Notes under the pieces: model-generated
Seen by the model: the letters and a program-made list of their open reading frames with translations, nothing else
The model's database searches: none
Told to the model about the DNA's origin: nothing
Part shown: in pieces, positions 1-64,000 of the stretch
Layout of the letters: the number at the start of each line of letters is the position of its first letter
Numbering within the stretch: position 1 is the stretch's first letter
DNA from: Lentilactobacillus raoultii
GTDB taxonomy: Bacteria > Bacillota > Bacilli > Lactobacillales > Lactobacillaceae
DNA: 64,000 bases
NCBI RefSeq assembly: GCF_900411375.1
Contig: NZ_LS423002.1
Coordinates: 1-64,000 of the forward strand
Reading direction: 5' to 3'
Program-made: the position numbers and the translations under genes

Positions 1-1
1 G

Positions 2-73
2 CCATTTTCTCACGCATCTACCGGCCGTTTTGACCAGGGAATTAGTGTCAGCTTGAATTTCCATTTTCTGACG
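2..73. repeat. Two copies of a 13-nt direct repeat
   Basis: CCATTTTCTSACG occurs at 2-14 and again at 61-73, a 59-nt period at the left edge of the window. The minus strand is open from about 92 to the edge, but there is no good ribosome site, so I cannot call a gene. It may be the end of a dispersed repeat that continues to the left. Confidence 0.3.
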
Positions 74-116
74 GATTATTCCAGGACGACTAAGGTGTTC
101 GGTTAATTTTTAGCTT

Positions 117-148
117 TCAAGTTTCAGTTAAGATATAAGAAATAGGGT
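117..148 (+). promoter_or_regulatory. TTAAG-type direct-repeat promoter (variant)
   Basis: TCAAG at 117-121 and TTAAG at 128-132 are 11 nt apart. TAGGGT lies exactly 10 nt further on (143-148), where the other members of this set have TATTCT or TATGAT. The geometry is identical to the sites at 26356, 26718, 26818 and 29404, but one half-site and the -10 are degenerate. It would drive the secreted protein starting at 202. Confidence 0.4.
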
Positions 149-201
149 GATGCTGTTGAGTCATCACTCCAAACTTTGGGGATACAGAGAGGAAGATCCT
201 A

Positions 202-633
202 ATGAAATTTTTAAATAAAGCAGTTACGTTTCTTTTCTTAACCATCAGTTGTGGGCTCTTTTTCCTAGACCCAGACGATGCTCAGGCAAAGAGTAATTGG
301 CATCCATATAATGATCTCCTGTTTGGATATGCCAAAAGGCAAAAGATCCTTAAGTATAGTTCAACTGGTTGGGGGGATTTTGACGGGTATCAACACATGC
401 TTTTTAGCTCCAAACGCCATCCCCAGTATAAATATACTCGAAAAAATAGAACATTTCTCATTAGGTATAATACAGTAAGCCCTTATCTAAAGGCTAAATA
501 CAATTATCGAAAAATTAAAATTAGTCACGGTACGAAGACACCGATTTTTTCCTATTGGTTTAAGCATCAAAATGAAGGCTGGACTTACATCAATACGATT
601 GAATTTTGGATGGTAAAGCCAATAAGATTCTGA
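202..633 (+). CDS. Small secreted protein, unknown function
   Basis: A 143-residue protein that I do not recognise. Residues 1-29 form a signal peptide (Lys-Phe-Leu-Asn-Lys, hydrophobic core, cleavage after AQA), so the mature product should be about 114 residues outside the cell. It is rich in Tyr, Lys, Arg and Trp and strongly basic, with no cysteine after the signal and no anchor. A GAGAGGAAG ribosome site precedes the ATG. It stands alone, and the only regulatory hint is the direct-repeat promoter variant at 117-148. Confidence 0.6.
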   Translation: MKFLNKAVTFLFLTISCGLFFLDPDDAQAKSNWHPYNDLLFGYAKRQKILKYSSTGWGDFDGYQHMLFSSKRHPQYKYTRKNRTFLIRYNTVSPYLKAKYNYRKIKISHGTKTPIFSYWFKHQNEGWTYINTIEFWMVKPIRF

Positions 634-1191
634 AGGTTTAAATAAAATCGGGAAAATAAATCATAAATTCCATATTTGCTAACTTAGTTGGACTTCTTCC
701 CCGTGTAATGGGGCAGAAAATGATTAGTTATTAGTTGGTGTAAGAACAGAAAAAATTATAACTGCATAAATACAGTACCTAAATTAGGGGACTTTTGATA
801 CCAATAATTAATTCTAGATTCATCAATACAGCATTTAGCAATTGAATAGTTTGATTTTAAGGCAAAAGCATTTAGCATAAAAGTAAATTTAAAAGCGCAT
901 ACAAAGAATTTTTATAGACGATTTTCTTTACTATTTTTCAGCCCGTAGTATGATAAGGCTGTACATAGAAGTGATTACTTTTGGTTGATTAGTGGGTTGA
1001 AGAATCTCTAATTCTCTCGTCAATCATGCAATGTAAAGGCGACTGCTGATGTTACTTAGCCAAACATTATATTTCAATTTGGCTATATTAAGGAATGCTA
1101 ATTGCGGCATCGGCTGTTGTTAGAGCAATTGTGGCTGACTCAATTTTGAAATTAAAGTTGGGTTGCACATTGACGTGGGGAGGTAAGTAAC
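634..1191. other. 558-nt gene-poor interval
   Basis: AT-rich, with no ORF that has a ribosome site. A small hairpin, CCCC-gtgtaat-GGGG, lies at 699-713 without a T tract, and AGCCAAA/TTTGGCT form a second inverted repeat near 1057-1083. A possible promoter for the next small gene (TATGAT near 950) is weak. I see nothing else. Confidence 0.5.
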
Positions 1192-1359
1192 ATGAAACTG
1201 TCCTTATCTGTTCGAATTCTGTTAATCATCTTAATGTTGGCATTGCTTGTAGCGTATCTGTTGAAGGATGACAATGTTGCAATTGCCTTATTATTTGCTG
1301 TCGGCATCCTTGGGTTTGGTGAGCAATTTTATTTGAGTTCGCATCGTCATCATCAATAA
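1192..1359 (+). CDS. 55-aa two-segment membrane protein
   Basis: MKLSLSVRILLI... is a 55-residue protein with two hydrophobic segments (about 8-23 and 30-43) joined by a short KDDN turn, ending in a His-rich tail (HRHHQ). The ribosome site GGGGAGG sits 8 nt before the ATG. Size, topology and basic/His tail resemble the proteins at 8040-8222, 9618-9809 and 30257-30445. I infer a loose group of tiny membrane proteins of unknown role. Confidence 0.55.
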   Translation: MKLSLSVRILLIILMLALLVAYLLKDDNVAIALLFAVGILGFGEQFYLSSHRHHQ

Positions 1360-1494
1360 GGGCCTAACCTTGGAATTCTTGATTTCAACAGGCATTTCAG
1401 ATTGGATCATGCGGACTGGCAGATTAAAAATTAGTCGTCGTTAAGAATTAAGTTTGGCATAAAGGAATCATTATCTGGAAAGGTGATGAGGATA

Positions 1495-1749
1495 ATGTCA
1501 GTTATTAAGAAAAGATTGCTTACCTATTTCACGAAGAGTGTCCCGTTTGCAGGGTTAGTAATTTCAGTGCTGGCCTATATCTACTTTGTTTTAATCAACC
1601 ACCAAACTAGTCCGGGGGCATTGTTCTATGTATCAATTCCATTTGATGTCGGTGTCTTGATTGCATTGCCATTTTGGGGATGGCTATTTTGGGTATGGAT
1701 TCATAAAAATAAAACAGATGCCAATCAAAAAGTCAAAAAATCCCAGTGA
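1495..1749 (+). CDS. 84-aa membrane protein, unknown function
   Basis: Two hydrophobic segments (about residues 17-33 and 45-67 from the chosen start) and a Lys-rich C-terminus suggest a small integral membrane protein. The anti-SD-like AAAGGTGATG supports ATG at 1495, while GTG 1483 and ATG 1486 would overlap it. The gene is followed by a clear terminator at 1781-1826. No family is recognised. Confidence 0.5.
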   Translation: MSVIKKRLLTYFTKSVPFAGLVISVLAYIYFVLINHQTSPGALFYVSIPFDVGVLIALPFWGWLFWVWIHKNKTDANQKVKKSQ

Positions 1750-1780
1750 GACTAATCACTGAGAATTTTGACACTTATGT

Positions 1781-1826
1781 AATCAGGAAGTACTGGACGG
1801 AGTAAGCCGATGCTTCCTGATTTTTC
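1781..1826 (+). terminator. Intrinsic terminator
   Basis: AATCAGGAAG at 1781-1790 pairs with CTTCCTGATT at 1813-1822, followed by TTTT. It ends the transcript of the 84-aa membrane protein. Confidence 0.7.
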
Positions 1827-2003
1827 GTTCAGAGGGGGCGTAGTAAATAGTAACAGACACGACATAGAAGAAGGAATTAATGTATTTGTACGGGTACATG
1901 ACATCCTTTTTTACCCCCTCCATATTTTATATACGCGAAGTAATTGCCGGATTTTTTGGTAATTTTGATTTTTTGGAATTTATTTTTACCCATACGATTG
2001 ATT

Positions 2004-2318
2004 TTAATGGCCAAGTTGGCTTAGAATCCATGGAAATCGATTTTCGGATTGAAAGGCAGTTATCAACTCGTCAACCGTTCTTTGAGCCGTTTGAAGGGAA
2101 GTGTCGGGCTTGATTTTTTGGATTTCGGATGCTAATTGATTGGAAGTGACCGGACTTTTTTTGATTTCAATTTTTGCTAAAAATGAAAACAAATTTTGAA
2201 TGTCGCTGTCTGAGTAAGATCGATTTAAAAAGACCAATGCACTACTTTTGATCTCAAGTTTATCGCAAATGGTATTTAGAACTTCTAATAATAAAGCTTT
2301 TTCGGTGAAAACTTCCAT
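2004..2318 (-). CDS. 104-aa helical cytoplasmic protein
   Basis: A 104-residue, charged, mostly helical protein without signal or membrane segment. Ribosome site AGGAAGTAGGG precedes the ATG. Length and helix-rich composition would suit a class II bacteriocin immunity protein, but I see no bacteriocin next to it, so this is only a guess. The overlapping plus-strand frame at 1880-2113 has no ribosome site and is ignored. Confidence 0.45.
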   Translation of the reverse strand: MEVFTEKALLLEVLNTICDKLEIKSSALVFLNRSYSDSDIQNLFSFLAKIEIKKSPVTSNQLASEIQKIKPDTSLQTAQRTVDELITAFQSENRFPWILSQLGH

Positions 2319-2640
2319 GTGATAACCCTACTTCCTGTATTTTAAGTTAATGATCGAGCAGCTTGTGTGATCTAAAATTCAACTGATTTAGAAATGAAAT
2401 AAGCGTTGAGATCACTTTATCATATTTTGTGAGCTGAACCAAACTGAATTCTAGTTGAAAACCTAAGTCAGGGAAATTCACAACCTTTTGATTGCTGTAC
2501 ATGGTCTTAATTGATGTCTAAACCAGAGGTAGTAAAAAATGAATAATTCGGTTAAAAAATTGAAAATCGTACAAAAAAGCACTCGTAATGAGCGCTTTTT
2601 TTAATCACCAATCAATTGATTTTCTTATCCGAATTCAAAA
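2319..2640. other. 322-nt intergenic interval
   Basis: Between two minus-strand genes. It contains the promoter/leader of the 104-aa gene and the terminator at 2573-2602. Nothing else is recognisable. Confidence 0.5.
2573..2602. terminator. Bidirectional intrinsic terminator
   Basis: AAAAAGCACTC and GAGCGCTTTTTTT form the stem around gtaat, with T tracts in both directions. It lies directly after the sugar transporter read on the minus strand. Confidence 0.75.
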
Positions 2641-4044
2641 CTATTTAATTTGTTCGGCGACATCCTCCTGAGCGCCACTACGCGTTCGCAGGTCTTCTTC
2701 GATATCTTCCAATGATCGGTTTCTGGTTTCAAAGACTTTGGCGTGGACGAACCAGATGGCCACAAAACACAAGACCCCGTAACCAATAAAGAGGCTTCCA
2801 GTGCCGAAGAAATCGAGTAATGGTGGAAATGTCAGGGAAACAATCATGTTAGCGGTCCAGTTGATCACGCTGGAGAAAGAGTTTCCCAGGCCACGAATAT
2901 TTAATGGGAAGACTTCACCAATCATGACCCACATGACTGGTCCCCAAGTGGCGGAGAAGAAGGCGATGTAGATGGTTAGGGCAATCACGCAGATAATTGC
3001 AGCAGCCTGACTTTGACCGGAGAATTTCATCGCGAAGCTCATGATAAATAGTGACACACCCATCCCGATGGCACCGCCGATCAGCATCTTTTTTCGATCA
3101 ATCTTATCCATAATCATCACGGCTACAGCAGTCACAATAACGTTGAAGATCCCAATGCCGATGTGGGCAATTAAAGCAGCAGACACGCCAAAGCCGACGT
3201 CGGTAAAGATAGTTGGTGCGTAATAAAGCACGGTGTTGCAGCCCATGACCTGTTGAAAAATGGCTAAACCAACGCCAATGACTAATGCCGGGCGGACCAA
3301 TTTGCCGAATAATTCTGACCAGCCGCCACTCTTGATAGCAGCCTGTTCTTTAATGTCGGCAAGTTCCTGGTCCACAACGCTGGTATCATGACGGTTCATG
3401 ATTTCTAAAATTTGTTTGGCTTCAGTAACTTTATTTTCTTTTACCAAAAAACGGGGACTTTCCGGTAAGATCAGGGCGCCCAAAAAGAGCAGGGCCGCCG
3501 GTAATGCCGCAAAGCCCAGCATCCAGCGCCAACCGGTGTAGAAACCGGAGAAGGAGTAGTTGGTCACGTACGCAATAAAGATCCCGGTCATGACCATCAG
3601 TTGAAAGAGACTGGACATGGATCCCCGCTTGTCAGCCGGTGATAGTTCAGCCAAATAGGTTGGAATCAGTGCTGAAGCAGCCCCAACGGCCATCCCCAAA
3701 ATGATTCGGGAAATAATCAGTGTCCAAAATTCAGGGGAAAAGGCTGATCCCAAGGCCCCAATGAAGAAGATAATGGCAGATAACAAAACAAGTTTTCGTC
3801 GGCCAAAGTGATCAGACATTGGTCCGATGACAGCGGCACCCAAAATAGCGCCTAGTAAAACGGCACTGACTACCCAGCCCTGTTGCCAGGAATCCAGGTG
3901 AAGTTGTTTTTCAATAAAGAGAATCGCCCCGGAGATCACACCGGTATCGTAACCGAATAACAGGCCGCCCAGTGCGCCGAAAAAGTAGACAAACGCTGAC
4001 GAAACCTTATGAACCTTAGGAGTCGGATTAGAATTAAGTTGCAT
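2641..4044 (-). CDS. Sugar:H+ symporter (MFS sugar-porter family), probable xylose uptake
   Basis: 467 residues with about 12 membrane segments. Sugar-porter signatures are visible: GGLLFGYDTG near residues 26-35, DHFGRRK in loop 2-3, PESPRFLV after segment 6 and the RG-type motifs of the second half. The family imports pentoses or hexoses with protons (AraE, XylT, GalP). Substrate is inferred from control: a cre site overlaps the -35 and a XylR-like palindrome lies just downstream of the -10, the same layout as at xylA. Ribosome site GAGGTG is 7 nt before the ATG, and a terminator follows. Confidence 0.9.
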   Translation of the reverse strand: MQLNSNPTPKVHKVSSAFVYFFGALGGLLFGYDTGVISGAILFIEKQLHLDSWQQGWVVSAVLLGAILGAAVIGPMSDHFGRRKLVLLSAIIFFIGALGSAFSPEFWTLIISRIILGMAVGAASALIPTYLAELSPADKRGSMSSLFQLMVMTGIFIAYVTNYSFSGFYTGWRWMLGFAALPAALLFLGALILPESPRFLVKENKVTEAKQILEIMNRHDTSVVDQELADIKEQAAIKSGGWSELFGKLVRPALVIGVGLAIFQQVMGCNTVLYYAPTIFTDVGFGVSAALIAHIGIGIFNVIVTAVAVMIMDKIDRKKMLIGGAIGMGVSLFIMSFAMKFSGQSQAAAIICVIALTIYIAFFSATWGPVMWVMIGEVFPLNIRGLGNSFSSVINWTANMIVSLTFPPLLDFFGTGSLFIGYGVLCFVAIWFVHAKVFETRNRSLEDIEEDLRTRSGAQEDVAEQIK

Positions 4045-4096
4045 TTCTTAACACCTCATATTTGCTATAAAATTTCAACAACAAATTAATTGTAAG

Positions 4097-4121
4097 TAGG
4101 TTGGTTGTTTGAACTTTTTAA
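4097..4121. promoter_or_regulatory. XylR-like operator of the sugar symporter
   Basis: The 25-nt window matches the xylA operator at 18 positions, including the block TTGGTTGNNTGAAC (4101-4114). It starts 9 nt downstream of the minus-strand -10, against 8 nt at xylA. A repressor bound here would block the start of transcription. The right half is degenerate. Confidence 0.5.
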
Positions 4122-4130
4122 CGTGGCTTG

Positions 4131-4169
4131 ATTATAGCGCGTTGAAAAAATAATTGCAACCGCTTCCAA
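4131..4169 (-). promoter_or_regulatory. Promoter with overlapping cre site
   Basis: On the minus strand TTGCAA (4159-4154), a 17-nt spacer and TATAAT (4136-4131) form a near-ideal sigma-A promoter. TTGGAAGCGGTTGCAA (4169-4154) fits the relaxed cre consensus WTGNAANCGNWNNCW completely and overlaps the -35, the expected position for CcpA repression. Confidence 0.75.
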
Positions 4170-4274
4170 ACAAATTTAACCCAATTTCAGTCGGATATGG
4201 TTAAATAGACAGTGATGATAAGGGATTATTCGAGTTAAAAACGAATTCGGCTAGATAATCAGGGGGGATTAAAG

Positions 4275-7200
4275 ATGCAAACAGAAAGTAGAAAACATCC
4301 CATTTGGTTAAAAGTGGCCCTGATAAGCTTATTAATGGGGCTGAATCTGCTTTTTGGGACCATCATGATCAATACACCATCAGCGATTGTGCCAACGGCC
4401 CTTGCCAAAATTCAGCCTAATGCCAATCAAGCAGCTATTACCAAGGGCAATGTGAGTGGTTTGTGGCACCAAGGCTATCGTGGTCAGGGGATGGTTGTAG
4501 CGGTTATCGATACGGGCATCCAGCCGCATCGTGATCTGCGATTATCTGATCCGAGCAGTGCTAAACTTTCCAAAAGCGATGCCCAACAATTGATTGCTAA
4601 AAAAGGATATGGCCGTTATGTGAACGCTAAGATTCCGTTTGCCTATAATTATGTCACCAACAGTAGCCGGGATACGGCACCGGATAACGTTTCGACCTAC
4701 CACGGTGAACACGTTTCCGGCATTATTGCAGCTAACGGGCAACCGACAACCAAAAAAAGTAATGAATATGTTATCGGTGTCGCACCGGAAGCCCAGCTGC
4801 TGGATCTTAAAGTCTCCGATATGATTAATGATGAAACCAAGAATGACGTGGCTCGGGCCATTTACGACGCGGTTGATCTGGGCGCGAATGTGATTAGCAT
4901 CTCACTTGGGGTGGGACTACCCAACCAGTCAATGACGGATGAAGAGCAGGCGGCCGTTCAATACGCGATTAATCATGGAGTGTTTGTTTCCCTTGCCGGA
5001 GGGAATAGTGGTCATTCTGCCAGCATTTTTACCAGTAATCCGTTAGCCGACACCAACAGCATTAACACGGCCTTTGAGCCGGCTAATAGTGGGACGTTGG
5101 CCGATCCAAGCGTGGCTGTTAATGCCATGACGGTTGGCGCAGAAAATTCGTTGCAGGGTAAGAAATCGGATGAAGCCGGTTTTTCGTCTTGGGGTCCCAC
5201 TCCCAATTTTGCGTTAAAACCAGATATTTCAGCTCCCGGAATGGGCATTACATCAACTTGGGCTAATAATACCTATCAGGTTCAGGAAGGCACTTCGATG
5301 GCCACCCCATATGTTTCCGGCGCGGCGGCGCTGTTATTGCAAAAGATACACCAGGATCAGCCAAATTTGACGGGAGCGGGCCAAGTTGCGGCCGTTAAGA
5401 ATGCGTTGATGAACGGTGCCTCACCGCTAAGAGATCCTAATGATAAAAAAGCGAAGGTGCCAGTGTCACCCAGACGACAGGGGGCTGGCCAAATCAACGT
5501 GACTCGGTCTGCAAATTTAAACGCTAGTGCAGTTGACCCGACTACCAACCTGGCTTCGGTTTCTTTGGGACAAATCGGATCAACCAAGCATTTTCGAATT
5601 AACATTACCAATCATGGGACATCACCAATGACCTATTCAGTTAATGACAATGGCGGCCCCATGACCGAAGTTCGTGATAAAAAGCAGGCGGGTCAGGTTC
5701 ATGATGCATTTTTGAAAGGCTCCTCAGTGGTTTCAAATTATTCCCGGATTACCGTTCAACCGGGGGAAAGCCAGACGCTGGACTTTCAATTGACCCTCGC
5801 TGATAGTGTCGCTCCCCAACGAATGGTTGAAGGGTATCTGACTTTTAAGGCTGATCAGGCCGATCAATCTTTAGTGGTGCCTTATATGGGATATTACGGT
5901 GACGCAACTAAAGAGCGGATTGTCGACGCCCCGGCTTATCAACGCGGCAGTGCCTTTAAAGGCGGTTATTTAATCGATGAACACAATACGCCGTTAGGAA
6001 TCAGTGATCAGGCGTCACTCAATCAATATGTCAATGCCCACGCTGATCGAATCAGCTGGAAGCAACTTGTTAAAAGCATTCACCCATCGTTGGTTGCCTT
6101 TTCGCCTAACGATGATCATCATCAGGATTTGGTGGAGCCATTAGTGTATGTCAAACAAAGCTTAGCCGGTGTTAAGGCCCAAATTGTCAATCAGGCCGGC
6201 CGGGTTGTCCGAGTCATTGATCAAGAAACCAATTTGGATAAATCGATTGCCGGTGACGATGATAATTTGGATTTGACAACCTCGTATTCGATGCGGCAAC
6301 ATCCAAATGCGTTGGAATGGGATGGTCGATATGACGATGTAGCCACTGGTCAAAGTCGGGTTGTCCCAAACGGCCGCTACCATTATCAGTTGATTACGAC
6401 CAACTATAATGACGGGATCCAAAAGAAACAGACAGTTTCCTATCCAGTGATGGTCGATACGATTTCACCAAAGGCCTTTCACTTGGTTTACGCCGGAAAA
6501 TCCGGGCGGCTAACTGGTCGTTTCAGCGATCGGGGTGCCGGCTTTACCAAAATTTCTCGAGCCGCCCTTGAAATCAATCGCCGACAATATGCCGTGCCAG
6601 TCACGGCTAAAGCAGCTAAAACCGGACACTTTAGCGATCACTTGAACTCGGCAGCGCGAACAGCCTTGCGCCGACATTCAGCTAAACTTAAGTTGACGGA
6701 TATTGCGGGTAACTCGGCAACTTTTGCGGTACGACGCCATCAAGCAGCAACGGCTTCGGCTAAACCGACTACGGAGACCCGTCAAGCTATGCCACAATTT
6801 AAATGGTATCGATATGGAACCAGTCAAACCGGCTTTTCAAGTTCCTACATTGATATTCGGGATCGGACCTTTAAGTTGTTGGCCCGGGTGCCTAAGCATG
6901 TGACTGGTTTAACAGCCTATGCGAAAAACACGTTGACCAACCGGGTGACCAAAGGACACGTTAATTCTGCCAAGGGAATTGCAAGCTTTAAGTTTAAATT
7001 TGATTCAAGCGGCTCAATTGTTTTGAGTGGTTGGAGTCAAGTCCCTGGCAGTCAGGTTGGGACTTACTTGAAGTCTGCCTCAGCTGAAACTTCCTTGGGC
7101 CGGTTTCCAAGCTCGCCAGCTTTTGCAAAGTTGAAAAAGTTGGCACCGAAATTGGCAACCAATCGGCAGGCTAAAAAGCTGGTTACCATTTCCAAAGGCG

Positions 7201-7886
7201 CCCCGCAGATTTATGGTCATCGCCAGAAGGATTTGACAGATCGAGCGGCCGCAACACCGGGGATTAAATTTAGCCAGTTAAAGGATAACGGACCAAGCTG
7301 GCTGAATGCTAAAACCAGTGCGTCAATTTATAATCCTCAGTCCCAAGAGTTAACAATCAACGGCCAGGTTAAGAATCCTAAGCGGCAACAACTGACGATC
7401 TTGGTGACTCCAGATGATCAAGCAGCTATCAATCAGGTACCCCTTTCTGCGACAGGTCACTTTAGTGTTCAGGTACCCTTTAAACCGACGGAACAAAGGG
7501 GCGTTGGTTATATTCTGACAACTAAAGTTAAGGAAAAACATCGAGTTAAATACCAGCGTCACCGGGGTGTCTTGGAAATTTATCTGGACACCGTTGCACC
7601 AACTTTAACAGTTCAGAAAACGGTTGCGGCTAATAAAGTTACTTTTACCGGTTCCGCAAACGATAATGTGTCAGGGGTGCGATTGCTGATTAATGGAAGT
7701 AATCTGTTGACCCAGCAAAATGATGCCGGTCTAAATCAGCACGTTGCCGGCCAGCCATTGAATCCTTATCCGGCTGAATCATTTAAAAAGACTTATTCAT
7801 TAAAGCCGGGACCTAATCACTTTAAAGTTGAGGCAGTAGACCAGGTTGGCAATGTCACCACCAGTTTATATACAATTAACGGTTAG
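4275..7886 (+). CDS. Secreted subtilisin-like serine protease (lactocepin-like)
   Basis: 1203 residues. A signal peptide (residues 1-44) is followed by an S8 peptidase domain with the complete triad Asp79 (VIDTGI), His143 (YHGEHVSG) and Ser341 (GTSMATPYVSG), plus the oxyanion Asn244 (AGGNSG). Fn3-like and Ig-like beta domains fill the rest, as in PrtP/C5a-peptidase-type cell-envelope proteinases. It is shorter than typical PrtP (about 1900), and the C-terminus (YTING) has no LPXTG or other anchor, so it is probably released or held non-covalently. Expected role: cutting proteins outside the cell for peptide nutrition. RBS GGGGGG lies before the ATG. Confidence 0.92.
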   Translation: MQTESRKHPIWLKVALISLLMGLNLLFGTIMINTPSAIVPTALAKIQPNANQAAITKGNVSGLWHQGYRGQGMVVAVIDTGIQPHRDLRLSDPSSAKLSKSDAQQLIAKKGYGRYVNAKIPFAYNYVTNSSRDTAPDNVSTYHGEHVSGIIAANGQPTTKKSNEYVIGVAPEAQLLDLKVSDMINDETKNDVARAIYDAVDLGANVISISLGVGLPNQSMTDEEQAAVQYAINHGVFVSLAGGNSGHSASIFTSNPLADTNSINTAFEPANSGTLADPSVAVNAMTVGAENSLQGKKSDEAGFSSWGPTPNFALKPDISAPGMGITSTWANNTYQVQEGTSMATPYVSGAAALLLQKIHQDQPNLTGAGQVAAVKNALMNGASPLRDPNDKKAKVPVSPRRQGAGQINVTRSANLNASAVDPTTNLASVSLGQIGSTKHFRINITNHGTSPMTYSVNDNGGPMTEVRDKKQAGQVHDAFLKGSSVVSNYSRITVQPGESQTLDFQLTLADSVAPQRMVEGYLTFKADQADQSLVVPYMGYYGDATKERIVDAPAYQRGSAFKGGYLIDEHNTPLGISDQASLNQYVNAHADRISWKQLVKSIHPSLVAFSPNDDHHQDLVEPLVYVKQSLAGVKAQIVNQAGRVVRVIDQETNLDKSIAGDDDNLDLTTSYSMRQHPNALEWDGRYDDVATGQSRVVPNGRYHYQLITTNYNDGIQKKQTVSYPVMVDTISPKAFHLVYAGKSGRLTGRFSDRGAGFTKISRAALEINRRQYAVPVTAKAAKTGHFSDHLNSAARTALRRHSAKLKLTDIAGNSATFAVRRHQAATASAKPTTETRQAMPQFKWYRYGTSQTGFSSSYIDIRDRTFKLLARVPKHVTGLTAYAKNTLTNRVTKGHVNSAKGIASFKFKFDSSGSIVLSGWSQVPGSQVGTYLKSASAETSLGRFPSSPAFAKLKKLAPKLATNRQAKKLVTISKGAPQIYGHRQKDLTDRAAATPGIKFSQLKDNGPSWLNAKTSASIYNPQSQELTINGQVKNPKRQQLTILVTPDDQAAINQVPLSATGHFSVQVPFKPTEQRGVGYILTTKVKEKHRVKYQRHRGVLEIYLDTVAPTLTVQKTVAANKVTFTGSANDNVSGVRLLINGSNLLTQQNDAGLNQHVAGQPLNPYPAESFKKTYSLKPGPNHFKVEAVDQVGNVTTSLYTING

Positions 7887-7906
7887 TCATTAAAATTTAT
7901 TCTTAA

Positions 7907-7956
7907 AGTGGGTTAAACAACTTTGAAATTGCAAAAGTTGTCTAGCCCGCTTTTTT
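7907..7956 (+). terminator. Intrinsic terminator
   Basis: A long stem (AGTGGGTTAAACAACTTT with AAAGTTGTCTAGCCCGCT) followed by six T, directly after the protease gene. Confidence 0.8.
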
Positions 7957-8039
7957 ACTAAATTGGTTTAATTTGATACACTAAGAACACGTTAATTAGA
8001 ACATCAGAGAACATTTTTTAGAAAGTGGTGTGTTCAATA

Positions 8040-8222
8040 ATGAAAGCTTTTATGTTGTCACATCCCAGATTAAGTGGCTGGTTACTGGGGCTCATGATTA
8101 TCTTTTCGTCACTTCTGTTTTTAATGAAATTGGATTACTTTATGGTCGACTGCGTAGTGGGACTGCTGGTCGGAATTGGCCTTTTTCTAAATTGGCAATG
8201 GTCAAACAACCATCATCATTGA
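8040..8222 (+). CDS. 60-aa two-segment membrane protein
   Basis: 60 residues with two hydrophobic helices (about 12-28 and 36-52) and a His-rich tail (NNHHH). It is clearly related to the 62-aa protein at 30257-30445: both open MK-x-F-x-LSH-x-RLS-x-WLLG and share FSS, L-x-YF and WQ at matching positions. ATG 8040 is preferred over the GTG at 8025 because GAAAGTGGTGTG lies upstream. No known function, and it stands alone between the protease and xylR. Confidence 0.6.
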   Translation: MKAFMLSHPRLSGWLLGLMIIFSSLLFLMKLDYFMVDCVVGLLVGIGLFLNWQWSNNHHH

Positions 8223-8379
8223 TCCCTTTGGGGTTTTAGTAAAGTAGTCAGTTAGTGTAAACTAAACATATAACTATTTTAGACTGAAAAAGTTACCGAC
8301 TATCGAATTCAAGCTGTTTCTTCCATCATTCCTCTGATAAGATAGGGTTAACTTAAATCAATGCAAGAAGGCAAAACTT

Positions 8380-9540
8380 ATGAAAACAATCACGAACAAG
8401 GATCTGATGCGCCAGGCCAATCGCAAGCTGGTTCTTCAAGAAATTTTTAATAATAAGTATACGACACGGGCGGCCATTTCCCGCCAACTGGGGCTAAACA
8501 AATCAACCGTCTCATCGATTTATGATGAATTAAAGGCCGAACAATTGGTTGAAGAAGTCGGTGAGGGAGCGGCTTCGCACGTTGGCGGCCGCAAACCAAC
8601 CAATATTCGAATCTATGGCGACTACGGGTTTACGCTGAGTTTTGATATTTCATTTCATAATTTACATTTCATGGCGAATTACTTAAATGGCCAAGTGATT
8701 GACCAATCCGAGGCCCCGATTTATCAAAAGTCGATTCAAGAGATTAGTCAAATTATTGACGAGCAAATTAATCATTATCTCACAACGGTGACGTCAATTA
8801 AGGGGTTACTCGGCATCTGTCTGTCGATTCACGGCATTGTGAACGATCAGCAGGAAATTACTTATTCCCCCTTTGTGAATTTTGACAACGAGAATTTACG
8901 CGAACGCTTGGGATCCAAGTATCACGTGCCCGTTGTCCTGGAAAACGAGTCTAATTTAACGGCCGTTTACGTTCGGGACTTTATGATGACGTTTGACCAT
9001 AAGAATCTGGTGGCTATTAGTATTCATAAAGGTATCGGGTCGGGGGTCATTTTGGATAACCGTTTGTTTCGGGGCTTTAAGGGCCAGGCTGGTGAAGTGG
9101 GACGAACCCTGACTAAGAATGCGGCTGGTCAACTAACGCCGATTGAACAAATTTGTTCGGAAGATGCGATTATTAATCGGTTGAGTGATGAATTGAACTT
9201 GACGGACTTAAACCGCTATAAAGTTGTTGACATGTACCGCAACCGTGAACCACACGCTGTAGCGGCAATCAATGAATTTATTCAAGAAATTGCCGGTTTA
9301 ATTTACAATTCGGCCATGTATTTTGATACGGGGGCGATGTATATCGGCTCACCATTAATGGAAGCTGCCCCGGAAATCTTTGATCAAGTGGCCGTTCGGG
9401 TTCAGCAACTTGGCAAGTCCGAAATTGAGTTGGTACGGTTGACGGATTCGGATAAAGCCACGTTACTGGGTGCCTGTTCGGTGATTACACACTATGCGTT
9501 GGATTTAGTGGGGTATTCGCTAGATTTTTCGAAAAATTGA
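8380..9540 (+). CDS. xylR: ROK-family repressor, probable XylR
   Basis: 386 residues. An N-terminal winged helix (about residues 20-70, TRAAISRQLGLNKSTVSSIY) is followed by a ROK/hexokinase-like sugar-binding domain (GIGSGVILDNRLFRGFKG, QAGEVG). This is the XylR/NagC architecture. The C-x-C-G-C-x-x-G-C zinc motif of some ROK proteins is absent. XylR proteins bind palindromes of the TTAGTTNGTT type and release them with xylose. Such palindromes occur at xylA (15111-15135) and the sugar symporter, so I infer this is their repressor, although it lies 5.6 kb from xylA. Transcribed alone. Confidence 0.8.
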   Translation: MKTITNKDLMRQANRKLVLQEIFNNKYTTRAAISRQLGLNKSTVSSIYDELKAEQLVEEVGEGAASHVGGRKPTNIRIYGDYGFTLSFDISFHNLHFMANYLNGQVIDQSEAPIYQKSIQEISQIIDEQINHYLTTVTSIKGLLGICLSIHGIVNDQQEITYSPFVNFDNENLRERLGSKYHVPVVLENESNLTAVYVRDFMMTFDHKNLVAISIHKGIGSGVILDNRLFRGFKGQAGEVGRTLTKNAAGQLTPIEQICSEDAIINRLSDELNLTDLNRYKVVDMYRNREPHAVAAINEFIQEIAGLIYNSAMYFDTGAMYIGSPLMEAAPEIFDQVAVRVQQLGKSEIELVRLTDSDKATLLGACSVITHYALDLVGYSLDFSKN

Positions 9541-9617
9541 TGCGATCGTAAAACTTTTTGGTGAACCATTGATTGGAAATTCGAAAATGATGATTAATTT
9601 TAGGAGAGATGGCTTAG

Positions 9618-9809
9618 TTGAAAATAATTGTTTTATTTCCCAGAACGGTCACTTTTTTAATCTTTTTAGTAAGTTCAGGAATTGGAATGCTTGTGATGGA
9701 CGTGGTGATGAAAGTCAATCCACCAGCAGACCTTCTAGGAGACTGGTTGGTTCCTAATTTTGTACTTGCGGTTGGTTTTGGAATTAATTGGCTTCGGCAC
9801 CAAAAATAG
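9618..9809 (+). CDS. 63-aa two-segment membrane protein (TTG start)
   Basis: Starts at TTG 9618, 9 nt after AGGAGAG. Two hydrophobic stretches (about 3-30 and 42-57) and the basic ending LRHQK match the size and topology of the small membrane proteins at 1192, 8040 and 30257, though sequence identity is low. Other frames over this stretch have no ribosome site. It ends just before a bidirectional terminator. Confidence 0.5.
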   Translation: MKIIVLFPRTVTFLIFLVSSGIGMLVMDVVMKVNPPADLLGDWLVPNFVLAVGFGINWLRHQK

Positions 9810-9820
9810 AATAGAAACAT

Positions 9821-9865
9821 AGTGACTCAGAAAGTTTGAAAAGACAATTTTCTGAGTCACTTTAT
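9821..9865. terminator. Bidirectional intrinsic terminator
   Basis: AGTGACTCAGAAA at 9821-9833 pairs with TTTCTGAGTCACT (about 9849-9861), between convergent genes. Confidence 0.75.
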
Positions 9866-9878
9866 GTATGGGTCATTA

Positions 9879-10670
9879 TTAAAAGTATGCCGTCACAAAC
9901 AAATAGGCAGCCAACCCAAAGGCGGCCAGCGAAATTAAGGCTCGCAACAGGTGAATATTGGCGTGACGAACGATAATCGGGCCGGTGTAACCGCCAATTA
10001 GCAGACCGAATCCCAGTGGAATCACCATTAACCAATCAATTTGTGAGTTGAAGATGAAAATGATGGTCGCAATCAAATTTCCGGCAAACGCAATTACGTT
10101 TTTCATGGCGTTCACGACCGCAAACCGATCATCAGTAATGACTGATAAAATGGCCAAAAAGATAACGCCACCAGCTGCACCGAAATACCCGGTGTAGGCA
10201 CCGACAAGGATGATGCCGATCAAACTGATGAGTGAAACCCACCATCTTTTGTGAGGCGTGGCGTGGGCTTCCTTTAGCTTCGAAGTGGAGACATCCTTTT
10301 TACGACCCGAAAGAAACAGGAGGATCCCGGCGAACAGAATGAAGAAAGGAACCACTTTTTCAAAGGAAGACGCCGGTGCGACTAGGAGCAAAATGCTACC
10401 GCCGATACTTCCGAATAGAGAGAGCACCACAAACAGCATCAGCTTTTTCCAATGTCCCCGTAACTCCTTTAATGAAGAGACGGTGGCTCCAATTCCGGAA
10501 AAAATCAACGCGGTCGTATTGGTCACGTTGGCAAGAACCGGTGGTAAACCGACAGCTAAAAGGGCGGGGTAGGAAACCAGAGAAGCTAATCCGGCAACGG
10601 AGGCGAGTAAACCAGCCGCAAAACCGGCAATTATCAGAAAAATAAATGCAAGTATCAAATTAGATGACAC
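9879..10670 (-). CDS. TSUP (TauE/SafE) family membrane permease
   Basis: 263 residues, seven to eight hydrophobic segments, with the Gly-rich opening GFAAGLLASVAGLASL and repeated-half architecture (GAYTGYFGAAGG) typical of TauE/SafE transporters. Members export or import sulfite, sulfoacetate or other small anions, but the substrate cannot be read from the sequence. Monocistronic, with terminators on both sides (9821-9865, 10734-10780). Confidence 0.8.
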   Translation of the reverse strand: MSSNLILAFIFLIIAGFAAGLLASVAGLASLVSYPALLAVGLPPVLANVTNTTALIFSGIGATVSSLKELRGHWKKLMLFVVLSLFGSIGGSILLLVAPASSFEKVVPFFILFAGILLFLSGRKKDVSTSKLKEAHATPHKRWWVSLISLIGIILVGAYTGYFGAAGGVIFLAILSVITDDRFAVVNAMKNVIAFAGNLIATIIFIFNSQIDWLMVIPLGFGLLIGGYTGPIIVRHANIHLLRALISLAAFGLAAYLFVTAYF

Positions 10671-10733
10671 ACCCTTTCAAAATTTAGATACTTCTAATAT
10701 ACTACTTCCGTCAAGTATTCAGGGGGCTTTCTG

Positions 10734-10780
10734 AAAAAACGTTAAAAAATTCAGTGATAAATGAATTCTTTAACGTTTTT
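10734..10780. terminator. Intrinsic terminator
   Basis: AAAAACGTTAAA...ATTCA pairs with TGAAT...TTTAACGTTTTT. Read on the minus strand it ends the MFS gene at 10784. Confidence 0.75.
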
Positions 10781-10783
10781 GGA

Positions 10784-11968
10784 TTAAGAAATCGTATTAA
10801 CCTGTTTTTTCCGAATGGCGCGATTTAATAAAAATAAACAACCGAGCGAAATAGCAGCGTAAACTGCAGCTCCAATACTGATTTTGTCCAAGCCAACAAT
10901 GCCGACCATGGCAGACGCAGTGGCAGAACCCAGTGAAATGCCGAAATTAAAAAAGATGGAATTTAGGGATGACGCCAAGACCAGTGATTGTGGGTAATCG
11001 GTTTCGGCAATGTTGAGAAAATGAAGTTGAATGGGTGAATTTAGGACGGTCACAATGAGTGTTAAAATCAAGATAATTGTCATTCCTGATAACTTGTTCA
11101 ACAAGCCGAGTGGCAGTAATAGTAGTAAGAGAATGTCACCCAAGTAGAATTTTGGCAATGTTCCTAAACTGTTGGGCCTTTCAGCGATGACGCCAGATAA
11201 CCGGTTACTTAGGATGCTCATAATACCAATGATGAATAATAGCCAATTTAAACTGGCCGTGCTAAAGCCCATCGACGTGGTTAGTAGTGGTCGAATGTAG
11301 GTGTAGTAAGCATACATGGTGGCAGCTGTGAAGAGAACCAGAATGATGCCAAAATAAATTCGCGGATCCAACAACAGCACTAGCTGATTCTTGATCGAGC
11401 TTTGGGTTTGGCTGACTTTCTTTGGCAGGAGAAAGACCAACAAAATGAAGGTTAAAATGCTAATCACTGAAATGCCAAAAAATGTGTATCGCCAATTATA
11501 ACTGGTGCTAACCGCTACGCCGATCGGTACACCAAAGACTGACGCAATACTGAAACCGGCAAAAATCCACGACACCAGGCTGGCCCGTTTATTTCGAGGG
11601 GCGATCGTGCTGGCAAAGGTCATAATCAGTGAAATGATTGAACCGGCGGTCATGGCGGTGATTACTCGAGAGGCTACCATAAACAGATAACTGGTTGAAA
11701 GCCCGCTCAAGGTGTTCCCAATTAAGAAAATTATCATCAAAGTTAGTAGCGTTTTGTATCGGCTAAAGCGACTGGTTAGCACCGTTACAAACGGTGTACT
11801 AATGGCATAAACTGTCGCGAAGATGGTGACCAGATACCCCATAATGGAAATTGGTACTTGAAATTGTCTGGAAAGATCAGATAGGATACCGACAACAATA
11901 AATTCGTTACATCCTAACATGAATGAAACCAACACAAAGACAATGGACTGCAATTTGAATTTGGTCAT
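10784..11968 (-). CDS. MFS transporter (DHA1/AraJ-like)
   Basis: 394 residues and 12 predicted membrane segments. The opening FMLGCNEFIVVGILSDLS resembles the AraJ/YdhP-type efflux permeases (D-E-F in segment 1), and RFSRYKTLL is the loop 2-3 motif A remnant. The family exports drugs or sugars, and no neighbour suggests a substrate. A GGGGGAAAC ribosome site precedes the ATG. Confidence 0.78.
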   Translation of the reverse strand: MTKFKLQSIVFVLVSFMLGCNEFIVVGILSDLSRQFQVPISIMGYLVTIFATVYAISTPFVTVLTSRFSRYKTLLTLMIIFLIGNTLSGLSTSYLFMVASRVITAMTAGSIISLIMTFASTIAPRNKRASLVSWIFAGFSIASVFGVPIGVAVSTSYNWRYTFFGISVISILTFILLVFLLPKKVSQTQSSIKNQLVLLLDPRIYFGIILVLFTAATMYAYYTYIRPLLTTSMGFSTASLNWLLFIIGIMSILSNRLSGVIAERPNSLGTLPKFYLGDILLLLLLPLGLLNKLSGMTIILILTLIVTVLNSPIQLHFLNIAETDYPQSLVLASSLNSIFFNFGISLGSATASAMVGIVGLDKISIGAAVYAAISLGCLFLLNRAIRKKQVNTIS

Positions 11969-12155
11969 GGCAGTTTCCCCCTCAGTTGATAATGATTAAA
12001 TCGTTGATTTGCTTTAAAACGATGCCTTATATAGGCTATCATAAATTATCAATTATTGGAAAAGATATTTTGTTATCGGGTTAAATCTGGGGATGAGTGC
12101 CTAAATCGGGGATCATTGACCGGAAACTAATAACAGATTAGAAAGGGGCTTGCCA

Positions 12156-12668
12156 ATGAGCCAAAAATTAAAAATTACCCTGCTATTTTGGCTAAATCTT
12201 TTAGTCAGTCCCATATATATTTATTTTGCTAACGGGTTTACTTTTTTTCAATTTTTTAAGTCTGGTTCACAACCATTTGTTAAGCCGTCTCTAATGCCGG
12301 GACTGATCGGCAACACATTTTTGTTTTCGTTGCTCATCAGCTGCTTACTAATTGGACTATTAGCCAAACACTATTTTGATAATCAACCAATTATGGAAAG
12401 CACTTCTGACCGAGTAACTGTTGCGTTAGTAATTGTAGGAAACTTAGTGCTTCTGGGTGGTGTGATTGTGAAATTAATGACTGGCGAAGCGCTTCAAATT
12501 GCCGTCGTGGTCAATGACTTTTCATCAGTAATTGCCTTGGCATTATTAGTTTGGCTTAATTACAAGTTTTGGAAATCAACTAATCCAAGATGGGTGTTCC
12601 TTGGTTTACTAATCCAAGGATTATGTGTTTGTCTTTTCATGGAAGGCTTTTATTCATCAATTTGGTAA
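12156..12668 (+). CDS. 170-aa integral membrane protein
   Basis: Four to five hydrophobic segments (about residues 8-25, 48-68, 82-105, 112-133 and 143-165) separated by short loops. No family recognised. AAAGGGGC lies 6-7 nt before ATG 12156, which is preferred to the TTG at 12150. It stands alone and ends before a strong terminator. Confidence 0.55.
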   Translation: MSQKLKITLLFWLNLLVSPIYIYFANGFTFFQFFKSGSQPFVKPSLMPGLIGNTFLFSLLISCLLIGLLAKHYFDNQPIMESTSDRVTVALVIVGNLVLLGGVIVKLMTGEALQIAVVVNDFSSVIALALLVWLNYKFWKSTNPRWVFLGLLIQGLCVCLFMEGFYSSIW

Positions 12669-12732
12669 ACGTTGCTTGTTGACAGGATTGTGAGGAATTG
12701 AAACCTGATAATACAGTTAAAAATTTAAACCC

Positions 12733-12784
12733 AAAAAGCGCCTTTAATCAACTGTTTAAATGCAACCGATCAAAGACGCTTTTT
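12733..12784. terminator. Bidirectional intrinsic terminator
   Basis: AAAAAGCG(C)CTTTAATC pairs with GATCAAAG(A)CGCTTTTT between the convergent 170-aa gene and the amino acid permease. Confidence 0.75.
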
Positions 12785-12810
12785 ATAATGACTTAATTAA
12801 ATCCGGTTAA

Positions 12811-14208
12811 CTAATCATTGGCATTAGCCGAAACCATACTGCGTTGGTGCAGGTAAGTAATCCCGCCAAAGATGACGGTCCAGGCAATGGCGCCAAGTGC
12901 ACCGATAATATCTTGTGGAATAAAGAACAGGGTCATGAAGATGACGGCAAAGAACGCAATCGTTAATGGACTGGTAATTCGATACCAAGGCATCTTAAAT
13001 CCGTCAGGCAGGAAGTCAGATGACTCCCGGTACTTTCGGTGAGCAAGCATGACTAATGCGTACACAATAATATACATATCATTTGAAGAACCAGCCACGA
13101 TTGTGAAGACGGCGTTTGTGGCGTTGGTCAAACTCATCAGTGGGGTGATCAGCAACACTAGCGCGGAAATTTTAATAGCGGCTGCCGGAACGCCATTTTT
13201 AGAAATCTTGGCAAAGTGATCGTGCAGCCAAGAGCCCTTGGGTAATTCATCCGCAATTTGATAGAAGTGACGACCAGCCGAAAAAATGAAGCTGTTCAGT
13301 GATGAAGAAGCTGAGGTCAAGACAACGAAGTTAATGAAAGCAGCCGCTGCCGGCAAACCAGCTAACTTGAAGACTTGAACAAAGGGACTGCTTTCGGGGG
13401 TCAGATGGGTCCAAGGAATAATTCCCATGATCACGATCATTGCACCAAAGTAGAAGATTAAAATTTTCAGTAGGGTTTCATTAACCGCTTTTTTAATGAT
13501 GCGGTGCGGGGTTGTGGCTTCCCCAATGGTAATGCTGACAAACTCGATTCCTTGAAAGGCAAAGAAAACCATTGGAAAGGCTGAAATAAAGCTTAAACCG
13601 CCGTGCGGGAACATACTGAAGTTGTGAAAAATGTTTTGAACCGAAGCGTGACCAAGTGGGGTGACTGAATGACTAGTCATCATAAAAATCCCGGTAACAA
13701 TTAGGGCCAAGATGGCAACAATTTTAATCAAGGCAAACCAGAATTCAGCTTCCCCAAAGATCTTAGCGGCAATTAGGTTGACCGATACCAGTGTGCCCAA
13801 AAAGGCCAATTGAATGATCCAGGCCGGTAGATTTGGGAACCAGAACTGAACATAAGTGGAGATTGCAGAAAGTTCCGCCATGGCGCAGAAGGTCAGACCC
13901 AGCCAATAGGTCCAGCCGGTAAAGTGACCAACTGTTGGCCCAAGATAGCGGGTAATAAATGAAACAAACGTATGTTGAGACGGGTCAGAATAAAGCATTT
14001 CGCCGATTGCCCGCATCATCCAAAAGAAAAAGATTCCTAAGACTAAGTAAACTAATAAAATTGATGGTCCAGTCTTGCTAATGGTGGTACCGGAGCCAAG
14101 AAACAATCCGGTTCCGATCGTTCCGCCAATGGCAATCATTTGGACGTTGCGGTTGCTTAGAGAGCGCATCGTACCATCCGCATTTTCAGTAATTTGCGAC
14201 TTTTTCAT
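12811..14208 (-). CDS. Amino acid permease (APC superfamily, AAT family)
   Basis: 465 residues from the ATG preceded by GGGAGG (14208); a longer frame upstream lacks a ribosome site. Twelve membrane segments. The AAT signature IAIGGTIGTGLFLGSG lies near residues 24-40, with FQGIEFVSITIGE in segment 6. Relatives import lysine, GABA, proline or aromatic residues by proton symport, and the substrate cannot be decided here. The Lrp/AsnC regulator is immediately upstream in the same direction and may control it. Confidence 0.85.
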   Translation of the reverse strand: MKKSQITENADGTMRSLSNRNVQMIAIGGTIGTGLFLGSGTTISKTGPSILLVYLVLGIFFFWMMRAIGEMLYSDPSQHTFVSFITRYLGPTVGHFTGWTYWLGLTFCAMAELSAISTYVQFWFPNLPAWIIQLAFLGTLVSVNLIAAKIFGEAEFWFALIKIVAILALIVTGIFMMTSHSVTPLGHASVQNIFHNFSMFPHGGLSFISAFPMVFFAFQGIEFVSITIGEATTPHRIIKKAVNETLLKILIFYFGAMIVIMGIIPWTHLTPESSPFVQVFKLAGLPAAAAFINFVVLTSASSSLNSFIFSAGRHFYQIADELPKGSWLHDHFAKISKNGVPAAAIKISALVLLITPLMSLTNATNAVFTIVAGSSNDMYIIVYALVMLAHRKYRESSDFLPDGFKMPWYRITSPLTIAFFAVIFMTLFFIPQDIIGALGAIAWTVIFGGITYLHQRSMVSANAND

Positions 14209-14465
14209 GAAACTAATTTCCTCCCTGATTAAATATGGAATCATGTTTATTAAAATTAGAGGCCCTCTGATTAATCTGAAATTATCCTAACATGTCAGTG
14301 TCCAAAATCCATTATTTTTGAGGGAAGTTTTTAGATGATTTTGTTTTTCATGAAAATCTTTAATGAAAAATAGGCAGATGAAGAAAATTACCTATGAAAA
14401 TGAAGTCGAAATGATTTAACAACAATGATCAAGATCGATTATACCGGCAAAAAGAAAAAGCCGGT

Positions 14466-14915
14466 TTAATCCGACTTTTCTTCAGGTAAGTTTAATGGCC
14501 GTGGTCCGATATTGGTTGTAAAAGCAACGTTGGTATGCGTATTGCCGAATTCCTTTAATGACGCGTTAAATCGGTTAAGTTCCGTCATGGTTTTATAAAA
14601 AACTTTTAATTGGACGGAAGCATCCCCCGTAATAAAATTGCATTCCACGACATTGGGGACCTGAGAGACAAATTTAACGAATTTGGGTAATTCTTTGTAG
14701 CTGACGTCAATTCGGACAAACGCCTTAATTAAATAGCCCAACTTTTCATAGTTCACATGGGCTGTGTAGCCGGTAATAAACCCGTGATTTTCCAAATTTT
14801 GTAGGCGAACCGAAGCCGATGGTGCTGAAATAAAACACTTTTCGGCAATTTTTTTAATCGAAATTCGACCATCCTGTTGCACAATATTTAAAATTTTACG
14901 ATCAAGTTTATCCAT
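14466..14915 (-). CDS. Lrp/AsnC family transcriptional regulator
   Basis: 149 residues from ATG 14915. An N-terminal helix-turn-helix (LDRKILNIVQQDGRISIKKI, then ISAPSASVRLQNLENHGFITGY) is followed by an AsnC ligand-binding domain (IDVSYKELPKFVKFV, VVECNFITGDASVQLKV). Such proteins sense amino acids. The next gene in the same direction is an amino acid permease, a likely target. A palindrome ACCGGC-N11-GCCGGT at 14443-14465 abuts the stop. Confidence 0.85.
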   Translation of the reverse strand: MDKLDRKILNIVQQDGRISIKKIAEKCFISAPSASVRLQNLENHGFITGYTAHVNYEKLGYLIKAFVRIDVSYKELPKFVKFVSQVPNVVECNFITGDASVQLKVFYKTMTELNRFNASLKEFGNTHTNVAFTTNIGPRPLNLPEEKSD

Positions 14916-15028
14916 GTAAAGCAACGCTCTTTTCTAAAAAATAACGATTGAAGTCTTTCTATATCATATCATTTTGCTTTGAATTTGCCGAGAACTCGCA
15001 CCTTCTTGTCATTTTCAGAGTCAATGAT

Positions 15029-15044
15029 GGTCGTTTCGACGACC
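15029..15044. repeat. Perfect palindrome in the lrp-xylA intergenic region
   Basis: GGTCGT-ttcg-ACGACC sits between the divergent lrp-type gene and xylA. It is flanked by a wider perfect inverted pair, AATAACGATT near 14939 and AATCGTTATT near 15048. It could be an operator of the Lrp protein or a DNA hairpin. No function can be assigned. Confidence 0.4.
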
Positions 15045-15064
15045 CGAAATCGTTATTATTTTAT

Positions 15065-15102
15065 TGAAAGGGCTTGCATTTTGAAAAAGAGGTTATTATA
15101 AT
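15065..15102 (+). promoter_or_regulatory. xylA promoter with overlapping cre-like site
   Basis: TTGCAT (15074-15079), a 17-nt spacer and TATAAT (15097-15102) form a strong sigma-A promoter. TGAAAGGGCTTGCA (15065-15078) matches the cre consensus TGWAANCGNTNWCA at 12 of 14 positions and covers the -35, as expected for CcpA repression of xylose use. Confidence 0.75.
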
Positions 15103-15110
15103 AGCATTTG

Positions 15111-15135
15111 TAAGTTGGTTGCGTGAACGAACTAA
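15111..15135. promoter_or_regulatory. XylR operator of xylAB
   Basis: Half-sites TAAGTTGGTT and AACGAACTAA, 5 nt apart, are complementary at 8 of 10 positions. They closely resemble the Bacillus XylR operator (TTAGTTTGTT...AACAAACTAA). The site begins 8 nt after the -10 and so covers the transcription start. A related site lies at the symporter promoter (4097-4121). Confidence 0.75.
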
Positions 15136-15164
15136 ATAAAATGAATTTTTGGAGGATACTCGTT

Positions 15165-16502
15165 ATGGCATATTGGAATGTAGATAAAATCAAGTATATT
15201 GGCACTAAGAATAAGAAATCAGGACTGGGGTTCCAGTACTATAATCCTGATGAAATGATTGGCGGCAAGAAAATGCGCGATTGGCTGCGCTTTGCCGTTG
15301 CTTATTGGCACACCTTTGATCAGCGGTTGGTTGATCCATTTGGGGATGGCACGGCAATTCGGCCCTATGATCAATACACCGACCCGATGGACCTGGCCTT
15401 GGCCAAAGTGGATGCGGCTTTTGAATTTTATGATAAATTAGGTGTCGACTTCCTGTGCTTCCACGATCGTGACTTGGCTCCTGAAGGCGACACGTTACGG
15501 GAAACCAACCGGAACTTGGATAAGGTTGTTGATAAAATTGTCGACTATCAAAAGACTTCCGGCATGAAGGTTCTTTGGAACACCTCGAACCTATTTACTA
15601 ATCCACGGTTTGTAGAAGGTGCCGGGACCTCACCATACGCTGACATTTTTGCTTATTCAGCTGCGCAATTAAAGCACAGTTTGGAAATCGGTAAACGGGT
15701 TGGTGCCGAGAACTATGTTTTCTGGGGCGGTCGTGAAGGTTACGAATCACTTTGGAACACGGATATGAAGCGTGAACAGGAACATGCTGCCAAACTCTTC
15801 CACATGGCAAAAGATTACGCAAATGAAATTGGGTTTGATGCTCAGATGTTACTGGAGCCAAAGCCAAAGGAACCAACCACCCATCAATATGAATTTGATG
15901 CAGCGACGACCATTGCCTTTATGAAAGAATATGGACTGGATAAAGATTTCAAACTCAACTTGGAAGGCAACCATGCCAATTTAGCCGGCCACACTTACCA
16001 ACATGAGATTCGAGTAGCTCGTGAAGCCGGTCTGCTTGGCTCATTGGATGCTAACCAGGGAGATAAATTAATTGGCTGGGATATTGATGAATATCCGTCA
16101 AATCTGTATGAAACAACCGCAGCCATGACGGAAGTTGTTGAAAATGGTAGTATTGGTCCTCACGGTGGGTTGAACTTCGATGCTAAGCCACGTCGTTCAT
16201 CATTTGAACCAAATGACCTGTTCTATGGTCACATTGTCGGAATGGATAGTTTCGCGGCTGGACTGCGAGTTGCCGTTGCCATGAAGGAAGACGGCGTACT
16301 GGATAACCTGGTTAAGGATCGTTACAGCTCCTTTGATTCAGGAATTGGTGCCAAAATCGAAAGCGGTAAGGCAACGATGGCTGAATTAGAAGATTATTCA
16401 CTTGATAAGACTCAGAAACAGTTACGGGACGCAACCCATTCTGATCATCTGGAACAGATTAAGGACACGATTAATCACTATATTATTCAAACGTTAAAGT
16501 GA
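15165..16502 (+). CDS. xylA: Xylose isomerase
   Basis: 445 residues from ATG 15165, preceded by GGAGGA. It interconverts D-xylose and D-xylulose in the cytoplasm. Catalytic and metal residues are where the family has them: His100 and Asp103 ([10 protein letters not shown]), Glu231 and Lys233 (LLEPKPKEP), then [14 protein letters not shown] and the metal-binding WDIDEYP near the end. Length equals the class II enzymes of Gram-positives. The stop codon is overlapped by a structured repeat (from 16499), and xylB follows 276 nt downstream. Confidence 0.97.
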
Positions 16503-16618
16503 GTGCAGCCAAACGTTTAATCTACGGAGTCTAAGGCGTCGAATGGTGAAAAGCCCGCTTTTGGCTTTTGGCCATTCGATCCCTTAGATGCAGTAGATTG
16601 TTTGGCGGAACTGTCCTA
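16499..16618 (+). repeat. Structured palindromic element, copy 1 (complete)
   Basis: Starts with GTGAGTG overlapping the xylA TGA and ends with GGAACTGTCCTAA. It folds into one hairpin of five stems: GCCAAAC/GTTTGGC, AATCTAC/GTAGATT, CTAAGG/CCTTAG, TCGAATGG/CCATTCGA and AAAAGCC/GGCTTTT, with apical loop CGCTTT and bulges GGAGT, CG and ATGCA. Copies at 19898 and 26166 keep every stem paired with different bases. Confidence 0.8.
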
Positions 16619-16619
16619 A

Positions 16620-16651
16620 GTGAGTGGATTCAAGCGGTTAGCTTAGCGATG
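16620..16651 (+). repeat. Structured palindromic element, truncated copy
   Basis: GTGAGTGGATTCAAGCGGTTAG follows copy 1 directly and resembles the start of the copy at 19898. The 3' arm is missing, so it cannot fold. It is probably a decayed tandem copy. Confidence 0.55.
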
Positions 16652-16732
16652 TATGAAACTTACTAGCACTATTAAATAAAAACCGTTATTCTTAAACTAA
16701 CAATTTGGTAAGAGACTAACTATAAACAAGGG

Positions 16733-16761
16733 AATGGAACTGATCTTCCATTTCTTTTTTT
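16733..16761 (+). terminator. Weak terminator-like hairpin just before xylB
   Basis: AATGGAA (16733-16739) pairs with TTCCATT (16746-16752), followed by TCTTTTTTT, immediately upstream of the xylB ribosome site. It is a 7-bp, AT-rich stem, so it could be a leaky terminator or attenuator lowering xylB relative to xylA. Confidence 0.4.
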
Positions 16762-16778
16762 GAAAAGGAGGAATTGTG

Positions 16779-18293
16779 ATGACCGAATGTGTCTTAGGTG
16801 TTGATTTAGGAACCAGTGCCGTGAAGGTTTCCGCCGTGACTAAGAAGGGGGAGATTATTGCCCAGGAAGGTATGGACTTTCCGCTCAGTCAACCGCAGCC
16901 CGGATACGCGGAACAAGATCCTGAAGATTGGGTAAGTGCGGCAACGGTCGCAATTGTGCGACTGATTTTAAGGGATCAATTAAAACCTGAAGAAATTAAA
17001 GGAATCAGTTATTCCGGCCAAATGCACGGCTTGGTTCTTTTGGACAAGGATAACCGAGTGTTACGGCCGGCGATGCTGTGGAATGATACCCGTTCCACTA
17101 AGCAACGTGAAGAAATTATGGCTAAAATGGGCAACCGATTTATTGAAATTACCCACAATCAGCCATTGGAGGGCTTTACCCTACCAAAGTTGCTTTGGGT
17201 TAAAGAAAATCAACCGGAAATCTTTGCCAAAGCCAAGACAATGTTACTGCCGAAGGATTATTTACGATTTCGGATGACCGGCAAGTTGGCCATTGACTAC
17301 TCTGATGCCACTGGAACGGTGATGTTGGATGTTGAAAAACAAACTTGGAGTCGTGAAATTCTTGAGACGTTTGGAATCTCAGAAAGTCTTTGTCCGCCAT
17401 TAGTCCGATCAATTGATAATACAGGTCAGATTGATGACTGGTATGCCGAATATTCGGGTCTTTCGACGACAACTAAAACTTTCGGCGGTGGTGCTGATAA
17501 TGCGTGTGGCGCGGTTGGGGCCGGTATTGATAGTCCGACTAAACTATTATCCAGTATCGGGACTTCCGGCGTGATTTTAAAATATGAACCAAACAGAAAA
17601 ACCAACTATCAAGGCGTTCTTCAGTATGAAGATCACGCAATTCCTGACGCTTTTTACTCAATGGGCGTCACGTTAGCAGCAGGTTTTTCGCTAAGCTGGT
17701 TTAAAAAGACCTTTGCGGCCGATGAAGACTTTACAACGGTTGTTGAAAGCGCGGCAAAATCAACGGTGGGGGCGAACGGTCTGTTATTTGCCCCTTACAT
17801 TGTTGGTGAGCGGGCACCATACGCTGATGCAGATATCCGGGGGAGCTTCATCGGGGTTGACGGTATCCATCAACGCCATGATTTTGTCAGAGCGGTACTG
17901 GAAGGAATTATCTTTTCATTCCGAGACCTGATGGATAAGTATGAAGCGAAGGGCAGTCATTTTGAGACGGTTGTGTCCATTGGTGGTGGTGCCAAAAGTC
18001 GATTGTGGCAACAAATTCAGGCCGACATTTTCAATACGCGAGTGGTGTCATTGAAAAACGAACAGGGCCCGGGACTGGGAGCCGCGATGCTAGCCGCCGT
18101 TGGTCTTGGGTGGTTTAAAGATATTTCCGAGTGTACTAAGGTCTTTGTTCACTTTAAGGATGTTTTTTTGCCTCAGCCGGGAAACGTTGAAAAATATCGC
18201 CGACTTCATGAGATCTATAAGCAGATTTATCCAAGTACTAAGCAAATAACGCACGAGTTAGTTGCTTATCGGCGGGAAAATCAGGATCGTTAA
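16779..18293 (+). CDS. xylB: Xylulokinase
   Basis: 504 residues from ATG 16779, which follows AAAGGAGG by 7 nt. FGGY-family sugar kinase that phosphorylates D-xylulose with ATP, feeding the phosphoketolase route. Visible motifs: N-terminal phosphate loop [14 protein letters not shown], the substrate-contacting [23 protein letters not shown] and the second ATP motif [13 protein letters not shown]. It follows xylA, separated by the structured repeat and a terminator-like hairpin. No own promoter is obvious, so read-through from xylA is likely. Confidence 0.95.
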
Positions 18294-18369
18294 ACTGGAA
18301 ATGATGGCCTGAATTGGCCGATCATCTTATGAAACTATCCTTCAAATAACCGTTTTTCGCCCACCAAAA

Positions 18370-18397
18370 TTGCAACAGCCAACCGTTCTGCTATAAT
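18370..18397 (+). promoter_or_regulatory. Sigma-A promoter of the MFS gene
   Basis: TTGCAA (18370-18375), a 16-nt spacer and TATAAT (18392-18397), about 56 nt before the start codon. This gene is therefore probably transcribed separately from xylAB. Confidence 0.6.
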
Positions 18398-18453
18398 ATT
18401 GCTTGTGCAATTAATTCGAAAGCAATATATAGTTAGGATCTTGATAAGAAATT

Positions 18454-19677
18454 ATGGCAAAAGAAAAGACACCACAATGGAAGAAAAACTTATGGGCGCT
18501 TTGGTTTGGCAATTTTGCCACCGGTGCCGGCGCGAGTATGGCACTCCCATTTCTGCCGCTGTTTATTACTGAACTGGGGAATTTTCCCAAGTGGGAGTTG
18601 ACATTATACTCTGGACTGGCTTTTTCAAGCGTGTTTTTAAGTCAGGCGATTGTGTCACCTATGTGGGGAAATTTAGCGGATCGAACCGGTCGAAAACCAA
18701 TGCTGTTGCGAGCGTCAATTGGGATGACAATCAGTGCGACGCTGTGTGGATTGGCTACCAATGTCTGGGTATTGATTTTCATTCGACTAATCCAGGGGAC
18801 TTTCTCGGGTTACATTAACAATGCATATGCGTTAATGGCTAGTGAAGTGCCACAAGAAGAAAGCGGCCACACAATGGGCACTTTGACCACCGGTAACGTT
18901 GGTGGTAATCTCATTGGGCCAATCATTGGCGGGTATTTGTCCGGTATCTTTGGCTACCGACTGCCCTTCTACATTTTTGGTTTTATGATGTTACTGGCAT
19001 CGATTTCAACTTGGTTATTTGTTAAAGAGGACTTTAAACCGGTTAAGAAAAATGCCAAGTTGGGCATTCGGGATGCCTTTGCCGGGATTCAAAAGAAGTG
19101 GATTGTTTCGGCAATGATTATTTCATCTATGCTAATCATGGCGGCTACTATGTCGATTAATCCAATTATCAGTTTGTTTGTTAGAGAGCTGATGCACGGG
19201 CACGGTAACGTGGCGTTTGCCAGTGGGGTGATCGCGGCACTGCCGGGGATTGCCACCATTTTAACGGCACCGACTTTAGGGAAATTAGGGGACCACATTG
19301 GACCGGAAAAGATTTTGCTGGCCGGATTGATTTTTTCGGCGGTTGTCTTTTTCCCGATGACCTTTGTGACCACGGTTTTAGTCCTGGGGATCTTAAGATT
19401 TTTGATTGGAATTGCCAACGCCGCGTTAATGCCGATTACTCAAACCGTTATGACGCTGGAAACACCAGCTAATTCGGTTAGTCGGATTTTCAGCTATAAT
19501 CAGTCTGCCCAAGCGGTTGGAGCGGTCGTTGGCCCAATGATGGCCTCAGGAGTTGCTGGAATTTTAGATTATCGATATGTCTTTTTAATGACGACCCTAC
19601 TGGTTTTACTTAACCTGGTGATCGTGTTGATCGCTTACCATAAGGATCGTGGTCGTCGAACGGCGCCTTTAGAGTAA
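18454..19677 (+). CDS. MFS multidrug-type exporter (DHA1)
   Basis: 407 residues, 12 membrane segments. Motif A GNLADRTGRKPMLL in loop 2-3 and the antiporter motif C-like GGNLIGPIIGGYLSG in segment 5 mark a drug:H+ antiporter of the TetA/PmrA type. The C-terminus is basic (DRGRRTAPLE). The ribosome site is weak. It has its own promoter and terminator, and no functional link to xylAB can be seen. Confidence 0.82.
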   Translation: MAKEKTPQWKKNLWALWFGNFATGAGASMALPFLPLFITELGNFPKWELTLYSGLAFSSVFLSQAIVSPMWGNLADRTGRKPMLLRASIGMTISATLCGLATNVWVLIFIRLIQGTFSGYINNAYALMASEVPQEESGHTMGTLTTGNVGGNLIGPIIGGYLSGIFGYRLPFYIFGFMMLLASISTWLFVKEDFKPVKKNAKLGIRDAFAGIQKKWIVSAMIISSMLIMAATMSINPIISLFVRELMHGHGNVAFASGVIAALPGIATILTAPTLGKLGDHIGPEKILLAGLIFSAVVFFPMTFVTTVLVLGILRFLIGIANAALMPITQTVMTLETPANSVSRIFSYNQSAQAVGAVVGPMMASGVAGILDYRYVFLMTTLLVLLNLVIVLIAYHKDRGRRTAPLE

Positions 19678-19687
19678 ATTAAGTATT

Positions 19688-19744
19688 AAAAAAGTTGAGA
19701 CAGAAGTTACTACCGCTTTTTAACTTCTGCCTCAACTTTTTTTA
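19688..19744 (+). terminator. Intrinsic terminator
   Basis: AAAGTTGAG(A)CAGAAGTTA pairs with TAACTTCTG(C)CTCAACTTT and runs into seven T. Confidence 0.85.
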
Positions 19745-19897
19745 CTCGAAATAGAGAATCTTTACCATTTCTTAATAATTTGACTAGTTGGGAGGCTTAT
19801 CAAAATGGTGTCGGTTTCATGAAACCGGTCTCGTTAAAAATCGTCAAAAGGGCATAGCCGTGGTAACAAATTGATTGTATAATCGGTTCAAAATTAA

Positions 19898-20014
19898 GTG
19901 AGTGGATCAAAGCGGTTAGATTTCGGAGTGTAAGGCGTTGATTCGGAAAATCCCGGTTTTGGATTTTTTGAATCAATCCCTTACAGGTAGAAATCTGCTT
20001 TGAGGAACTGTCCT
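19898..20014 (+). repeat. Structured palindromic element, copy 2 (complete)
   Basis: GTGAGTG at the start and GGAACTGTCCT at the end. Stems: TCAAAGC/GCTTTGA, AGATTTC/GAAATCT, GTAAGG/CCTTAC, TTGATTC/GAATCAA and AAAATCC/GGATTTT. Bulges GGAGT, CG and AGGTA and apical loop CGGTTT correspond to those of copy 1. The minus-strand frame 19800-20153 across this block is an artefact of the repeats. Confidence 0.8.
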
Positions 20015-20021
20015 CCAAAAA

Positions 20022-20088
20022 GTGAGTGAAACCAAACAGTAATCTACGATCCCTTAGACGCAGTAGATTGTTTGGCGGAACTGTCCTA
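20022..20088 (+). repeat. Structured palindromic element, copy 3 (internal deletion)
   Basis: Keeps both ends (GTGAGTG, GGAACTGTCCTAA) and the basal stems CCAAAC/GTTTGG and AATCTAC/GTAGATT of copy 1. The two apical stems and most of the third are deleted: ATCTACG runs directly into ATCCCTTAG. Confidence 0.7.
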
Positions 20089-20094
20089 AAAACA

Positions 20095-20142
20095 GTGAGT
20101 GGATCAAAGCGGTTAGATTTCGGAGTGTCAGGCGTTGATTCG
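20095..20142 (+). repeat. Structured palindromic element, copy 4 (5' half)
   Basis: Repeats the first half of copy 2 (GTGAGTGGATCAAAGCGG, TTAGATTTCGGAGTGTCAGG) and then breaks off, leaving no 3' arm. It ends 86 nt before the first of the paired 153-aa membrane genes. Confidence 0.65.
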
Positions 20143-20227
20143 ATGGCAGTCACTTGCTTAATTTTGCCAGATTAAGGACACCGGTTTTTAGAGAGAGAAC
20201 TGAGAAGACTATCAGGGGGTTATACAT

Positions 20228-20689
20228 ATGACAATATTTTTGAAAATTACAGATTTCCTGTTGCTTTATTTGTTAATTGCACTGTGGGTTGGCGATTTCT
20301 TCTCAATGAGAATGCAGGGGAAAGCTTCCGAGGCCGTTTCCAAGTTATTAAGGAATGATGCTGAACCACTGAAGATTGCAATTGAGAATCCGGTACATAT
20401 TTCTGATGCGACTCAAGCCTTAATTGACAAGAAGCTGGCATCGATTAACCGTTGGTACTGGCTGGCCAAGAAGAACGTTGTTATGCTGGTTGTTTTAGGT
20501 CTTCAGCAGTGGTTGGTAATCACAGCCAAGCAAAACTGGGGGTTGGTAACAATTGAACTGGCGATGTTAGTGATCTGTGGCATTATTTTGGCTGCTGATT
20601 TGCGGGTCAATCATGTTCGGGTTCAACTTGAAAAAGCATTGAAGCCGTATGAAGACCGGTTGTGGTTTGAGTATCAACTTCGAAGTTGA
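20228..20689 (+). CDS. 153-aa membrane protein, tandem paralogue 1
   Basis: Unknown family. One N-terminal hydrophobic segment (about 6-25, LLLYLLIALWVGDFFSM), a charged middle, then a hydrophobic pair (about 84-125) and a conserved amphipathic end (VRVQLEKALKPYEDRLWFEY). The next gene at 20933 encodes a protein of identical length, about two-thirds identical by eye, with INRWYWLA/IHRWYWLA, LQQWLV-x-TAKQNWGLV and the C-terminal motif in common. AGGGGGT precedes ATG 20228. A terminator lies between the copies. Confidence 0.65.
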   Translation: MTIFLKITDFLLLYLLIALWVGDFFSMRMQGKASEAVSKLLRNDAEPLKIAIENPVHISDATQALIDKKLASINRWYWLAKKNVVMLVVLGLQQWLVITAKQNWGLVTIELAMLVICGIILAADLRVNHVRVQLEKALKPYEDRLWFEYQLRS

Positions 20690-20715
20690 TGTTAGGGCCT
20701 CAATGGGCTTACAAC

Positions 20716-20757
20716 AAAAAGGTGGTTAACGTATTAAACGCGTTTGGCCGCCTTTTT
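20716..20757 (+). terminator. Intrinsic terminator
   Basis: AAAAAGGTGG pairs with CCGCCTTTTT, so the two paralogous membrane genes are separate transcription units. Confidence 0.75.
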
Positions 20758-20932
20758 GGTTACTACAAATTCACAGGCATCTTATTACACTTTTTGAAGG
20801 GATGGTTGTATACTTTGGGAAAAATCATCAAGGGTGATCAGAAGTGCATTGGGGGATGCCGATAGAAATGGACAAGTAGTGCCAACAAACAGCTTGTCAA
20901 GGGTACAAATACGAGAGTTTGGAGGGATTAAA

Positions 20933-21394
20933 ATGACTGACTTTTTAAAACTGACTGACTTCATCTTAATTTATATCTTAATTGCACTTTGGGTTGGTGA
21001 CTTCTTCTCAATGCGAAGGGTTGGAAAATCATCCACCTACGTTTCCGAACTGCTGAAAAAGGACGCGAAGGGGCTACAGATTGCTCTTGAAAAACCGGCT
21101 AATTTTACCAGTGACCTTCAAAAGCTGGTGACAAAGAAGATTCGGGCAATTCACCGTTGGTACTGGCTGGCTAATAAAACCTTGGCGATGATCGGAATTC
21201 TGGGACTGCAGCAATGGCTGGTGATGACAGCTAAACAAAATTGGGGACTGGTTGTGATTGAGGTCACCATGTTGGTCATTTGTGGCGTTATTTTGGCGGC
21301 CGACTTTCGGGTGAACATTGTGAGAGTCCAACTGGAAAAAGCATTAAAACCATACGAGGATCGGCTTTGGTTTGAATATCGACTCAGAAGCTGA
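20933..21394 (+). CDS. 153-aa membrane protein, tandem paralogue 2
   Basis: Start at ATG 20933 after GGAGGG; the upstream open frame has no ribosome site. Same length and topology as the gene at 20228: hydrophobic start (FILIYILIALWVGDFFSM), charged linker, helical hairpin with LQQWLVMTAKQNWGLV, and the ending KALKPYEDRLWFEYRLRS. Silent third-position differences are frequent, so the duplication is old and both copies are kept under selection. Function unknown. Confidence 0.65.
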   Translation: MTDFLKLTDFILIYILIALWVGDFFSMRRVGKSSTYVSELLKKDAKGLQIALEKPANFTSDLQKLVTKKIRAIHRWYWLANKTLAMIGILGLQQWLVMTAKQNWGLVVIEVTMLVICGVILAADFRVNIVRVQLEKALKPYEDRLWFEYRLRS

Positions 21395-21509
21395 ACACTA
21401 GTTTTAACTTAAGTTTAAGCTCAAAAATATCCTTTTTTCTTTGGTTAGTGGTACATTAAAGCTGTGGTAAACAGTGCCACGTAGATCATTGATGGGGGTA
21501 GAATTGGAT

Positions 21510-22823
21510 ATGAAATTTGAAGCAAGAAAATCACTATACGTTGGATTAGCGGCCTTGTCATTCGTTGCAGCAACTGGTTTTGCGGCGACTCAAGCAAGTG
21601 CTAAGACTTATGCCAGGGTGACATCAAATGCCACTTTGACAACTGATCCAACCACTCGAAACGTCACGACAAATGGTTCCAACGCCTTATATACAAAGGC
21701 TGGTACGTTGCGGGGCGCGCGAGTGGTTGCTGGCAAAGCCACTTTGGCTCAGTATGGCAATTCAAACAGTTCCCAGCAGTATTTCCGGGCTTATCGGGTC
21801 GCTACCACTAATAAAGGATCAGTTTACTATAAGGTGGTGTCGTTTAACGGCAACCTTAGAGGCTGGATTTATGGCGGCCGTTCAACAAACGCATTTGGCG
21901 GCGGCATTGCGTCGGCCAATACCATGACGCCGGCAAGCTTGCCATCAGTCACCAAAGGCTATACGTTGACGAATGTTAATAAGAATTCACTCTGGGTGAA
22001 CCCAAAGTGGAGTCAATATAAAGCAAAGCAGGCAGATATGAGCGGTTATAAGAGCGGCGATACCTTTACGATTACCAGCGCTGCCACTAAGACCCGTGAA
22101 GGCTGGCTGTACTATCAAGTGACAGATGATAACAATTCTGCTGTAACTGGCTGGGTCTTTGCTGGCGGGTTAACTGCGCCGGCGACTAATCCATCAACCA
22201 ATACCACGACGCCAACCAAGGATAACAGCATTCAAATTGTTTACTTGAACGCGTCCGGTCAGCAGGTCGGTCAGACTTACAACTGGATTATTCAAAGCAG
22301 TGATTTGAAGTCTGGCGCTAAGCTGACGAATGGTGCCAAATTAGGCGACATATTAACCAACTCGACTGAATTAACGGATGTGGCCAATAAGAATGTGCCG
22401 GCTGGCTACACCATCAGTAAGAGTCAGCCGAATAATCCGGTGGCTAATGTGACTGTCGGTAGTAACTACACGGTTTATGTGGATCAAAGCGTTCAGAAAT
22501 ATGCCTCGCAATTGACTTATTACGATGCTAAAACCAACAATCAAATTCTAAGTTCGCAGTTGCAGGGTAACTCTTATCCACAATTGTCAACGATTGAACA
22601 GGGAATTTTCAGTAGCCCAACACAAACGACGATTCAACCGGCATTGTTTGATAACGCCATCTTTACAAACGGTGGCCGGCTATCCGGGTTAACCGGAAAC
22701 ACAATCAACGCCGGTGGCCAAATCTTCACACCAAGTTGGCGGTTTGATGCGGCGAAAACAAAGCAGGCAAATGCCAATATCAAATACGGTGACACGATTA
22801 AGCTTTATTACGATGAAAATTAA
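21510..22823 (+). CDS. S-layer protein, SlpA-like
   Basis: 437 residues from ATG 21510, 8 nt after GGGGGTAG. Signal peptide of about 31 residues ending QASA-K. The mature N-terminal part has paired SH3-like repeats (RGWIYGG, TGWVFAGG), TTRNVTTNGSNALYTKAGT and YFRAYRVATTNKGSVYYKVV, which I recognise as the cell-wall-binding region of Lactobacillus brevis SlpA (465 aa). The C-terminal half is the variable, Thr/Asn-rich assembly domain. Few Cys and a high predicted pI fit S-layer proteins. Followed by a strong terminator. Confidence 0.85.
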   Translation: MKFEARKSLYVGLAALSFVAATGFAATQASAKTYARVTSNATLTTDPTTRNVTTNGSNALYTKAGTLRGARVVAGKATLAQYGNSNSSQQYFRAYRVATTNKGSVYYKVVSFNGNLRGWIYGGRSTNAFGGGIASANTMTPASLPSVTKGYTLTNVNKNSLWVNPKWSQYKAKQADMSGYKSGDTFTITSAATKTREGWLYYQVTDDNNSAVTGWVFAGGLTAPATNPSTNTTTPTKDNSIQIVYLNASGQQVGQTYNWIIQSSDLKSGAKLTNGAKLGDILTNSTELTDVANKNVPAGYTISKSQPNNPVANVTVGSNYTVYVDQSVQKYASQLTYYDAKTNNQILSSQLQGNSYPQLSTIEQGIFSSPTQTTIQPALFDNAIFTNGGRLSGLTGNTINAGGQIFTPSWRFDAAKTKQANANIKYGDTIKLYYDEN

Positions 22824-22850
22824 TTAGGATTCATCAAAAAAATGATTAAT

Positions 22851-22884
22851 AAAAACGGCTTCCATCTTTGGAGGCCGTTTTTTA
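22851..22884. terminator. Bidirectional intrinsic terminator
   Basis: AAAAACGGC-TTCC pairs with GGA-GGCCGTTTTTT between the convergent S-layer gene and melA. Confidence 0.85.
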
Positions 22885-22914
22885 ATATAGGGTGTCTGGC
22901 TTGATTGAACCGGT

Positions 22915-25131
22915 TTATTCAACAGCTTTCACAACGAAGAGCTGTGAGTGAAAGTCCTTGGATGAGTTACCATCCGGCAGAATGGTCGGCACAAAGTAAC
23001 CGGCATGCATGAGTTCATCCCCATAATAGATCTCGGTATCATCGTTAACGCGATACTGTTGATCGGGCAGTAAGCCTTTAAAGTAGAAACGGGTGTAAGG
23101 GACGTTAACGTGATTGAGTATTTGGTAACGCGCGGCAATCGCCTGCTTCTGATCAGCACTGACTACCTGCCAACTAATCACGTTGCCGTCGCCGGTAAAT
23201 GGACTGTCGATTCGATAGAAAGTCTCAAATTGAAAGAGGCGGCGATATTGCTTATAGAAGGCCACCTGCGCTTTGATTTGGTCGCGTTCGGCATCTGTGA
23301 GTTTGGTGATATCCAATTCATAACCAAAGTCGCCAAAGAAAGCCACGTCACCCCGAGTCTTGAGCGAGGTGATCCGACCAGTTTGATCATTTGGCACGGC
23401 TGAAACGTGAGCGCCCATCATGGTTTGCGGATAACCATAGGATGTCCCAAATTGTATCAGCAATCGTTCAACGGCGTCGGTATCGTCGCTGGTCCAGGCT
23501 TGCGGTGCGTAATACATCATCCCCAAGTCAAAGCGGCCACCACCGGAAGCACAGGATTCAAACAGGACGTCCGGATAAGCGTTGGTCAGTCGGTCATAAA
23601 GCTGGTAAACGCCAAGAATGTAACGGTGTGGGAGTTCCAACTGCTGGGAGCGATCCAAAGCTGAGCTGAACATTTCTGTGATGTGGCGGTTCATATCCCA
23701 TTTAATATAATCTAAATGAGCAGATTCAATCATGTGACTCATGAGGTTATAGAGATAGTCAATAACGGCTGGTCGGGTCATGTCAAGAACAAATTGATGC
23801 CGCCCAGGGCTTGGGGTTGCTTTGGGCGCTCGAATCATCCACTCAGGATGTTTTTGATAGAGTTCACTATCAATTGAGATCATTTCCGGTTCAAACCAGA
23901 GACCAAATTTCATCCCTAAATCATGTACCTGTTGACTAAAGTGTTCAATGCCATCCGGGAATTTTTTCCGATCGACAAACCAATCACCCAGCGAGGTTGT
24001 GTCATCATCGCGGTGGCCAAACCAACCATCATCCAGGACAAACATTTCGATTCCCAACTGGTGGGCTTGGTTCACAATTGTCATTAACTTACTTTCGTTG
24101 AAATTAAAATAGGTTGCTTCCCAATTGTTAATTAAAATTGGGCGATCTTCATGCGCAAATCGTGGATTGACTAAGTGTTGCTGATAGAAGGCTGCCATTT
24201 GTTGTGAAAGTTGATTCATCCCAGCATTCGTGTAACTGAAGACGGCTTCCGGCGTTTGAAATGACGCTTTGGCCGGCAGGTTCCACCCGAATTCGTCAGG
24301 ATTAATCCCAATCAGAACACGGCTGGTGGCATATTGATCAACCTCGACGGAGTCCAAAAAGTTGCCGGAGTAAATTAAATTAAACCCCAAAACGTCACCT
24401 TGCTGATCAGTGGTGTCTGGTCGAGCCAACATGACGAATGGATTCTGCTGGTGACTGGAAGAGGTTCGTAAGCTGCCAATACTTTGGACGCCTGGTCGTA
24501 GGTGATTACGATAGAGGTGCCGTTCACGAGCCCATGTTCCGGAAAATTGAATAAAATCGTAGTTGGCATCTGGCAGATCGAGTTGGGCACTTAGCGCCCG
24601 GTTGAGGAATAATTTTTCCGGCGTGGGATTGGTAAACTTAGTGCTTCTGACAATCACGTCCTGATGGGGAAAGAGTGTATAAATTAATTCCAATAAGAGG
24701 CCAGTAATCTGATCTTTAAAGTAAACAATCAATGTTTGGGCATCATCGTTGGTATCATCGAACGTCGACGGCAGGTTGACTAATCGCTGCTTTCCGGCTA
24801 AAAGTTGATAATGGTCATACTTTAATTCGGTAATTCGGCTGCCGTTTTCTTGAGTGACCTGGAAGGCGGGAAGCCGAAAATCACCTTTGCCAAGGCCTGA
24901 ATATTCGGCTTTGAGGGCGCCCGGTTGGAAATGGGGATCGGCTTCACTGAGGGATGGGTTGTCATTTCGCCATTCCCGAGTGATTAAATTTTGATAGTTA
25001 GGCTGAACGTGAATTTGACGACCGTAATAAATCTGACCAGCTTCACCGTTTTCCATGATGCGGAAGATATAACTGGTGTGATCGGTTTGAAGATGAAAAA
25101 CTAAATGGTCATCGTTGATATGAATTGTCAT
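22915..25131 (-). CDS. melA: Alpha-galactosidase (GH36)
   Basis: 738 residues from ATG 25131, 9 nt after AAAGG; the longer frame lacks a ribosome site, and 738 is the usual length of lactobacillar MelA. Hydrolyses terminal alpha-1,6-galactose of melibiose, raffinose and stachyose. Domains: N-terminal beta-supersandwich, (beta/alpha)8 barrel with LDDGWFGHRDDD, nucleophile Asp479 (KWDMNR), ESCASGGGRFD and the acid/base Asp549 region (SDDTDAVERL), then a C-terminal beta domain. No signal peptide, so cytoplasmic. A cre-like site lies at 25206-25219. Confidence 0.95.
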   Translation of the reverse strand: MTIHINDDHLVFHLQTDHTSYIFRIMENGEAGQIYYGRQIHVQPNYQNLITREWRNDNPSLSEADPHFQPGALKAEYSGLGKGDFRLPAFQVTQENGSRITELKYDHYQLLAGKQRLVNLPSTFDDTNDDAQTLIVYFKDQITGLLLELIYTLFPHQDVIVRSTKFTNPTPEKLFLNRALSAQLDLPDANYDFIQFSGTWARERHLYRNHLRPGVQSIGSLRTSSSHQQNPFVMLARPDTTDQQGDVLGFNLIYSGNFLDSVEVDQYATSRVLIGINPDEFGWNLPAKASFQTPEAVFSYTNAGMNQLSQQMAAFYQQHLVNPRFAHEDRPILINNWEATYFNFNESKLMTIVNQAHQLGIEMFVLDDGWFGHRDDDTTSLGDWFVDRKKFPDGIEHFSQQVHDLGMKFGLWFEPEMISIDSELYQKHPEWMIRAPKATPSPGRHQFVLDMTRPAVIDYLYNLMSHMIESAHLDYIKWDMNRHITEMFSSALDRSQQLELPHRYILGVYQLYDRLTNAYPDVLFESCASGGGRFDLGMMYYAPQAWTSDDTDAVERLLIQFGTSYGYPQTMMGAHVSAVPNDQTGRITSLKTRGDVAFFGDFGYELDITKLTDAERDQIKAQVAFYKQYRRLFQFETFYRIDSPFTGDGNVISWQVVSADQKQAIAARYQILNHVNVPYTRFYFKGLLPDQQYRVNDDTEIYYGDELMHAGYFVPTILPDGNSSKDFHSQLFVVKAVE

Positions 25132-25205
25132 TTGCGCCATCCTTTCGAAATTAAGTGCCGAAAATAACCGGTTGGCACTTTGAATAATGTCTGTTACATC
25201 TCTAA

Positions 25206-25219
25206 GGTAACCGTTTTCA
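25206..25219 (-). promoter_or_regulatory. cre-like site upstream of melA
   Basis: On the minus strand TGAAAACGGTTACC matches TGWAANCGNTNWCA at 13 of 14 positions. A further inverted repeat AAGTGCC-N14-GGCACTT (25153-25180) lies between it and melA and could bind a specific regulator. Confidence 0.6.
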
Positions 25220-25338
25220 ACAATAAACACAATACTCAGATTGGTAGAATTTCGATTTTAATTTAATGTTAATTTCTAGCGTTTTTGATCGTTCCGTACC
25301 ATAATAGGATTACCAAAGAAATCCGAGGAGGCATCGTA

Positions 25339-26166
25339 ATGTCAATTTTAACTGAAACGTACCAGTTAAATAATGGTAATGAAATTCCCAAAGTTGGTTT
25401 TGGGACCTGGCAGATTCCGGGAGGTAAACCAACGTATGAGGCGGTAACAGCAGCTTTAAAAGCGGGTTACCGACATGTTGATACGGCAAAAGCCTACCGA
25501 AACGAGGAAAGTGTGGGTCAGGCAATTTTTGATTCCGATGTCGATCGTGAAAATGTGTTTGTGACCTCTAAGCTGCCGGCTGAAACTAAAACTTATGACG
25601 GTGTGATTAAAGATTTTCAATCCACGATGAAAGCGTTGGACTTTTCGTATTTGGATTTATATTTAATTCACGCACCGTGGCCGTGGGCTCAAAGAGGGTC
25701 AACAGACTATGATCAGGCTAACCGCGAAGTCTGGCAGGCAATGCAGGACATCTATGAAAGTGGTGAAGTGAAGGCAATTGGCGTTTCCAACTTCAACGTT
25801 CACGACTTGCAAAATATTTTAGCAACCGCGGATATCAAGCCGGCCGTCAACCAAATTCGGTATTTTGCCGGCTACACGGAACCGCAGATCACGAAATTCA
25901 CCAAAGATAACGGTATTTTGGTGGAGGCTTATTCGCCATTGGCAACCGGGGCCTTGTTCGAAAATGAGGACATCCAGACAATGGCGAATAAGTATGGTGT
26001 TAGTGTGGCACAATTAGCAATTAAATTTGTACTCCAAAATGGTGTGTTACCGTTACCAAAAGCGGTTAATGAAAACCACATTAAAAATAACACCCAGTTG
26101 AATTTTGAGATTAGTCAGGATGACATGCAGCGATTGGATGATTTGAATGGGAGTGACTTCGGGTAG
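25339..26166 (+). CDS. Aldo/keto reductase (AKR5-like)
   Basis: 275 residues from ATG 25339 after GAGGAGG. NADPH-dependent oxidoreductase with the catalytic tetrad in order: Asp and Tyr (GYRHVDTAKAYRNEESVG), Lys (VTSKLP) and His (LIHAPWP), then the cofactor region AIGVSNFNVHDL and PLPKAVNENHIKNN. Resembles 2,5-diketogluconate reductase-type enzymes that reduce small carbonyls; the natural substrate is unknown. A structured repeat begins at the last base of its TAG stop. Confidence 0.9.
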   Translation: MSILTETYQLNNGNEIPKVGFGTWQIPGGKPTYEAVTAALKAGYRHVDTAKAYRNEESVGQAIFDSDVDRENVFVTSKLPAETKTYDGVIKDFQSTMKALDFSYLDLYLIHAPWPWAQRGSTDYDQANREVWQAMQDIYESGEVKAIGVSNFNVHDLQNILATADIKPAVNQIRYFAGYTEPQITKFTKDNGILVEAYSPLATGALFENEDIQTMANKYGVSVAQLAIKFVLQNGVLPLPKAVNENHIKNNTQLNFEISQDDMQRLDDLNGSDFG

Positions 26167-26280
26167 TGCGCGGAGCCAACCCAGGATAAACCGGACTGTA
26201 AAGCGTCATCAGTTAATTCCCGCTTTTGGAATTTGCTGATGACGCTTTACATGTAGGTTTATGGTTGGCGTAGCGGTTCT
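26166..26280 (+). repeat. Structured palindromic element, divergent complete copy
   Basis: Begins at the final G of the preceding stop codon. Stems GCCAACC/GGTTGGC, ATAAACC/GGTTTAT, GTAAAG/CTTTAC, TCATCAG/CTGATGA and AATTCC/GGAATT have the same order and nearly the same lengths as copies 1 and 2, with the equivalent bulges GGACT, CG and ATGTA and loop CGCTTT. The outer ends (GTGCGCG, GCGGTTCTAA) differ from the other copies. Confidence 0.75.
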
Positions 26281-26355
26281 AATCGCAGTTGCAAGACTGA
26301 AAATTATCTCTGGAAAGATATTTCAACCAAACTTTTTTGAAGCTTAAAACCAATT

Positions 26356-26387
26356 TTAAGGTTGAGTTAAGGTAGGACCGTTATTCT
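26356..26387 (+). promoter_or_regulatory. TTAAG direct-repeat promoter (for sRNA 1)
   Basis: TTAAG at 26356-26360 and 26367-26371 (11-nt pitch), then exactly 10 nt to TATTCT (26382-26387). The repeats occupy the -35 region, as in promoters activated by OmpR-family regulators. TTAAG at an 11-nt pitch is also the layout reported for streptococcal CiaR sites. Confidence 0.6.
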
Positions 26388-26393
26388 TTAGAT

Positions 26394-26648
26394 ATTAAAT
26401 ATTCAGAGTGTTTAAGCAAATGATTTCTTCTGATGATACCCTACTCCAAGCGAAAATGTATTTGAAGATGATGAACCCTTAATACCCCCGCTCTGAATAT
26501 TTTGGGAAATGCAATGTACTGTTAGGATACCCGATAATAACTCGCCCCAGATAATTACTAATACCAATAATTTCTAACGAATACACACTCTAGTTACATT
26601 TTCCCTCAAAGTAGCCTTGTTGCAGATGCACAGGGCTTTTTTGTTTGA
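26394..26648 (+). ncRNA. Predicted small RNA 1 (C-rich, terminator-ended)
   Basis: From the expected start near 26394 the transcript opens with AATATTCAGAG (26398-26408), which pairs perfectly with CTCTGAATATT (26491-26501), closing a large loop that exposes ACCCTACTCC and AACCCTTAATACCCCC. A single-stranded stretch follows with GCCCCAG and TTCCCTCAAAG (26601-26611), then a terminator at 26613-26646. TTCCCTCAAAG just before the terminator recurs in small RNA 2. The only ORF is a 20-codon frame without a ribosome site. Prediction from sequence only. Confidence 0.5.
26613..26646 (+). terminator. Intrinsic terminator of sRNA 1
   Basis: AGCCTTGT pairs with ACAGGGCT, followed by TTTTT. Confidence 0.75.
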
Positions 26649-26655
26649 AACCTGA

Positions 26656-26702
26656 AAGTGGTCGGCTGATTTCTTTAACGAGATCAAGCCGACCATTTTT
26701 TA
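26656..26702 (+). terminator. Second terminator hairpin
   Basis: TGGTCGGCTGAT pairs with ATCAAGCCGACCA (one bulged base) and runs into six T. It insulates the next TTAAG promoter (26718) from sRNA 1. Confidence 0.75.
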
Positions 26703-26717
26703 ATTTAGACAATATAT

Positions 26718-26749
26718 TTAAGCTTCAATTAAGCTGTGCCGGTTATTCT
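26718..26749 (+). promoter_or_regulatory. TTAAG direct-repeat promoter, distal of a pair
   Basis: TTAAG at 26718-26722 and 26729-26733, 10 nt, then TATTCT (26744-26749). Exactly 100 nt upstream of an almost identical promoter at 26818. Both would transcribe sRNA 2 and the 29-codon peptide. Confidence 0.6.
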
Positions 26750-26817
26750 ATTAACAATCAAATATGACCAAGCAAGTAGAGATAATTCAAAAAAATAATT
26801 AACAAACTGAAATTGAT

Positions 26818-26849
26818 TTAAGCTTCGATTAAGCTGTAAGTTATATGAT
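26818..26849 (+). promoter_or_regulatory. TTAAG direct-repeat promoter, proximal of a pair
   Basis: TTAAG at 26818-26822 and 26829-26833, 10 nt, then TATGAT (26844-26849). The repeat block TTTAAGCTTC-R-ATTAAGCTGT is shared with the site at 26718. Confidence 0.65.
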
Positions 26850-26898
26850 ACAGACAATTAATCAAAGTTGATGAATGAAAACGAAAGGAATGATTGCA

Positions 26899-26988
26899 AT
26901 GACAGTGGCAATAAAGAGACGACCTAAATTTAAATATGATAAGACAATCACTAAAAAATACCGAGTGGTGGTATGGCGTTGTTATTAA
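26899..26988 (+). CDS. 29-aa highly cationic peptide
   Basis: ATG 26899 follows AAAGGA closely, with ATG 26890 directly after that site, so initiation seems plausible. The product has 29 residues (MTVAIKRRPKFKYDKTITKK then YRVVVWRCY) with eleven Lys/Arg and one Asp, and one Cys near the end. No signal or leader. It could be a regulatory peptide, a toxin-like peptide or a by-product of the RNA. It lies between the TTAAG promoters and the C-rich RNA tail. No homologue is known to me. Confidence 0.4.
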   Translation: MTVAIKRRPKFKYDKTITKKYRVVVWRCY

Positions 26989-27229
26989 ACAATTGCGACC
27001 CAAGTTATTTAGGCGAATCACCTGAGTTAATTCAGTTCGAGAGCTGAAACTCAGCACTCGCCAACACAATCTTGAAAGAAGTGATGCGATGACCAGTAAC
27101 TTGTAACTTGTAATTTGTAACTTAGTGCAACCCATGCACTTAAAAACTCACCCCTCAAATAATCAAAAATACGATTTCTTAACTAACTTTATGATAAATA
27201 CCCTTCAATATAATAAACTCTTCCCTCAA

Positions 27230-27256
27230 AGTCCTGCGCGAACAGGGCTTTTTCTT
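27230..27256 (+). terminator. Intrinsic terminator of sRNA 2
   Basis: AGTCCTG-cgcgaa-CAGGGCT followed by TTTTCTT. Confidence 0.75.
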
Positions 27257-27271
27257 ATGGATTTCCAACAA

Positions 27272-29056
27272 TTAAGATCTTCTTTTCCTAAAGATCCCCA
27301 GAACAATCAGTCCCAGCCATCCCAGCAAGGAGAGCATTGAAAACAGGCTTCCCAACTTTGTGCCGTGACTTTGGATACTAATAGTTGCCTGATTAACTGT
27401 TTTGGGAATTCGTAGTTTAAAGGTGCCACGTTTTGAAAGTGATGATTTTAAGGGATGACCGTTGAATTTAACGGTATAGTTCATGCCGGTATAACGAATA
27501 AACGGTAAGTCCAAGAAAGTAGCTTTTTTCATTGGAACCTGCAGATGATAGGTGATGACGTTGCTTCCCGATTGGATACTGTCAGCGGCAATTTTAAACG
27601 ATTGACCATTTAGTATCGCTGCTTTATTGGCTAATTCGTCAATATAGTGGCCAGAAGTAGTCGGTAAATAATCTGTTCGACCGGAGCCGTTATCGGTTGG
27701 AAATTGGTTGTTATAATCCTCATTGTTAACTTTATAATTTTGCAAATTCAGATTGGATCTGGGAATTTGATGAGTGGGGGTGGCTTTGTACGATAGTTCT
27801 GGCTGACTGGTTCGATCGAATTGGTTATCGAATGGATTTTGGCTGGTTGTGACATTCATCGGATAAAGCGCTGAATAACTGAAAGAATTGAGTAGGCAGA
27901 AACTAAAACCGATCAACAACCCGCAAGCACTCAACCAGTGGTGATTGAATTTAGCATTAATGAAGTAAGCACCAAAAGCGGCGAGAAACATGAGCACGAC
28001 CGGCATGATCCGGTGGCCACTTTGGATAGCTTCAATACCTCTGATAAGTGGCAGATGATGAATCAGATTCCATGGGAAAAGATTTGATAAAACAAACAGT
28101 GTGGCAATTCCGCCAAAGTATGCCAGACGACCAACCTTAGGCATTGATTTGAGAAAAAGGAAGCCGAATATCAGGAAAAACAATAGAATAAGGCCGATCC
28201 CTTTGTTGGCAATACTTTGATTAAATAAGGTGAATAAATTTTGGGGATCTTTGTAGAGATTTTGTGGCTCTGGTCGCATTAACTTTTGGCTTAACGTCAA
28301 AGTTGCCAATGGTCCCCAGACAATTAAGCTGAGTATTAAGGTGTAGATCGCAGAAATGGCTAGGTAGAAGAAACGGGTTAGTCGTTCGTTAACCGGCTGT
28401 TCTGTGAAGAAAATCAAGTAAAAAATAAGCAGGGCAACAATCACAATCAAACTGGTTGGTGCATGGGCGTACATAATGCCAATGACTCCAATAACTAATA
28501 AGTACCAGCGTCGATAGTCTTTGAACATTGCTTGATAAAGACCAGCAAAGGCCAACGGAATGAACGGATAGGAAAGAAATTCACCAAACTGGGTAGTGAT
28601 AATCTCCATCACCAGATAGGTGGTCAGACCATAAAAAATAGCAAATAGAAATGCAACTCTGCGGGACTGGGCAACTAATCTCATACTTTAGTAGGCGAGA
28701 AGCAATGTTGTGAGAATTATCAAAACATATGTAAAGTAGATGGCACTGACGGCTGAAAAGATGAATTTAAATCCGGCAAATAAATACAACCATACCCACG
28801 GGTAGCACGCCACTACCGCATCACCGAGCTGATTAAAAGTGTGGGTGGCAATATGACTGATTAAGGTGCCGTGTTTTAGATTAAGAAATATTTCTTGAAT
28901 ACGGCTAAGGTGAAATTGTAAGTCCGGGCCGGAATATAAGTGCATGGTCACCCAGAATGGCAAGACGACTAGAAATGATAATACGCCGAATATGACAGTC
29001 ACAGTTAAATCTTTGTGCTGTCGGAGCTTCGATATTAAACTTTGCAATAAAAGCAC
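27272..29056 (-). pseudogene. Large membrane protein (YfhO-like) split by one in-frame TAA
   Basis: Two open frames (29056-28688 and 28684-27272) are in the same phase, separated only by TAA at 28690-28688 (...LLLAY, stop, SMRLVAQS...). Together they give about 594 residues: cytoplasmic start, about 12 hydrophobic segments, the extracytoplasmic GPDLQFHLSRIQEI typical of membrane glycosyltransferase-like (YfhO/6-pyruvoyl-type) proteins and a C-terminal beta domain ending in a membrane segment and RKRRS. One base change (for example TAT to TAA) explains the break. The downstream part could restart at ATG 28684 but lacks the N-terminal segments. Start is GTG 29056 or TTG 29047; GAGGGAG favours the latter. 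Confidence 0.75.
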
Positions 29057-29403
29057 ACTCCCTCATTTGTGAAGCAATTTAAAATGGTGTTCTAAAAATA
29101 ACCAGAGCACTGCTAATCTAATTGCTTGATTATAACTATCATACGGTGAGAAAGTGTGATTTTCAATTGCTGATTAATGGGTTAAATAAAGTCCAAGTAG
29201 CGTTGTCACTGGCAATAGGATATAGAGAATCATATTTGATACTGACTAAGTGGCGATCGTCGAATTGCAGCGTCCACGCATCTCTTTAGGGCGATAACAG
29301 TGGCAATGTTTAAATTGTGAGTCGATTAATTTTCATTAGTAAGCCCCTCTTCAAAAGTTAGGATTCTAGTTACGACAAAGTTTTGGAAAGAAATTTAAGT
29401 GGC
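29057..29403. other. Intergenic interval with no recognisable gene
   Basis: Holds the leader of the broken YfhO-like gene and, at its right end, the TTAAG promoter at 29404. No ORF with a ribosome site is visible. Confidence 0.4.
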
Positions 29404-29435
29404 TTAAGCTTCAGTTAAGGTAGAAACGATATGAT
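29404..29435 (+). promoter_or_regulatory. TTAAG direct-repeat promoter (for sRNA 3)
   Basis: TTAAG at 29404-29408 and 29415-29419, 10 nt, TATGAT (29430-29435, extending to TATGATAAT). This is the best member of the set. Confidence 0.65.
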
Positions 29436-29441
29436 AATGAC

Positions 29442-29657
29442 AATCAAATAAGGGAAGTGGAAGCAACCCTTATTTGGTGAAAGTGGTGTAGCGGTACTTG
29501 ATTGGCTGCTTTAAGAAAGTTGATAATAATTAACCCCTCAAAATAATTATTTTCCCCCAACGATTTCTTAACCAACTTTAGATGAATAACCCTTCAATAT
29601 TAATGAAAAATCTTCCCCCCTAAATTGACTTAAGCCACGTGCTTGGGTCTTTTTTTA
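29442..29657 (+). ncRNA. Predicted small RNA 3 (C-rich, terminator-ended)
   Basis: About 215 nt. The 5' end forms a perfect 10-bp hairpin, CAAATAAGGG/CCCTTATTTG (29445-29476). The unstructured body carries four C-rich motifs: ACCCCTCAAA (29533), TTCCCCCA (about 29552), AACCCTTCAATAT (29588) and CTTCCCCCC (29612). A 9-bp terminator (29627-29657) follows. The order ACCCCTCAAA, CGATTTCTTAACYAACTTTA, ACCCTTCAATAT, CTTCCC is the same as in sRNA 2. No ORF with a ribosome site. The motifs are complementary to GAGGGG/GAAGGG Shine-Dalgarno sequences. Confidence 0.55.
29627..29657 (+). terminator. Intrinsic terminator of sRNA 3
   Basis: GACTTAAGC-cacgt-GCTTGGGTC (nine pairs including G-U) followed by TTTTTTT. 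Confidence 0.8.
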
Positions 29658-29782
29658 AACTTATAAGGTATTATAAAATTCTAGAGCGTGGTAACTGTTG
29701 AACTGCTAACGATCATCATGCTTTTAATTTTCACAAAATGGTAGTCAAAGCTTATCTTCACTATGTAGCCATGATTTTAAGA

Positions 29783-30255
29783 TCAATCAAAATTAATCAA
29801 CTTGTATTTGCTTCCGTGACCTGCAAATTTAACTAATGTCGGCACATATTTTACCTGATACTTCTCTCGAATTTGCTATAATTTCTTATTTTGGGTGTAT
29901 TCTGAGTATTGAAATAGTAGAAATGCTTAACATGATGCTGTTTGACATATCCCCAAATTTTGTTAATAGACAATAGACAATCTGGGCAAGTTGAGCGTCC
30001 AAAGTAGACATATGTTTGTGCGTTATGCTTAATCATATTTTTAAAGCTGCCAGAAATGACTTTATCAAGACGTCCGGCCTTTTTTGATAATTTTTCTTTG
30101 CCTGATTCCAACTGCTAAAGCAAGAAGACGACGTTAAAGCCGAGTTGTTCTCAGCAGCTAAAGTTGTGTGGGGATCGGAAAAACTGACCCAGGATACCAT
30201 AACTGCAAAAATCAATGTTGTTAATAAAAATATTTTTTTCGTAACGTAGTCCCAT
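29783..30255 (-). pseudogene. Thioredoxin-like secreted protein, multiply frameshifted
   Basis: Pieces in different frames make one protein: a signal segment (KKIFLLTTLIFAVMVSW...LAAENNS), then in a second frame KEKLSKKAGRLDKVISGS and YVYFGRSTCPDCLLSINKIW, then in a third EKYQVKYVPTLVKFAGHGSKYKLINFD to a stop at 29783. CPDC in a thioredoxin fold and the V-x-x-VPT cis-proline region fit the bacteriocin-accessory (PedC-like) family. If ATG 30255 is the start, a further slip in a seven-A tract is needed. Frameshifts near 30110 and 29865 make it non-functional. ATG 30255 lies one base after the stop of the 62-aa gene. Confidence 0.7.
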
Positions 30256-30256
30256 C

Positions 30257-30445
30257 TTAATCATTCTTATGCTTTCTCTTTGAAACTTGCCATTCAGCTA
30301 ATAATTTTATAGTGAACAAAGTGTCAAATACGCAAATAAAACTGAAATAGTTTAAGTTCCAAGAAAAAATAACAGAGGAAAAGGTAAACGCAATTCCAAG
30401 TAGCCAGATGCTCAGTCTTACATGTGATAGAAAAAATTCCTTCAT
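30257..30445 (-). CDS. 62-aa two-segment membrane protein
   Basis: Related to the 60-aa protein at 8040-8222: MK-x-F-x-LSH-x-RLS-x-WLLG, FSS, NYF and EWQ occupy equivalent positions. Two hydrophobic helices (about 12-29 and 33-50) and a basic tail (KRKHKND). AAGGGGGTGATT is a near-perfect ribosome site before the ATG. Followed after one base by the broken thioredoxin-like gene, so the two were probably co-transcribed. Function unknown. Confidence 0.6.
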   Translation of the reverse strand: MKEFFLSHVRLSIWLLGIAFTFSSVIFSWNLNYFSFICVFDTLFTIKLLAEWQVSKRKHKND

Positions 30446-30477
30446 CTATCAATCACCCCCTTCTCAATTGGTTGACT

Positions 30478-30662
30478 TAACTACATTTAATCGCCATCCA
30501 AGATAATTCGGCAACGAGTGCGTAAACGCTCAAACTGCCAATACCTTCTTGAACAATTAGTTTAGTTGCTTCTTCCCAGGCTTTTTTCAATGAGCTCTTC
30601 CAATCCTCCAGCTACTAGCGCTCCATATAAATCTGCGCTAATGTTCCTCTTTTTGGTGTGAT
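30478..30662 (-). pseudogene. Possible TetR-type regulator remnant
   Basis: One frame reads TPKRGTLAQIYMER, two consecutive TAG stops, then LEDWKSSLKKAWEEATKLI and VQEGIGSLSVYALVAEL, ending at TAA 30478. The second part has the pattern of a TetR N-terminal helix-turn-helix (AxxLixexGxxxLSvxaLAxxL). There is no start codon or ligand-binding domain. If correct it is a dead fragment; similarity is judged by eye only. Confidence 0.3.
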
Positions 30663-31043
30663 TTAATCTTATCAGATACCCCCTGATTATATCAATACAT
30701 TTTAGGAATTTTATAATTCTTTTTTAATTATCACAAAACCATTTCTTAATTTATCTTATTGAATGAGATAACCACCATTTAATCAGCTGCCACGAAAGCA
30801 CTAAGAAAAATTAATTTTACTTTGAAAATGAAAATGCTTGATTGGTGGCCCTAGCACCACGCGTTATTAAAGAACCTTAAAGGAAGCCTAAAAAAATCAT
30901 ATTCATCACATCATTAAGATGTCGTGAATATGATCTATTTTTGCCAACTTTTACAATAATTAATTGCCAAAGCCATACTTAAGCGCCTAAAATGGTTGTT
31001 AACAAGAGAAATGCTAACAATCTAAAAGAAATCAGGTGGTTAA
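30663..31043. other. Gene-poor interval before the broken GPH symporter
   Basis: AT-rich, no credible ORF. Contains the hairpin/terminator at 30896-30943 and, nearer the next gene, the inverted pair TTGTTA/TAACAA (about 30993-31020), which could be an operator. The terminator implies an upstream transcript that I cannot define. Confidence 0.4.
30896..30943 (+). terminator. Terminator-like long hairpin
   Basis: ATCATATTCAT...CACATC pairs with GATGTC.GTGAATATGAT and is followed by CTATTTTTG. No gene on the plus strand precedes it. Confidence 0.6.
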
Positions 31044-32369
31044 ATGGCAAGCTCGAATACTAGATGGGCAACCCGCTGGCCCGAGCGCATCAGCTATGGG
31101 TTAAGTGATGCGGCTGACAATTTAGTGTTTCAAATGATGACAACCTATTTACTCTTCTTCTATACCGACGTTTACGGATTAAGTGCCAGTGCAGCTGCAA
31201 TTCTATTTATTGTTGCACGAGTGGCAGACGTTGTTGAAAGTTTTGTGATTGGTGTGATGATTGACCACACTCATTCCAGATTTGGCAAAAGTCGGCCTTT
31301 CTTTTTGTGGTACGCATTTCCATACGTTATTTTTGCAATTTTGACATTCATTACACCGAACTTTTCATATGGCGGGAAAATTGCCTGGGCATATTTTACG
31401 TACCTGGGACTCGGCTTCCTGTACACTGCCGTTAATCTGCCGATTACTTCAATTTTACCAACACTGTCACGGAACTCTCGCGAACTAACTTTGTTGGGGG
31501 TAATTCGTCAATTCTTTGGCAGTTTGGTTCAGATTATTGTGGCCGTGTTCACTCTGCCATTAGTCGCTTTGTTTGGTAAAGGCGATCAGCGAACCGGCTT
31601 TTTAGGAACGATTATCTTATTTGGTATCATCTCATTGTTTTTGATTTTGAACACGTTCGTTCATGTTCGTGAGCGTTATGCTAACCCAGAGATTGCCCAT
31701 CAACCGTTAAAATAAGTTTTGGCAATGGTTCGACGTAATCAGCCTTGGATCATTATCTCAGTTTCAATCTTTATGTATTGGTTGGTAACGTCAATCAAGA
31801 ATCAAACCACCATTTACTATTTCAAGTACGTGATGGGAAATGAAAATCTGGTTCCATTGGCCAATAGTTTCACCTTTACGTCATTGATTGGGGTCCTATT
31901 GATTATGCGGATCACGGAAACCCAGAGTAAAAAGCGAACCATGATGAGTGGGATTTTAGTGGCATTTGTCGGCCAAATTGTGATTGCACTAGGCGTCTAC
32001 CTCAATCAGGTGCCGACGTTATTTGGCGGGATTTTCATCAATTCAATTGGTAACGGGATTATTATTGGGCTGGTATCAATTATGATTGCCGATACCATTC
32101 GTTATGGCGTCAGCATGGGCGTTCAAGCTGAAGGTATTCTCGCTTCAACCGATGACTTTGGTGTTAACTTTGGCCTGGGAATCGGTGGTTTGATTACCGC
32201 CGGCCTCTTTCACCTTTCCGGTTACGTTGCCAATCATCAACAGAACGCCGCGACGATTACCATGATTAACGTCAATTACGTTTGGCTGCCATTGGCGATC
32301 TATGCAGGGATGTACTTTGTGATGCGGCTGTATAATGAGCAGCAGATATTGGATGAGATTAAAGGATAG
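31044..32369 (+). pseudogene. GPH-family sugar:cation symporter split by one in-frame TAA
   Basis: 31044-31715 and 31719-32369 are in one frame, interrupted only by TAA at 31713-31715 (HQPLK, stop, VLAMVRRNQPW). Repaired, the protein has 441 residues and 12 membrane segments with GPH hallmarks: RISYGLSDAADNLVFQMM at the start, DHTHSRFGKSRPF in loop 2-3. Relatives carry xylosides, melibiose, lactose or glucuronides. CAA to TAA would explain the stop. The second half could restart internally, but neither half should transport alone. Ribosome site CAGGTGG before the ATG. Confidence 0.8.
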
Positions 32370-32398
32370 GATTGATAAATTTAACCAGATAAACATGG

Positions 32399-32426
32399 AC
32401 AGCTACGAAAATTAGCTGTTTTTTTA
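32399..32426 (+). terminator. Intrinsic terminator
   Basis: ACAGCTA pairs with TAGCTGT followed by seven T, ending the broken symporter transcript before hsdR. Confidence 0.75.
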
Positions 32427-32512
32427 TTACAGTGATTCGGTATTTAAGCTTTTATTATGATAAAATTAACATAAGTTATTCTGTGATTAGAATTAGCAGG
32501 GGGTCGGGAAGA

Positions 32513-35500
32513 ATGGTTGTAGAAACTCACGAATTAGCTTTTGAGGATGAGCTGATTCATTTTTTAACAAGAATTGGTGGCACTAAGCAATGGCAGTATT
32601 TGCCAAACGTTAAGACAACGGAGCAGCTTTGGGCAAATTTCAGACATATTTTGGAACTGAATAATCCCGATAAACTATCTCAACCGCTTTCTAAAACCGA
32701 ATTTGCTCAAGTTAAACGTGAAATTAACAATTTGAGAACACCTTATCAAGCTGGCCAATTTTTGTATGGGTTAAATGGAAAATCTGAAATTGAGTTGGAT
32801 TTGGATGATGGTCGTCACGTTTATCTAACGGTGTTTGATCAGGACCAAATTGGCGCTGGAGATACTGTTTATCAAGTTGTGAATCAAATTGAGCGGGCAC
32901 CGGTTTTAGCTGGCCGAAAGAAACGTCGATTTGACACCACATTGCTCATTAATGGCTTGCCAATTATCCAAATTGAAGAAAAAGCCGACGGAAAAGATGC
33001 TAAAGAAGCGTTGAACCAGATGAAACAGTACATATCTGAGCAACAATACACGGGAATTTTTGCGACTTTGCAAATTCTAGTCGGCATGACGCCCCATGAC
33101 ATTCGCTACATGGCAAATGCAACGGAGCATCAATTTAATATGGACTTTACTTTTAGGTGGCAACGTGAAAAAGACAACGTACCAGTTCATGACTGGCAGG
33201 AATTTACAAATGCGGTGCTATCCATTCCGATGGCTCACCAAATGGCCACCAACTATATGATTTTGGATGGAACACCAAATAAACAAATGATTAAAGTGAT
33301 GCGGCCTTATCAGGTTTATGCAACAAGACGGATAATGGATAAGCTGCGGATTCACCAATTTGGTGTCGATGATAAAGAGATTGGTTATGTCTGGCACACA
33401 ACTGGCTCGGGTAAAACCATCAGCTCGTTTAAAGCAGCGTGGCTGGCTTCACGGCTTCCTAATGTTGATAAAGTCGTGTTTCTGGTTGATCGAATTGCAC
33501 TCACAAATCAGACTTATGATGAGTACAGTGCTTATGATCCTGGGACAGATCAGGAAAGTACTAAAGGCGGCATTGTTGAGGATACGGCTAATAAACGAGC
33601 TTTACTGGCTAAACTAAAGAAAAAAGGAACTGGGATTATTGTGACGTCCATTCAAAAAATGGATGGTTTGGTTCGCCAGCACCATAATCCGTTTGAGCGG
33701 CGAGTAGTATTTATTGTCGACGAAGCCCACCGATCAACGTCTGGCGATATGTTGCAGCGAATTAAAAAAGCGTTTAAGAAATCGGCTTGGATTGGATATA
33801 CCGGGACACCACGATTTGATGAAGATGATGGCCCCACGACTCGTGACATCTTTGGTGATTTGATTCATGCATACACTATTCGGGATGCAATCGCTGATAA
33901 AAATGTTTTAGGATTTAAGGTTGATTTTGAGACAACCTTATCTGATGAAACGTTGCGAAAGCAGTATTTACCACGGTATTTTAAGTTTCGATATCCAAAT
34001 TGGTCTTCAGAACAAATTGAACATCGAATTGAAAATATCACGCCTGAAGATATGGATGATGCCATTGTTCCAAGCGTCTATGATATGAATCAAAAGCATG
34101 TTTATCTGGTTGTAAAAGATATCTTATCGAAATGGCAGAACAGATCATCAGAGTATCGTTATAATGCACTATTCACAACTCATGTTGGTGGCGGTAAGGC
34201 CTCTACTCCTATGGCGATGATGTATTATCGAGAATTTCTTGCGCAAAATAAGCATTTGGCAAAACCGTTGAAAATTGCAATTACTTTTAGCCAGTCAACT
34301 AATAATGGCGATCACCAATTACAGGCAAATAAAGATCTTCGAGAAGCAGTTGATCATTATAATCATTTATTCGGCACATCTTTTGACGATACAAACATGG
34401 GCGACTATACACAGGATGTGGTGGATCGGTTGAGTCGAACAGCTGATGATGGAAAATATCTTGACCTGGTAATTGTCATTGACCAATTGCTGACGGGCTT
34501 CAATGCACCGGAGTTAAACACGCTTTACGTTGATCGAACATTAAAAGGTGCCAGTTTAATTCAAGCTTATTCAAGAACTAATCGAGTTGTTGATATGCAA
34601 TCCAAACCGTGGGGTAGAATTGTCAATTATCGATGGCCGAAGCAGACTGAAAAGCTAATGAAGGAAGCATTAGCAGTTTACGCTAATCCGGACTCTGCAA
34701 ATGTTCAAACCACTTTGGATTTGCCAAACGATGGTACCATTTTAGCTAAAACTTTTGAGGATCTTCAAAAGGATCTTTCAAAAACGGTGACAACGATTAG
34801 TGATTTAACTAATGATTTTGAAGCGGTTCCTAAAAGTGAAAATTCTCAAGATGAGTTATATAGTCAATTGCAAACATATAATCGAACAATGGCTCAATTA
34901 AAGCAGGATGATCGATACGACAGTGATCATCCGGAGAAGTTATTAAAAGAAGTTGGCATGACACCTGATCATGAAGAATTATTAACAACGACTTTTGCAA
35001 ATGAATTGAAAGATCGGATTGCCAAGAAGCAACATTTAAGTGTCGGCGATTTGGATCTTCGGATGGAACATGTTAAAGACATTCAGGTCAATTACGATTA
35101 CTTGGAAGAATTAATTGCTCAATTGGCTAATCAGGTTCATGAGCATCAAATGGAAGATGCTGCAAAGACCAGGGGAACGGTTGATCAGATTGCGGATCAA
35201 ATTCCGGATGAACATTATCGACAACAGGTTAAGCATTTTAATCAAGACTTATATGAAGGTAATACAGAAGTTGCCACTTATCCTGTACAAACAGAGGATG
35301 TTAAGCAGTTAATTCTTGATCATGCTAATAATCGAAAGCGGATGCAAATTCTGGCATTTAAAAAGCGATGGGGGTTAGTCGATATTCCATCAACCAAACA
35401 AATTAATGGCTTGTTGCTACATCACACACTTGGGGCAGATGATTTAAACCAGATGGGTGAGCTGAATAATATTATTCACGAAGCTCAAGGCTATTATGAA

Positions 35501-35608
35501 ACGGATGCTGAGGATCCTAACGTGCGAACTTTGCACAAACTCAAGTATCGTAATCATTTACGGCAAGCTTTCACAGCATTTGCTGATCAATTAAAACGTA
35601 ACTTTTAA
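32513..35608 (+). CDS. hsdR: Type I restriction enzyme R subunit
   Basis: 1031 residues from ATG 32513 after AGGGGGTCGGGA; the open frame begins earlier but without a ribosome site. N-terminal PD-(D/E)XK nuclease with Glu155-x-Lys157 (IIQIEEKADG), then a SF2 translocase with Walker A TGSGKT (Lys301), DEAH at 403-406 (FIVDEAHRS) and motif VI SRTNRVVDMQ. It cuts and translocates unmodified DNA in complex with HsdM and HsdS. First gene of hsdRMS; hsdM begins 15 nt after its stop. Confidence 0.95.
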   Translation: MVVETHELAFEDELIHFLTRIGGTKQWQYLPNVKTTEQLWANFRHILELNNPDKLSQPLSKTEFAQVKREINNLRTPYQAGQFLYGLNGKSEIELDLDDGRHVYLTVFDQDQIGAGDTVYQVVNQIERAPVLAGRKKRRFDTTLLINGLPIIQIEEKADGKDAKEALNQMKQYISEQQYTGIFATLQILVGMTPHDIRYMANATEHQFNMDFTFRWQREKDNVPVHDWQEFTNAVLSIPMAHQMATNYMILDGTPNKQMIKVMRPYQVYATRRIMDKLRIHQFGVDDKEIGYVWHTTGSGKTISSFKAAWLASRLPNVDKVVFLVDRIALTNQTYDEYSAYDPGTDQESTKGGIVEDTANKRALLAKLKKKGTGIIVTSIQKMDGLVRQHHNPFERRVVFIVDEAHRSTSGDMLQRIKKAFKKSAWIGYTGTPRFDEDDGPTTRDIFGDLIHAYTIRDAIADKNVLGFKVDFETTLSDETLRKQYLPRYFKFRYPNWSSEQIEHRIENITPEDMDDAIVPSVYDMNQKHVYLVVKDILSKWQNRSSEYRYNALFTTHVGGGKASTPMAMMYYREFLAQNKHLAKPLKIAITFSQSTNNGDHQLQANKDLREAVDHYNHLFGTSFDDTNMGDYTQDVVDRLSRTADDGKYLDLVIVIDQLLTGFNAPELNTLYVDRTLKGASLIQAYSRTNRVVDMQSKPWGRIVNYRWPKQTEKLMKEALAVYANPDSANVQTTLDLPNDGTILAKTFEDLQKDLSKTVTTISDLTNDFEAVPKSENSQDELYSQLQTYNRTMAQLKQDDRYDSDHPEKLLKEVGMTPDHEELLTTTFANELKDRIAKKQHLSVGDLDLRMEHVKDIQVNYDYLEELIAQLANQVHEHQMEDAAKTRGTVDQIADQIPDEHYRQQVKHFNQDLYEGNTEVATYPVQTEDVKQLILDHANNRKRMQILAFKKRWGLVDIPSTKQINGLLLHHTLGADDLNQMGELNNIIHEAQGYYETDAEDPNVRTLHKLKYRNHLRQAFTAFADQLKRNF

Positions 35609-35623
35609 GGGGAAAGACAAAAG

Positions 35624-37279
35624 ATGGCGGAAACTAAAAATACAGCAAGAGATATTACCAATCAGCTCTGGGCAATGGCAAATGAGCTGCGAGGAAATAT
35701 GGACGCAAGTGAATTTCGAAATTATATTTTAGGCTTTTTGTTTTATCGGTACCTTTCTGAAAATCAAGAAGCTTATTTGAAGGCTCAGGATTTATTGGAC
35801 ATCCAGGTAGGTGAATCGGTCAATGACGCTTATTTAAGGGAAGCCAGCGGGGATGATCTAAACGATTATCTTGAAGATATTGCTGGTTCTTTAGGCTATG
35901 CAATGCCACCTGAGAGCACTTGGGCCACTATCGTTAACAAAGTGGAACAGGACGAGATTCGAACTTCCGACTTTCAAGATATGTTTGATAACTTTGAAAA
36001 GAATGCATTGTTAAATCCTAATTCTCGGGCTGACTTTCGGGGCATTTTTACTGACATTAATTTAGGCAATAGCCGACTGGGTAACTCAACAGCTGCTCGT
36101 GGTAAGGCGCTGAGTAACATTGTGACAATGATTAATACCTTCGATTATAACGATGAAAATGGTCACGATATTCTTGGCGATGTGTATGAGTATTTAATTG
36201 CCCAATTTGCTGGGAACTCCGGCAAGAAAGCGGGTGAATTCTATACGCCACACGAAGTCTCACAGGTATTAGCAAAGTTGGTGACGTTGCATTTACAGAA
36301 GGATAACGAACAGTTCACGGTATTTGATCCGGCGATGGGATCGGGTTCTCTGCTATTAACGGTTGGTTCAGAAGTGCCGGGTGGTTATCAGTCGGGACGG
36401 GTTCACTTTCATGGACAGGAATTGAATACGACGACATATAACTTGGCGAGAATGAATTTGATGATGCATGGGGTCTCTTATCAGAATATGACGTTACGAA
36501 ATGCGGACTCACTTGAGATGGATTGGCCGGATGGAGTGGATGCTCAAGGAATCGATCACCCACGTAGTTTTGATGCAGTGGTCGAAAACCCACCGTATTC
36601 TGCTCATTGGGATAATCAGGACAGCAAGATGAAGGACGTGCGATTTAAGGAGTATGGCTTGGCACCTAAATCGAAGGCCGATTTTGCTTTCTTATTAGAT
36701 GGCCTCTATCACGTTAACAATGCGGGCACAATGGCAATTGTTTTGCCACATGGTGTGCTCTTTCGAGGTGCCAAGGAAGGTAAAATTCGTCAAGCCTTGT
36801 TGGAAAAGCATCAGATTGATGCCATTATCGGGATGCCTGCCGGATTGTTTTATTCGACGGGGATTCCAACGATTATCATGGTTTTGAAAAAGCAGCGACA
36901 AACCGATGACGTCTTGTTTATTGATGCCAGTCGTGATTTTGAAAAGGGGAAAAATCAAAACCATCTGCGTGCTCAGGATATTGATAAGATTGTTTCAACT
37001 TATCAAAAGCGCCAAGACGTTGATAAGTACGCCCATGTTGCCACCATGGACGAAATCAAGGAAAACGAATTTAATCTCAACATTCCAAGATATGTAGATA
37101 CGTTTGAACCAGAACCACCAGTTGACGTTGACAAGTTGGTTTCGGATATTAAGAATACAGACGAACAAATTAGCAAATTGGAGTCTGAATTTTCGCCAAT
37201 GCTGAATGATCTTGAAGGCAAGAACCCTGTCGCTCAACAGCAGCTTGCTAAGATTAAGGAGTTGTTTAAAAATGAGTGA
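35624..37279 (+). CDS. hsdM: Type I restriction-modification M subunit
   Basis: 551 residues. N-terminal helical HsdM domain (residues about 10-130), then an N6-adenine methyltransferase with SAM motif I FDPAMGSGSLLL (234-245) and catalytic motif IV NPPY (322-325). It methylates adenine at sites chosen by HsdS. AAGGGGAAAG precedes ATG 35624. The last bases overlap the hsdS start (ATGAGTGA), so translation is coupled. Confidence 0.96.
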   Translation: MAETKNTARDITNQLWAMANELRGNMDASEFRNYILGFLFYRYLSENQEAYLKAQDLLDIQVGESVNDAYLREASGDDLNDYLEDIAGSLGYAMPPESTWATIVNKVEQDEIRTSDFQDMFDNFEKNALLNPNSRADFRGIFTDINLGNSRLGNSTAARGKALSNIVTMINTFDYNDENGHDILGDVYEYLIAQFAGNSGKKAGEFYTPHEVSQVLAKLVTLHLQKDNEQFTVFDPAMGSGSLLLTVGSEVPGGYQSGRVHFHGQELNTTTYNLARMNLMMHGVSYQNMTLRNADSLEMDWPDGVDAQGIDHPRSFDAVVENPPYSAHWDNQDSKMKDVRFKEYGLAPKSKADFAFLLDGLYHVNNAGTMAIVLPHGVLFRGAKEGKIRQALLEKHQIDAIIGMPAGLFYSTGIPTIIMVLKKQRQTDDVLFIDASRDFEKGKNQNHLRAQDIDKIVSTYQKRQDVDKYAHVATMDEIKENEFNLNIPRYVDTFEPEPPVDVDKLVSDIKNTDEQISKLESEFSPMLNDLEGKNPVAQQQLAKIKELFKNE

Positions 37280-38489
37280 AGAAAATCAACCTAAAATCAG
37301 GTTTAAGGGGTTTGATGACCCTTGGGAACAGCGTAAGTTGGGAGATGTCACCGAAGGAATTTCTGGAAATGACGGGAGAACAAACTTACCAATTTTAACA
37401 ATATCTGCAGGACATGGTTGGATGGATCAAAAGAGTCGTTTTTCTCAAGTGATCGCTGGCAAAGAACTAAAAAACTATACTTTGTTGAAGCGTGGACAAC
37501 TCTCGTATAATCATGGTAATTCCAAGCTTGCTAAATTTGGTGCAGTATTTGAGCTTCATGCATACAATGAAGCTTTGGTCCCGAAAGTTTATCACAGTTT
37601 CAAAGTTAATAACCTGTCTAGTGGTACGTTTATAGACTATCTTTTTTCTTCCAAGATACCAGATCAGGAGCTCCGAAAGCTTGTAACCTCTGGTGCACGC
37701 ATGGATGGATTATTAAATATAAGTAAAAATGCATTCTTCGGAATCAAGTTAAATTTTCCAGTAAAGGATGAGCAAGAGAAGATTGGAAGTCTTCTCTCGT
37801 TAGCTGATAATCTTATCGCTGCCAATCAGAGTAAACTTGAACAGTTAAAGAAGCTAAAAAAGTTACTGATGCAAAAGATTTTTAGCCAAGAGTGGCGGTT
37901 CAAGGGATTTAATGACCCTTGGGAACAGCGTAAGCTGGGAGATGTAGTAGATAAAGTTACTAGAAAAAACAAAAATCTTCAATCAAAATTACCACTAACG
38001 ATTTCTGCTCAGTTTGGGTTAGTTGATCAACGATCCTTTTTCAGTAAACAGGTTGCAAGTAAAAATATGAAGAACTATTTCTTGGTAAGAAAGGGTGAAT
38101 TTGCTTATAACAAGAGCTATTCAAATGATTATCCTTGGGGAACTATAAAAAGGCTTGATTTGTATTCTGAAGGTGCATTGTCAACACTTTATATCGTTTT
38201 TAAGCCACTTAAAGTTGTATCAGATTTTCTTGTAGCATATTATGACTCCTCTTTTTGGTATAAGGAAGTTTCAGCAAAAGCAACAGAAGGTGCAAGAAAT
38301 CACGGCCTTTTGAATATTTCTCCTCAAGACTTTTTTGATACGAAATTAATAATTCCAAGAAGTAACTTTGAACAAGGGAAAATAGGAAATTTGTTAAAAC
38401 ATACGAATAAAGTTATCGCTGCCAATCAACGACGGCTTGATCAGTTAAAGAAAGTCAAGAAGTATTTGATGCAGAATATGTTCGTTTAA
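37272..38489 (+). CDS. hsdS: Type I specificity subunit with two TRDs (expressed copy)
   Basis: 405 residues from ATG 37272, overlapping hsdM by 8 nt. Two target-recognition domains, each opened by FKGF(D/N)DPWEQRKLGDV (residues about 12-26 and 211-225) and closed by IAANQ-x-x-L-x-QLKK-x-KK coiled helices. The DNA coding for these conserved stretches is repeated directly inside the gene and in inverted orientation at 39828-39845 and 40307-40334, so parts of the gene can be exchanged with the silent cassette downstream. It sets which bipartite site HsdR/M recognise. Confidence 0.93.
   Translation: MSEENQPKIRFKGFDDPWEQRKLGDVTEGISGNDGRTNLPILTISAGHGWMDQKSRFSQVIAGKELKNYTLLKRGQLSYNHGNSKLAKFGAVFELHAYNEALVPKVYHSFKVNNLSSGTFIDYLFSSKIPDQELRKLVTSGARMDGLLNISKNAFFGIKLNFPVKDEQEKIGSLLSLADNLIAANQSKLEQLKKLKKLLMQKIFSQEWRFKGFNDPWEQRKLGDVVDKVTRKNKNLQSKLPLTISAQFGLVDQRSFFSKQVASKNMKNYFLVRKGEFAYNKSYSNDYPWGTIKRLDLYSEGALSTLYIVFKPLKVVSDFLVAYYDSSFWYKEVSAKATEGARNHGLLNISPQDFFDTKLIIPRSNFEQGKIGNLLKHTNKVIAANQRRLDQLKKVKKYLMQNMFV
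37321..37348. repeat. hsdS recombination repeat IR1, copy in TRD1
   Basis: 28 nt beginning CTTGGGAACAGCG. Same sequence with one change at 37918-37945 (direct), and with one change in inverted orientation at 40307-40334. The first 22 nt are identical to the inverted copy. Confidence 0.85.
37810..37827. repeat. hsdS recombination repeat IR2, copy after TRD1
   Basis: ATCTTATCGCTGCCAATC; its core recurs directly at 38412-38427 and the whole 18 nt is inverted at 39828-39845. Confidence 0.8.
37918..37945. repeat. hsdS recombination repeat IR1, copy in TRD2
   Basis: Second direct copy of IR1, at the border of the second TRD. It differs from the inverted copy (40307-40334) at two positions. Crossover here would join TRD1 to the silent TRD. 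Confidence 0.85.
38412..38427. repeat. hsdS recombination repeat IR2, copy after TRD2
   Basis: GTTATCGCTGCCAATC, 15 of 16 nt shared with the copy at 37810-37827. Confidence 0.75.
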
Positions 38490-38632
38490 ATTCGTTTAAA
38501 TTCTTAACTTGAGAATGGTCCTGTCACTGCTAATCAGTGATAGTCACATTAACGACTGATTTTGGAGAGAGTTAGTATCGATATGTTTTTATTGAGTTGT
38601 CACATGTTTTTATGTAAAGAGGAGAGCTACCA

Positions 38633-39568
38633 GTGGATCTTTATAAATTAATTGATGGTCAGCGATTAAAAAGTGTTAAGCCTGAAGATTTTGCAATTGA
38701 ACGAGTGATGCAGAATATTGTTCAGGATAATCTGGATCAACTTTTTGGGGATGCGTTTCTTGCTGCAGAGTTTACGGTTGGCAATTATCGACTTGATACA
38801 GTAGCGTTTGATGCAGAACTGAAAGCGTTTGTTATCCTGGAATATAAGAATATGACCCGGTCAAGTGTGATTGACCAAGGATACTCGTATCTGAATACCT
38901 TAATGAATCATAAAGCCGACTTTATTTTGCTTTATAATCATTTTTATGATTTGAATAAAGCTGAAGATTATTTTGATTGGTCGCAAACCAAAGTAATCTT
39001 TGTGGCAAAGGGGTTCACTCAGTATCAAAAAGACGCCGTTAATAATCCAAAGTTGCCAATAGAATTATATGAAATCAACAAGTACGCAAACGATTTTGTG
39101 ACGGTAAACAAAATTGAAAAGAGTAATTTCTCACAGACTGCACATACGCAAGTCGTGGTTAGTAATGCAAAGGACGGCGACAAAGTTGCTTCAACACTTA
39201 CACCGTATACTGAAGAAGATCAATTAAGTAATGGTTCTGAAGAAGTTCAGAAGCTATATCAAAAAATTAAAGAGTCGATTTTGGATTGGGATAATGCAAT
39301 TGAAGTGAAACCTCTTAAGAAATATATTGGCTTCCGAATTCGAAAGCATAGTTTTACTGATATGCACGTCCAAAAGAAGCAACTAAAAATATGCATTAAT
39401 TGTTCAAAAGGTGAGCTTACAGATCCATTGAAGCTAACTCGTGATGTTAGTCAGATTGGGCATTGGGGAAATGGTGACTATGAAGTAAGTATCAGAGATG
39501 ATGCTAAATTAGAATATCTGTTAAGCCTTATTAAACAGGCCTGGGTGAATAAGTCGAAGTTAGATTAA
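38633..39568 (+). CDS. PD-(D/E)XK-like/DUF5655 protein inside the hsd locus
   Basis: 311 residues from GTG 38633 after AAAGAGGAGAG. The N-terminal half has a nuclease-like strand pattern with Asp and a separated E-x-K (YRLDTVAFDAELK then FVILEYKN, about residues 50-75). The C-terminal half (KYIGFRIRKHSFTDMHVQKK, INCSKGELTDP, IGHWGNGDYE) matches what I know as DUF5655. No signal or membrane segment. It lies between the expressed hsdS and the inverted cassette, so inversions through the outer repeats would carry it along. Role unknown; it may be an accessory defence protein or cargo. Confidence 0.65.
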   Translation: MDLYKLIDGQRLKSVKPEDFAIERVMQNIVQDNLDQLFGDAFLAAEFTVGNYRLDTVAFDAELKAFVILEYKNMTRSSVIDQGYSYLNTLMNHKADFILLYNHFYDLNKAEDYFDWSQTKVIFVAKGFTQYQKDAVNNPKLPIELYEINKYANDFVTVNKIEKSNFSQTAHTQVVVSNAKDGDKVASTLTPYTEEDQLSNGSEEVQKLYQKIKESILDWDNAIEVKPLKKYIGFRIRKHSFTDMHVQKKQLKICINCSKGELTDPLKLTRDVSQIGHWGNGDYEVSIRDDAKLEYLLSLIKQAWVNKSKLD

Positions 39569-39827
39569 AGTGACTGAAACCGGATTTCACTAAGTCATTA
39601 CGTTTGGTTTAAGCGTTCGGATTTACGAAAAGTGCTGTTGTATCATTAACTTTGGGATTGGAGTCTTGTTTGACTATTTTTATCTTGAGTATTGCATATT
39701 ATTCGGAAGTAACAGGTATGGACTGATGGCTGAATTATTGTAAATGTCTTCGGATTGAATAATCATTCCTTTTTTAGTCGAATGGATAGTTCGTAATTAT
39801 CTATTTTGTAATTGTTTGCTTGTCGCG

Positions 39828-39845
39828 GATTGGCAGCGATAAGAT
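39828..39845. repeat. IR2 in inverted orientation
   Basis: Reverse complement is ATCTTATCGCTGCCAATC, identical to 37810-37827. Confidence 0.8.
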
Positions 39846-40306
39846 GATCATTTTTTAATAGAAAACGGCCGATCAATAATTGTTCATCATAACTTGGATA
39901 GGGTAGTGGCAAGGTTTGGAATACCGAATCCTTAATTGCAAATCTGTCAGATCTCGCACCTGAATCACCGTTTTGGATCATAAAATGTCTCCAGAGATCA
40001 GTGAAAAAGTATTGCTCAAGGAAAGTAATGCTAATACCATGCACTCGAAAAATATAGTATAGAGGAGACATAACGCCTGCTTTTCCTAAATTATTCTTTC
40101 GAATAGGTCCAACAGGTGCATGATTAGAAATCCGTGGATTATAAACAAAGTCGTCTGGTCTAACAATGTAATAACCGCTAAGCTTTTTTGAATTTGAAAT
40201 ATCTTTATCAAAAAAGTCCCGTTGATTAATAATTCCAAACTCAGCAGAATTTGTTAAAGTGTCCGAATAAGTATTCTCTGTATTTTTTTCATTCACCTTT
40301 TTTGAA

Positions 40307-40334
40307 ACATCCCCCAACTTACGCTGTTCCCAAG
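40307..40334. repeat. IR1 in inverted orientation
   Basis: Reverse complement matches 37321-37348 at 27 of 28 positions. With that copy it bounds a 3.0-kb potentially invertible segment. Confidence 0.85.
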
Positions 40335-40465
40335 CGCATTAGAAATAGCCATTTATGAGAATAGACTTCATTCTTGACAAGCATCACTATTTTTTACTAA
40401 TAGGCGTTCAATAGAATCAGATATTGACTGCATCATTTATTTCTTAACTCAAAAGAGGCGTGCTT

Positions 40466-41188
40466 ATGAAAGCAACTAAGCAATTTCTTGTTATGATTTT
40501 TGTGGCTGTTTTGTTATTCGTTATTGGCAGTTATCGTGTTCAAGCAGCCACTAATTTTCAACCTTACATGATTCAAGACCAGTTGCATTTGCTGATGCCG
40601 GCTCAAAAGCAGAAAATTATTCTGCAGAACCAACGATGGGAACATAAAAGGAATCGACCGCAACTTTGGGTTTACACGCTTAAAAAGCGGCCAGCAGATA
40701 TCGAAGACTTGGGAGATGATCTATTAAGGTCCATCGCCAAAAAAGTTACACCTAAAAATGGTGATTATGATTGGGAAACTGAAATAGATACAAAAACACA
40801 GGAACTCCATCGAAATATTTCCTTATTAGTAGCCTATCCTGGTAAGGGGACTCAGGTTAAAGTGATCAAGAGTGATGACCTGGCAGCGGCAGCATCCGAC
40901 TTTCAGGATTGGCAACTACATAGAGGACTATCCAATAGAATTGCCGATGAAGGTGTGATTTATCAATACTTTAGTCGCTTTGCACCATTTATTAATAAAC
41001 ATGTGGCTGGCGTTAAAACGATTAATCCAGGAATTAGCTGGGGAACCATCATCACGATTATCATGATTCCGATTGTTATTTTAATAATTGCTCTGATTAT
41101 TCGTTGGTTTTATAAGTTACCGCCATCAGGAGGTGATGATGACAGCAGCTTTGATGATGGTTACGTTATAGGACGCTGGATGCGGTAA
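40466..41188 (+). CDS. TPM-domain membrane-anchored extracytoplasmic protein
   Basis: 240 residues from ATG 40466, 7 nt after AAAAGAGG. Signal peptide (residues about 1-29, RVQAA), a soluble domain of the TPM/YgcG type (DQLHLLMPAQKQKIILQNQ, LWVYTLKK, SLLVAYPGKGTQVKV), then a membrane helix (about 195-220) and an acidic, Gly/Asp-rich cytoplasmic tail (GGDDDSSFDDG). TPM domains are often linked to repair or quality control of membrane complexes, but function is unclear. It sits between the silent hsdS cassette and the recombinase gene. Confidence 0.65.
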   Translation: MKATKQFLVMIFVAVLLFVIGSYRVQAATNFQPYMIQDQLHLLMPAQKQKIILQNQRWEHKRNRPQLWVYTLKKRPADIEDLGDDLLRSIAKKVTPKNGDYDWETEIDTKTQELHRNISLLVAYPGKGTQVKVIKSDDLAAAASDFQDWQLHRGLSNRIADEGVIYQYFSRFAPFINKHVAGVKTINPGISWGTIITIIMIPIVILIIALIIRWFYKLPPSGGDDDSSFDDGYVIGRWMR

Positions 41189-41308
41189 GTGTCGATCGAA
41201 AATTGATAGAGTTTAAATTGGCTTTTTAGAGTACTTTACCTGTTTAATATGACTGAGGGGACTTCTGTGGTGGAAGTGTCCTCAATTTTATTTTTGGAGG
41301 AGTATATT

Positions 41309-42226
41309 ATGGCCAGCGATATTAAATTGCACCGATACTTTCAAGACTGGATGAATTTGTATAAGAAAGATGCTGTTAGAGAAGTCACTTATCGCAAGTA
41401 CGAGATGTCATATCGACAAATTGTTTTATTAGCACCGGATTTAAAAATGTCTGAATTATCAAGATTAACTTATCAAAAACTACTGAATGATTACGCAGAA
41501 ACTCATGAAAGGCAAACGGTGATGGATTTTCATCGGCATATTAAAAGCTCATTAATTGATGCCTTAGAGGAAAATATTATTGAACGGGATCCAACTCGTA
41601 AAGCAATTATTAAGGGCAAGAAGCCTGGACCGCATAAAACTAAATTTTTGAATCAGCATGAGGTTCAATTAATGCTGGATGATTTGGTGCTGGATGAAGG
41701 GGTTAATTGGGATTATTTTATTTTGTTGATTACCAAGACTGGCTTGCGCTTTGCTGAAGCGCTGGCAGTTACACCGAATGATTTTGATTTTGCCAGACAA
41801 ACGTTAAATATCAATAAAACTTGGGACTATAAATCAAAACAAGCCGGATTCGCGCCAACTAAAAATTTCTCATCCATGAGAAAAATTCAATTAGACTGGC
41901 AAACAGTGATCCAGTTTTCTCAATTGGCTAAAGGATTACCTGAAGATAAGCCGATTTTTGTAAAATCAAAAGTTTATAATGACACAGTCAACCATTATTT
42001 GGAAAAGGTTTGTCGAAGATCGGGTATCCCGATTATTTCAGTTCACGGGCTTAGGCATACGCATGCATCACTATTGCTATATGCAGGAGTGAGTATTGCT
42101 TCTGTTGCCCGTAGGTTGGGCCATTCCAACATGAATACGACGCAGCAAACTTACCTGCATATCATTCAAGAGTTAGAGAACCAGGATAATGACAAGGTCA
42201 TGAAACATTTGGCAAGTTTAATTTAA
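41309..42226 (+). CDS. Tyrosine site-specific recombinase
   Basis: 305 residues from ATG 41309 after GGAGGAG. N-terminal SAM-like core-binding domain (about 8-95), then the catalytic domain with Arg147 (TGLRFAEAL), His246-x-x-Arg249 (HGLRHTH), His272 (LGHSN) and nucleophile Tyr282. Cuts and joins DNA. About 1 kb from the inverted hsdS cassette and in a locus without phage or conjugation genes, so I infer it promotes the hsdS inversions, as recombinases do at similar streptococcal loci. An integrase of a lost element remains possible. Confidence 0.88.
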   Translation: MASDIKLHRYFQDWMNLYKKDAVREVTYRKYEMSYRQIVLLAPDLKMSELSRLTYQKLLNDYAETHERQTVMDFHRHIKSSLIDALEENIIERDPTRKAIIKGKKPGPHKTKFLNQHEVQLMLDDLVLDEGVNWDYFILLITKTGLRFAEALAVTPNDFDFARQTLNINKTWDYKSKQAGFAPTKNFSSMRKIQLDWQTVIQFSQLAKGLPEDKPIFVKSKVYNDTVNHYLEKVCRRSGIPIISVHGLRHTHASLLLYAGVSIASVARRLGHSNMNTTQQTYLHIIQELENQDNDKVMKHLASLI

Positions 42227-42240
42227 GAAAAAGACAGTGA

Positions 42241-42266
42241 GCGCCTAAAAAAATCGGCGCCTTTTT
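42241..42266 (+). terminator. Intrinsic terminator
   Basis: GCGCC-taaaaaaatc-GGCGC followed by CTTTTT, after the recombinase gene. Confidence 0.75.
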
Positions 42267-42341
42267 AATTTTGCACGATTGCACGATCAAGTAGCGTATA
42301 ATTATCTCTAGAAATCAAAACGTGAAAGAGGGATTAAGGTT

Positions 42342-42989
42342 ATGCGTTTACATACTGTTTTAACACCGGAATGGATCGAATGGGGGAAGCAGAAATCAGC
42401 AGAAAATCCACGCTTGGAAGGCTTTGTTGCTGGAGAAGGCGGCTATCATCCCAAAGTTTTATTGCTCGGCGAAGCTCCTGGTGATAAAGAGGTCAAGTTA
42501 GGCCATCCCTTTCAAGGACCTGCTGGAAAAGAGCTGGATCGTTGGTTAGCCTCACTTGGCTTGACTCGTGAGGATATCTACATTACTGGGGTTGTCAGTG
42601 CACGACCATTTTCAATTGGCAAAACCGGTCGAAAGCGTGATAGACGGCCTAATAATACTGAAGTTAAGCAATGGGCGCCTATGTTTGATTATGAAATGAC
42701 CTACTTTAGGAATCTGTTGATGATTCCAATGGGCAATGCCAGTCTTCAGAGATTATTGGGGAATCAAGCCAAAGTTGGTGAACTACATGGTCAGTTGATT
42801 GAACGTCCCATCCAATACTTTGATGAATCAGATCAGGCATTTAAATGGACTGATAAGCCGCGAAAAATTTTCCCACTTTATCATCCATCATATTCAAAGC
42901 GGTTTAAGAGTATGCAAACTGTAGTCGATGAAGATTCGAGACATTTAAAAAAGCTGTTGGAGCAAATGAAGAATAAGGATGAGGTTTAG
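42342..42989 (+). CDS. Uracil-DNA glycosylase superfamily protein
   Basis: 215 residues. Opens the UDG fold with VLLLGEAPGDKEVKLGHPFQGPAGKELD (motif A region, split here by function: GEAPG active-site loop and the HPFQGPAGK signature), has an ITGVVSARPF strand and ends with the LYHPSYSKR motif B. Families 4/5 remove uracil from DNA, but the four Cys of the iron-sulfur cluster are not present, so it is a cluster-less relative. AAGAGGGA precedes the ATG. Monocistronic. Confidence 0.75.
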   Translation: MRLHTVLTPEWIEWGKQKSAENPRLEGFVAGEGGYHPKVLLLGEAPGDKEVKLGHPFQGPAGKELDRWLASLGLTREDIYITGVVSARPFSIGKTGRKRDRRPNNTEVKQWAPMFDYEMTYFRNLLMIPMGNASLQRLLGNQAKVGELHGQLIERPIQYFDESDQAFKWTDKPRKIFPLYHPSYSKRFKSMQTVVDEDSRHLKKLLEQMKNKDEV

Positions 42990-43063
42990 ATAACCAGACA
43001 AGTTTAGAGAACTTGCTGCAAAGTTGCTTTGCTAGAATGAATAAATGTAGCGTTAAGTAATGT

Positions 43064-43115
43064 AAAAAGACAATTAGTTGGGCCTGTTTTTTGGGCCTGA
43101 TCGATTGTCTTTTTC
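43064..43115. terminator. Intrinsic terminator
   Basis: AAAAAGACAAT pairs with ATTGTCTTTTT; an inner GGCC/GGCC pair lies in the loop. Confidence 0.75.
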
Positions 43116-43208
43116 TTTTAGGCAGAAATTTAAATCGGAAACTTAAACGAAAACTAACCGGAAACTTACTAAGAATCTCAAATCTTTTAATACTTGAGGC
43201 TCAAGGGA

Positions 43209-43225
43209 TGTAAACCGCATGTAAA
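43209..43225 (+). promoter_or_regulatory. WalR/VicR-like box
   Basis: TGTAAA-N5-TGTAAA matches the WalR consensus TGTWAH-N5-TGTWAH at all positions. It lies about 107 nt upstream of the first gene of the dlt cluster, which fits a cell-wall regulon. No clear -10 can be placed, so activation or repression cannot be read. Confidence 0.55.
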
Positions 43226-43331
43226 ACAAGTCTTACTTGTTTGTAAGAGTTGATGTAGTAACCTTGGAATTATGCAAAAAGATCTAATTATTTTTTAGGT
43301 AACTTGTCTAAAGAAGCGAGGTGTTCAGAGT

Positions 43332-44513
43332 ATGAGACAAAGTCACCGACTAATTTGCATAGTGTTACTCCTTATATTCTTTTGTGTTGGTGGAGCGTTG
43401 ATTTTTAATAGACATTTAAATGAGAATTCACCGGTAGCACCAAAGAAAACGACACATTCTAATAGTGGTCACCGGAATAACGAGAAGCGTGGCTTTCAAC
43501 CAAAAAGGAAACTGACTGATGCTTCGGATATTAGAACGGTTACGATCTATTTGAAAAAAAATCATTTTGTCGGTTCGGCGTTAATTGTAAAAAATGATCG
43601 ATTCTTGTATCGAAAAGCCTTTGGATACGCTAATTACGATCAGCATATTAAAAATAAAACCACTTCGCAATTTCAGATTTTATCAATTCAAAAGTCTTTG
43701 ACTGCGGCTTGCATTATGAAGCTAATTCAAGAAAAAAGGTTGTCTTTAAAGACACCTTTATCGCGTTTTTATCCTCATATTCCGAATTCAAATCATATTC
43801 GTATTCGAAATGTGCTTGATATGAATTCGGGATTATCAATGAACGGGGCTGGCTCAAACAAACAACTAAGTGAAAGAAAAGTCGTTAGGTATGCAACCAA
43901 TCATTTATTGAGTCATGAAAGAATGTATGGGCAGTGGCGTTATCAGCCTGTTAACTATGTCTTACTGGCTGGAATTATTTCTCGACTGATGAGAACATCG
44001 TATCATCAGTATTTTGATAAAACGTTAATTAAACCTCTGAAATTAAAGAATAGTGGGTTTGTTCAAAATCAGCCACTAACAGCTAATAAAACGATGGGAT
44101 ATTGTTACTTGAGTTCTTCTCAAGTCACCCCTAACTATCAAAAACCATTTCAAGAATCGTTGTCAGCGATGAACAATGAGCTTGGCACAGGGCAGGTTTA
44201 TATGTCTGCTTTTGATTTATTTAAAGTTGAACATGCATTACTTCGAGGAAAGATAATTTCATCGGCGAATGTTAAGAGATTGCATAAGCCCGGTAACCCA
44301 TCGACTTACGGTGGCGGTGTTTATAACCAATCAAATGGTATTCGGTCACATGGCGTTGGTTATGGATATGAAGCGTCAATTTTGATTTCTCGCAATGGAA
44401 AAACGGGCGTCGTTCTTCTTAGCAATGATTATCGACCAGCCGTTTCAATTCAAGATTTGGCAATCACGTTGTTCGATAAAGTGATGACTAATCGAGTGAA
44501 GCCCTTAAAATAA
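43332..44513 (+). CDS. dltE: DltE/PbpX2-type serine hydrolase
   Basis: 393 residues. N-terminal membrane/signal segment (about 8-26) and a Ser/Lys-rich linker, then a penicillin-binding/beta-lactamase fold with catalytic Ser118-x-x-Lys121 (SIQKS), the YQPVNYVLLAG second motif and a late HGVGYGYEAS. In Lactiplantibacillus plantarum the gene in this position before dltX was called pbpX2 and then DltE, an esterase removing D-Ala from lipoteichoic acid. Name is by position and fold; a D,D-peptidase cannot be excluded. Followed by dltX after 42 nt. Confidence 0.75.
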   Translation: MRQSHRLICIVLLLIFFCVGGALIFNRHLNENSPVAPKKTTHSNSGHRNNEKRGFQPKRKLTDASDIRTVTIYLKKNHFVGSALIVKNDRFLYRKAFGYANYDQHIKNKTTSQFQILSIQKSLTAACIMKLIQEKRLSLKTPLSRFYPHIPNSNHIRIRNVLDMNSGLSMNGAGSNKQLSERKVVRYATNHLLSHERMYGQWRYQPVNYVLLAGIISRLMRTSYHQYFDKTLIKPLKLKNSGFVQNQPLTANKTMGYCYLSSSQVTPNYQKPFQESLSAMNNELGTGQVYMSAFDLFKVEHALLRGKIISSANVKRLHKPGNPSTYGGGVYNQSNGIRSHGVGYGYEASILISRNGKTGVVLLSNDYRPAVSIQDLAITLFDKVMTNRVKPLK

Positions 44514-44555
44514 CTGATAAAATGCACTTTTTAGAAAAAAGAGGTGGCAATAGTT

Positions 44556-44696
44556 ATGAAAATGACGTTATTAAAAGAACCTATTGCAAGGTTTATTTTG
44601 AAGACGCTGTTTTACTTTGCAATTATGATGATTCTTTTTTACTTGTACGATTACAGCGGCATTAATCAAGCAAAATTTATTTACAATGACTTTTAA
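44556..44696 (+). CDS. dltX: DltX, D-alanylation-associated small membrane protein
   Basis: 46 residues (below most gene-finder limits) with one membrane helix (LFYFAIMMILFYLYDY) and the conserved C-terminal end FIYNDF that takes part in the D-Ala relay with DltB and DltD. GAGGTGG precedes ATG 44556. dltA starts 14 nt after the stop. Confidence 0.9.
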   Translation: MKMTLLKEPIARFILKTLFYFAIMMILFYLYDYSGINQAKFIYNDF

Positions 44697-44710
44697 TGAG
44701 GTGAGTTAGC

Positions 44711-46234
44711 ATGTCAAATAATTTAATCAGTGTCATTGATTCCTATGCTGAAAGTAAAGGAGACCAAGTTGCTTATCATTATCGTGATCAAACAAACACT
44801 TATTCTGAACTGAAAAATTATTCAGATGCTTTGGCAAAATATATTGACGATATGAAGTTACCTGAAAATCGTCCGATTATGGTATTTGGCAGCAAAAGTT
44901 TTGAAATGTTAGCAACTTTTATTGGCATTATTAAGTCTGGTCATTCTTATATTCCGGTTGATGTTGATTCACCTGATGAAAGATTAATGTTAATCGAGAT
45001 GATTGCAAAACCAGTTGCAATTATTGCAGTTGAAGATTTACCGGTTACCTTTAAAAGAATGCCAATCATCAGTAAAGCTGAACTTGGAATTATCTTTTCA
45101 AGGAAAGAAGCTTATCAGGTTAATCACCCGGTCGATGGAGATCAAACGTTTTATATTATCTTCACTTCTGGTACGACGGGTGTTCCGAAAGGGGTTGAAA
45201 TCAGCTGTCGTAATCTAATGAGTTTTGTAAATTGGATGGTTGGTGATGATTTCGATTTACCAACTAATTTGCAGATGCTTCAGCAACCGGCTTATTCATT
45301 TGATTTATCAGTTATGAGCCTATATCCCACTTTGTTTAAAGGCGGCACATTGCAGGTCTTATCAAAGGAAATGACAGATGATTTTTCAACGCTTTTTAAA
45401 ACACTCTCGTCATTGCCTATTAACGTGTGGGTTTCAACGCCTTCATTTGTTAATATTTGTTTGCTGGAACCAGCCTTCAATGCTTCAAGTCATCCCCAAT
45501 TAATGAACTTCATTTTTTGCGGAGAAGAGTTACCGGTTAGAACGGCTCGCATGCTGAAGAAACGGTTTCCACAGGCCAAAATTTTTAATACTTACGGGCC
45601 AACTGAGGCTACGGTTGCGATGACCAAAATTGAAATTACTGATGATATAATTGAAAAATTTGATCGACTACCGATTGGATATGTAAAAGACGGCATGCAT
45701 GCAAGAATTATTGATGATGCTGGGAATGCTATTTGTGATGGTCGCCAAGGAGAACTTGAAATTTATGGCACGGGTGTTTCAAAGGGTTACATCAATAATA
45801 CAGAAAAAACAAACCGAGTTTTTTCTGTATTAAATGGTCAATCAGCTTATCGAACCGGCGACGTGGCAACAATTCGCCAAGATGGCCTGATTCAATACTT
45901 TGGTCGAAAAGACTTTCAAGTAAAAATAAACGGATTTCGAGTAGAGCTGGAAGACATTGCCGTCTTGGTTGACAAAGAAAAATATGTTAAACAAAGTGTT
46001 GTTGTCCCCAAATATAATGCTCAACATCAAGCAGCAATGTTGATTGCTTATATTGTTCCTTACAAGAATGAATTCCAGAGTGAATTGGATCTGACGTCGG
46101 CAATTAAAGGGGATTTGAAGGAACTAATGATGTCATATATGATTCCTCAGAAGATTGTCTATCGGGAATCACTCCCGCTGAGTCAAAATGGCAAAGTAGA
46201 CATTAAGTCAATGATTCAAGAGGCTAATTCATAA
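44711..46234 (+). CDS. dltA: D-alanine--D-alanyl carrier protein ligase
   Basis: 507 residues, adenylate-forming enzyme that activates D-Ala with ATP and loads it on DltC. P-loop FTSGTTGVPKGVE (about residues 150-162), the CGEELPVRTA and NTYGPTEATVAMT motifs, YRTGD near 379 and the C-terminal catalytic Lys in SQNGKVD. Length as in the family. The stop codon shares its last A with the dltB start. Confidence 0.97.
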   Translation: MSNNLISVIDSYAESKGDQVAYHYRDQTNTYSELKNYSDALAKYIDDMKLPENRPIMVFGSKSFEMLATFIGIIKSGHSYIPVDVDSPDERLMLIEMIAKPVAIIAVEDLPVTFKRMPIISKAELGIIFSRKEAYQVNHPVDGDQTFYIIFTSGTTGVPKGVEISCRNLMSFVNWMVGDDFDLPTNLQMLQQPAYSFDLSVMSLYPTLFKGGTLQVLSKEMTDDFSTLFKTLSSLPINVWVSTPSFVNICLLEPAFNASSHPQLMNFIFCGEELPVRTARMLKKRFPQAKIFNTYGPTEATVAMTKIEITDDIIEKFDRLPIGYVKDGMHARIIDDAGNAICDGRQGELEIYGTGVSKGYINNTEKTNRVFSVLNGQSAYRTGDVATIRQDGLIQYFGRKDFQVKINGFRVELEDIAVLVDKEKYVKQSVVVPKYNAQHQAAMLIAYIVPYKNEFQSELDLTSAIKGDLKELMMSYMIPQKIVYRESLPLSQNGKVDIKSMIQEANS

Positions 46235-47451
46235 TGAAATGGTATATACCCTATGGAGATCCGACCTACTTTATCTGGTTAATCGCTGCGTTACTGCCAT
46301 TAATGGTGGGATTATTTTATGGCCATCGGTTCAAGGGTTACCAAACCTTGATTTCTCTCTTTTTCCTAGTATTAACGTTTGGTGGGCCAAATTGGCAGAC
46401 TGGAATTGCGCTGGTTGCTTATGTAGTTTATCAAGTACTGCTGGTATTTGGATATTCATATTATCGACAGCGTAGAGAATCTTCAAATAAAGGTTGGGTG
46501 TTTGTTTTAGCAGTTGTTTTAGCAATTGCGCCATTAATAGTTGTTAAGATTACGCCGGCTGTTCAATCTGGAAAACAGTCGATTATCGGTTTTCTCGGCA
46601 TTTCCTACCTAACCTTCAAGGTTGTCCAAACTATTATGGAAACTAGAGATGGCATTATTAAAGACTACCATCCGATTTTGTTTGCCCAATTTTTATTGTT
46701 TTTTCCAACCATCTCGTCGGGTCCGATTGATCGATATCGACGATTTATTAATGACTATCAAAAGGTGCCTACCCAAGAAGACTATTTAGACCTGGTTCAA
46801 AAAGGGGTCTGGTATATCTTCATGGGATTTCTTTATAAGTTTATTTTGGCATATATTTTTGGGACAGTCTTACTTCCAAAAATTCAATTTGATGCCTTAA
46901 TGGCTCACGGCTTCTCCTGGTACGTTATTGGATATATGTATGTTTACAGCATGGATCTATTTTTTGATTTTGCTGGTTACAGCTTATTTGCAGTTGGGAT
47001 TAGTTGCTTCATGGGAATTAAGACGCCGATGAACTTTAATTACCCATTTAAATCAAAAAATATTAAAGAGTTTTGGAATCGCTGGCACATGACGCTTTCT
47101 TTTTGGTTCAGAGACTATATCTTTATGAGATTAGTGTTTTTCTTGATGAAACATCGCGTTTTTAAAAGTCGAATTGTGACAGCCAACGTGTGTTACATCA
47201 TCAATATGTTAGTCATGGGATTCTGGCATGGCGAAACCTGGTATTATATTTTGTACGGGTTTCTCCATGGCTGTGCGCTAGTTACTAACGATGCCTGGTT
47301 GCGTTATAAGAAAAAACACCAAGCTAAAATTCCTCATAACAAGGTTACGGAATTAATTGCAATCTTTATCACATTTAACTTTGTGTGCTTTACATTTCTA
47401 ATCTTTTCGGGGTTTCTTGATACACTGTTTTTTAAGGGGAAACAGTTTTAA
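46234..47451 (+). CDS. dltB: DltB, MBOAT transferase
   Basis: 405 residues, about 11 membrane segments. MBOAT family: KNIKEFWNRWHMTLSFWFRD and the catalytic His in GFWHGETWYY (about residue 328). Moves D-Ala from DltC across the membrane to teichoic acid through DltX/DltD. Start overlaps dltA by one base (TAATG). Confidence 0.96.
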   Translation: MKWYIPYGDPTYFIWLIAALLPLMVGLFYGHRFKGYQTLISLFFLVLTFGGPNWQTGIALVAYVVYQVLLVFGYSYYRQRRESSNKGWVFVLAVVLAIAPLIVVKITPAVQSGKQSIIGFLGISYLTFKVVQTIMETRDGIIKDYHPILFAQFLLFFPTISSGPIDRYRRFINDYQKVPTQEDYLDLVQKGVWYIFMGFLYKFILAYIFGTVLLPKIQFDALMAHGFSWYVIGYMYVYSMDLFFDFAGYSLFAVGISCFMGIKTPMNFNYPFKSKNIKEFWNRWHMTLSFWFRDYIFMRLVFFLMKHRVFKSRIVTANVCYIINMLVMGFWHGETWYYILYGFLHGCALVTNDAWLRYKKKHQAKIPHNKVTELIAIFITFNFVCFTFLIFSGFLDTLFFKGKQF

Positions 47452-47479
47452 CAATAAATAACTTATCTAGGGGTTGACA

Positions 47480-47719
47480 ATGATGAATAATACAAAAGAA
47501 AAAGTACTTTCGATTTTAAACGATTTAACAGGTGAAGATTTCTCAAGTAAATTGGATGAGAATCTTTACGATAGTGCATTACTGGATTCAATGGGAACGG
47601 TTCAGCTTTTATTGGATTTACAGGATCAGCTGGGAGTGAACGCACCAATTTCAGAATTTAATCGATCGGATTGGGATACACCAGCCAAAATTATTGAAAA
47701 GGTTCAAAAAATGCAATGA
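47480..47719 (+). CDS. dltC: D-alanyl carrier protein
   Basis: 79 residues from ATG 47480 (ATG 47483 is also possible), 6 nt after AGGGG. Acyl-carrier fold with the phosphopantetheine Ser37 in LLDSMGTVQ. Carries D-Ala as a thioester between DltA and DltB. The last 4 nt overlap dltD (ATGA). Confidence 0.96.
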
Positions 47720-48984
47720 GAATCAAAAAGCGACTTTTTGAAATCTTCGGTCCGGTATTCTGTGCAGGGTTGCTGGTATTAATTACTTTTGCCTCGCCAG
47801 TTTGGATAAAGTTTGGCTATGTTAGTCCTACCTCTCAAAAAGATGCAGCGGTTTCTTTATCACCGTCAGTATTGAAAGAAAGATTGATTAAACAGGCAGC
47901 ATTAAATGACGAGTATGTTCCTTTCTTTGGCTCATCAGAATGGTCACGTTTTGATCCCTTTCACCCAGCTGTTTTGGCAGAAAAATATCACCGATCTTAC
48001 CGACCCTTTCTTTTGGGGACACGAGGTACTCAATCGCTGACGCATTTTTTTGGAATGCAACTGATGCATCATCAATTACATCTTCAAAAGGCAGTTTTCT
48101 TTATTTCACCTCAGTGGTTTGTTCCTAAGGGAGAGAATCCTAACGCTTTCTCCTTTTATGATTCGCCACTCGAAACGACTAGTTGGATTCGATCAGAGAA
48201 GGATTCTAAGATGACTCGATTTGCTGCTCATCGATTATTGCAAATGCCAGCAGGTCATTCGGACAAAATCATCGCAGATACCTTGTCAAGAATTGCCACT
48301 GGGCTTAAACCAACAGCTTTTCAAATGAATTATATTAATTGGCGTCACCGAATTCTATTAAATGAGGATCAAATATATGCCAGATTTAGAATTCCAGCGG
48401 CCAATGAGAAAAAAATCGAGAAAAATGCTGCTAAGTTGCCTGCAAAATATCACTTTCAATATTTAAATGATTTGGCTGGCAAAATTGGACGGCAAAAGAC
48501 GGCTTCTAATGATTATCAAATTAATGATCATTTTTGGAGATATCGCTTAAAGCATCACTTTAAACGATTACAGGATTTTCAAGTTGGCTTGAGCTATTTA
48601 AAGTCGCCTGAGTATGGCGATTTTCAGTTGGTGCTAAACCAATTTGCTAATGAACGGACTAACGTTTTGTTTATTATTCCACCTGTTAATCAAAAATGGG
48701 AAAAGTACACGGGGCTATCCTTTGGAATGTTGAAGAAATTCAATCATAAAATTAAATATCAACTGCGATCTCAGGGCTTTAATCACATTGATGATTTAAG
48801 CAACGATGGAAAAGTTAATTATTTTATGACAGATACGATTCACCCGGGCTGGCGGGGATGGTTGAAAATGGATCGAAAGATTGAACCGTTTTTAACTAAG
48901 AAGGTGCCTTCACCCCACTATAAAATTAATAAAAAATTCTATTCTAAATCGTGGCAGCAAACTGACTCCAATTTCGAAAAATAG
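47716..48984 (+). CDS. dltD: DltD, teichoic acid D-alanine transfer protein
   Basis: 422 residues. One N-terminal membrane helix (about 8-30) and an extracytoplasmic SGNH-like domain with [15 protein letters not shown] (nucleophile Ser) and the catalytic Asp/His in [10 protein letters not shown] near the end. Accepts D-Ala from DltX/DltB and puts it on lipoteichoic acid. Overlaps dltC by 4 nt. Confidence 0.96.
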
Positions 48985-49002
48985 AATCGAGATGGTGATT
49001 TA

Positions 49003-50343
49003 ATGATGAATTGGAGTAAAACAACTAAGAAATTGAGGGCATTTTTATTATTTTTAAGCGGATTGCTATTGGCGGGATCATGGGCAATTCGCGGTATGAT
49101 GAACGGTTATAATCCCGTCTTAAAAGTTAGTAGTCAACGGTATGATGCTCAAATTGTTAAGCACACTAAATCTGGCGATCCTTATCCAATTTATAAATCT
49201 GGGCCATATAATACCAGCTCAAGTACCCAAACTGGCATCAGTAATGGAAAACGTTATGTAGGTGACTATGTTCGGGTGATGCAGACAAAAATAACCAAAA
49301 CGGGGATCTACGCAAAGCTAAGGTATTTTAATCGCTATATTGGATGGATGAATATTAGTGGACTTAAACCGGTCACGGTTTCTCAGATCGCTAGTCAAAT
49401 GATGAAACAATACGATGTGAGTGGAAGCGCGTTAATTGCTTCAGCTGGGAGTCGTAATATAGCAGTCGTTAGCAACGGCTTTGCCAATGCTGCTAAAAAG
49501 ATCGCGAACAGTAGTGGTGGAGCTGTGTTATATCCATTAGCTTCCTTACAAAAAGTTATGACTGGCGCGATTATTCAACAACTGATCGAAAATGGGGACC
49601 TTTCTGCAACAACTAGTTTAAATCGTTACTATCCTCAAATTAAAGGAAGTCAGAATATTACAATTGGTCAATTGCTTTCAATGACATCGGGAATTGATAA
49701 TGAAGATATTACTCCAGATCGTGCAATGACTGAAAAACAAGCTTATGCAGATATAGTTAAACGGCTAAACTCAACAGGAAAGCAAGGTTATCTATATAGT
49801 GATGCTAACTATGTTCTTTTGGCCGGCATTATCGCTAAAGTCACTGGTCAAAGCTATACAAAGAACTTGCAGGATCGGATTATCAATAGGTTGGGGATGA
49901 ACAGTACAGAAATTGTGAATGCTCAGAAGGTGGATGCTAATTCGATTGCCATTAGCTATTTTCGAGATGGTTTAAAAGATTATACTAATCCGCAATCTGT
50001 TTCGTTGCCAAGACTTTCCTCAATTCCTGGAGCAGGTAATCTCTTAACAACACCTAGCGATTACTATAAGTTGATTTTAGGGCTGCAGGATGGAACGATT
50101 CTGACAGCCCAACAATATCAAGAATTATTGAGCTATGGCAGCGTTTATTCGGGTGGCATGTATGTTTCCAAGAAAGGAGTGGCATACAGTAACGGCTCAT
50201 TTGACGGTCAAGGGTTTCATTCAGGCTATTTGGCAACCACTGATAATTATCATTTAGCCATTGTTTTTGAAAACCAACCACCTCTAAATTTGGGTGCAAA
50301 GAAGTTTGTTGAAAAAATGTATGAAATCGCAACGTATTACTAA
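49003..50343 (+). CDS. Second serine hydrolase of the dlt region with SH3-like domain
   Basis: 446 residues. Membrane/signal segment (about 10-30), then an SH3/GW-like wall-binding module (YPIYKSGPYNTSSSTQTG, IGWMNISGL, about 55-125), then a beta-lactamase fold with Ser181-x-x-Lys184 (SLQK), YSDANYVLLAG and a later HSGYL. The catalytic part is a paralogue of the protein at 43332, for example YVLLAGII in both. 18 nt after dltD, so probably co-transcribed. It may be a D,D-peptidase or another D-Ala esterase. The ribosome site is weak. Confidence 0.75.
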   Translation: MMNWSKTTKKLRAFLLFLSGLLLAGSWAIRGMMNGYNPVLKVSSQRYDAQIVKHTKSGDPYPIYKSGPYNTSSSTQTGISNGKRYVGDYVRVMQTKITKTGIYAKLRYFNRYIGWMNISGLKPVTVSQIASQMMKQYDVSGSALIASAGSRNIAVVSNGFANAAKKIANSSGGAVLYPLASLQKVMTGAIIQQLIENGDLSATTSLNRYYPQIKGSQNITIGQLLSMTSGIDNEDITPDRAMTEKQAYADIVKRLNSTGKQGYLYSDANYVLLAGIIAKVTGQSYTKNLQDRIINRLGMNSTEIVNAQKVDANSIAISYFRDGLKDYTNPQSVSLPRLSSIPGAGNLLTTPSDYYKLILGLQDGTILTAQQYQELLSYGSVYSGGMYVSKKGVAYSNGSFDGQGFHSGYLATTDNYHLAIVFENQPPLNLGAKKFVEKMYEIATYY

Positions 50344-50366
50344 ACTTAATGACTTTGTGAAAAGAG

Positions 50367-50397
50367 CCAGATGGACTACTTCACCATCTGGTTTTTG
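50367..50397 (+). terminator. Intrinsic terminator of the dlt operon
   Basis: CCAGATGG pairs with CCATCTGG followed by TTTTTG. Confidence 0.85.
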
Positions 50398-50470
50398 TGT
50401 GCCCAGATGCTAATTTTGTGGCAGCTCATTTGACTGAAATGAATTTGTAAGAGTGGAATATTGTTTTTAA

Positions 50471-50498
50471 TGAAAGCGGTATCATAAAATGATATAAT
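50471..50498 (+). promoter_or_regulatory. Perfect cre site overlapping a promoter
   Basis: TGAAAGCGGTATCA (50471-50484) matches TGWAANCGNTNWCA at all 14 positions. TATAAT follows at 50493-50498, so the site covers the -35 region and would allow CcpA repression of the secreted phosphatase. Confidence 0.75.
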
Positions 50499-50582
50499 TA
50501 AAACGGTTTAGCAGGTGACGGAAAACTTCTGTTAGCCATTAGGGGTTGGAATTGACTATAAGGAGTAGGGGGATATAACCAA

Positions 50583-51746
50583 ATGAAAAAATCAATTATT
50601 CTGGCGACAGCAATTTTATCCGGAGCGTTCTTCTGGGGTTCGATTCATCAACAGTCGGTCTTGGCCGCCGAAAAGCCGGTTAACGTATACTTAACCCGAC
50701 ACGGACAAACAATGTTTAACATTAACGGGCGAGGCCAGGGTTGGGCTGATAGCCCGTTGACGGACACGGGAATTCAAGTAGCTCATCAATTGGGATATGG
50801 CCTTTATGGAATCCATTTCAAAGCGGCGTACTCAGCTGATAATATGCGAACTTTCAAAACAGCTCATTACGCACTGACTTCTTCTGGGAACGGTCGAGTG
50901 GCTGTTAAATGGACACCTAACTTGCGGGAAGGTGGTTATGGTAGTTTTGAGGGGCAAAAGTACGATGAGGTTAATAAGATCACGATGCCACTACTACGAC
51001 CTGCGGGAACCTACTCGGGACCACAGGACTTTGCTAAAGCACAGCAGGCGCTTGGTAAGGACTTCTGGCCGGTACTCCAAGATGCTTATCATGATGCAGA
51101 ATCAGTTGATGGCGGCAAATATAGCGATCCGACGCTGCCAGCTAATTTAAAAGCTGAATCTGCTAATCAAGTGATTTCGAGAATGAATACGGAATTAACA
51201 ACCATTGCCAAAAAAGCTGCGGCTAAGGGCGGTAATGTGCTGGTTGTGAGTTCAGGAATGTCAATTCCGGAGTGGTTATCTGCTCAAACTAATTACACCG
51301 TCAATCAGTTTGTAAATTGGGGGAATGAAGCTGTTATGAAAGTGACCTATAAGCACGGTAAATTCTATTTTCCAAAGTATGTTAGTAGTGAAACGCTTCT
51401 CTATACGATTAACAAGGGCGCTAAATTACAAAAATTACCGGCTAATCGACTGGTTGTTGGTCATTACAGTTTGAAAAAGAACCAGTTGACTGGAAAGACT
51501 TCTCCCAAGGCATTGTTAACGATTTTAGATCAAAAGGGATCACCAATCCAAACAGCCCAAGCCAAGGCAGCAGGAAAGTTTAAATTCAAACTGACCAAAG
51601 CAGCCTTGAACAAAGTGAAACATTTCAAATCGTTCAAGCTAAAATCAACGCCGGCCGGGGCAAAAGAAACGCTAAATATGGATTCTGAGACGATTACGCA
51701 GACAGTATTTGGTGATAAATCAGTGTCTGTCAAAGTAGCCCCGTAA
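50583..51746 (+). CDS. Secreted histidine phosphatase
   Basis: 387 residues. Signal peptide (1-29, cleavage after VLA-A). The histidine-phosphatase/phosphoglycerate-mutase fold starts with LTRHGQTMFN (phospho-His in RHG), continues with LREGGYGSFEGQ and has the second His region replaced by a VVSSGMSIPEW stretch, where many members have the sequence SHG. The C-terminal 110 residues are a Lys-rich beta domain (ALLTILDQKGSPIQTAQAK). Probably an extracellular acid phosphatase. The apparent loss of the second catalytic His deserves checking. Confidence 0.8.
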   Translation: MKKSIILATAILSGAFFWGSIHQQSVLAAEKPVNVYLTRHGQTMFNINGRGQGWADSPLTDTGIQVAHQLGYGLYGIHFKAAYSADNMRTFKTAHYALTSSGNGRVAVKWTPNLREGGYGSFEGQKYDEVNKITMPLLRPAGTYSGPQDFAKAQQALGKDFWPVLQDAYHDAESVDGGKYSDPTLPANLKAESANQVISRMNTELTTIAKKAAAKGGNVLVVSSGMSIPEWLSAQTNYTVNQFVNWGNEAVMKVTYKHGKFYFPKYVSSETLLYTINKGAKLQKLPANRLVVGHYSLKKNQLTGKTSPKALLTILDQKGSPIQTAQAKAAGKFKFKLTKAALNKVKHFKSFKLKSTPAGAKETLNMDSETITQTVFGDKSVSVKVAP

Positions 51747-51831
51747 AGATTGATGGGCCGAATGATGAACCAGCGGCCAGCCTTCGAATCTGAAACATCA
51801 TCCGCGCTTTAATATTAAATCTAAGAATAGA

Positions 51832-51880
51832 AATCCCGTCTCATCAGCGTGTTAAGAGTTTGATGAGATGGGATTCTTTT
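51832..51880. terminator. Intrinsic terminator
   Basis: AATCCCGTCTCATCA pairs with TGATGAGATGGGATT, followed by CTTTT. Confidence 0.75.
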
Positions 51881-51918
51881 GGTTGATTGTCATTTATGAG
51901 TCTTTTGTCCAAATCTTT

Positions 51919-52962
51919 TTATTCCTGATAAACTTTATTGAGCATTAGATCGGCCATTTGCGCAGGGGATATCGGGCCAATGTTTTCCGCTAAGCGGCTG
52001 TTTTGGAAGGCTTCCTCTAAGTTGGCCCGCTTAAAAGGAACACCGGTAAGATGGGCTTCAATTTCGCTTAAGTGGCCGGTTGCTTGATTAAAATCACCAA
52101 AAATTTTGATATGTGAAACCAGTCCGTCACTAACCGAAAAACTGATTTCAACGTTACCGATGCCATCATAGTGATTAGCGTGATAGTAATCGTCATGATA
52201 GTGCTTGCCCATGGTCCACGACTCATCTTGATAGTCATGACCGGTAATTTGGTCAACATTGTGCCAATCCTGGTTGGTCATGGTGTAGGTTGGAATTTCG
52301 GTCAAGCTTTGAACTTGAAAAACGGCTTTTAAAATCATCTGGGTGATGTCATCAATTGAAATATCTTGGTAGGGCGACTTAAAGTAGGGGCGAAGGTTGG
52401 TGACGCGACTATGAACTGACTTAACGCCTTTGGATGCCAACTTCGACTTTGGCGGGTTCAACGATTTATCGGCCGTGTTTAGATCAACATCAATCATGAG
52501 GGTCCCACCACAATAAAAGCGTTGGCCCACTTTAAAGGCGGCCATTCCGGAGAATTTTTTGCCATCGACCGTTAAATCGTTTCGGCCGGTCAGCGCTGCG
52601 TCAACACCCAATTCTTTCAAAACACCAATGATGGGCGTGGCGTATTTCTTGAAATTCATATAGTTGGTCCCATCATCGGTATCGATGAAAGCATACGTCA
52701 GGTTACCCGAATCAACGTAGACGGCACCGCCACCACCAGCTCGTCGGGCAAGTTGAATCTGATGTTGCTTGATATACTCCAAGTTAACTTCAGAATAAAC
52801 GTCCTGATTGGCACCGATGACAACGGAAGCATTAAGCGGTCGTGACCAGACAAATAAGGTATCGGTCAATTGCTGATTAGTCATTAGGTAACGGGAAACA
52901 CTTTCAAACATCGTTGGCGAGCCCATGTATTGGGCACCAGTGGCAAGATCTACGTATTTCAA
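51919..52962 (-). CDS. lplA: Lipoate--protein ligase
   Basis: 347 residues with the LplA catalytic domain (GANQDVYSEVNLEYI, RRAGGGGAVYVDSGNLTYAF, the lysine region GRNDLTVDGKKFSGMA) and a C-terminal accessory domain. Activates lipoate with ATP and attaches it to lipoyl domains. In this window the possible partners are the GcvH-like protein (53769), the lipoyl domain at 63257 and lipA at 63522. AAAAAGGACGTG precedes the ATG. Confidence 0.93.
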   Translation of the reverse strand: MKYVDLATGAQYMGSPTMFESVSRYLMTNQQLTDTLFVWSRPLNASVVIGANQDVYSEVNLEYIKQHQIQLARRAGGGGAVYVDSGNLTYAFIDTDDGTNYMNFKKYATPIIGVLKELGVDAALTGRNDLTVDGKKFSGMAAFKVGQRFYCGGTLMIDVDLNTADKSLNPPKSKLASKGVKSVHSRVTNLRPYFKSPYQDISIDDITQMILKAVFQVQSLTEIPTYTMTNQDWHNVDQITGHDYQDESWTMGKHYHDDYYHANHYDGIGNVEISFSVSDGLVSHIKIFGDFNQATGHLSEIEAHLTGVPFKRANLEEAFQNSRLAENIGPISPAQMADLMLNKVYQE

Positions 52963-53126
52963 CCTATCACGTCCTTTTTAAAAACTAAGTAACCGTTTTC
53001 GCCAATCAGTATAACATTCTGGCCGTTTAATCGACTATTTTTCGATTAACTGAATTTGAAATGGGATGGGATCAGCATTATAGTAGAGGATGTGTCAATT
53101 AATACATAACGGGGGTTAAATTGATT

Positions 53127-53674
53127 ATGAAACGATTGCTAATGGTGTTTTCCACACTTGTCGTTGTGATTCTTGGGTTAGTGTTGATAAGTTCAAATTC
53201 AAAGCAGCCGACTTATGCAAAAACTAAGCTGACAGGGTTAACCATTAATTGGCGGAAACCGTCAGAAAGTCAAGCCTATCCAAATCTGGCGCATTATTCA
53301 AAGCTTTGGATCTACGTCAGAAAAATCAACGGGTTTATCTTCACGGAAATGGTCATGTCATCTACAAAATGATTTGTTCCACGGGTAAACCGTCTTCGCC
53401 AACGCCTAAAGGGACTTATCACATCCAAGCTGAACGTGGTCGGACTTTCTATAATGCTGCCTCAGGTGAGGGTGCCAACTACTGGGTTTCCTGGTTGGAT
53501 CATGGTGTTTATTTATTCCACAGTGTACCAATTAATCGAAAGGGCCAATATATTGCTTCTGAAGCCGAGAAACTTGGTACGCCGGCTTCACATGGATGTG
53601 TTCGACTGACGGTGGCTGACGCTTATTGGATGTACAAAAATATTCCTTATGGAACAAAAGTTGTGATTCGATAA
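53127..53674 (+). pseudogene. L,D-transpeptidase (YkuD) with a one-base frameshift
   Basis: Frame 1 from ATG 53127 (after GGGGGTT) gives a signal peptide and INWRKPSESQAYPNLAHYSK then LWIYVRK. From about 53321 the YkuD domain continues in another frame as NQRVYLHGNGHVIYKMICS to the intact active site SHGCVRLTVADA and the end at 53674. Adding one A to the A5 run at 53321-53325 restores one frame of 183 residues. The enzyme family cross-links peptidoglycan. Could be a true mutation, a slippage-controlled gene or a base-calling error. Confidence 0.75.
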
Positions 53675-53768
53675 TCAAATAGCCGGATAGAAAAATAGCT
53701 CGACAGACATGATCATGATGACATGCCTGTCGAGCCATTTAAAGTTGGTAGCAAATTAAGTTTTTAGT

Positions 53769-54086
53769 TTAATAAACTTCCACAATCCAGTTTTTCTCCC
53801 GATCAGAACTATTAATTAAGTGAGGTTGGTATAGCAGCTCAGTGTGGTATTTAACGACTTCACCGCTTTCCGGGGAATGAAGCACCGTCGTATCACTGAC
53901 GGTGTTGGGGCTTTCAATTGTGATAAAGTCATCCCCATCGTAGATTTCTTTTTTATCGGTAGCAAAAGAAACTGAAGAGATCTCGCCAAACGCAACCCGG
54001 GCCACATCGTTAAGCCCAATTTTAAAGTGGCCGTCATTGGCACGGGCTTTCCAGAAATAACGTGAATCATCAATTTTACCAGCCAT
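53769..54086 (-). CDS. GcvH-like protein lacking the lipoyl lysine
   Basis: 105 residues from ATG 54086 after AAAGGATG. Aligns over its length with glycine-cleavage H protein (YFWKARANDGHFKIGL, DGDDFITIES, HSPESGEVVKYHTELL, NWIVEV). At the lipoylation motif ESVKAASD it reads ESPNTVSD, so the modified Lys is replaced by Asn61, with two extra residues just after. The gene cannot serve as a normal H protein. No gcvPT genes are near. Its neighbours include lplA 0.8 kb away. Confidence 0.75.
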   Translation of the reverse strand: MAGKIDDSRYFWKARANDGHFKIGLNDVARVAFGEISSVSFATDKKEIYDGDDFITIESPNTVSDTTVLHSPESGEVVKYHTELLYQPHLINSSDREKNWIVEVY

Positions 54087-54206
54087 ATTTATCATCCTTT
54101 CACGCGTACGATATCTAGTTCCTATTATCGTTCTTATTGTGAAAATTTGGTAGTGAATGGGCGGGCTTTTTTGCAACCAACCTGTTTCAGGAAGTTGAAA
54201 TTAATC

Positions 54207-54242
54207 AAAAACCGGAGCAGCACGATGACTGCCCCGGCTTTT
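54207..54242 (-). terminator. Intrinsic terminator
   Basis: AAAACCGGAGCAG pairs with CTGCCCCGGCTTTT; read on the minus strand it ends with TTTTTG after the aldo/keto reductase. Confidence 0.75.
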
Positions 54243-54262
54243 AGTTAAATTGTGTAGAAAAT

Positions 54263-55108
54263 TTATCTGATATCCAATGGTTGTTTACTGGTTGGCTTTG
54301 GGAACTGGGCATCTAATTTAGCCAAATCATCTTCACTTAAAGTAATTGAAGCAGCGTGAACGTTGTCAACAGCGTGCTTAGGATCACCTGATTGTGGGAT
54401 TGCCAAGGTACTGCCGTCACGAATTGCCCATGCCAGCAAAATTTGCCATGGCGTTGCCTGATGAGCGTCCGCAACGGCTTTAACAGCGGGATTGTTAATT
54501 AGTTGCCCACGTTCGTCACCGGCGGCTACCGGGGTATAGGCAATCAACGGGATCCCCTGCTTTCGTTGCCATGGTAGTAAACTGTATTCGATGCCGCGAC
54601 TGCCAAGGTTGTACAAATCTTCGTTGGCAGCAACTTGATCGCCACCCGGAAGGTCAAGTAATTCCTGCATATCCGGCAGATCAAAGTTGGAGACACCCCA
54701 GCGTTTGATCTTTCCCTTTTTCTGCATCAACTGCAAGGTTTCAACGGTTTCACTCAAAGGAACGGCACCCCGCCAGTGATACAGGTAAAGATCGACGTAA
54801 TCAGTTCCCAGCAGTTTCAGACTGGTATCCAAACTGTGTTCCATTCTGCTGGCCGAGGCGTTGGAAGGTAGTACTTTGTCGATTAAGAAAAGTTTCTCTC
54901 GATTTAAATCGCGAATGGCTTCACCCACCAGATTTTCACTACGACCGTTACCGTACATTTCAGCGGTGTCAATAACGGCGGCACCCGCATCGATTCCGGC
55001 TTGAATGGCCTTGATTTCTTTTGATCGGGTGGCGCTTGAATCACCCATATGCCAGGTACCAAGCCCAATGGCCGGGACCGTTCTATCGCCAAGCTGTAAT
55101 TCTTTCAT
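54263..55108 (-). CDS. Aldo/keto reductase
   Basis: 281 residues with Asp and Tyr of the tetrad in VIDTAEMYGNGRSE, Lys in LIDKVLPS and His in LYLYHWRG, then RWGVSNFDLPDM and the cofactor-binding AIPQSGDPKHAVDN. Cytoplasmic NADPH-dependent carbonyl reductase; substrate unknown. It differs from the enzyme at 25339 (closer to the YtbE/AKR11-like group by eye). GGAGGGTTAATTTTAAATG gives the start. Confidence 0.88.
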   Translation of the reverse strand: MKELQLGDRTVPAIGLGTWHMGDSSATRSKEIKAIQAGIDAGAAVIDTAEMYGNGRSENLVGEAIRDLNREKLFLIDKVLPSNASASRMEHSLDTSLKLLGTDYVDLYLYHWRGAVPLSETVETLQLMQKKGKIKRWGVSNFDLPDMQELLDLPGGDQVAANEDLYNLGSRGIEYSLLPWQRKQGIPLIAYTPVAAGDERGQLINNPAVKAVADAHQATPWQILLAWAIRDGSTLAIPQSGDPKHAVDNVHAASITLSEDDLAKLDAQFPKPTSKQPLDIR

Positions 55109-55230
55109 TTAAAATTAACCCTCCTTGATAGTGGCAGTGTGTCGTCAAGAATTTATTTTCGTTCACAGTCGGCACGCTATGAAAATAATATAACCATTTT
55201 CATTATAGGAAAAATCAGTGATTGAAGCAA

Positions 55231-56706
55231 TTAGTTTCTGATTTTCAGCCATTCGAAAATCATTTGGGCATCTTTAAGGGGTAAGTAACGAACGGAAATT
55301 TGTTCATTGTGATTACCGTGACGAACGTTGACCCGAATATGGGCTAATGATTTACGAGCCATCCAAATCGACTGATCAAGGCTAAATGATTGGACGTTCT
55401 TTTTGGGAACGATGAATTCAGTGCGGGTGAATAACGAGCCGGTTTGCATAATTAATAATTTTTGGTGAATCTGCCAGCCAACATTATTGGCTGCATACCA
55501 CCCGAGAAAGAAAGCGATGATCAATAAAGGTAGACTGAGTAATCCCCAAAGTTTTAAAAAATAAAGGCACCCAATTACTGGGACTAGCGCGATCAGTATG
55601 GCATTTCGAATGAAATAGTAGTGATGTCTTTTAGGAAGTTGGTTAAGTTGGATTTGTGCGGTTGGCACCCAGGTGACAAACTGATGAAGCCGATCAAAAA
55701 GTTCGCGGGTTTTAATCACCGGCAAAATGATCATGTCATTTCCCTTGTCATCATCACCGGCTGAGGAGGCAGCCAAGGCTTGAATGGTCGCCAACTTAGC
55801 CCACTGCCGCAACACGTTTTGCTTAATTTTCAAGGCCTGGATGCGGTCAAGCGGAATGGTAATTGAACTCCGTTGAAACAAGCCCCGGTAAGTTTTGAGC
55901 TGACCGGGTTGGGCCGTCAACGTGAATTGATAATATTTTTGGATTAAGGACAGGTAAGAGCCGATAATTGCAATCATGACCAGAAAGCCAACGACTAACG
56001 CGATAATTAAAATTGATTGGGAAACCAGTTCGTTGGTGACTGTATTAAGCAGGTGCTGTGGCAAATAATCTTGGAGTTTACCATAAATAGCAAACAAAAT
56101 ACCAAGAAGGGGCAAGAAACCAAATGATGTTAACGCAAAGATGTTCAAGTCATGAGTGTTGATCCGATAACTTTGGCGGTCGGTGGCAGCGGTTGCCGAG
56201 ACGGGAGTGATAGTTTCCGATGGCGAGGTCGATTGTGGTTGAGTCAGGGGACTTTTAATTGCTGCCCGTTTTTGTTCGATTTGCTGGCGAACGGTTTCGG
56301 CAACCACTGGCAACACAACTTCCGGTCGATGACTATCGTGGCCGGCGGTCTCAATTTTTAACTGTTCCAAATGCAGGGGTTTTAAGAAAAACCACTGGTT
56401 GCGTTGGATCGTTTGAATACGACCGTAGGGGATATGAGTGTGGCGTTTGATGAGAATTCCCGAATTAATCGTGATCATTTCATCCGAGATTTGAAAAGTA
56501 AAAAAGTAAAATTTTAATAACCCCCAACCAATTATTAACCCAAGCAGGCCACTCACAACCATCAAGACGTTTAAATGTAGGTCAGTTAAAGCATTTTGAG
56601 CAGGCATAAACACTAAAATCAGTAGTCCCCAGTTGGCCAGTCCCTTGGCAGCATAATAAAATAATGAAAATAAGCTTAAATGCTGTTTGGGTGTTTCAGA
56701 CATCAT
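55231..56706 (-). CDS. PH-domain membrane protein, YdbT-like
   Basis: 491 residues with three bacterial PH (DUF304) domains, each preceded by a pair of membrane helices. The repeated pattern IPYGRIQTIQRNQWF, IPLDRIQALKIKQNVL and VPKKNVQSFSLDQS marks the domain starts. YdbS/YdbT pairs in Bacillus are linked to resistance against membrane-active peptides. Starts after GGAGGTGAAAG and overlaps the end of the YdbS-like gene, so the two are coupled. Confidence 0.85.
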   Translation of the reverse strand: MMSETPKQHLSLFSLFYYAAKGLANWGLLILVFMPAQNALTDLHLNVLMVVSGLLGLIIGWGLLKFYFFTFQISDEMITINSGILIKRHTHIPYGRIQTIQRNQWFFLKPLHLEQLKIETAGHDSHRPEVVLPVVAETVRQQIEQKRAAIKSPLTQPQSTSPSETITPVSATAATDRQSYRINTHDLNIFALTSFGFLPLLGILFAIYGKLQDYLPQHLLNTVTNELVSQSILIIALVVGFLVMIAIIGSYLSLIQKYYQFTLTAQPGQLKTYRGLFQRSSITIPLDRIQALKIKQNVLRQWAKLATIQALAASSAGDDDKGNDMIILPVIKTRELFDRLHQFVTWVPTAQIQLNQLPKRHHYYFIRNAILIALVPVIGCLYFLKLWGLLSLPLLIIAFFLGWYAANNVGWQIHQKLLIMQTGSLFTRTEFIVPKKNVQSFSLDQSIWMARKSLAHIRVNVRHGNHNEQISVRYLPLKDAQMIFEWLKIRN

Positions 56707-57235
56707 TTTCTTTCACCTCCACTGCCAGCTGTAAAATTTGCTGACGCAATTGATCGGCAACGGCCGGTGTCAGACCATCAATTCTATGAGAAGTTGACGC
56801 AGTGGTAATTTCCACCCGCTGCAGCTTTTGTGATTGAAGAATCGGGCCGGCTGAAAGAGTGACGTCCTGAACCCGGGCAATGGGAATTGAAACTAATTTT
56901 TTGAAAATATAGCCGGATTGTAACTCAACAGCGTCATTTGTTAAGTGATAACGCCAAAAAGCGTAACGGTAAGGAACCAAAATTAGTTCAACCACTAAAC
57001 CGAAGAAGGCAAGGATTCCTAAACCCACTGCTACCCAAAAGAGCCAGTGCCAGTTAAAAATCACAACGGCTGCGGCGCAACAGCCGGCAATGATGGCCCA
57101 TGTGGCAAAGTTTAGTAAGGCAGAAAATCGCCAAACTGTTTTAATTTTCGAAGGTAATTGGTGCCCGTTGTTTATCAAAAGATCACTCCCAGTTATAGAT
57201 TTCTCATTATGAGTAGTGTACAGAATAACCATCAT
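56696..57235 (-). CDS. PH-domain membrane protein, YdbS-like
   Basis: 179 residues with two membrane helices (about 38-80) followed by one DUF304 PH domain (RYHLTNDAVELQSGYIFKK, IPIARVQDVTLSAGP, ITTASTSHRIDGL). Partner of the YdbT-like protein, whose start it overlaps by 11 nt. Ribosome site AAAGGGTAG before ATG 57235; ATG 57232 is also possible. Confidence 0.85.
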   Translation of the reverse strand: MMVILYTTHNEKSITGSDLLINNGHQLPSKIKTVWRFSALLNFATWAIIAGCCAAAVVIFNWHWLFWVAVGLGILAFFGLVVELILVPYRYAFWRYHLTNDAVELQSGYIFKKLVSIPIARVQDVTLSAGPILQSQKLQRVEITTASTSHRIDGLTPAVADQLRQQILQLAVEVKENDV

Positions 57236-57325
57236 GGTTGCTACCCTTTTTCGTAGACAGCCCGATAAGAGTAGCGTTATACTATTGTGTATGCGCTTTA
57301 TGACTCATACAAGGGGGATGATTAA

Positions 57326-58525
57326 TTGTCAGCAAAAGTAAGAAACGCCATTATTGTGTTGATATTTGGGAATTTTTTGGTGTGTATCGGGATGAGCTTG
57401 ATTTTTCCTGTCATGCCATTTATTAAAAATGAACTTCATTTATCAGCCACTGATATGGGGATTATGAACTCGCTGTTTGCCTTTGCCCAATTAATTGCTT
57501 CCCCAATCGTGGGTCAGCTTTCTGATCGAATTGGCCGAAAGCCCGTCTTAGTTTGGGGGCTTGGCCTGTATATGGTATCTGAAATTTTGTTTGCAGCAAC
57601 CAACTGGCTCTGGATGTTTGATATTTCGCGGACCATCGGTGGGTTGTCGGCCGCAATGGTGGTGCCAACGACTAATGCCCTGGCTGCGGATCTAACGACA
57701 CCGCGTCAACGGGCCAGAGTCATTGGCCTGCTATCGGCGGCCTTTAGTGGTGGCCTTATTTTAGGCCCGGGAATTGGTGGCTTTCTTGCTAAGATTGATT
57801 ATAAAACACCTTTCTGGAGTGCGGCTGTTTTATGCCTGTTAAGTATGATTTCGCTTCAAGCGATGTTGCCAAGTGAAAAAGAGATCGAATCAATTTCAAA
57901 AGACAATGTCGTGCCACCAATTTCCAAGGGGCCAAGCAAAGCCACCTGGGAACAGAGCAAGCGATTATTTAGCGGTCCAATGAAAATTTTATTCTTATTA
58001 ATTCTGATTTCATCATTTGGTTTGGTAGGCTTTGAAAGTATTTACAGTTTGTATGTTAACGAAGTCTTTGGTTTCACAATTGGTAATATTGCCCTGGTCT
58101 TAACCTTAAACGGGGTCTTGTCGCTGATGTTTCAGGCATTGTTATTTGATCGCCTGGTGACTTGGCTGACGGAAAAGCGATTAACCCGCTATTGCTTTTT
58201 CTTAGCGGCTGCCGGGACCGTTTGGATCATTCTGGCGCATACCAAACTCGAAGTGATTATTGCGACTTTGATTGTGTTTACGTCTTACGATCTGATCAGA
58301 CCAGCGATTACCACACTACTGACCAAGGCTAGTGCCACCGGCCAGGGATTGATCAATGGGGTGAACATGTCATTGACCAGTGTTGGTAACATCGTGGGCC
58401 CAATTATGTCAGGCGCTTTATTGGATCTGAACTATCACATCCCATATGTAATTGTGGCCGGCTTTTTGGTCATGTCATGGGTGATGACTTACCTGGTCAG
58501 AGATCATTTCAAAATAGCCCTTTAA
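57326..58525 (+). CDS. MFS multidrug-type transporter (TTG start)
   Basis: 399 residues starting at TTG 57326, 6 nt after AGGGGGATG. Twelve membrane segments. Motif A GQLSDRIGRKPVLVWG in loop 2-3, and GGLILGPGIGGFLA as the antiporter motif C in segment 5. Belongs to the DHA1 drug:H+ antiporters (NorA/TetA-like). Diverges from ydbST, so both may answer to envelope stress, but no operator is recognised. Confidence 0.82.
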   Translation: MSAKVRNAIIVLIFGNFLVCIGMSLIFPVMPFIKNELHLSATDMGIMNSLFAFAQLIASPIVGQLSDRIGRKPVLVWGLGLYMVSEILFAATNWLWMFDISRTIGGLSAAMVVPTTNALAADLTTPRQRARVIGLLSAAFSGGLILGPGIGGFLAKIDYKTPFWSAAVLCLLSMISLQAMLPSEKEIESISKDNVVPPISKGPSKATWEQSKRLFSGPMKILFLLILISSFGLVGFESIYSLYVNEVFGFTIGNIALVLTLNGVLSLMFQALLFDRLVTWLTEKRLTRYCFFLAAAGTVWIILAHTKLEVIIATLIVFTSYDLIRPAITTLLTKASATGQGLINGVNMSLTSVGNIVGPIMSGALLDLNYHIPYVIVAGFLVMSWVMTYLVRDHFKIAL

Positions 58526-58589
58526 GACGAGAAACTACATGATTAGGGAATAGCTCAATCCCATCATGTTTAATCATTTTACATTGTAA

Positions 58590-58657
58590 CAAAATACAGC
58601 ACTGAGGTCCGTCATCCGTTATTCGAATGGAGGCTTTAGTGCTGTATTTGTTTTTTG
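58590..58657. terminator. Bidirectional terminator-like hairpin
   Basis: AAATACAGCACT pairs with AGTGCTGTATTT around a 34-nt loop; TTTTTT follows on the plus strand. Lies between the convergent MFS and response-regulator genes. Confidence 0.65.
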
Positions 58658-58664
58658 GTAAAAA

Positions 58665-59273
58665 CTATGACAGCCATTTATTCTGCTTAGCAATGTTAAC
58701 GGCTTCCAAACGATGGTGAACGCCCAACTTGCTGAAAATAGCTGATAAATAATTTCGGACGGTGCCATCCGATAAAAACAGTTTTTCGGCAATTTCTTTG
58801 GTGGTCTCGCCATTGGCTGCTGACTTTAGAACGGCCATTTCCTGATCTGTAAGGGGATTGTCTGCCGCGTTGACCATGTTGCGAACCAGTTCCGAATCGT
58901 AGATAGTTTGCCCATGCATCACTTTGCGAATCGCAGCGACCAGTTCGTCGCTTGGACTGTCTTTTAGGAGGTAACCACTCACTTTGGCTTTTAATGCCCG
59001 TTTAAAATAGGCTTTTTGGGCAAAGGTTGTTAAAATGATCACTTTGGTTTTTAAACCGGCTGAGAGAATTTCGTCAGCGACGTCCAGCCCGGTAGCCTTT
59101 GGCATTTCAATATCCAAAATTGCAACGTCGGGTTTTAGCCGGCTAATTTCCAACCAAGCCGTCTGGCCGTCGCCACTGGTACCGAGAACCTTTAAATCGT
59201 CTTCCAGATTTAAAAGTTGTGCCAGCGCCGAACTTAACATGCTTTGATCCTCAGCTAAATATAGTGTAATCAT
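58665..59273 (-). CDS. NarL/LuxR-type response regulator
   Basis: 202 residues. Receiver domain with phospho-acceptor Asp54 (AILDIEMPKATG), conserved Thr and Lys (ILTTFAQ, LLKDSPSDEL), and a LuxR helix-turn-helix (LTDQEMAVLKSAANGETTKE, FLSDGTVRNYLSAIFSKLGV). Closest in layout to DesR/YvfU. Overlaps the kinase gene by 4 nt, which makes it the output of that sensor and likely controls the ABC transporter of the same operon. Confidence 0.92.
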   Translation of the reverse strand: MITLYLAEDQSMLSSALAQLLNLEDDLKVLGTSGDGQTAWLEISRLKPDVAILDIEMPKATGLDVADEILSAGLKTKVIILTTFAQKAYFKRALKAKVSGYLLKDSPSDELVAAIRKVMHGQTIYDSELVRNMVNAADNPLTDQEMAVLKSAANGETTKEIAEKLFLSDGTVRNYLSAIFSKLGVHHRLEAVNIAKQNKWLS

Positions 59274-60370
59274 TTGGTTAACACCTCCTTTGGTAATGTG
59301 ACAGCAACCAAAGTTCCAATTTTGTTGGCTTGAATGCTGAAATGCCCACCATTAGCCTTAATTCGCTCCTGCATACCTGAAACCCCATGCGAGCCCTGAC
59401 GTTGATAGTCGGTCCCACGGCCGTTATCTTGAATCGTCATTTGGTAAAGATCCTGATTTGGTTGACTGAAAGTGATTCCGACTAAATTAGCATGGCTATG
59501 GCGAATAATATTGGTCACCGCTTCTTGGATAATCGGTGTGAGCTTGGTTTGAATGGTTGTCGGCCAACTGTTTGCGGCTTGTTCACCTTCAGTTTGGAGG
59601 TTGATATGGGCTTCCTGCAAATTTTTCTGCTGTTTAAGCATTGTCTCATCCAATAATTCCTGTCGTAGATTATTAACGATGTTTCTCACCAACTGCAGAT
59701 TTTGCCGACTGGTTTCAATAATGTCATCCAACTCGGCCGGCACTTTTTTAGGCTGCTTTGTCAGTAATTTTTTGGCTAACTGAGATTTAATGGTAATCAT
59801 CGAAAACGATTGACCAAGTGTATCGTGTAAGTCACGAGCAATGCGTTCTCGTTCGTTGCGTTTAATCACGGATTTTAATCGTTGATTGGTATGAGCCAGA
59901 TCCTGAATTCGCTTAATGGAACTGGAGATCCCATAAGCAAACGCTGGACTTACCAATGGGAAAAGAAATGACCAGTAATCAAATGTGATGTGATCCTGCA
60001 AGGTAGTTTTAATTATGATCACAGTAAAAGTGGCGTAGTAAATGGCCGCAAACCATCGAAAATATTTTTTGGGTGCGTAGGCAAAAATTGATGATACTTG
60101 CCAACCTGGAAAAAGCATGATCCAAAAATCATTATCAAAAATCGTAAAAATAATCCCGATAGTAACTTGCGCGACAATACCGGCCATTTGGTATTTTTGT
60201 GAGACACTTGTTGTAATGTAGGCAATTAAGAACAGAACCGCTAAGCCAATCCAAAACCAGTCTGTAGCCGATTTCGGGGGTAACTTATCTGAAATGATCT
60301 CTCCTAAAAAGATCAGCCAAATATACGAAAGCCAATAATCTTTGAAATTATTCCGAAGTCCTTTGAACAT
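59270..60370 (-). CDS. Sensor histidine kinase (HisKA_3, DesK-like)
   Basis: 366 residues. Five to six membrane segments in residues 10-150 without a large external domain, so it senses the membrane or an associated transporter. Then the dimerisation/H-box with His182 (RERIARDLHDTLGQS), and an HATPase with NIIRHSHA and DNGRGTD and GVSGMQERI. Partner of the response regulator. Its start overlaps the ABC permease gene by 23 nt. Confidence 0.92.
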   Translation of the reverse strand: MFKGLRNNFKDYWLSYIWLIFLGEIISDKLPPKSATDWFWIGLAVLFLIAYITTSVSQKYQMAGIVAQVTIGIIFTIFDNDFWIMLFPGWQVSSIFAYAPKKYFRWFAAIYYATFTVIIIKTTLQDHITFDYWSFLFPLVSPAFAYGISSSIKRIQDLAHTNQRLKSVIKRNERERIARDLHDTLGQSFSMITIKSQLAKKLLTKQPKKVPAELDDIIETSRQNLQLVRNIVNNLRQELLDETMLKQQKNLQEAHINLQTEGEQAANSWPTTIQTKLTPIIQEAVTNIIRHSHANLVGITFSQPNQDLYQMTIQDNGRGTDYQRQGSHGVSGMQERIKANGGHFSIQANKIGTLVAVTLPKEVLTK

Positions 60371-61124
60371 TTTTCAATTCCTCGTTCTTTTGAGCCAGTT
60401 TAACAAGTCCGAAAATCAGAACAAGGACAATGACGGCCCAAATTGCTATTTCCATCATATCATGGATTGGGAGATCATGATGATTGATCGAAAGATTGAT
60501 TAGATGGCTGGTGAGATAGGTTGGAGTGGCCTTACCGATTGTTTGAACCCAGTGAGGCATCGTTGTAAGCGGCCACCAGAGACCGCTGATAACGGCTAAC
60601 GGGAAAACGGTCAAATTAGAAATAATGCTGGTGAGTTGCGGTGTTTTGACAAATGAGCAGGCGACACCAAGTCCCATTACGGGTAACGTTCCTAGTAAAG
60701 CAATGATGATGACGCTGATAATCTCGGGTAAAGACAGATTGATTTGCCAAGTTAAGTTTCCTACTAATTGCATGAGGATAACTGATAGCATGTTGATTAG
60801 TGACATGATGATCCCAATTGACAAGTAGTAGTATTTGGCTCCCTTGGGAGTGAGTGAAAGTGCGGCCAGAAGCTTCTTTTGACGATCCGCCTGCATGATC
60901 TGACCCAAGCCAAACATCGCGTTGATTAAAACGCTGTAAACAATCATGCTACCGAGATATTGTTTGGCGAAGATAAGCTGCTGAGCGGGGGTGCCGGAAA
61001 CCAAAATTTTGGTAAATAAGAGATAGAAGCCGATTGGCATTAAAATGGTAAAGAATAGATAACTGAAATTTCGTAGAAAAAGGCGTTTGATGTTAAAACT
61101 GATTTGACGAATGAGTGGGGTCAT
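60348..61124 (-). CDS. ABC-2 type transporter permease
   Basis: 258 residues with six membrane segments and the ABC-2 family layout (FNIKRLFLRNFSYLFFTILM at the start, MGLGVACSFVKTPQLTSIIS and WWPLTTMPHWVQTIGKATP). Exports lipids, peptides or drugs together with the upstream ATPase. The start overlaps the ATPase stop by 4 nt (ATGA). The operon ATPase-permease-kinase-regulator resembles yvfRSTU of Bacillus. Confidence 0.88.
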   Translation of the reverse strand: MTPLIRQISFNIKRLFLRNFSYLFFTILMPIGFYLLFTKILVSGTPAQQLIFAKQYLGSMIVYSVLINAMFGLGQIMQADRQKKLLAALSLTPKGAKYYYLSIGIIMSLINMLSVILMQLVGNLTWQINLSLPEIISVIIIALLGTLPVMGLGVACSFVKTPQLTSIISNLTVFPLAVISGLWWPLTTMPHWVQTIGKATPTYLTSHLINLSINHHDLPIHDMMEIAIWAVIVLVLIFGLVKLAQKNEELKNVQRTSE

Positions 61125-62014
61125 TTTGAAGTCCCTCCTTGGTTGGTAAGCTCTAAAAAGATTGATTCCAGTGATTTTCGGGTAACGGTGATGTCATGTA
61201 ACTGATCAATAAATGGTAAGAGGGCCTTTAGGGTCAGATCGGTATCGTCACTGTTAAGCTTAATTGAAGTGTCGGTTTTGGCAACGGTAGTGACGGCTGC
61301 CAAATGGGTAAAAATGGTTGGTGCCAACAAGGTTTGGAAAGTGAGTTGGCCGGTGTCATAGTGATTTTGAAGATTTTGCCAACTGCCAACGTAACGAAAT
61401 TGGCCGTTTTGAAGAATCGCAATTCGATCAGCAACTTGCTGAATTTCTTCCAGATAATGACTGGTGATCACAATGGTAACGCTTTGTTGGCGCAAGGTTT
61501 CAATATAGCGCCAGAAATTTTGACGAGCCTGAGCATCCATGCCGACCGTGGGTTCATCTAAAAACAGTAATTGGGGTTTTGAGATAATTGCTGTTGCAAA
61601 ACTCACTTTTCGGCGTTGGCCGCCCGATAACTGATTGAGCAATTGATTTTCGATTGAAGTGAGGTCAAGGTCGTGAATGATTGTGTCTGTATCAGCTGGA
61701 TGGCTGGCTTGAGCGGCAAATAAGTTAATCAATTCTTTAACTGTCACTTTTTCCAATGGCAGATCATCTTGAAACATGGTGCTGATTTTTTCTTTGGCGG
61801 TTAGACTGCCGGGTTGGCCATCAAACACGTTGATTGTATCTGGTGACGTTGGTAAAACACCTTGAATTAGGTTAAGAAGGGTGGTCTTACCGGCACCGTT
61901 TGGTCCTACTAAACCAAAGATTTCTCCGGGCTTGATTTCAAGATTAAGATTTTGAAGGACCTGTTGATGAGGATAGGTAAATGATAAGTTTTTTAGTTGA
62001 ATGATTGTTGGCAT
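61121..62014 (-). CDS. ABC transporter ATPase
   Basis: 297 residues from ATG 62014; the longer open frame upstream has no ribosome site and would run into the divergent promoter. Walker A GPNGAGKTTLLN, signature LSGGQRRKVSFATA, Walker B LLFLDEPTVGMD and the switch His in VTIVITSHYLEE, plus a C-terminal regulatory region. First gene of the four-gene ABC/two-component operon. Confidence 0.93.
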   Translation of the reverse strand: MPTIIQLKNLSFTYPHQQVLQNLNLEIKPGEIFGLVGPNGAGKTTLLNLIQGVLPTSPDTINVFDGQPGSLTAKEKISTMFQDDLPLEKVTVKELINLFAAQASHPADTDTIIHDLDLTSIENQLLNQLSGGQRRKVSFATAIISKPQLLFLDEPTVGMDAQARQNFWRYIETLRQQSVTIVITSHYLEEIQQVADRIAILQNGQFRYVGSWQNLQNHYDTGQLTFQTLLAPTIFTHLAAVTTVAKTDTSIKLNSDDTDLTLKALLPFIDQLHDITVTRKSLESIFLELTNQGGTSK

Positions 62015-62078
62015 TGGTGTCACTTCTTTCTTTATTGGTAGTGCCAGTATAAGGCGATTAAGAAGTGGCGTGTAGTAA

Positions 62079-62987
<909 letters not shown>

Positions 62988-63026
62988 TTAATAAAGTTTA
63001 TCCGAAATTAAAAACATTTGATAATT

Positions 63027-63066
63027 GACGCTGACGTTCATAAAAAATGAGCGTTGGCGTTTTTTG
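63027..63066 (+). terminator. Intrinsic terminator
   Basis: GACGCTGACGTTCAT pairs with ATGAGCGTTGGCGT, followed by TTTTTTG. Confidence 0.8.
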
Positions 63067-63180
63067 TCGATAAATCATTTTTATGCCAAAAGTTTTAAAA
63101 TAAATATTCCAACTTTAAATAAAAAATTAGGCTAATAAACCCTGGCATTTTGGGGCTTTTAAGGGATATCCCTAATTTAT

Positions 63181-63220
63181 TGAAAGCGCTATTTCACAAA
63201 TCAATAAACGATGTTATATT
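63181..63220 (+). promoter_or_regulatory. Promoter with cre-like site before the lipoyl-domain gene
   Basis: TTCACA (63193-63198), a 16-nt spacer and TATATT (63215-63220). TGAAAGCGCTATTT (63181-63194) matches 12 of 14 cre positions, with the last two wrong, and abuts the -35. Catabolite control is possible but not sure. Confidence 0.45.
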
Positions 63221-63256
63221 GGGGCCAATAAATGAATTAATCAAAAAGGAGTGGCC

Positions 63257-63499
63257 ATGATGTTAAAAGAAGTGCATATGCCAAAGTTAAGTCCCAAGTC
63301 GGACGAGTACTTCTTCGGCGAATGGATTAAAAAACCGGGGGAAGCTGTTAAGCAGGGTGATATTCTATTTGAAGTCGAAACAGATAAGGTCATTAGCCAA
63401 GTGGAAAGTGAAGAAGATGGGGTTTTAAAGGAACAAAAAGTCACAACCGGTGACACAACCAAGGTTGGCGATTTAGTTGCCACAATCGAAGTTTCGGAC
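63257..63499 (+). CDS. Free-standing lipoyl-domain protein
   Basis: Starts at ATG 63257 after AAAGGAG and runs to the stop at 63505, about 82 residues; the coding core is given here. It is a single biotin/lipoyl domain of the E2 type with the modified Lys44 in VETDKVISQV, as in acetoin or pyruvate dehydrogenase E2, but with no catalytic domain attached. lipA follows after 16 nt, so it may be the lipoyl carrier or assembly platform of a dehydrogenase complex encoded to the right. Confidence 0.85.
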
Positions 63500-63521
63500 A
63501 AATAAAAGGGGATTGTTCATA

Positions 63522-64000
63522 ATGGAAAAAGAGACGACACAAAAACCGGCATGGTTAAAGGTAACGTATGATCAGAAAAAAGTTGACCAGATGAACCAAC
63601 TATTATCCGGCTTGAAATTAAATACGGTTTGTGCTGAGGCCAACTGCCCCAACTTAGGAGAATGCTTTGGCAGCGGGACGGCTTCGTTTATTATTTTAGG
63701 GCCGAACTGTACCCGGGCTTGTCGATTCTGTGACATCCCCCATGGTCATCCAAAGCCGGTTGATCTGATGGAACCATACCGGGTGGCAGAAGCAACGAAA
63801 CGACTGGGCTTGAGTCATGTGGTCGTCACCAGTGTCGACCGGGATGATTTACCGGACTTGGGAGCCAACCAGTTTGTGAAAACAATCAATGAGATCAGAC
63901 GATTGAATCCGAAGACGACGATCGAAGTTTTAACACCAGACTTTCAAGGACGCGAGGATTGCTTGGACAAGGTGATTGCCGCAAAGCCGGATGTCTTTAA
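63522..64000 (+). CDS. lipA: Lipoyl synthase, partial (runs off the right edge)
   Basis: First 159 residues. Auxiliary iron-sulfur cluster motif Cys37-x4-Cys42-x5-Cys48 (CAEANCPNLGEC) and radical-SAM motif Cys63-x3-Cys67-x2-Cys70 (CTRACRFC), then VVVTSVDRDDLPDLGA. Inserts sulfur into octanoyl-lysine on lipoyl domains. AAAAGGGGATTG precedes the ATG. Co-transcribed with the lipoyl-domain gene just upstream. Together with lplA (51919) the cell seems able both to make and to salvage lipoate. Confidence 0.93.
   Translation, partial: MEKETTQKPAWLKVTYDQKKVDQMNQLLSGLKLNTVCAEANCPNLGECFGSGTASFIILGPNCTRACRFCDIPHGHPKPVDLMEPYRVAEATKRLGLSHVVVTSVDRDDLPDLGANQFVKTINEIRRLNPKTTIEVLTPDFQGREDCLDKVIAAKPDVF

Follow-up and report, generated by a model that had tools for sequence, protein, structure and literature searches.

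Between positions 26,394 and 29,657 of the 64,000-nucleotide Lentilactobacillus raoultii stretch analyzed here (the window), an initial annotation had placed three TTAAG promoters leading into ORF-poor, terminator-ended, C-rich transcripts, which raises the question of whether these form a family of small RNAs aimed at Shine–Dalgarno (SD) sequences and which regulator drives them. The promoters, terminators, and shared tail blocks are indeed present, and the promoters, of the direct-repeat form TTAAG-N6-TTAAG-N10-TATNNT, number four rather than three. All are on the forward strand: promoter 1 at 26355..26387 (TTAAGGTTGAGTTAAG-N10-TATTCT), promoter 2 at 26717..26749, promoter 3 at 26817..26849 (TTAAGCTTCGATTAAG-N10-TATGAT), and promoter 4 at 29403..29435 (TTAAGCTTCAGTTAAG-N10-TATGAT). 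Three of them precede predicted terminator-ended C-rich RNAs, here RNA1 to RNA3. The previously unreported promoter 2 lies 100 bp 5′ of promoter 3 and would give rise to a 5′-extended RNA2; the same tandem pair is found in a relative's genome (G005). Genome-wide, the strict pattern is matched exactly at six sites, and the window contains four of these.

Judged by its sequence, this box promoter is the published streptococcal CiaR box. All four window sites follow the consensus NTTAAG-N5-TTTAAG with a −10 element ten nucleotides downstream, except that each has A or G in place of the T that opens the second repeat. The initial annotation had identified neither the CiaR box nor a CiaR-type regulator. 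Genome-wide box counts used a pattern slightly wider than the strict window pattern: within the genus Lentilactobacillus it was found at 65 sites in 21 of 24 genomes (reversed-pattern control, 0), and across the Lactobacillaceae the box was found at 63 sites in 31 of 201 genomes versus 4 reversed-pattern controls. In other genera the same box is predicted to drive short C-rich RNAs.

The genome encodes nine OmpR-type response regulators, one of which (gene at G000:C5:316637, with its own kinase) groups with streptococcal CiaR, sharing 52 to 56% identity with it and at most 37% with its eight paralogues. Its recognition helix is identical to the published CiaR helix at 9 of 13 positions, compared with at most 6 of 13 for the paralogues. 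The regulator was placed by phylogenetic tree because the NCBIfam matches listed for it (best 25 of 90) held no CiaR model. The tree sets the regulator and streptococcal CiaR apart from all eight paralogues (support 100/100), and it was used for this grouping alone because several paralogues have very long branches. At E ≤ 1e-50 the regulator was detected in 28 of 31 box genomes versus 81 of 170 box-free genomes (Fisher p 7e-6, uncorrected for kinship), and in 10 of the 28 genomes with both, from three genera, box and regulator match are only 18 to 191 bp apart. Direct repeats with an 11-bp period are general binding sites of OmpR-family regulators, so the box could be the site of another such regulator of the genome, with convergent likeness to the CiaR box. 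Such a reading would accommodate the three box genomes in which the CiaR-like regulator is missing at this threshold, and the sampled genomes of genera g23 and g32, which have a close regulator (68 to 71%) and no strict box. It is nevertheless distinctly improbable, given that the box adjoins the regulator gene in those ten genomes, that just one of the nine regulators falls with CiaR, and that repeat, spacing, and −10 distance are the same as those published for CiaR.

RNA2 (26856..27252, forward strand, ~400 nt) is a candidate dual-function RNA. It had been taken as ORF-poor, a description that does not hold: ORF1 (26899..26988, forward strand), preceded by the SD sequence GAAAGGAA at 26883-26890, encodes a basic 29-aa peptide, MTVAIKRRPKFKYDKTITKKYRVVVWRCY, with the C-terminal end VW(S/R)CY. 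Its median dN/dS of 0.29 (57 usable of 91 pairs) indicates purifying selection, as expected of the ORF of a dual-function sRNA, and rules out RNA2 being noncoding. ORF1 was detected at E < 1e-10 in 14 of 24 Lentilactobacillus genomes and in none of 373 other Lactobacillaceae (397 genomes in all), and the peptide has no Pfam or NCBIfam match. The initial annotation had held that a coding frame in place of conserved C-rich motifs would speak against a small RNA family; the frame exists, and it stands alongside conserved C-rich motifs, since one RNA is also the mRNA for a conserved peptide.

Downstream of ORF1, hairpin H (27022..27054, forward strand) shows covariation over 21 aligned copies and is common to the peptide-coding class A and class B RNAs. 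It is followed by a conserved SD and start element, TTGAAAGAAGTGATGCGATG (27072..27091, forward strand); a second peptide, ORF2, was rejected there because the SD and AUG are conserved and the frames in the alignment are not (MTSNL* in the window). ORF1 might act as a leader or arrest peptide, a stall at the invariant VWxCY end refolding hairpin H and so controlling the antisense half. The C terminus is the most conserved part of ORF1, and both the hairpin and the conserved SD and start element come after it, as such a mechanism would have it. We nonetheless regard arrest as unlikely: the consensus structure contains no alternative fold between ORF1 and hairpin H, the distance from the ORF1 stop to the hairpin varies in an alignment of 15 long RNAs, and a KY in mid-peptide is conserved too. 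This possibility concerns the role of the peptide and is compatible with the small RNA regulon set out below.

The 3′ half of RNA2 carries the C motifs ACCCCTCAA (27150..27158) and ACCCTTCAATAT (27200..27211), the latter taken as the seed, followed by CTTCCCTCAAAG and an intrinsic terminator (27228..27252), all on the forward strand. RNA3 (29442..29656, forward strand, ~215 nt) is a short sibling lacking ORF1, with the same C motifs, ACCCCTCAA at 29533..29541 and ACCCTTCAATAT at 29589..29600, and an intrinsic terminator at 29627..29656, again on the forward strand. The block-by-block alignment of the two tails that had been described was recovered in a genome search (86% match, query positions 33-90, E 1.3e-9). 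ACCCYTCAA occurs five times in the window against 1.19 expected, a count reached by 1 of 100 shuffles, and four of the five copies sit in the RNA2 and RNA3 tails; the tails of class A and short RNAs each contain one to four copies of the module CCC(C/T)TCAA. In the consensus fold of the 15 aligned long RNAs the C motifs are unpaired; in the predicted fold of RNA3, ACCCCTC forms the loop of an AT-rich hairpin, and some of the tail is paired at minimum energy. Single-fold z-scores of RNA1 to RNA3 are modest (−1.75 to −2.29). No Rfam family matched the window at the gathering cut-off, and the sole weak match between 26300 and 29700 was RsaOG (21.9 bits versus a cut-off of 50). A plasmid collection held no match to RNA2 or RNA3, whose sequences give no sign of plasmid origin.

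RNA1 (26394..26645, forward strand, ~252 nt) has C-rich runs and a 12-bp closing stem, AAATATTCAGAG/CTCTGAATATTT. Its terminator hairpin and T run (~26614-26640, forward strand) were missed by the terminator scan and are visible in the predicted fold. The C motifs are mostly conserved in three relatives, and a coding reading was rejected because, by eye, its frames are broken by indels among four relatives. RNA1 had been proposed as a relative of the other two: it shares their promoter type and C-rich motifs and is otherwise a separate sequence type.

Since ORF1 is clearly coding, RNA2 could be a plain small-peptide mRNA, with the C-rich tail left over as 3′ untranslated sequence and the short copies as decayed duplicates; indeed, frames in two L. 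diolivorans short copies, e.g., MTVQSKIKPHHL.., may be decayed ORF1. This is quite unlikely given the pattern of conservation. The second C motif letters, CCC.TCAATAT, are invariant in the 15 aligned long RNAs while most letters of the leader vary (L. diolivorans has a degenerate first C motif), the tail is kept by eight short copies from five genomes in which an intact ORF1 is absent, and C-richness without ORF1 is seen in RNA1 and other box RNAs.

Computed complementarity points to candidate partners of the tails. Over 11 to 14 nt the seed ACCCTTCAATAT complements the region around the start of genes for oppA-like lipoproteins, and 9 of the 18 families with seed-matched starts are exported versus 8 of 74 background genes (p 6e-4), the other half of the families being nonexported. 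Seed matches that lie antisense to known sRNAs, or to further sRNA copies, were discarded as targets. Predicted sRNA–oppA duplexes have energies of −20 to −27 kcal/mol, and for five of six pairs none of 500 shuffles was as low, and for the sixth 34 of 500 were. The two sides of the oppA match do not compensate each other in L. dabitei and L. rapi (mRNA GAAGGG versus sRNA CCCCTC). A seed-to-start duplex test on 76 genes gave mixed results: for all 10 C segments, starts pair better than gene interiors, and against shuffled segments four win by at least ~2 sd and three by 0.7 to 1.4 sd, with R3b, R1a, and R1b barely or not above them. Sponges or protein-binding RNAs, acting by way of their C-rich runs or of hairpin H instead of as mRNA antisense, would fit the repeated identical modules, which suit titration, and the covarying hairpin common to class A and class B. 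The 11- to 14-nt seed complementarity to oppA-like starts and the enrichment of exported-protein starts make this very improbable.

We therefore consider it probable that the locus belongs to a csRNA- and LhrC-like sibling sRNA regulon, with a CiaR-type regulator outside Streptococcus and a dual-function member. The regulator would bind the direct repeat TTAAG-N6-TTAAG and activate a cell-envelope regulon that includes exported proteins, a paralogous orphan kinase, and several of the C-rich sibling RNAs. The CCC(C/T)TCAA modules of the class A and short RNAs, which lie for the most part outside predicted conserved structure, would pair with the SD region of mRNAs, in many cases those of exported proteins (oppA-like lipoproteins, for example), and block ribosome entry, RNA2 supplying the 29-residue peptide from its 5′ half and an antisense module from its 3′ half.

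The multicopy, C-rich family with SD-complementary motifs that the initial annotation had likened to csRNAs and LhrC is supported. The streptococcal csRNAs share the box with its −10 distance, the multicopy terminator-ended organization, the SD or start complementarity (here computed), and a CiaR-subfamily regulator, found here beside boxes in relatives. They differ in that the window RNAs come from a different family of bacteria, that one encodes a peptide, that the kinase is just 21 to 26% identical to its streptococcal counterpart over its first 200 residues, and that the predicted lengths of ~215 to 400 nt fall outside the 87 to 151 nt given for S. pneumoniae csRNAs in the consulted part of PMC4507080; box RNAs of genus g33, predicted at ~110 nt, are closer. 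In the portions consulted, two publications describe CiaRH as confined to streptococci, and PMC12735751 gives it merely as a Streptococcus example. Among the papers listed in literature searches, with subscription journals largely outside their reach, none reported csRNAs or CiaR boxes for the Lactobacillaceae.

Listeria LhrC1-5, as described in the source excerpts, are multicopy RNAs with several redundant CU-rich sites each, act under a cell-envelope two-component system, and target oppA, among others, by SD pairing. The window RNAs share the redundant sites, multicopy organization, and, by prediction, both the dependence on a cell-envelope two-component system and the oppA target. They differ in lacking an Rfam family match and in the RNA2 peptide, none being mentioned for LhrC in those excerpts, which map the region of lhrC5 that responds to LisR to a more upstream position (−53 to −75) and do not give it as a box repeat. 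SR1 of Bacillus subtilis and VcdRP of Vibrio cholerae, in the excerpts consulted, likewise join a short ORF to a base-pairing segment in one RNA; the likeness is by description, the hosts are different, and the RNA2 peptide is outside Pfam and NCBIfam.

It thus appears that a lactic acid bacterium of a food type has a family of stress-switch small RNAs in which C-rich stretches mirror the ribosome sites of genes for surface proteins. Because oppA is both a predicted target here and an LhrC target in Listeria, the comparison suggests a common wiring from envelope stress through anti-SD RNAs to surface lipoproteins. With a CiaR-box sRNA regulon and its candidate targets in food lactobacilli, the origin of sibling sRNAs and the logic of their targeting could be tested in harmless hosts, and the VWxCY peptide adds a small conserved protein tied to a predicted antisense RNA. 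There is perhaps an even chance that CiaR-type regulators across the Lactobacillales drive csRNA-like C-rich networks predating or paralleling the streptococcal ones, and that two Lentilactobacillus RNAs are dual-function, encoding the genus-specific 29-residue VWxCY peptide and a small membrane peptide of ~36 residues, both RNAs sharing the covarying hairpin as well as anti-SD modules directed at surface proteins. Behind RNA1, an inverted repeat with T and A runs, found by eye at 26657..26701, is probably a two-way terminator.

The direct-repeat promoter TTAAG-N6-TTAAG-N10-TATNNT, which corresponds to the published streptococcal CiaR box, was found by pattern matching at four positions in the window (26356, 26718, 26818, and 29404). 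The genome containing the window (3.07 Mb in 29 contigs, genus Lentilactobacillus) has six such sites without mismatch, four of them inside the window. The initial annotation had proposed three promoters leading to terminator-ended RNAs, and this was borne out for RNA1 (26394-26645, ~252 nt), RNA2 (26856-27252, ~400 nt), and RNA3 (29442-29656, ~215 nt), all on the forward strand. The box at 26718 lies 100 bp 5′ of RNA2's own promoter, a tandem arrangement that recurs in a relative (G005). A somewhat looser box pattern gave 65 matches in 21 of the 24 Lentilactobacillus genomes and none when reversed; across 201 Lactobacillaceae genomes, it gave 63 matches in 31 genomes, compared with 4 for the reversed pattern. 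The regulon is real and conserved. Its mechanism class is ordinary, and what is new is the host, the scale, and a peptide-coding member; we infer all of its functional steps (transcription, regulation, and pairing) from sequence.

A search with RNA3 detected relatives in 9 of the 24 genus genomes, a count that includes the window's genome; five of the nine have multiple matches. Every RNA3-relative locus retrieved has a box, and most have the transcript start ACAATCAAAT in common. The tails of RNA2 and RNA3 align (E 1.3e-9 in a search of the genome), and the same genome encodes a further C-rich RNA at C7:178089 behind a strict box with one mismatch; four relatives encode additional short RNAs preceded by a box whose spacer differs. 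An inventory of box-driven features, covering 64 of the 65 genus sites plus sites from other genera, includes at least the following RNAs: class A (long RNAs with the small frame ORF1, as in RNA2), short RNAs of the RNA3 type, the RNA1 type, and class B transcripts. The proteins behind boxes include exported proteins, an orphan histidine kinase, and putative acyltransferase-like proteins. The orphan kinase (L039:4170-5531, contig C2) shares 51% identity with the kinase encoded beside the CiaR-type regulator and is a possible second sensor for that regulator. Among 20 loci from other genera, the box precedes short C-rich RNAs in genera g33 (L115, L116, L120, and L123) and g20 (L109, L110, and L111) and also a LytR-CpsA-Psr protein; a C-rich RNA was not evident at the remaining sites.

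The window's genome encodes nine OmpR-type regulators. One of them, C5:316637, shares 52 to 56% identity with a set of eight regulators (family f4, genus g43). The best helix of these proteins agrees with the published CiaR helix VVEVYVSKVRKKL at all 13 residues in two of the eight, at 12 in another five, and at 11 in the last; the eight are taken to be Streptococcus CiaR. C5:316637 is at most 37% identical to each of its eight paralogues, and in a phylogenetic tree it groups with CiaR and Lactobacillales relatives, apart from all eight paralogues, with support of 100/100; its helix, VVEVYMSNLRKKI, matches the published CiaR helix at 9 of 13 residues. The paired kinase is 35 to 37% identical to streptococcal kinases overall and only 21 to 26% identical over the first 200 residues, which may explain the published description of CiaH as confined to streptococci. 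Two publications hold CiaRH to be absent outside streptococci. The regulator was detected at E ≤ 1e-50 in 28 of the 31 box genomes, compared with 81 of the 170 without a box (201 genomes, uncorrected for kinship), and in 10 of the 28 genomes having both, a box lies 18 to 191 bp from the regulator match. A box with two mismatches lies 101 bp upstream of C5:316637 itself.

RNA2 had been described as ORF-poor, which did not hold: ORF1 (26899-26988), reading MTVAIKRRPKFKYDKTITKKYRVVVWRCY, is a conserved coding frame, so RNA2 is also an mRNA. Across 14 copies including the window's (13 distinct peptides), the motif -KY...VW(S/R)CY keeps its Y, V, W, C, and Y without exception, the codons for these residues differ synonymously, and the median dN/dS is 0.29 (computable for 57 of 91 pairs). 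A profile built from the 13 peptides scored E < 1e-10 in 14 of the 24 genus genomes, a count given by construction since all 14 positives either belong to the training set or are identical to a member of it; the informative part is absence elsewhere, with no match at E < 1e-10 (best 0.004) in 373 other Lactobacillaceae. The sole counterpart in L. kisonensis (G009) is an altered frame lacking VWxCY. The ORF1 peptide matched no family in Pfam or NCBIfam.

Consensus folding of 15 long RNAs gave hairpin H and the terminator, with nothing else. A pattern search located hairpin H at 22 places, 21 of which were aligned (15 class A, 5 class B, and 1 other; 19 distinct), the excluded copy having a longer loop. 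Both sides of a pair are changed in 17 alignment cells, compared with 4.8 on shuffling (none of 500 shuffles reached 17), and 91% of cells are paired, compared with at most 46% in slid alignments, a percentage biased toward structure because the search patterns fixed letters in both arms. The consensus fold yielded the same hairpin without pattern selection, with both-side changes at three of nine pairs. A hairpin H model detected nothing below E 0.03 beyond box transcripts in 24 genomes. Otherwise dissimilar class A and class B RNAs have this hairpin in common (27022-27054; also L042, L074, L078, L095, L104, and L107). Located 3′ of it, the element GAAAG-A--GATGC (27072-27091), an SD plus AUG, is invariant in all 15 long RNAs; no conserved frame or peptide follows from it across the 15 aligned sequences, and it is perhaps a ribosome decoy. 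The C motifs CCC(C/T)TCAA also lie 3′ of the hairpin, numbering one to four per RNA, with four in L. parabuchneri.

All 10 class B loci examined (L042 at C12:70566, L069, L074, L078, L086, L091, L093, L095, L100, and L107) contain a small ORF of 27 to 37 codons, 36 in most, with a single hydrophobic stretch by eye. CTCCTCCAA, which we take to resemble the 16S anti-SD, is present in nine of the ten and absent from the G005 copy. Hairpin H was aligned in five of the class B transcripts. Class B is a candidate second type of dual-function RNA.

The initial reading of the C motifs as complementary to ribosome sites was supported by computation. In predicted duplexes, all 10 C segments favor the start regions of a set of 76 genes over gene interiors; 4 of them also exceed shuffled segments by ~2 sd or more, the other 6 doing so less or not at all. 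One top predicted target is an oppA-like gene encoding a lipoprotein with the Pfam domain SBP_bac_5; its SD carries ATATTGAAGGG, the exact seed complement, as does the neighboring oppA-like paralogue. Across the genus, ATATTGARGGG-N(3-14)-ATG gave 72 rows, compared with 3 for the reversed pattern. Forty-one rows were read: 23 coincide with the beginning of an ORF of at least 78 codons (L247 and L256, flagged inside a slightly longer ORF, were treated as the same frame), and 18 lie on antisense strands of sRNAs, in gene interiors, or at tiny ORFs. The other 31 rows comprise 17 antisense strands of known sRNAs, 10 repeats of the G001 row L276, single rows in G018, G019, and G023, and a second match of one site. 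At L276, read in one genome, ATATTGAAGGGTTGGG lies upstream of an ORF that is presumably ATP synthase delta-like; these letters, which match the seed, are found in 11 of the 24 genus genomes.

By a simple hydropathy rule of our own, 14 of the 23 seed-matched rows and 9 of 18 families (oppA counted once) are predicted to be exported. The corresponding figures are 8 of 74 for a background gene set (p 6e-4) and 16 of 101 for genes that lie close to a box in relatives (p 0.003). In the window's genome, five of six seed matches fall at starts and all five products are predicted to be exported: two oppA-like proteins, one with SLBB and HHH domains (ComEA-like, we assume), one GH25, and one unnamed. 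When the RNA of a species is paired in silico with the oppA start from that species, predicted duplex energies are −20 to −27 kcal/mol across three species; for five of the six pairs, none of 500 shuffles reached so low an energy, and for the sixth, 34 of 500 did.

The suggested parallel to csRNAs and LhrC-type multicopy sRNAs was upheld. The window RNAs resemble csRNAs in promoter, sibling copies, and SD complementarity but differ from them in size, and they are not filed as csRNAs because of that difference and because CiaR control is putative. They resemble LhrC in their redundant CU-rich sites and in having oppA, a published LhrC target through SD pairing, among the predicted targets; they lack an Rfam match and are therefore not an LhrC.

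In the neighborhood of the locus, a large membrane protein occupies two adjacent reverse-strand ORFs of 470 and 122 aa (27272-28684 and 28688-29056), probably a gene broken in this strain. Downstream of the RNA locus lie type I restriction-modification genes (32432-37279, forward strand), whose R and M subunit labels, assigned by reading, are our assumption. A protein that we take to be sugar-transporter-like is split over forward-strand ORFs of 223 and 216 aa (31044-31715 and 31719-32369), and in several relatives, the starts of similar proteins lie 3′ of an RNA of class A or of the short type.
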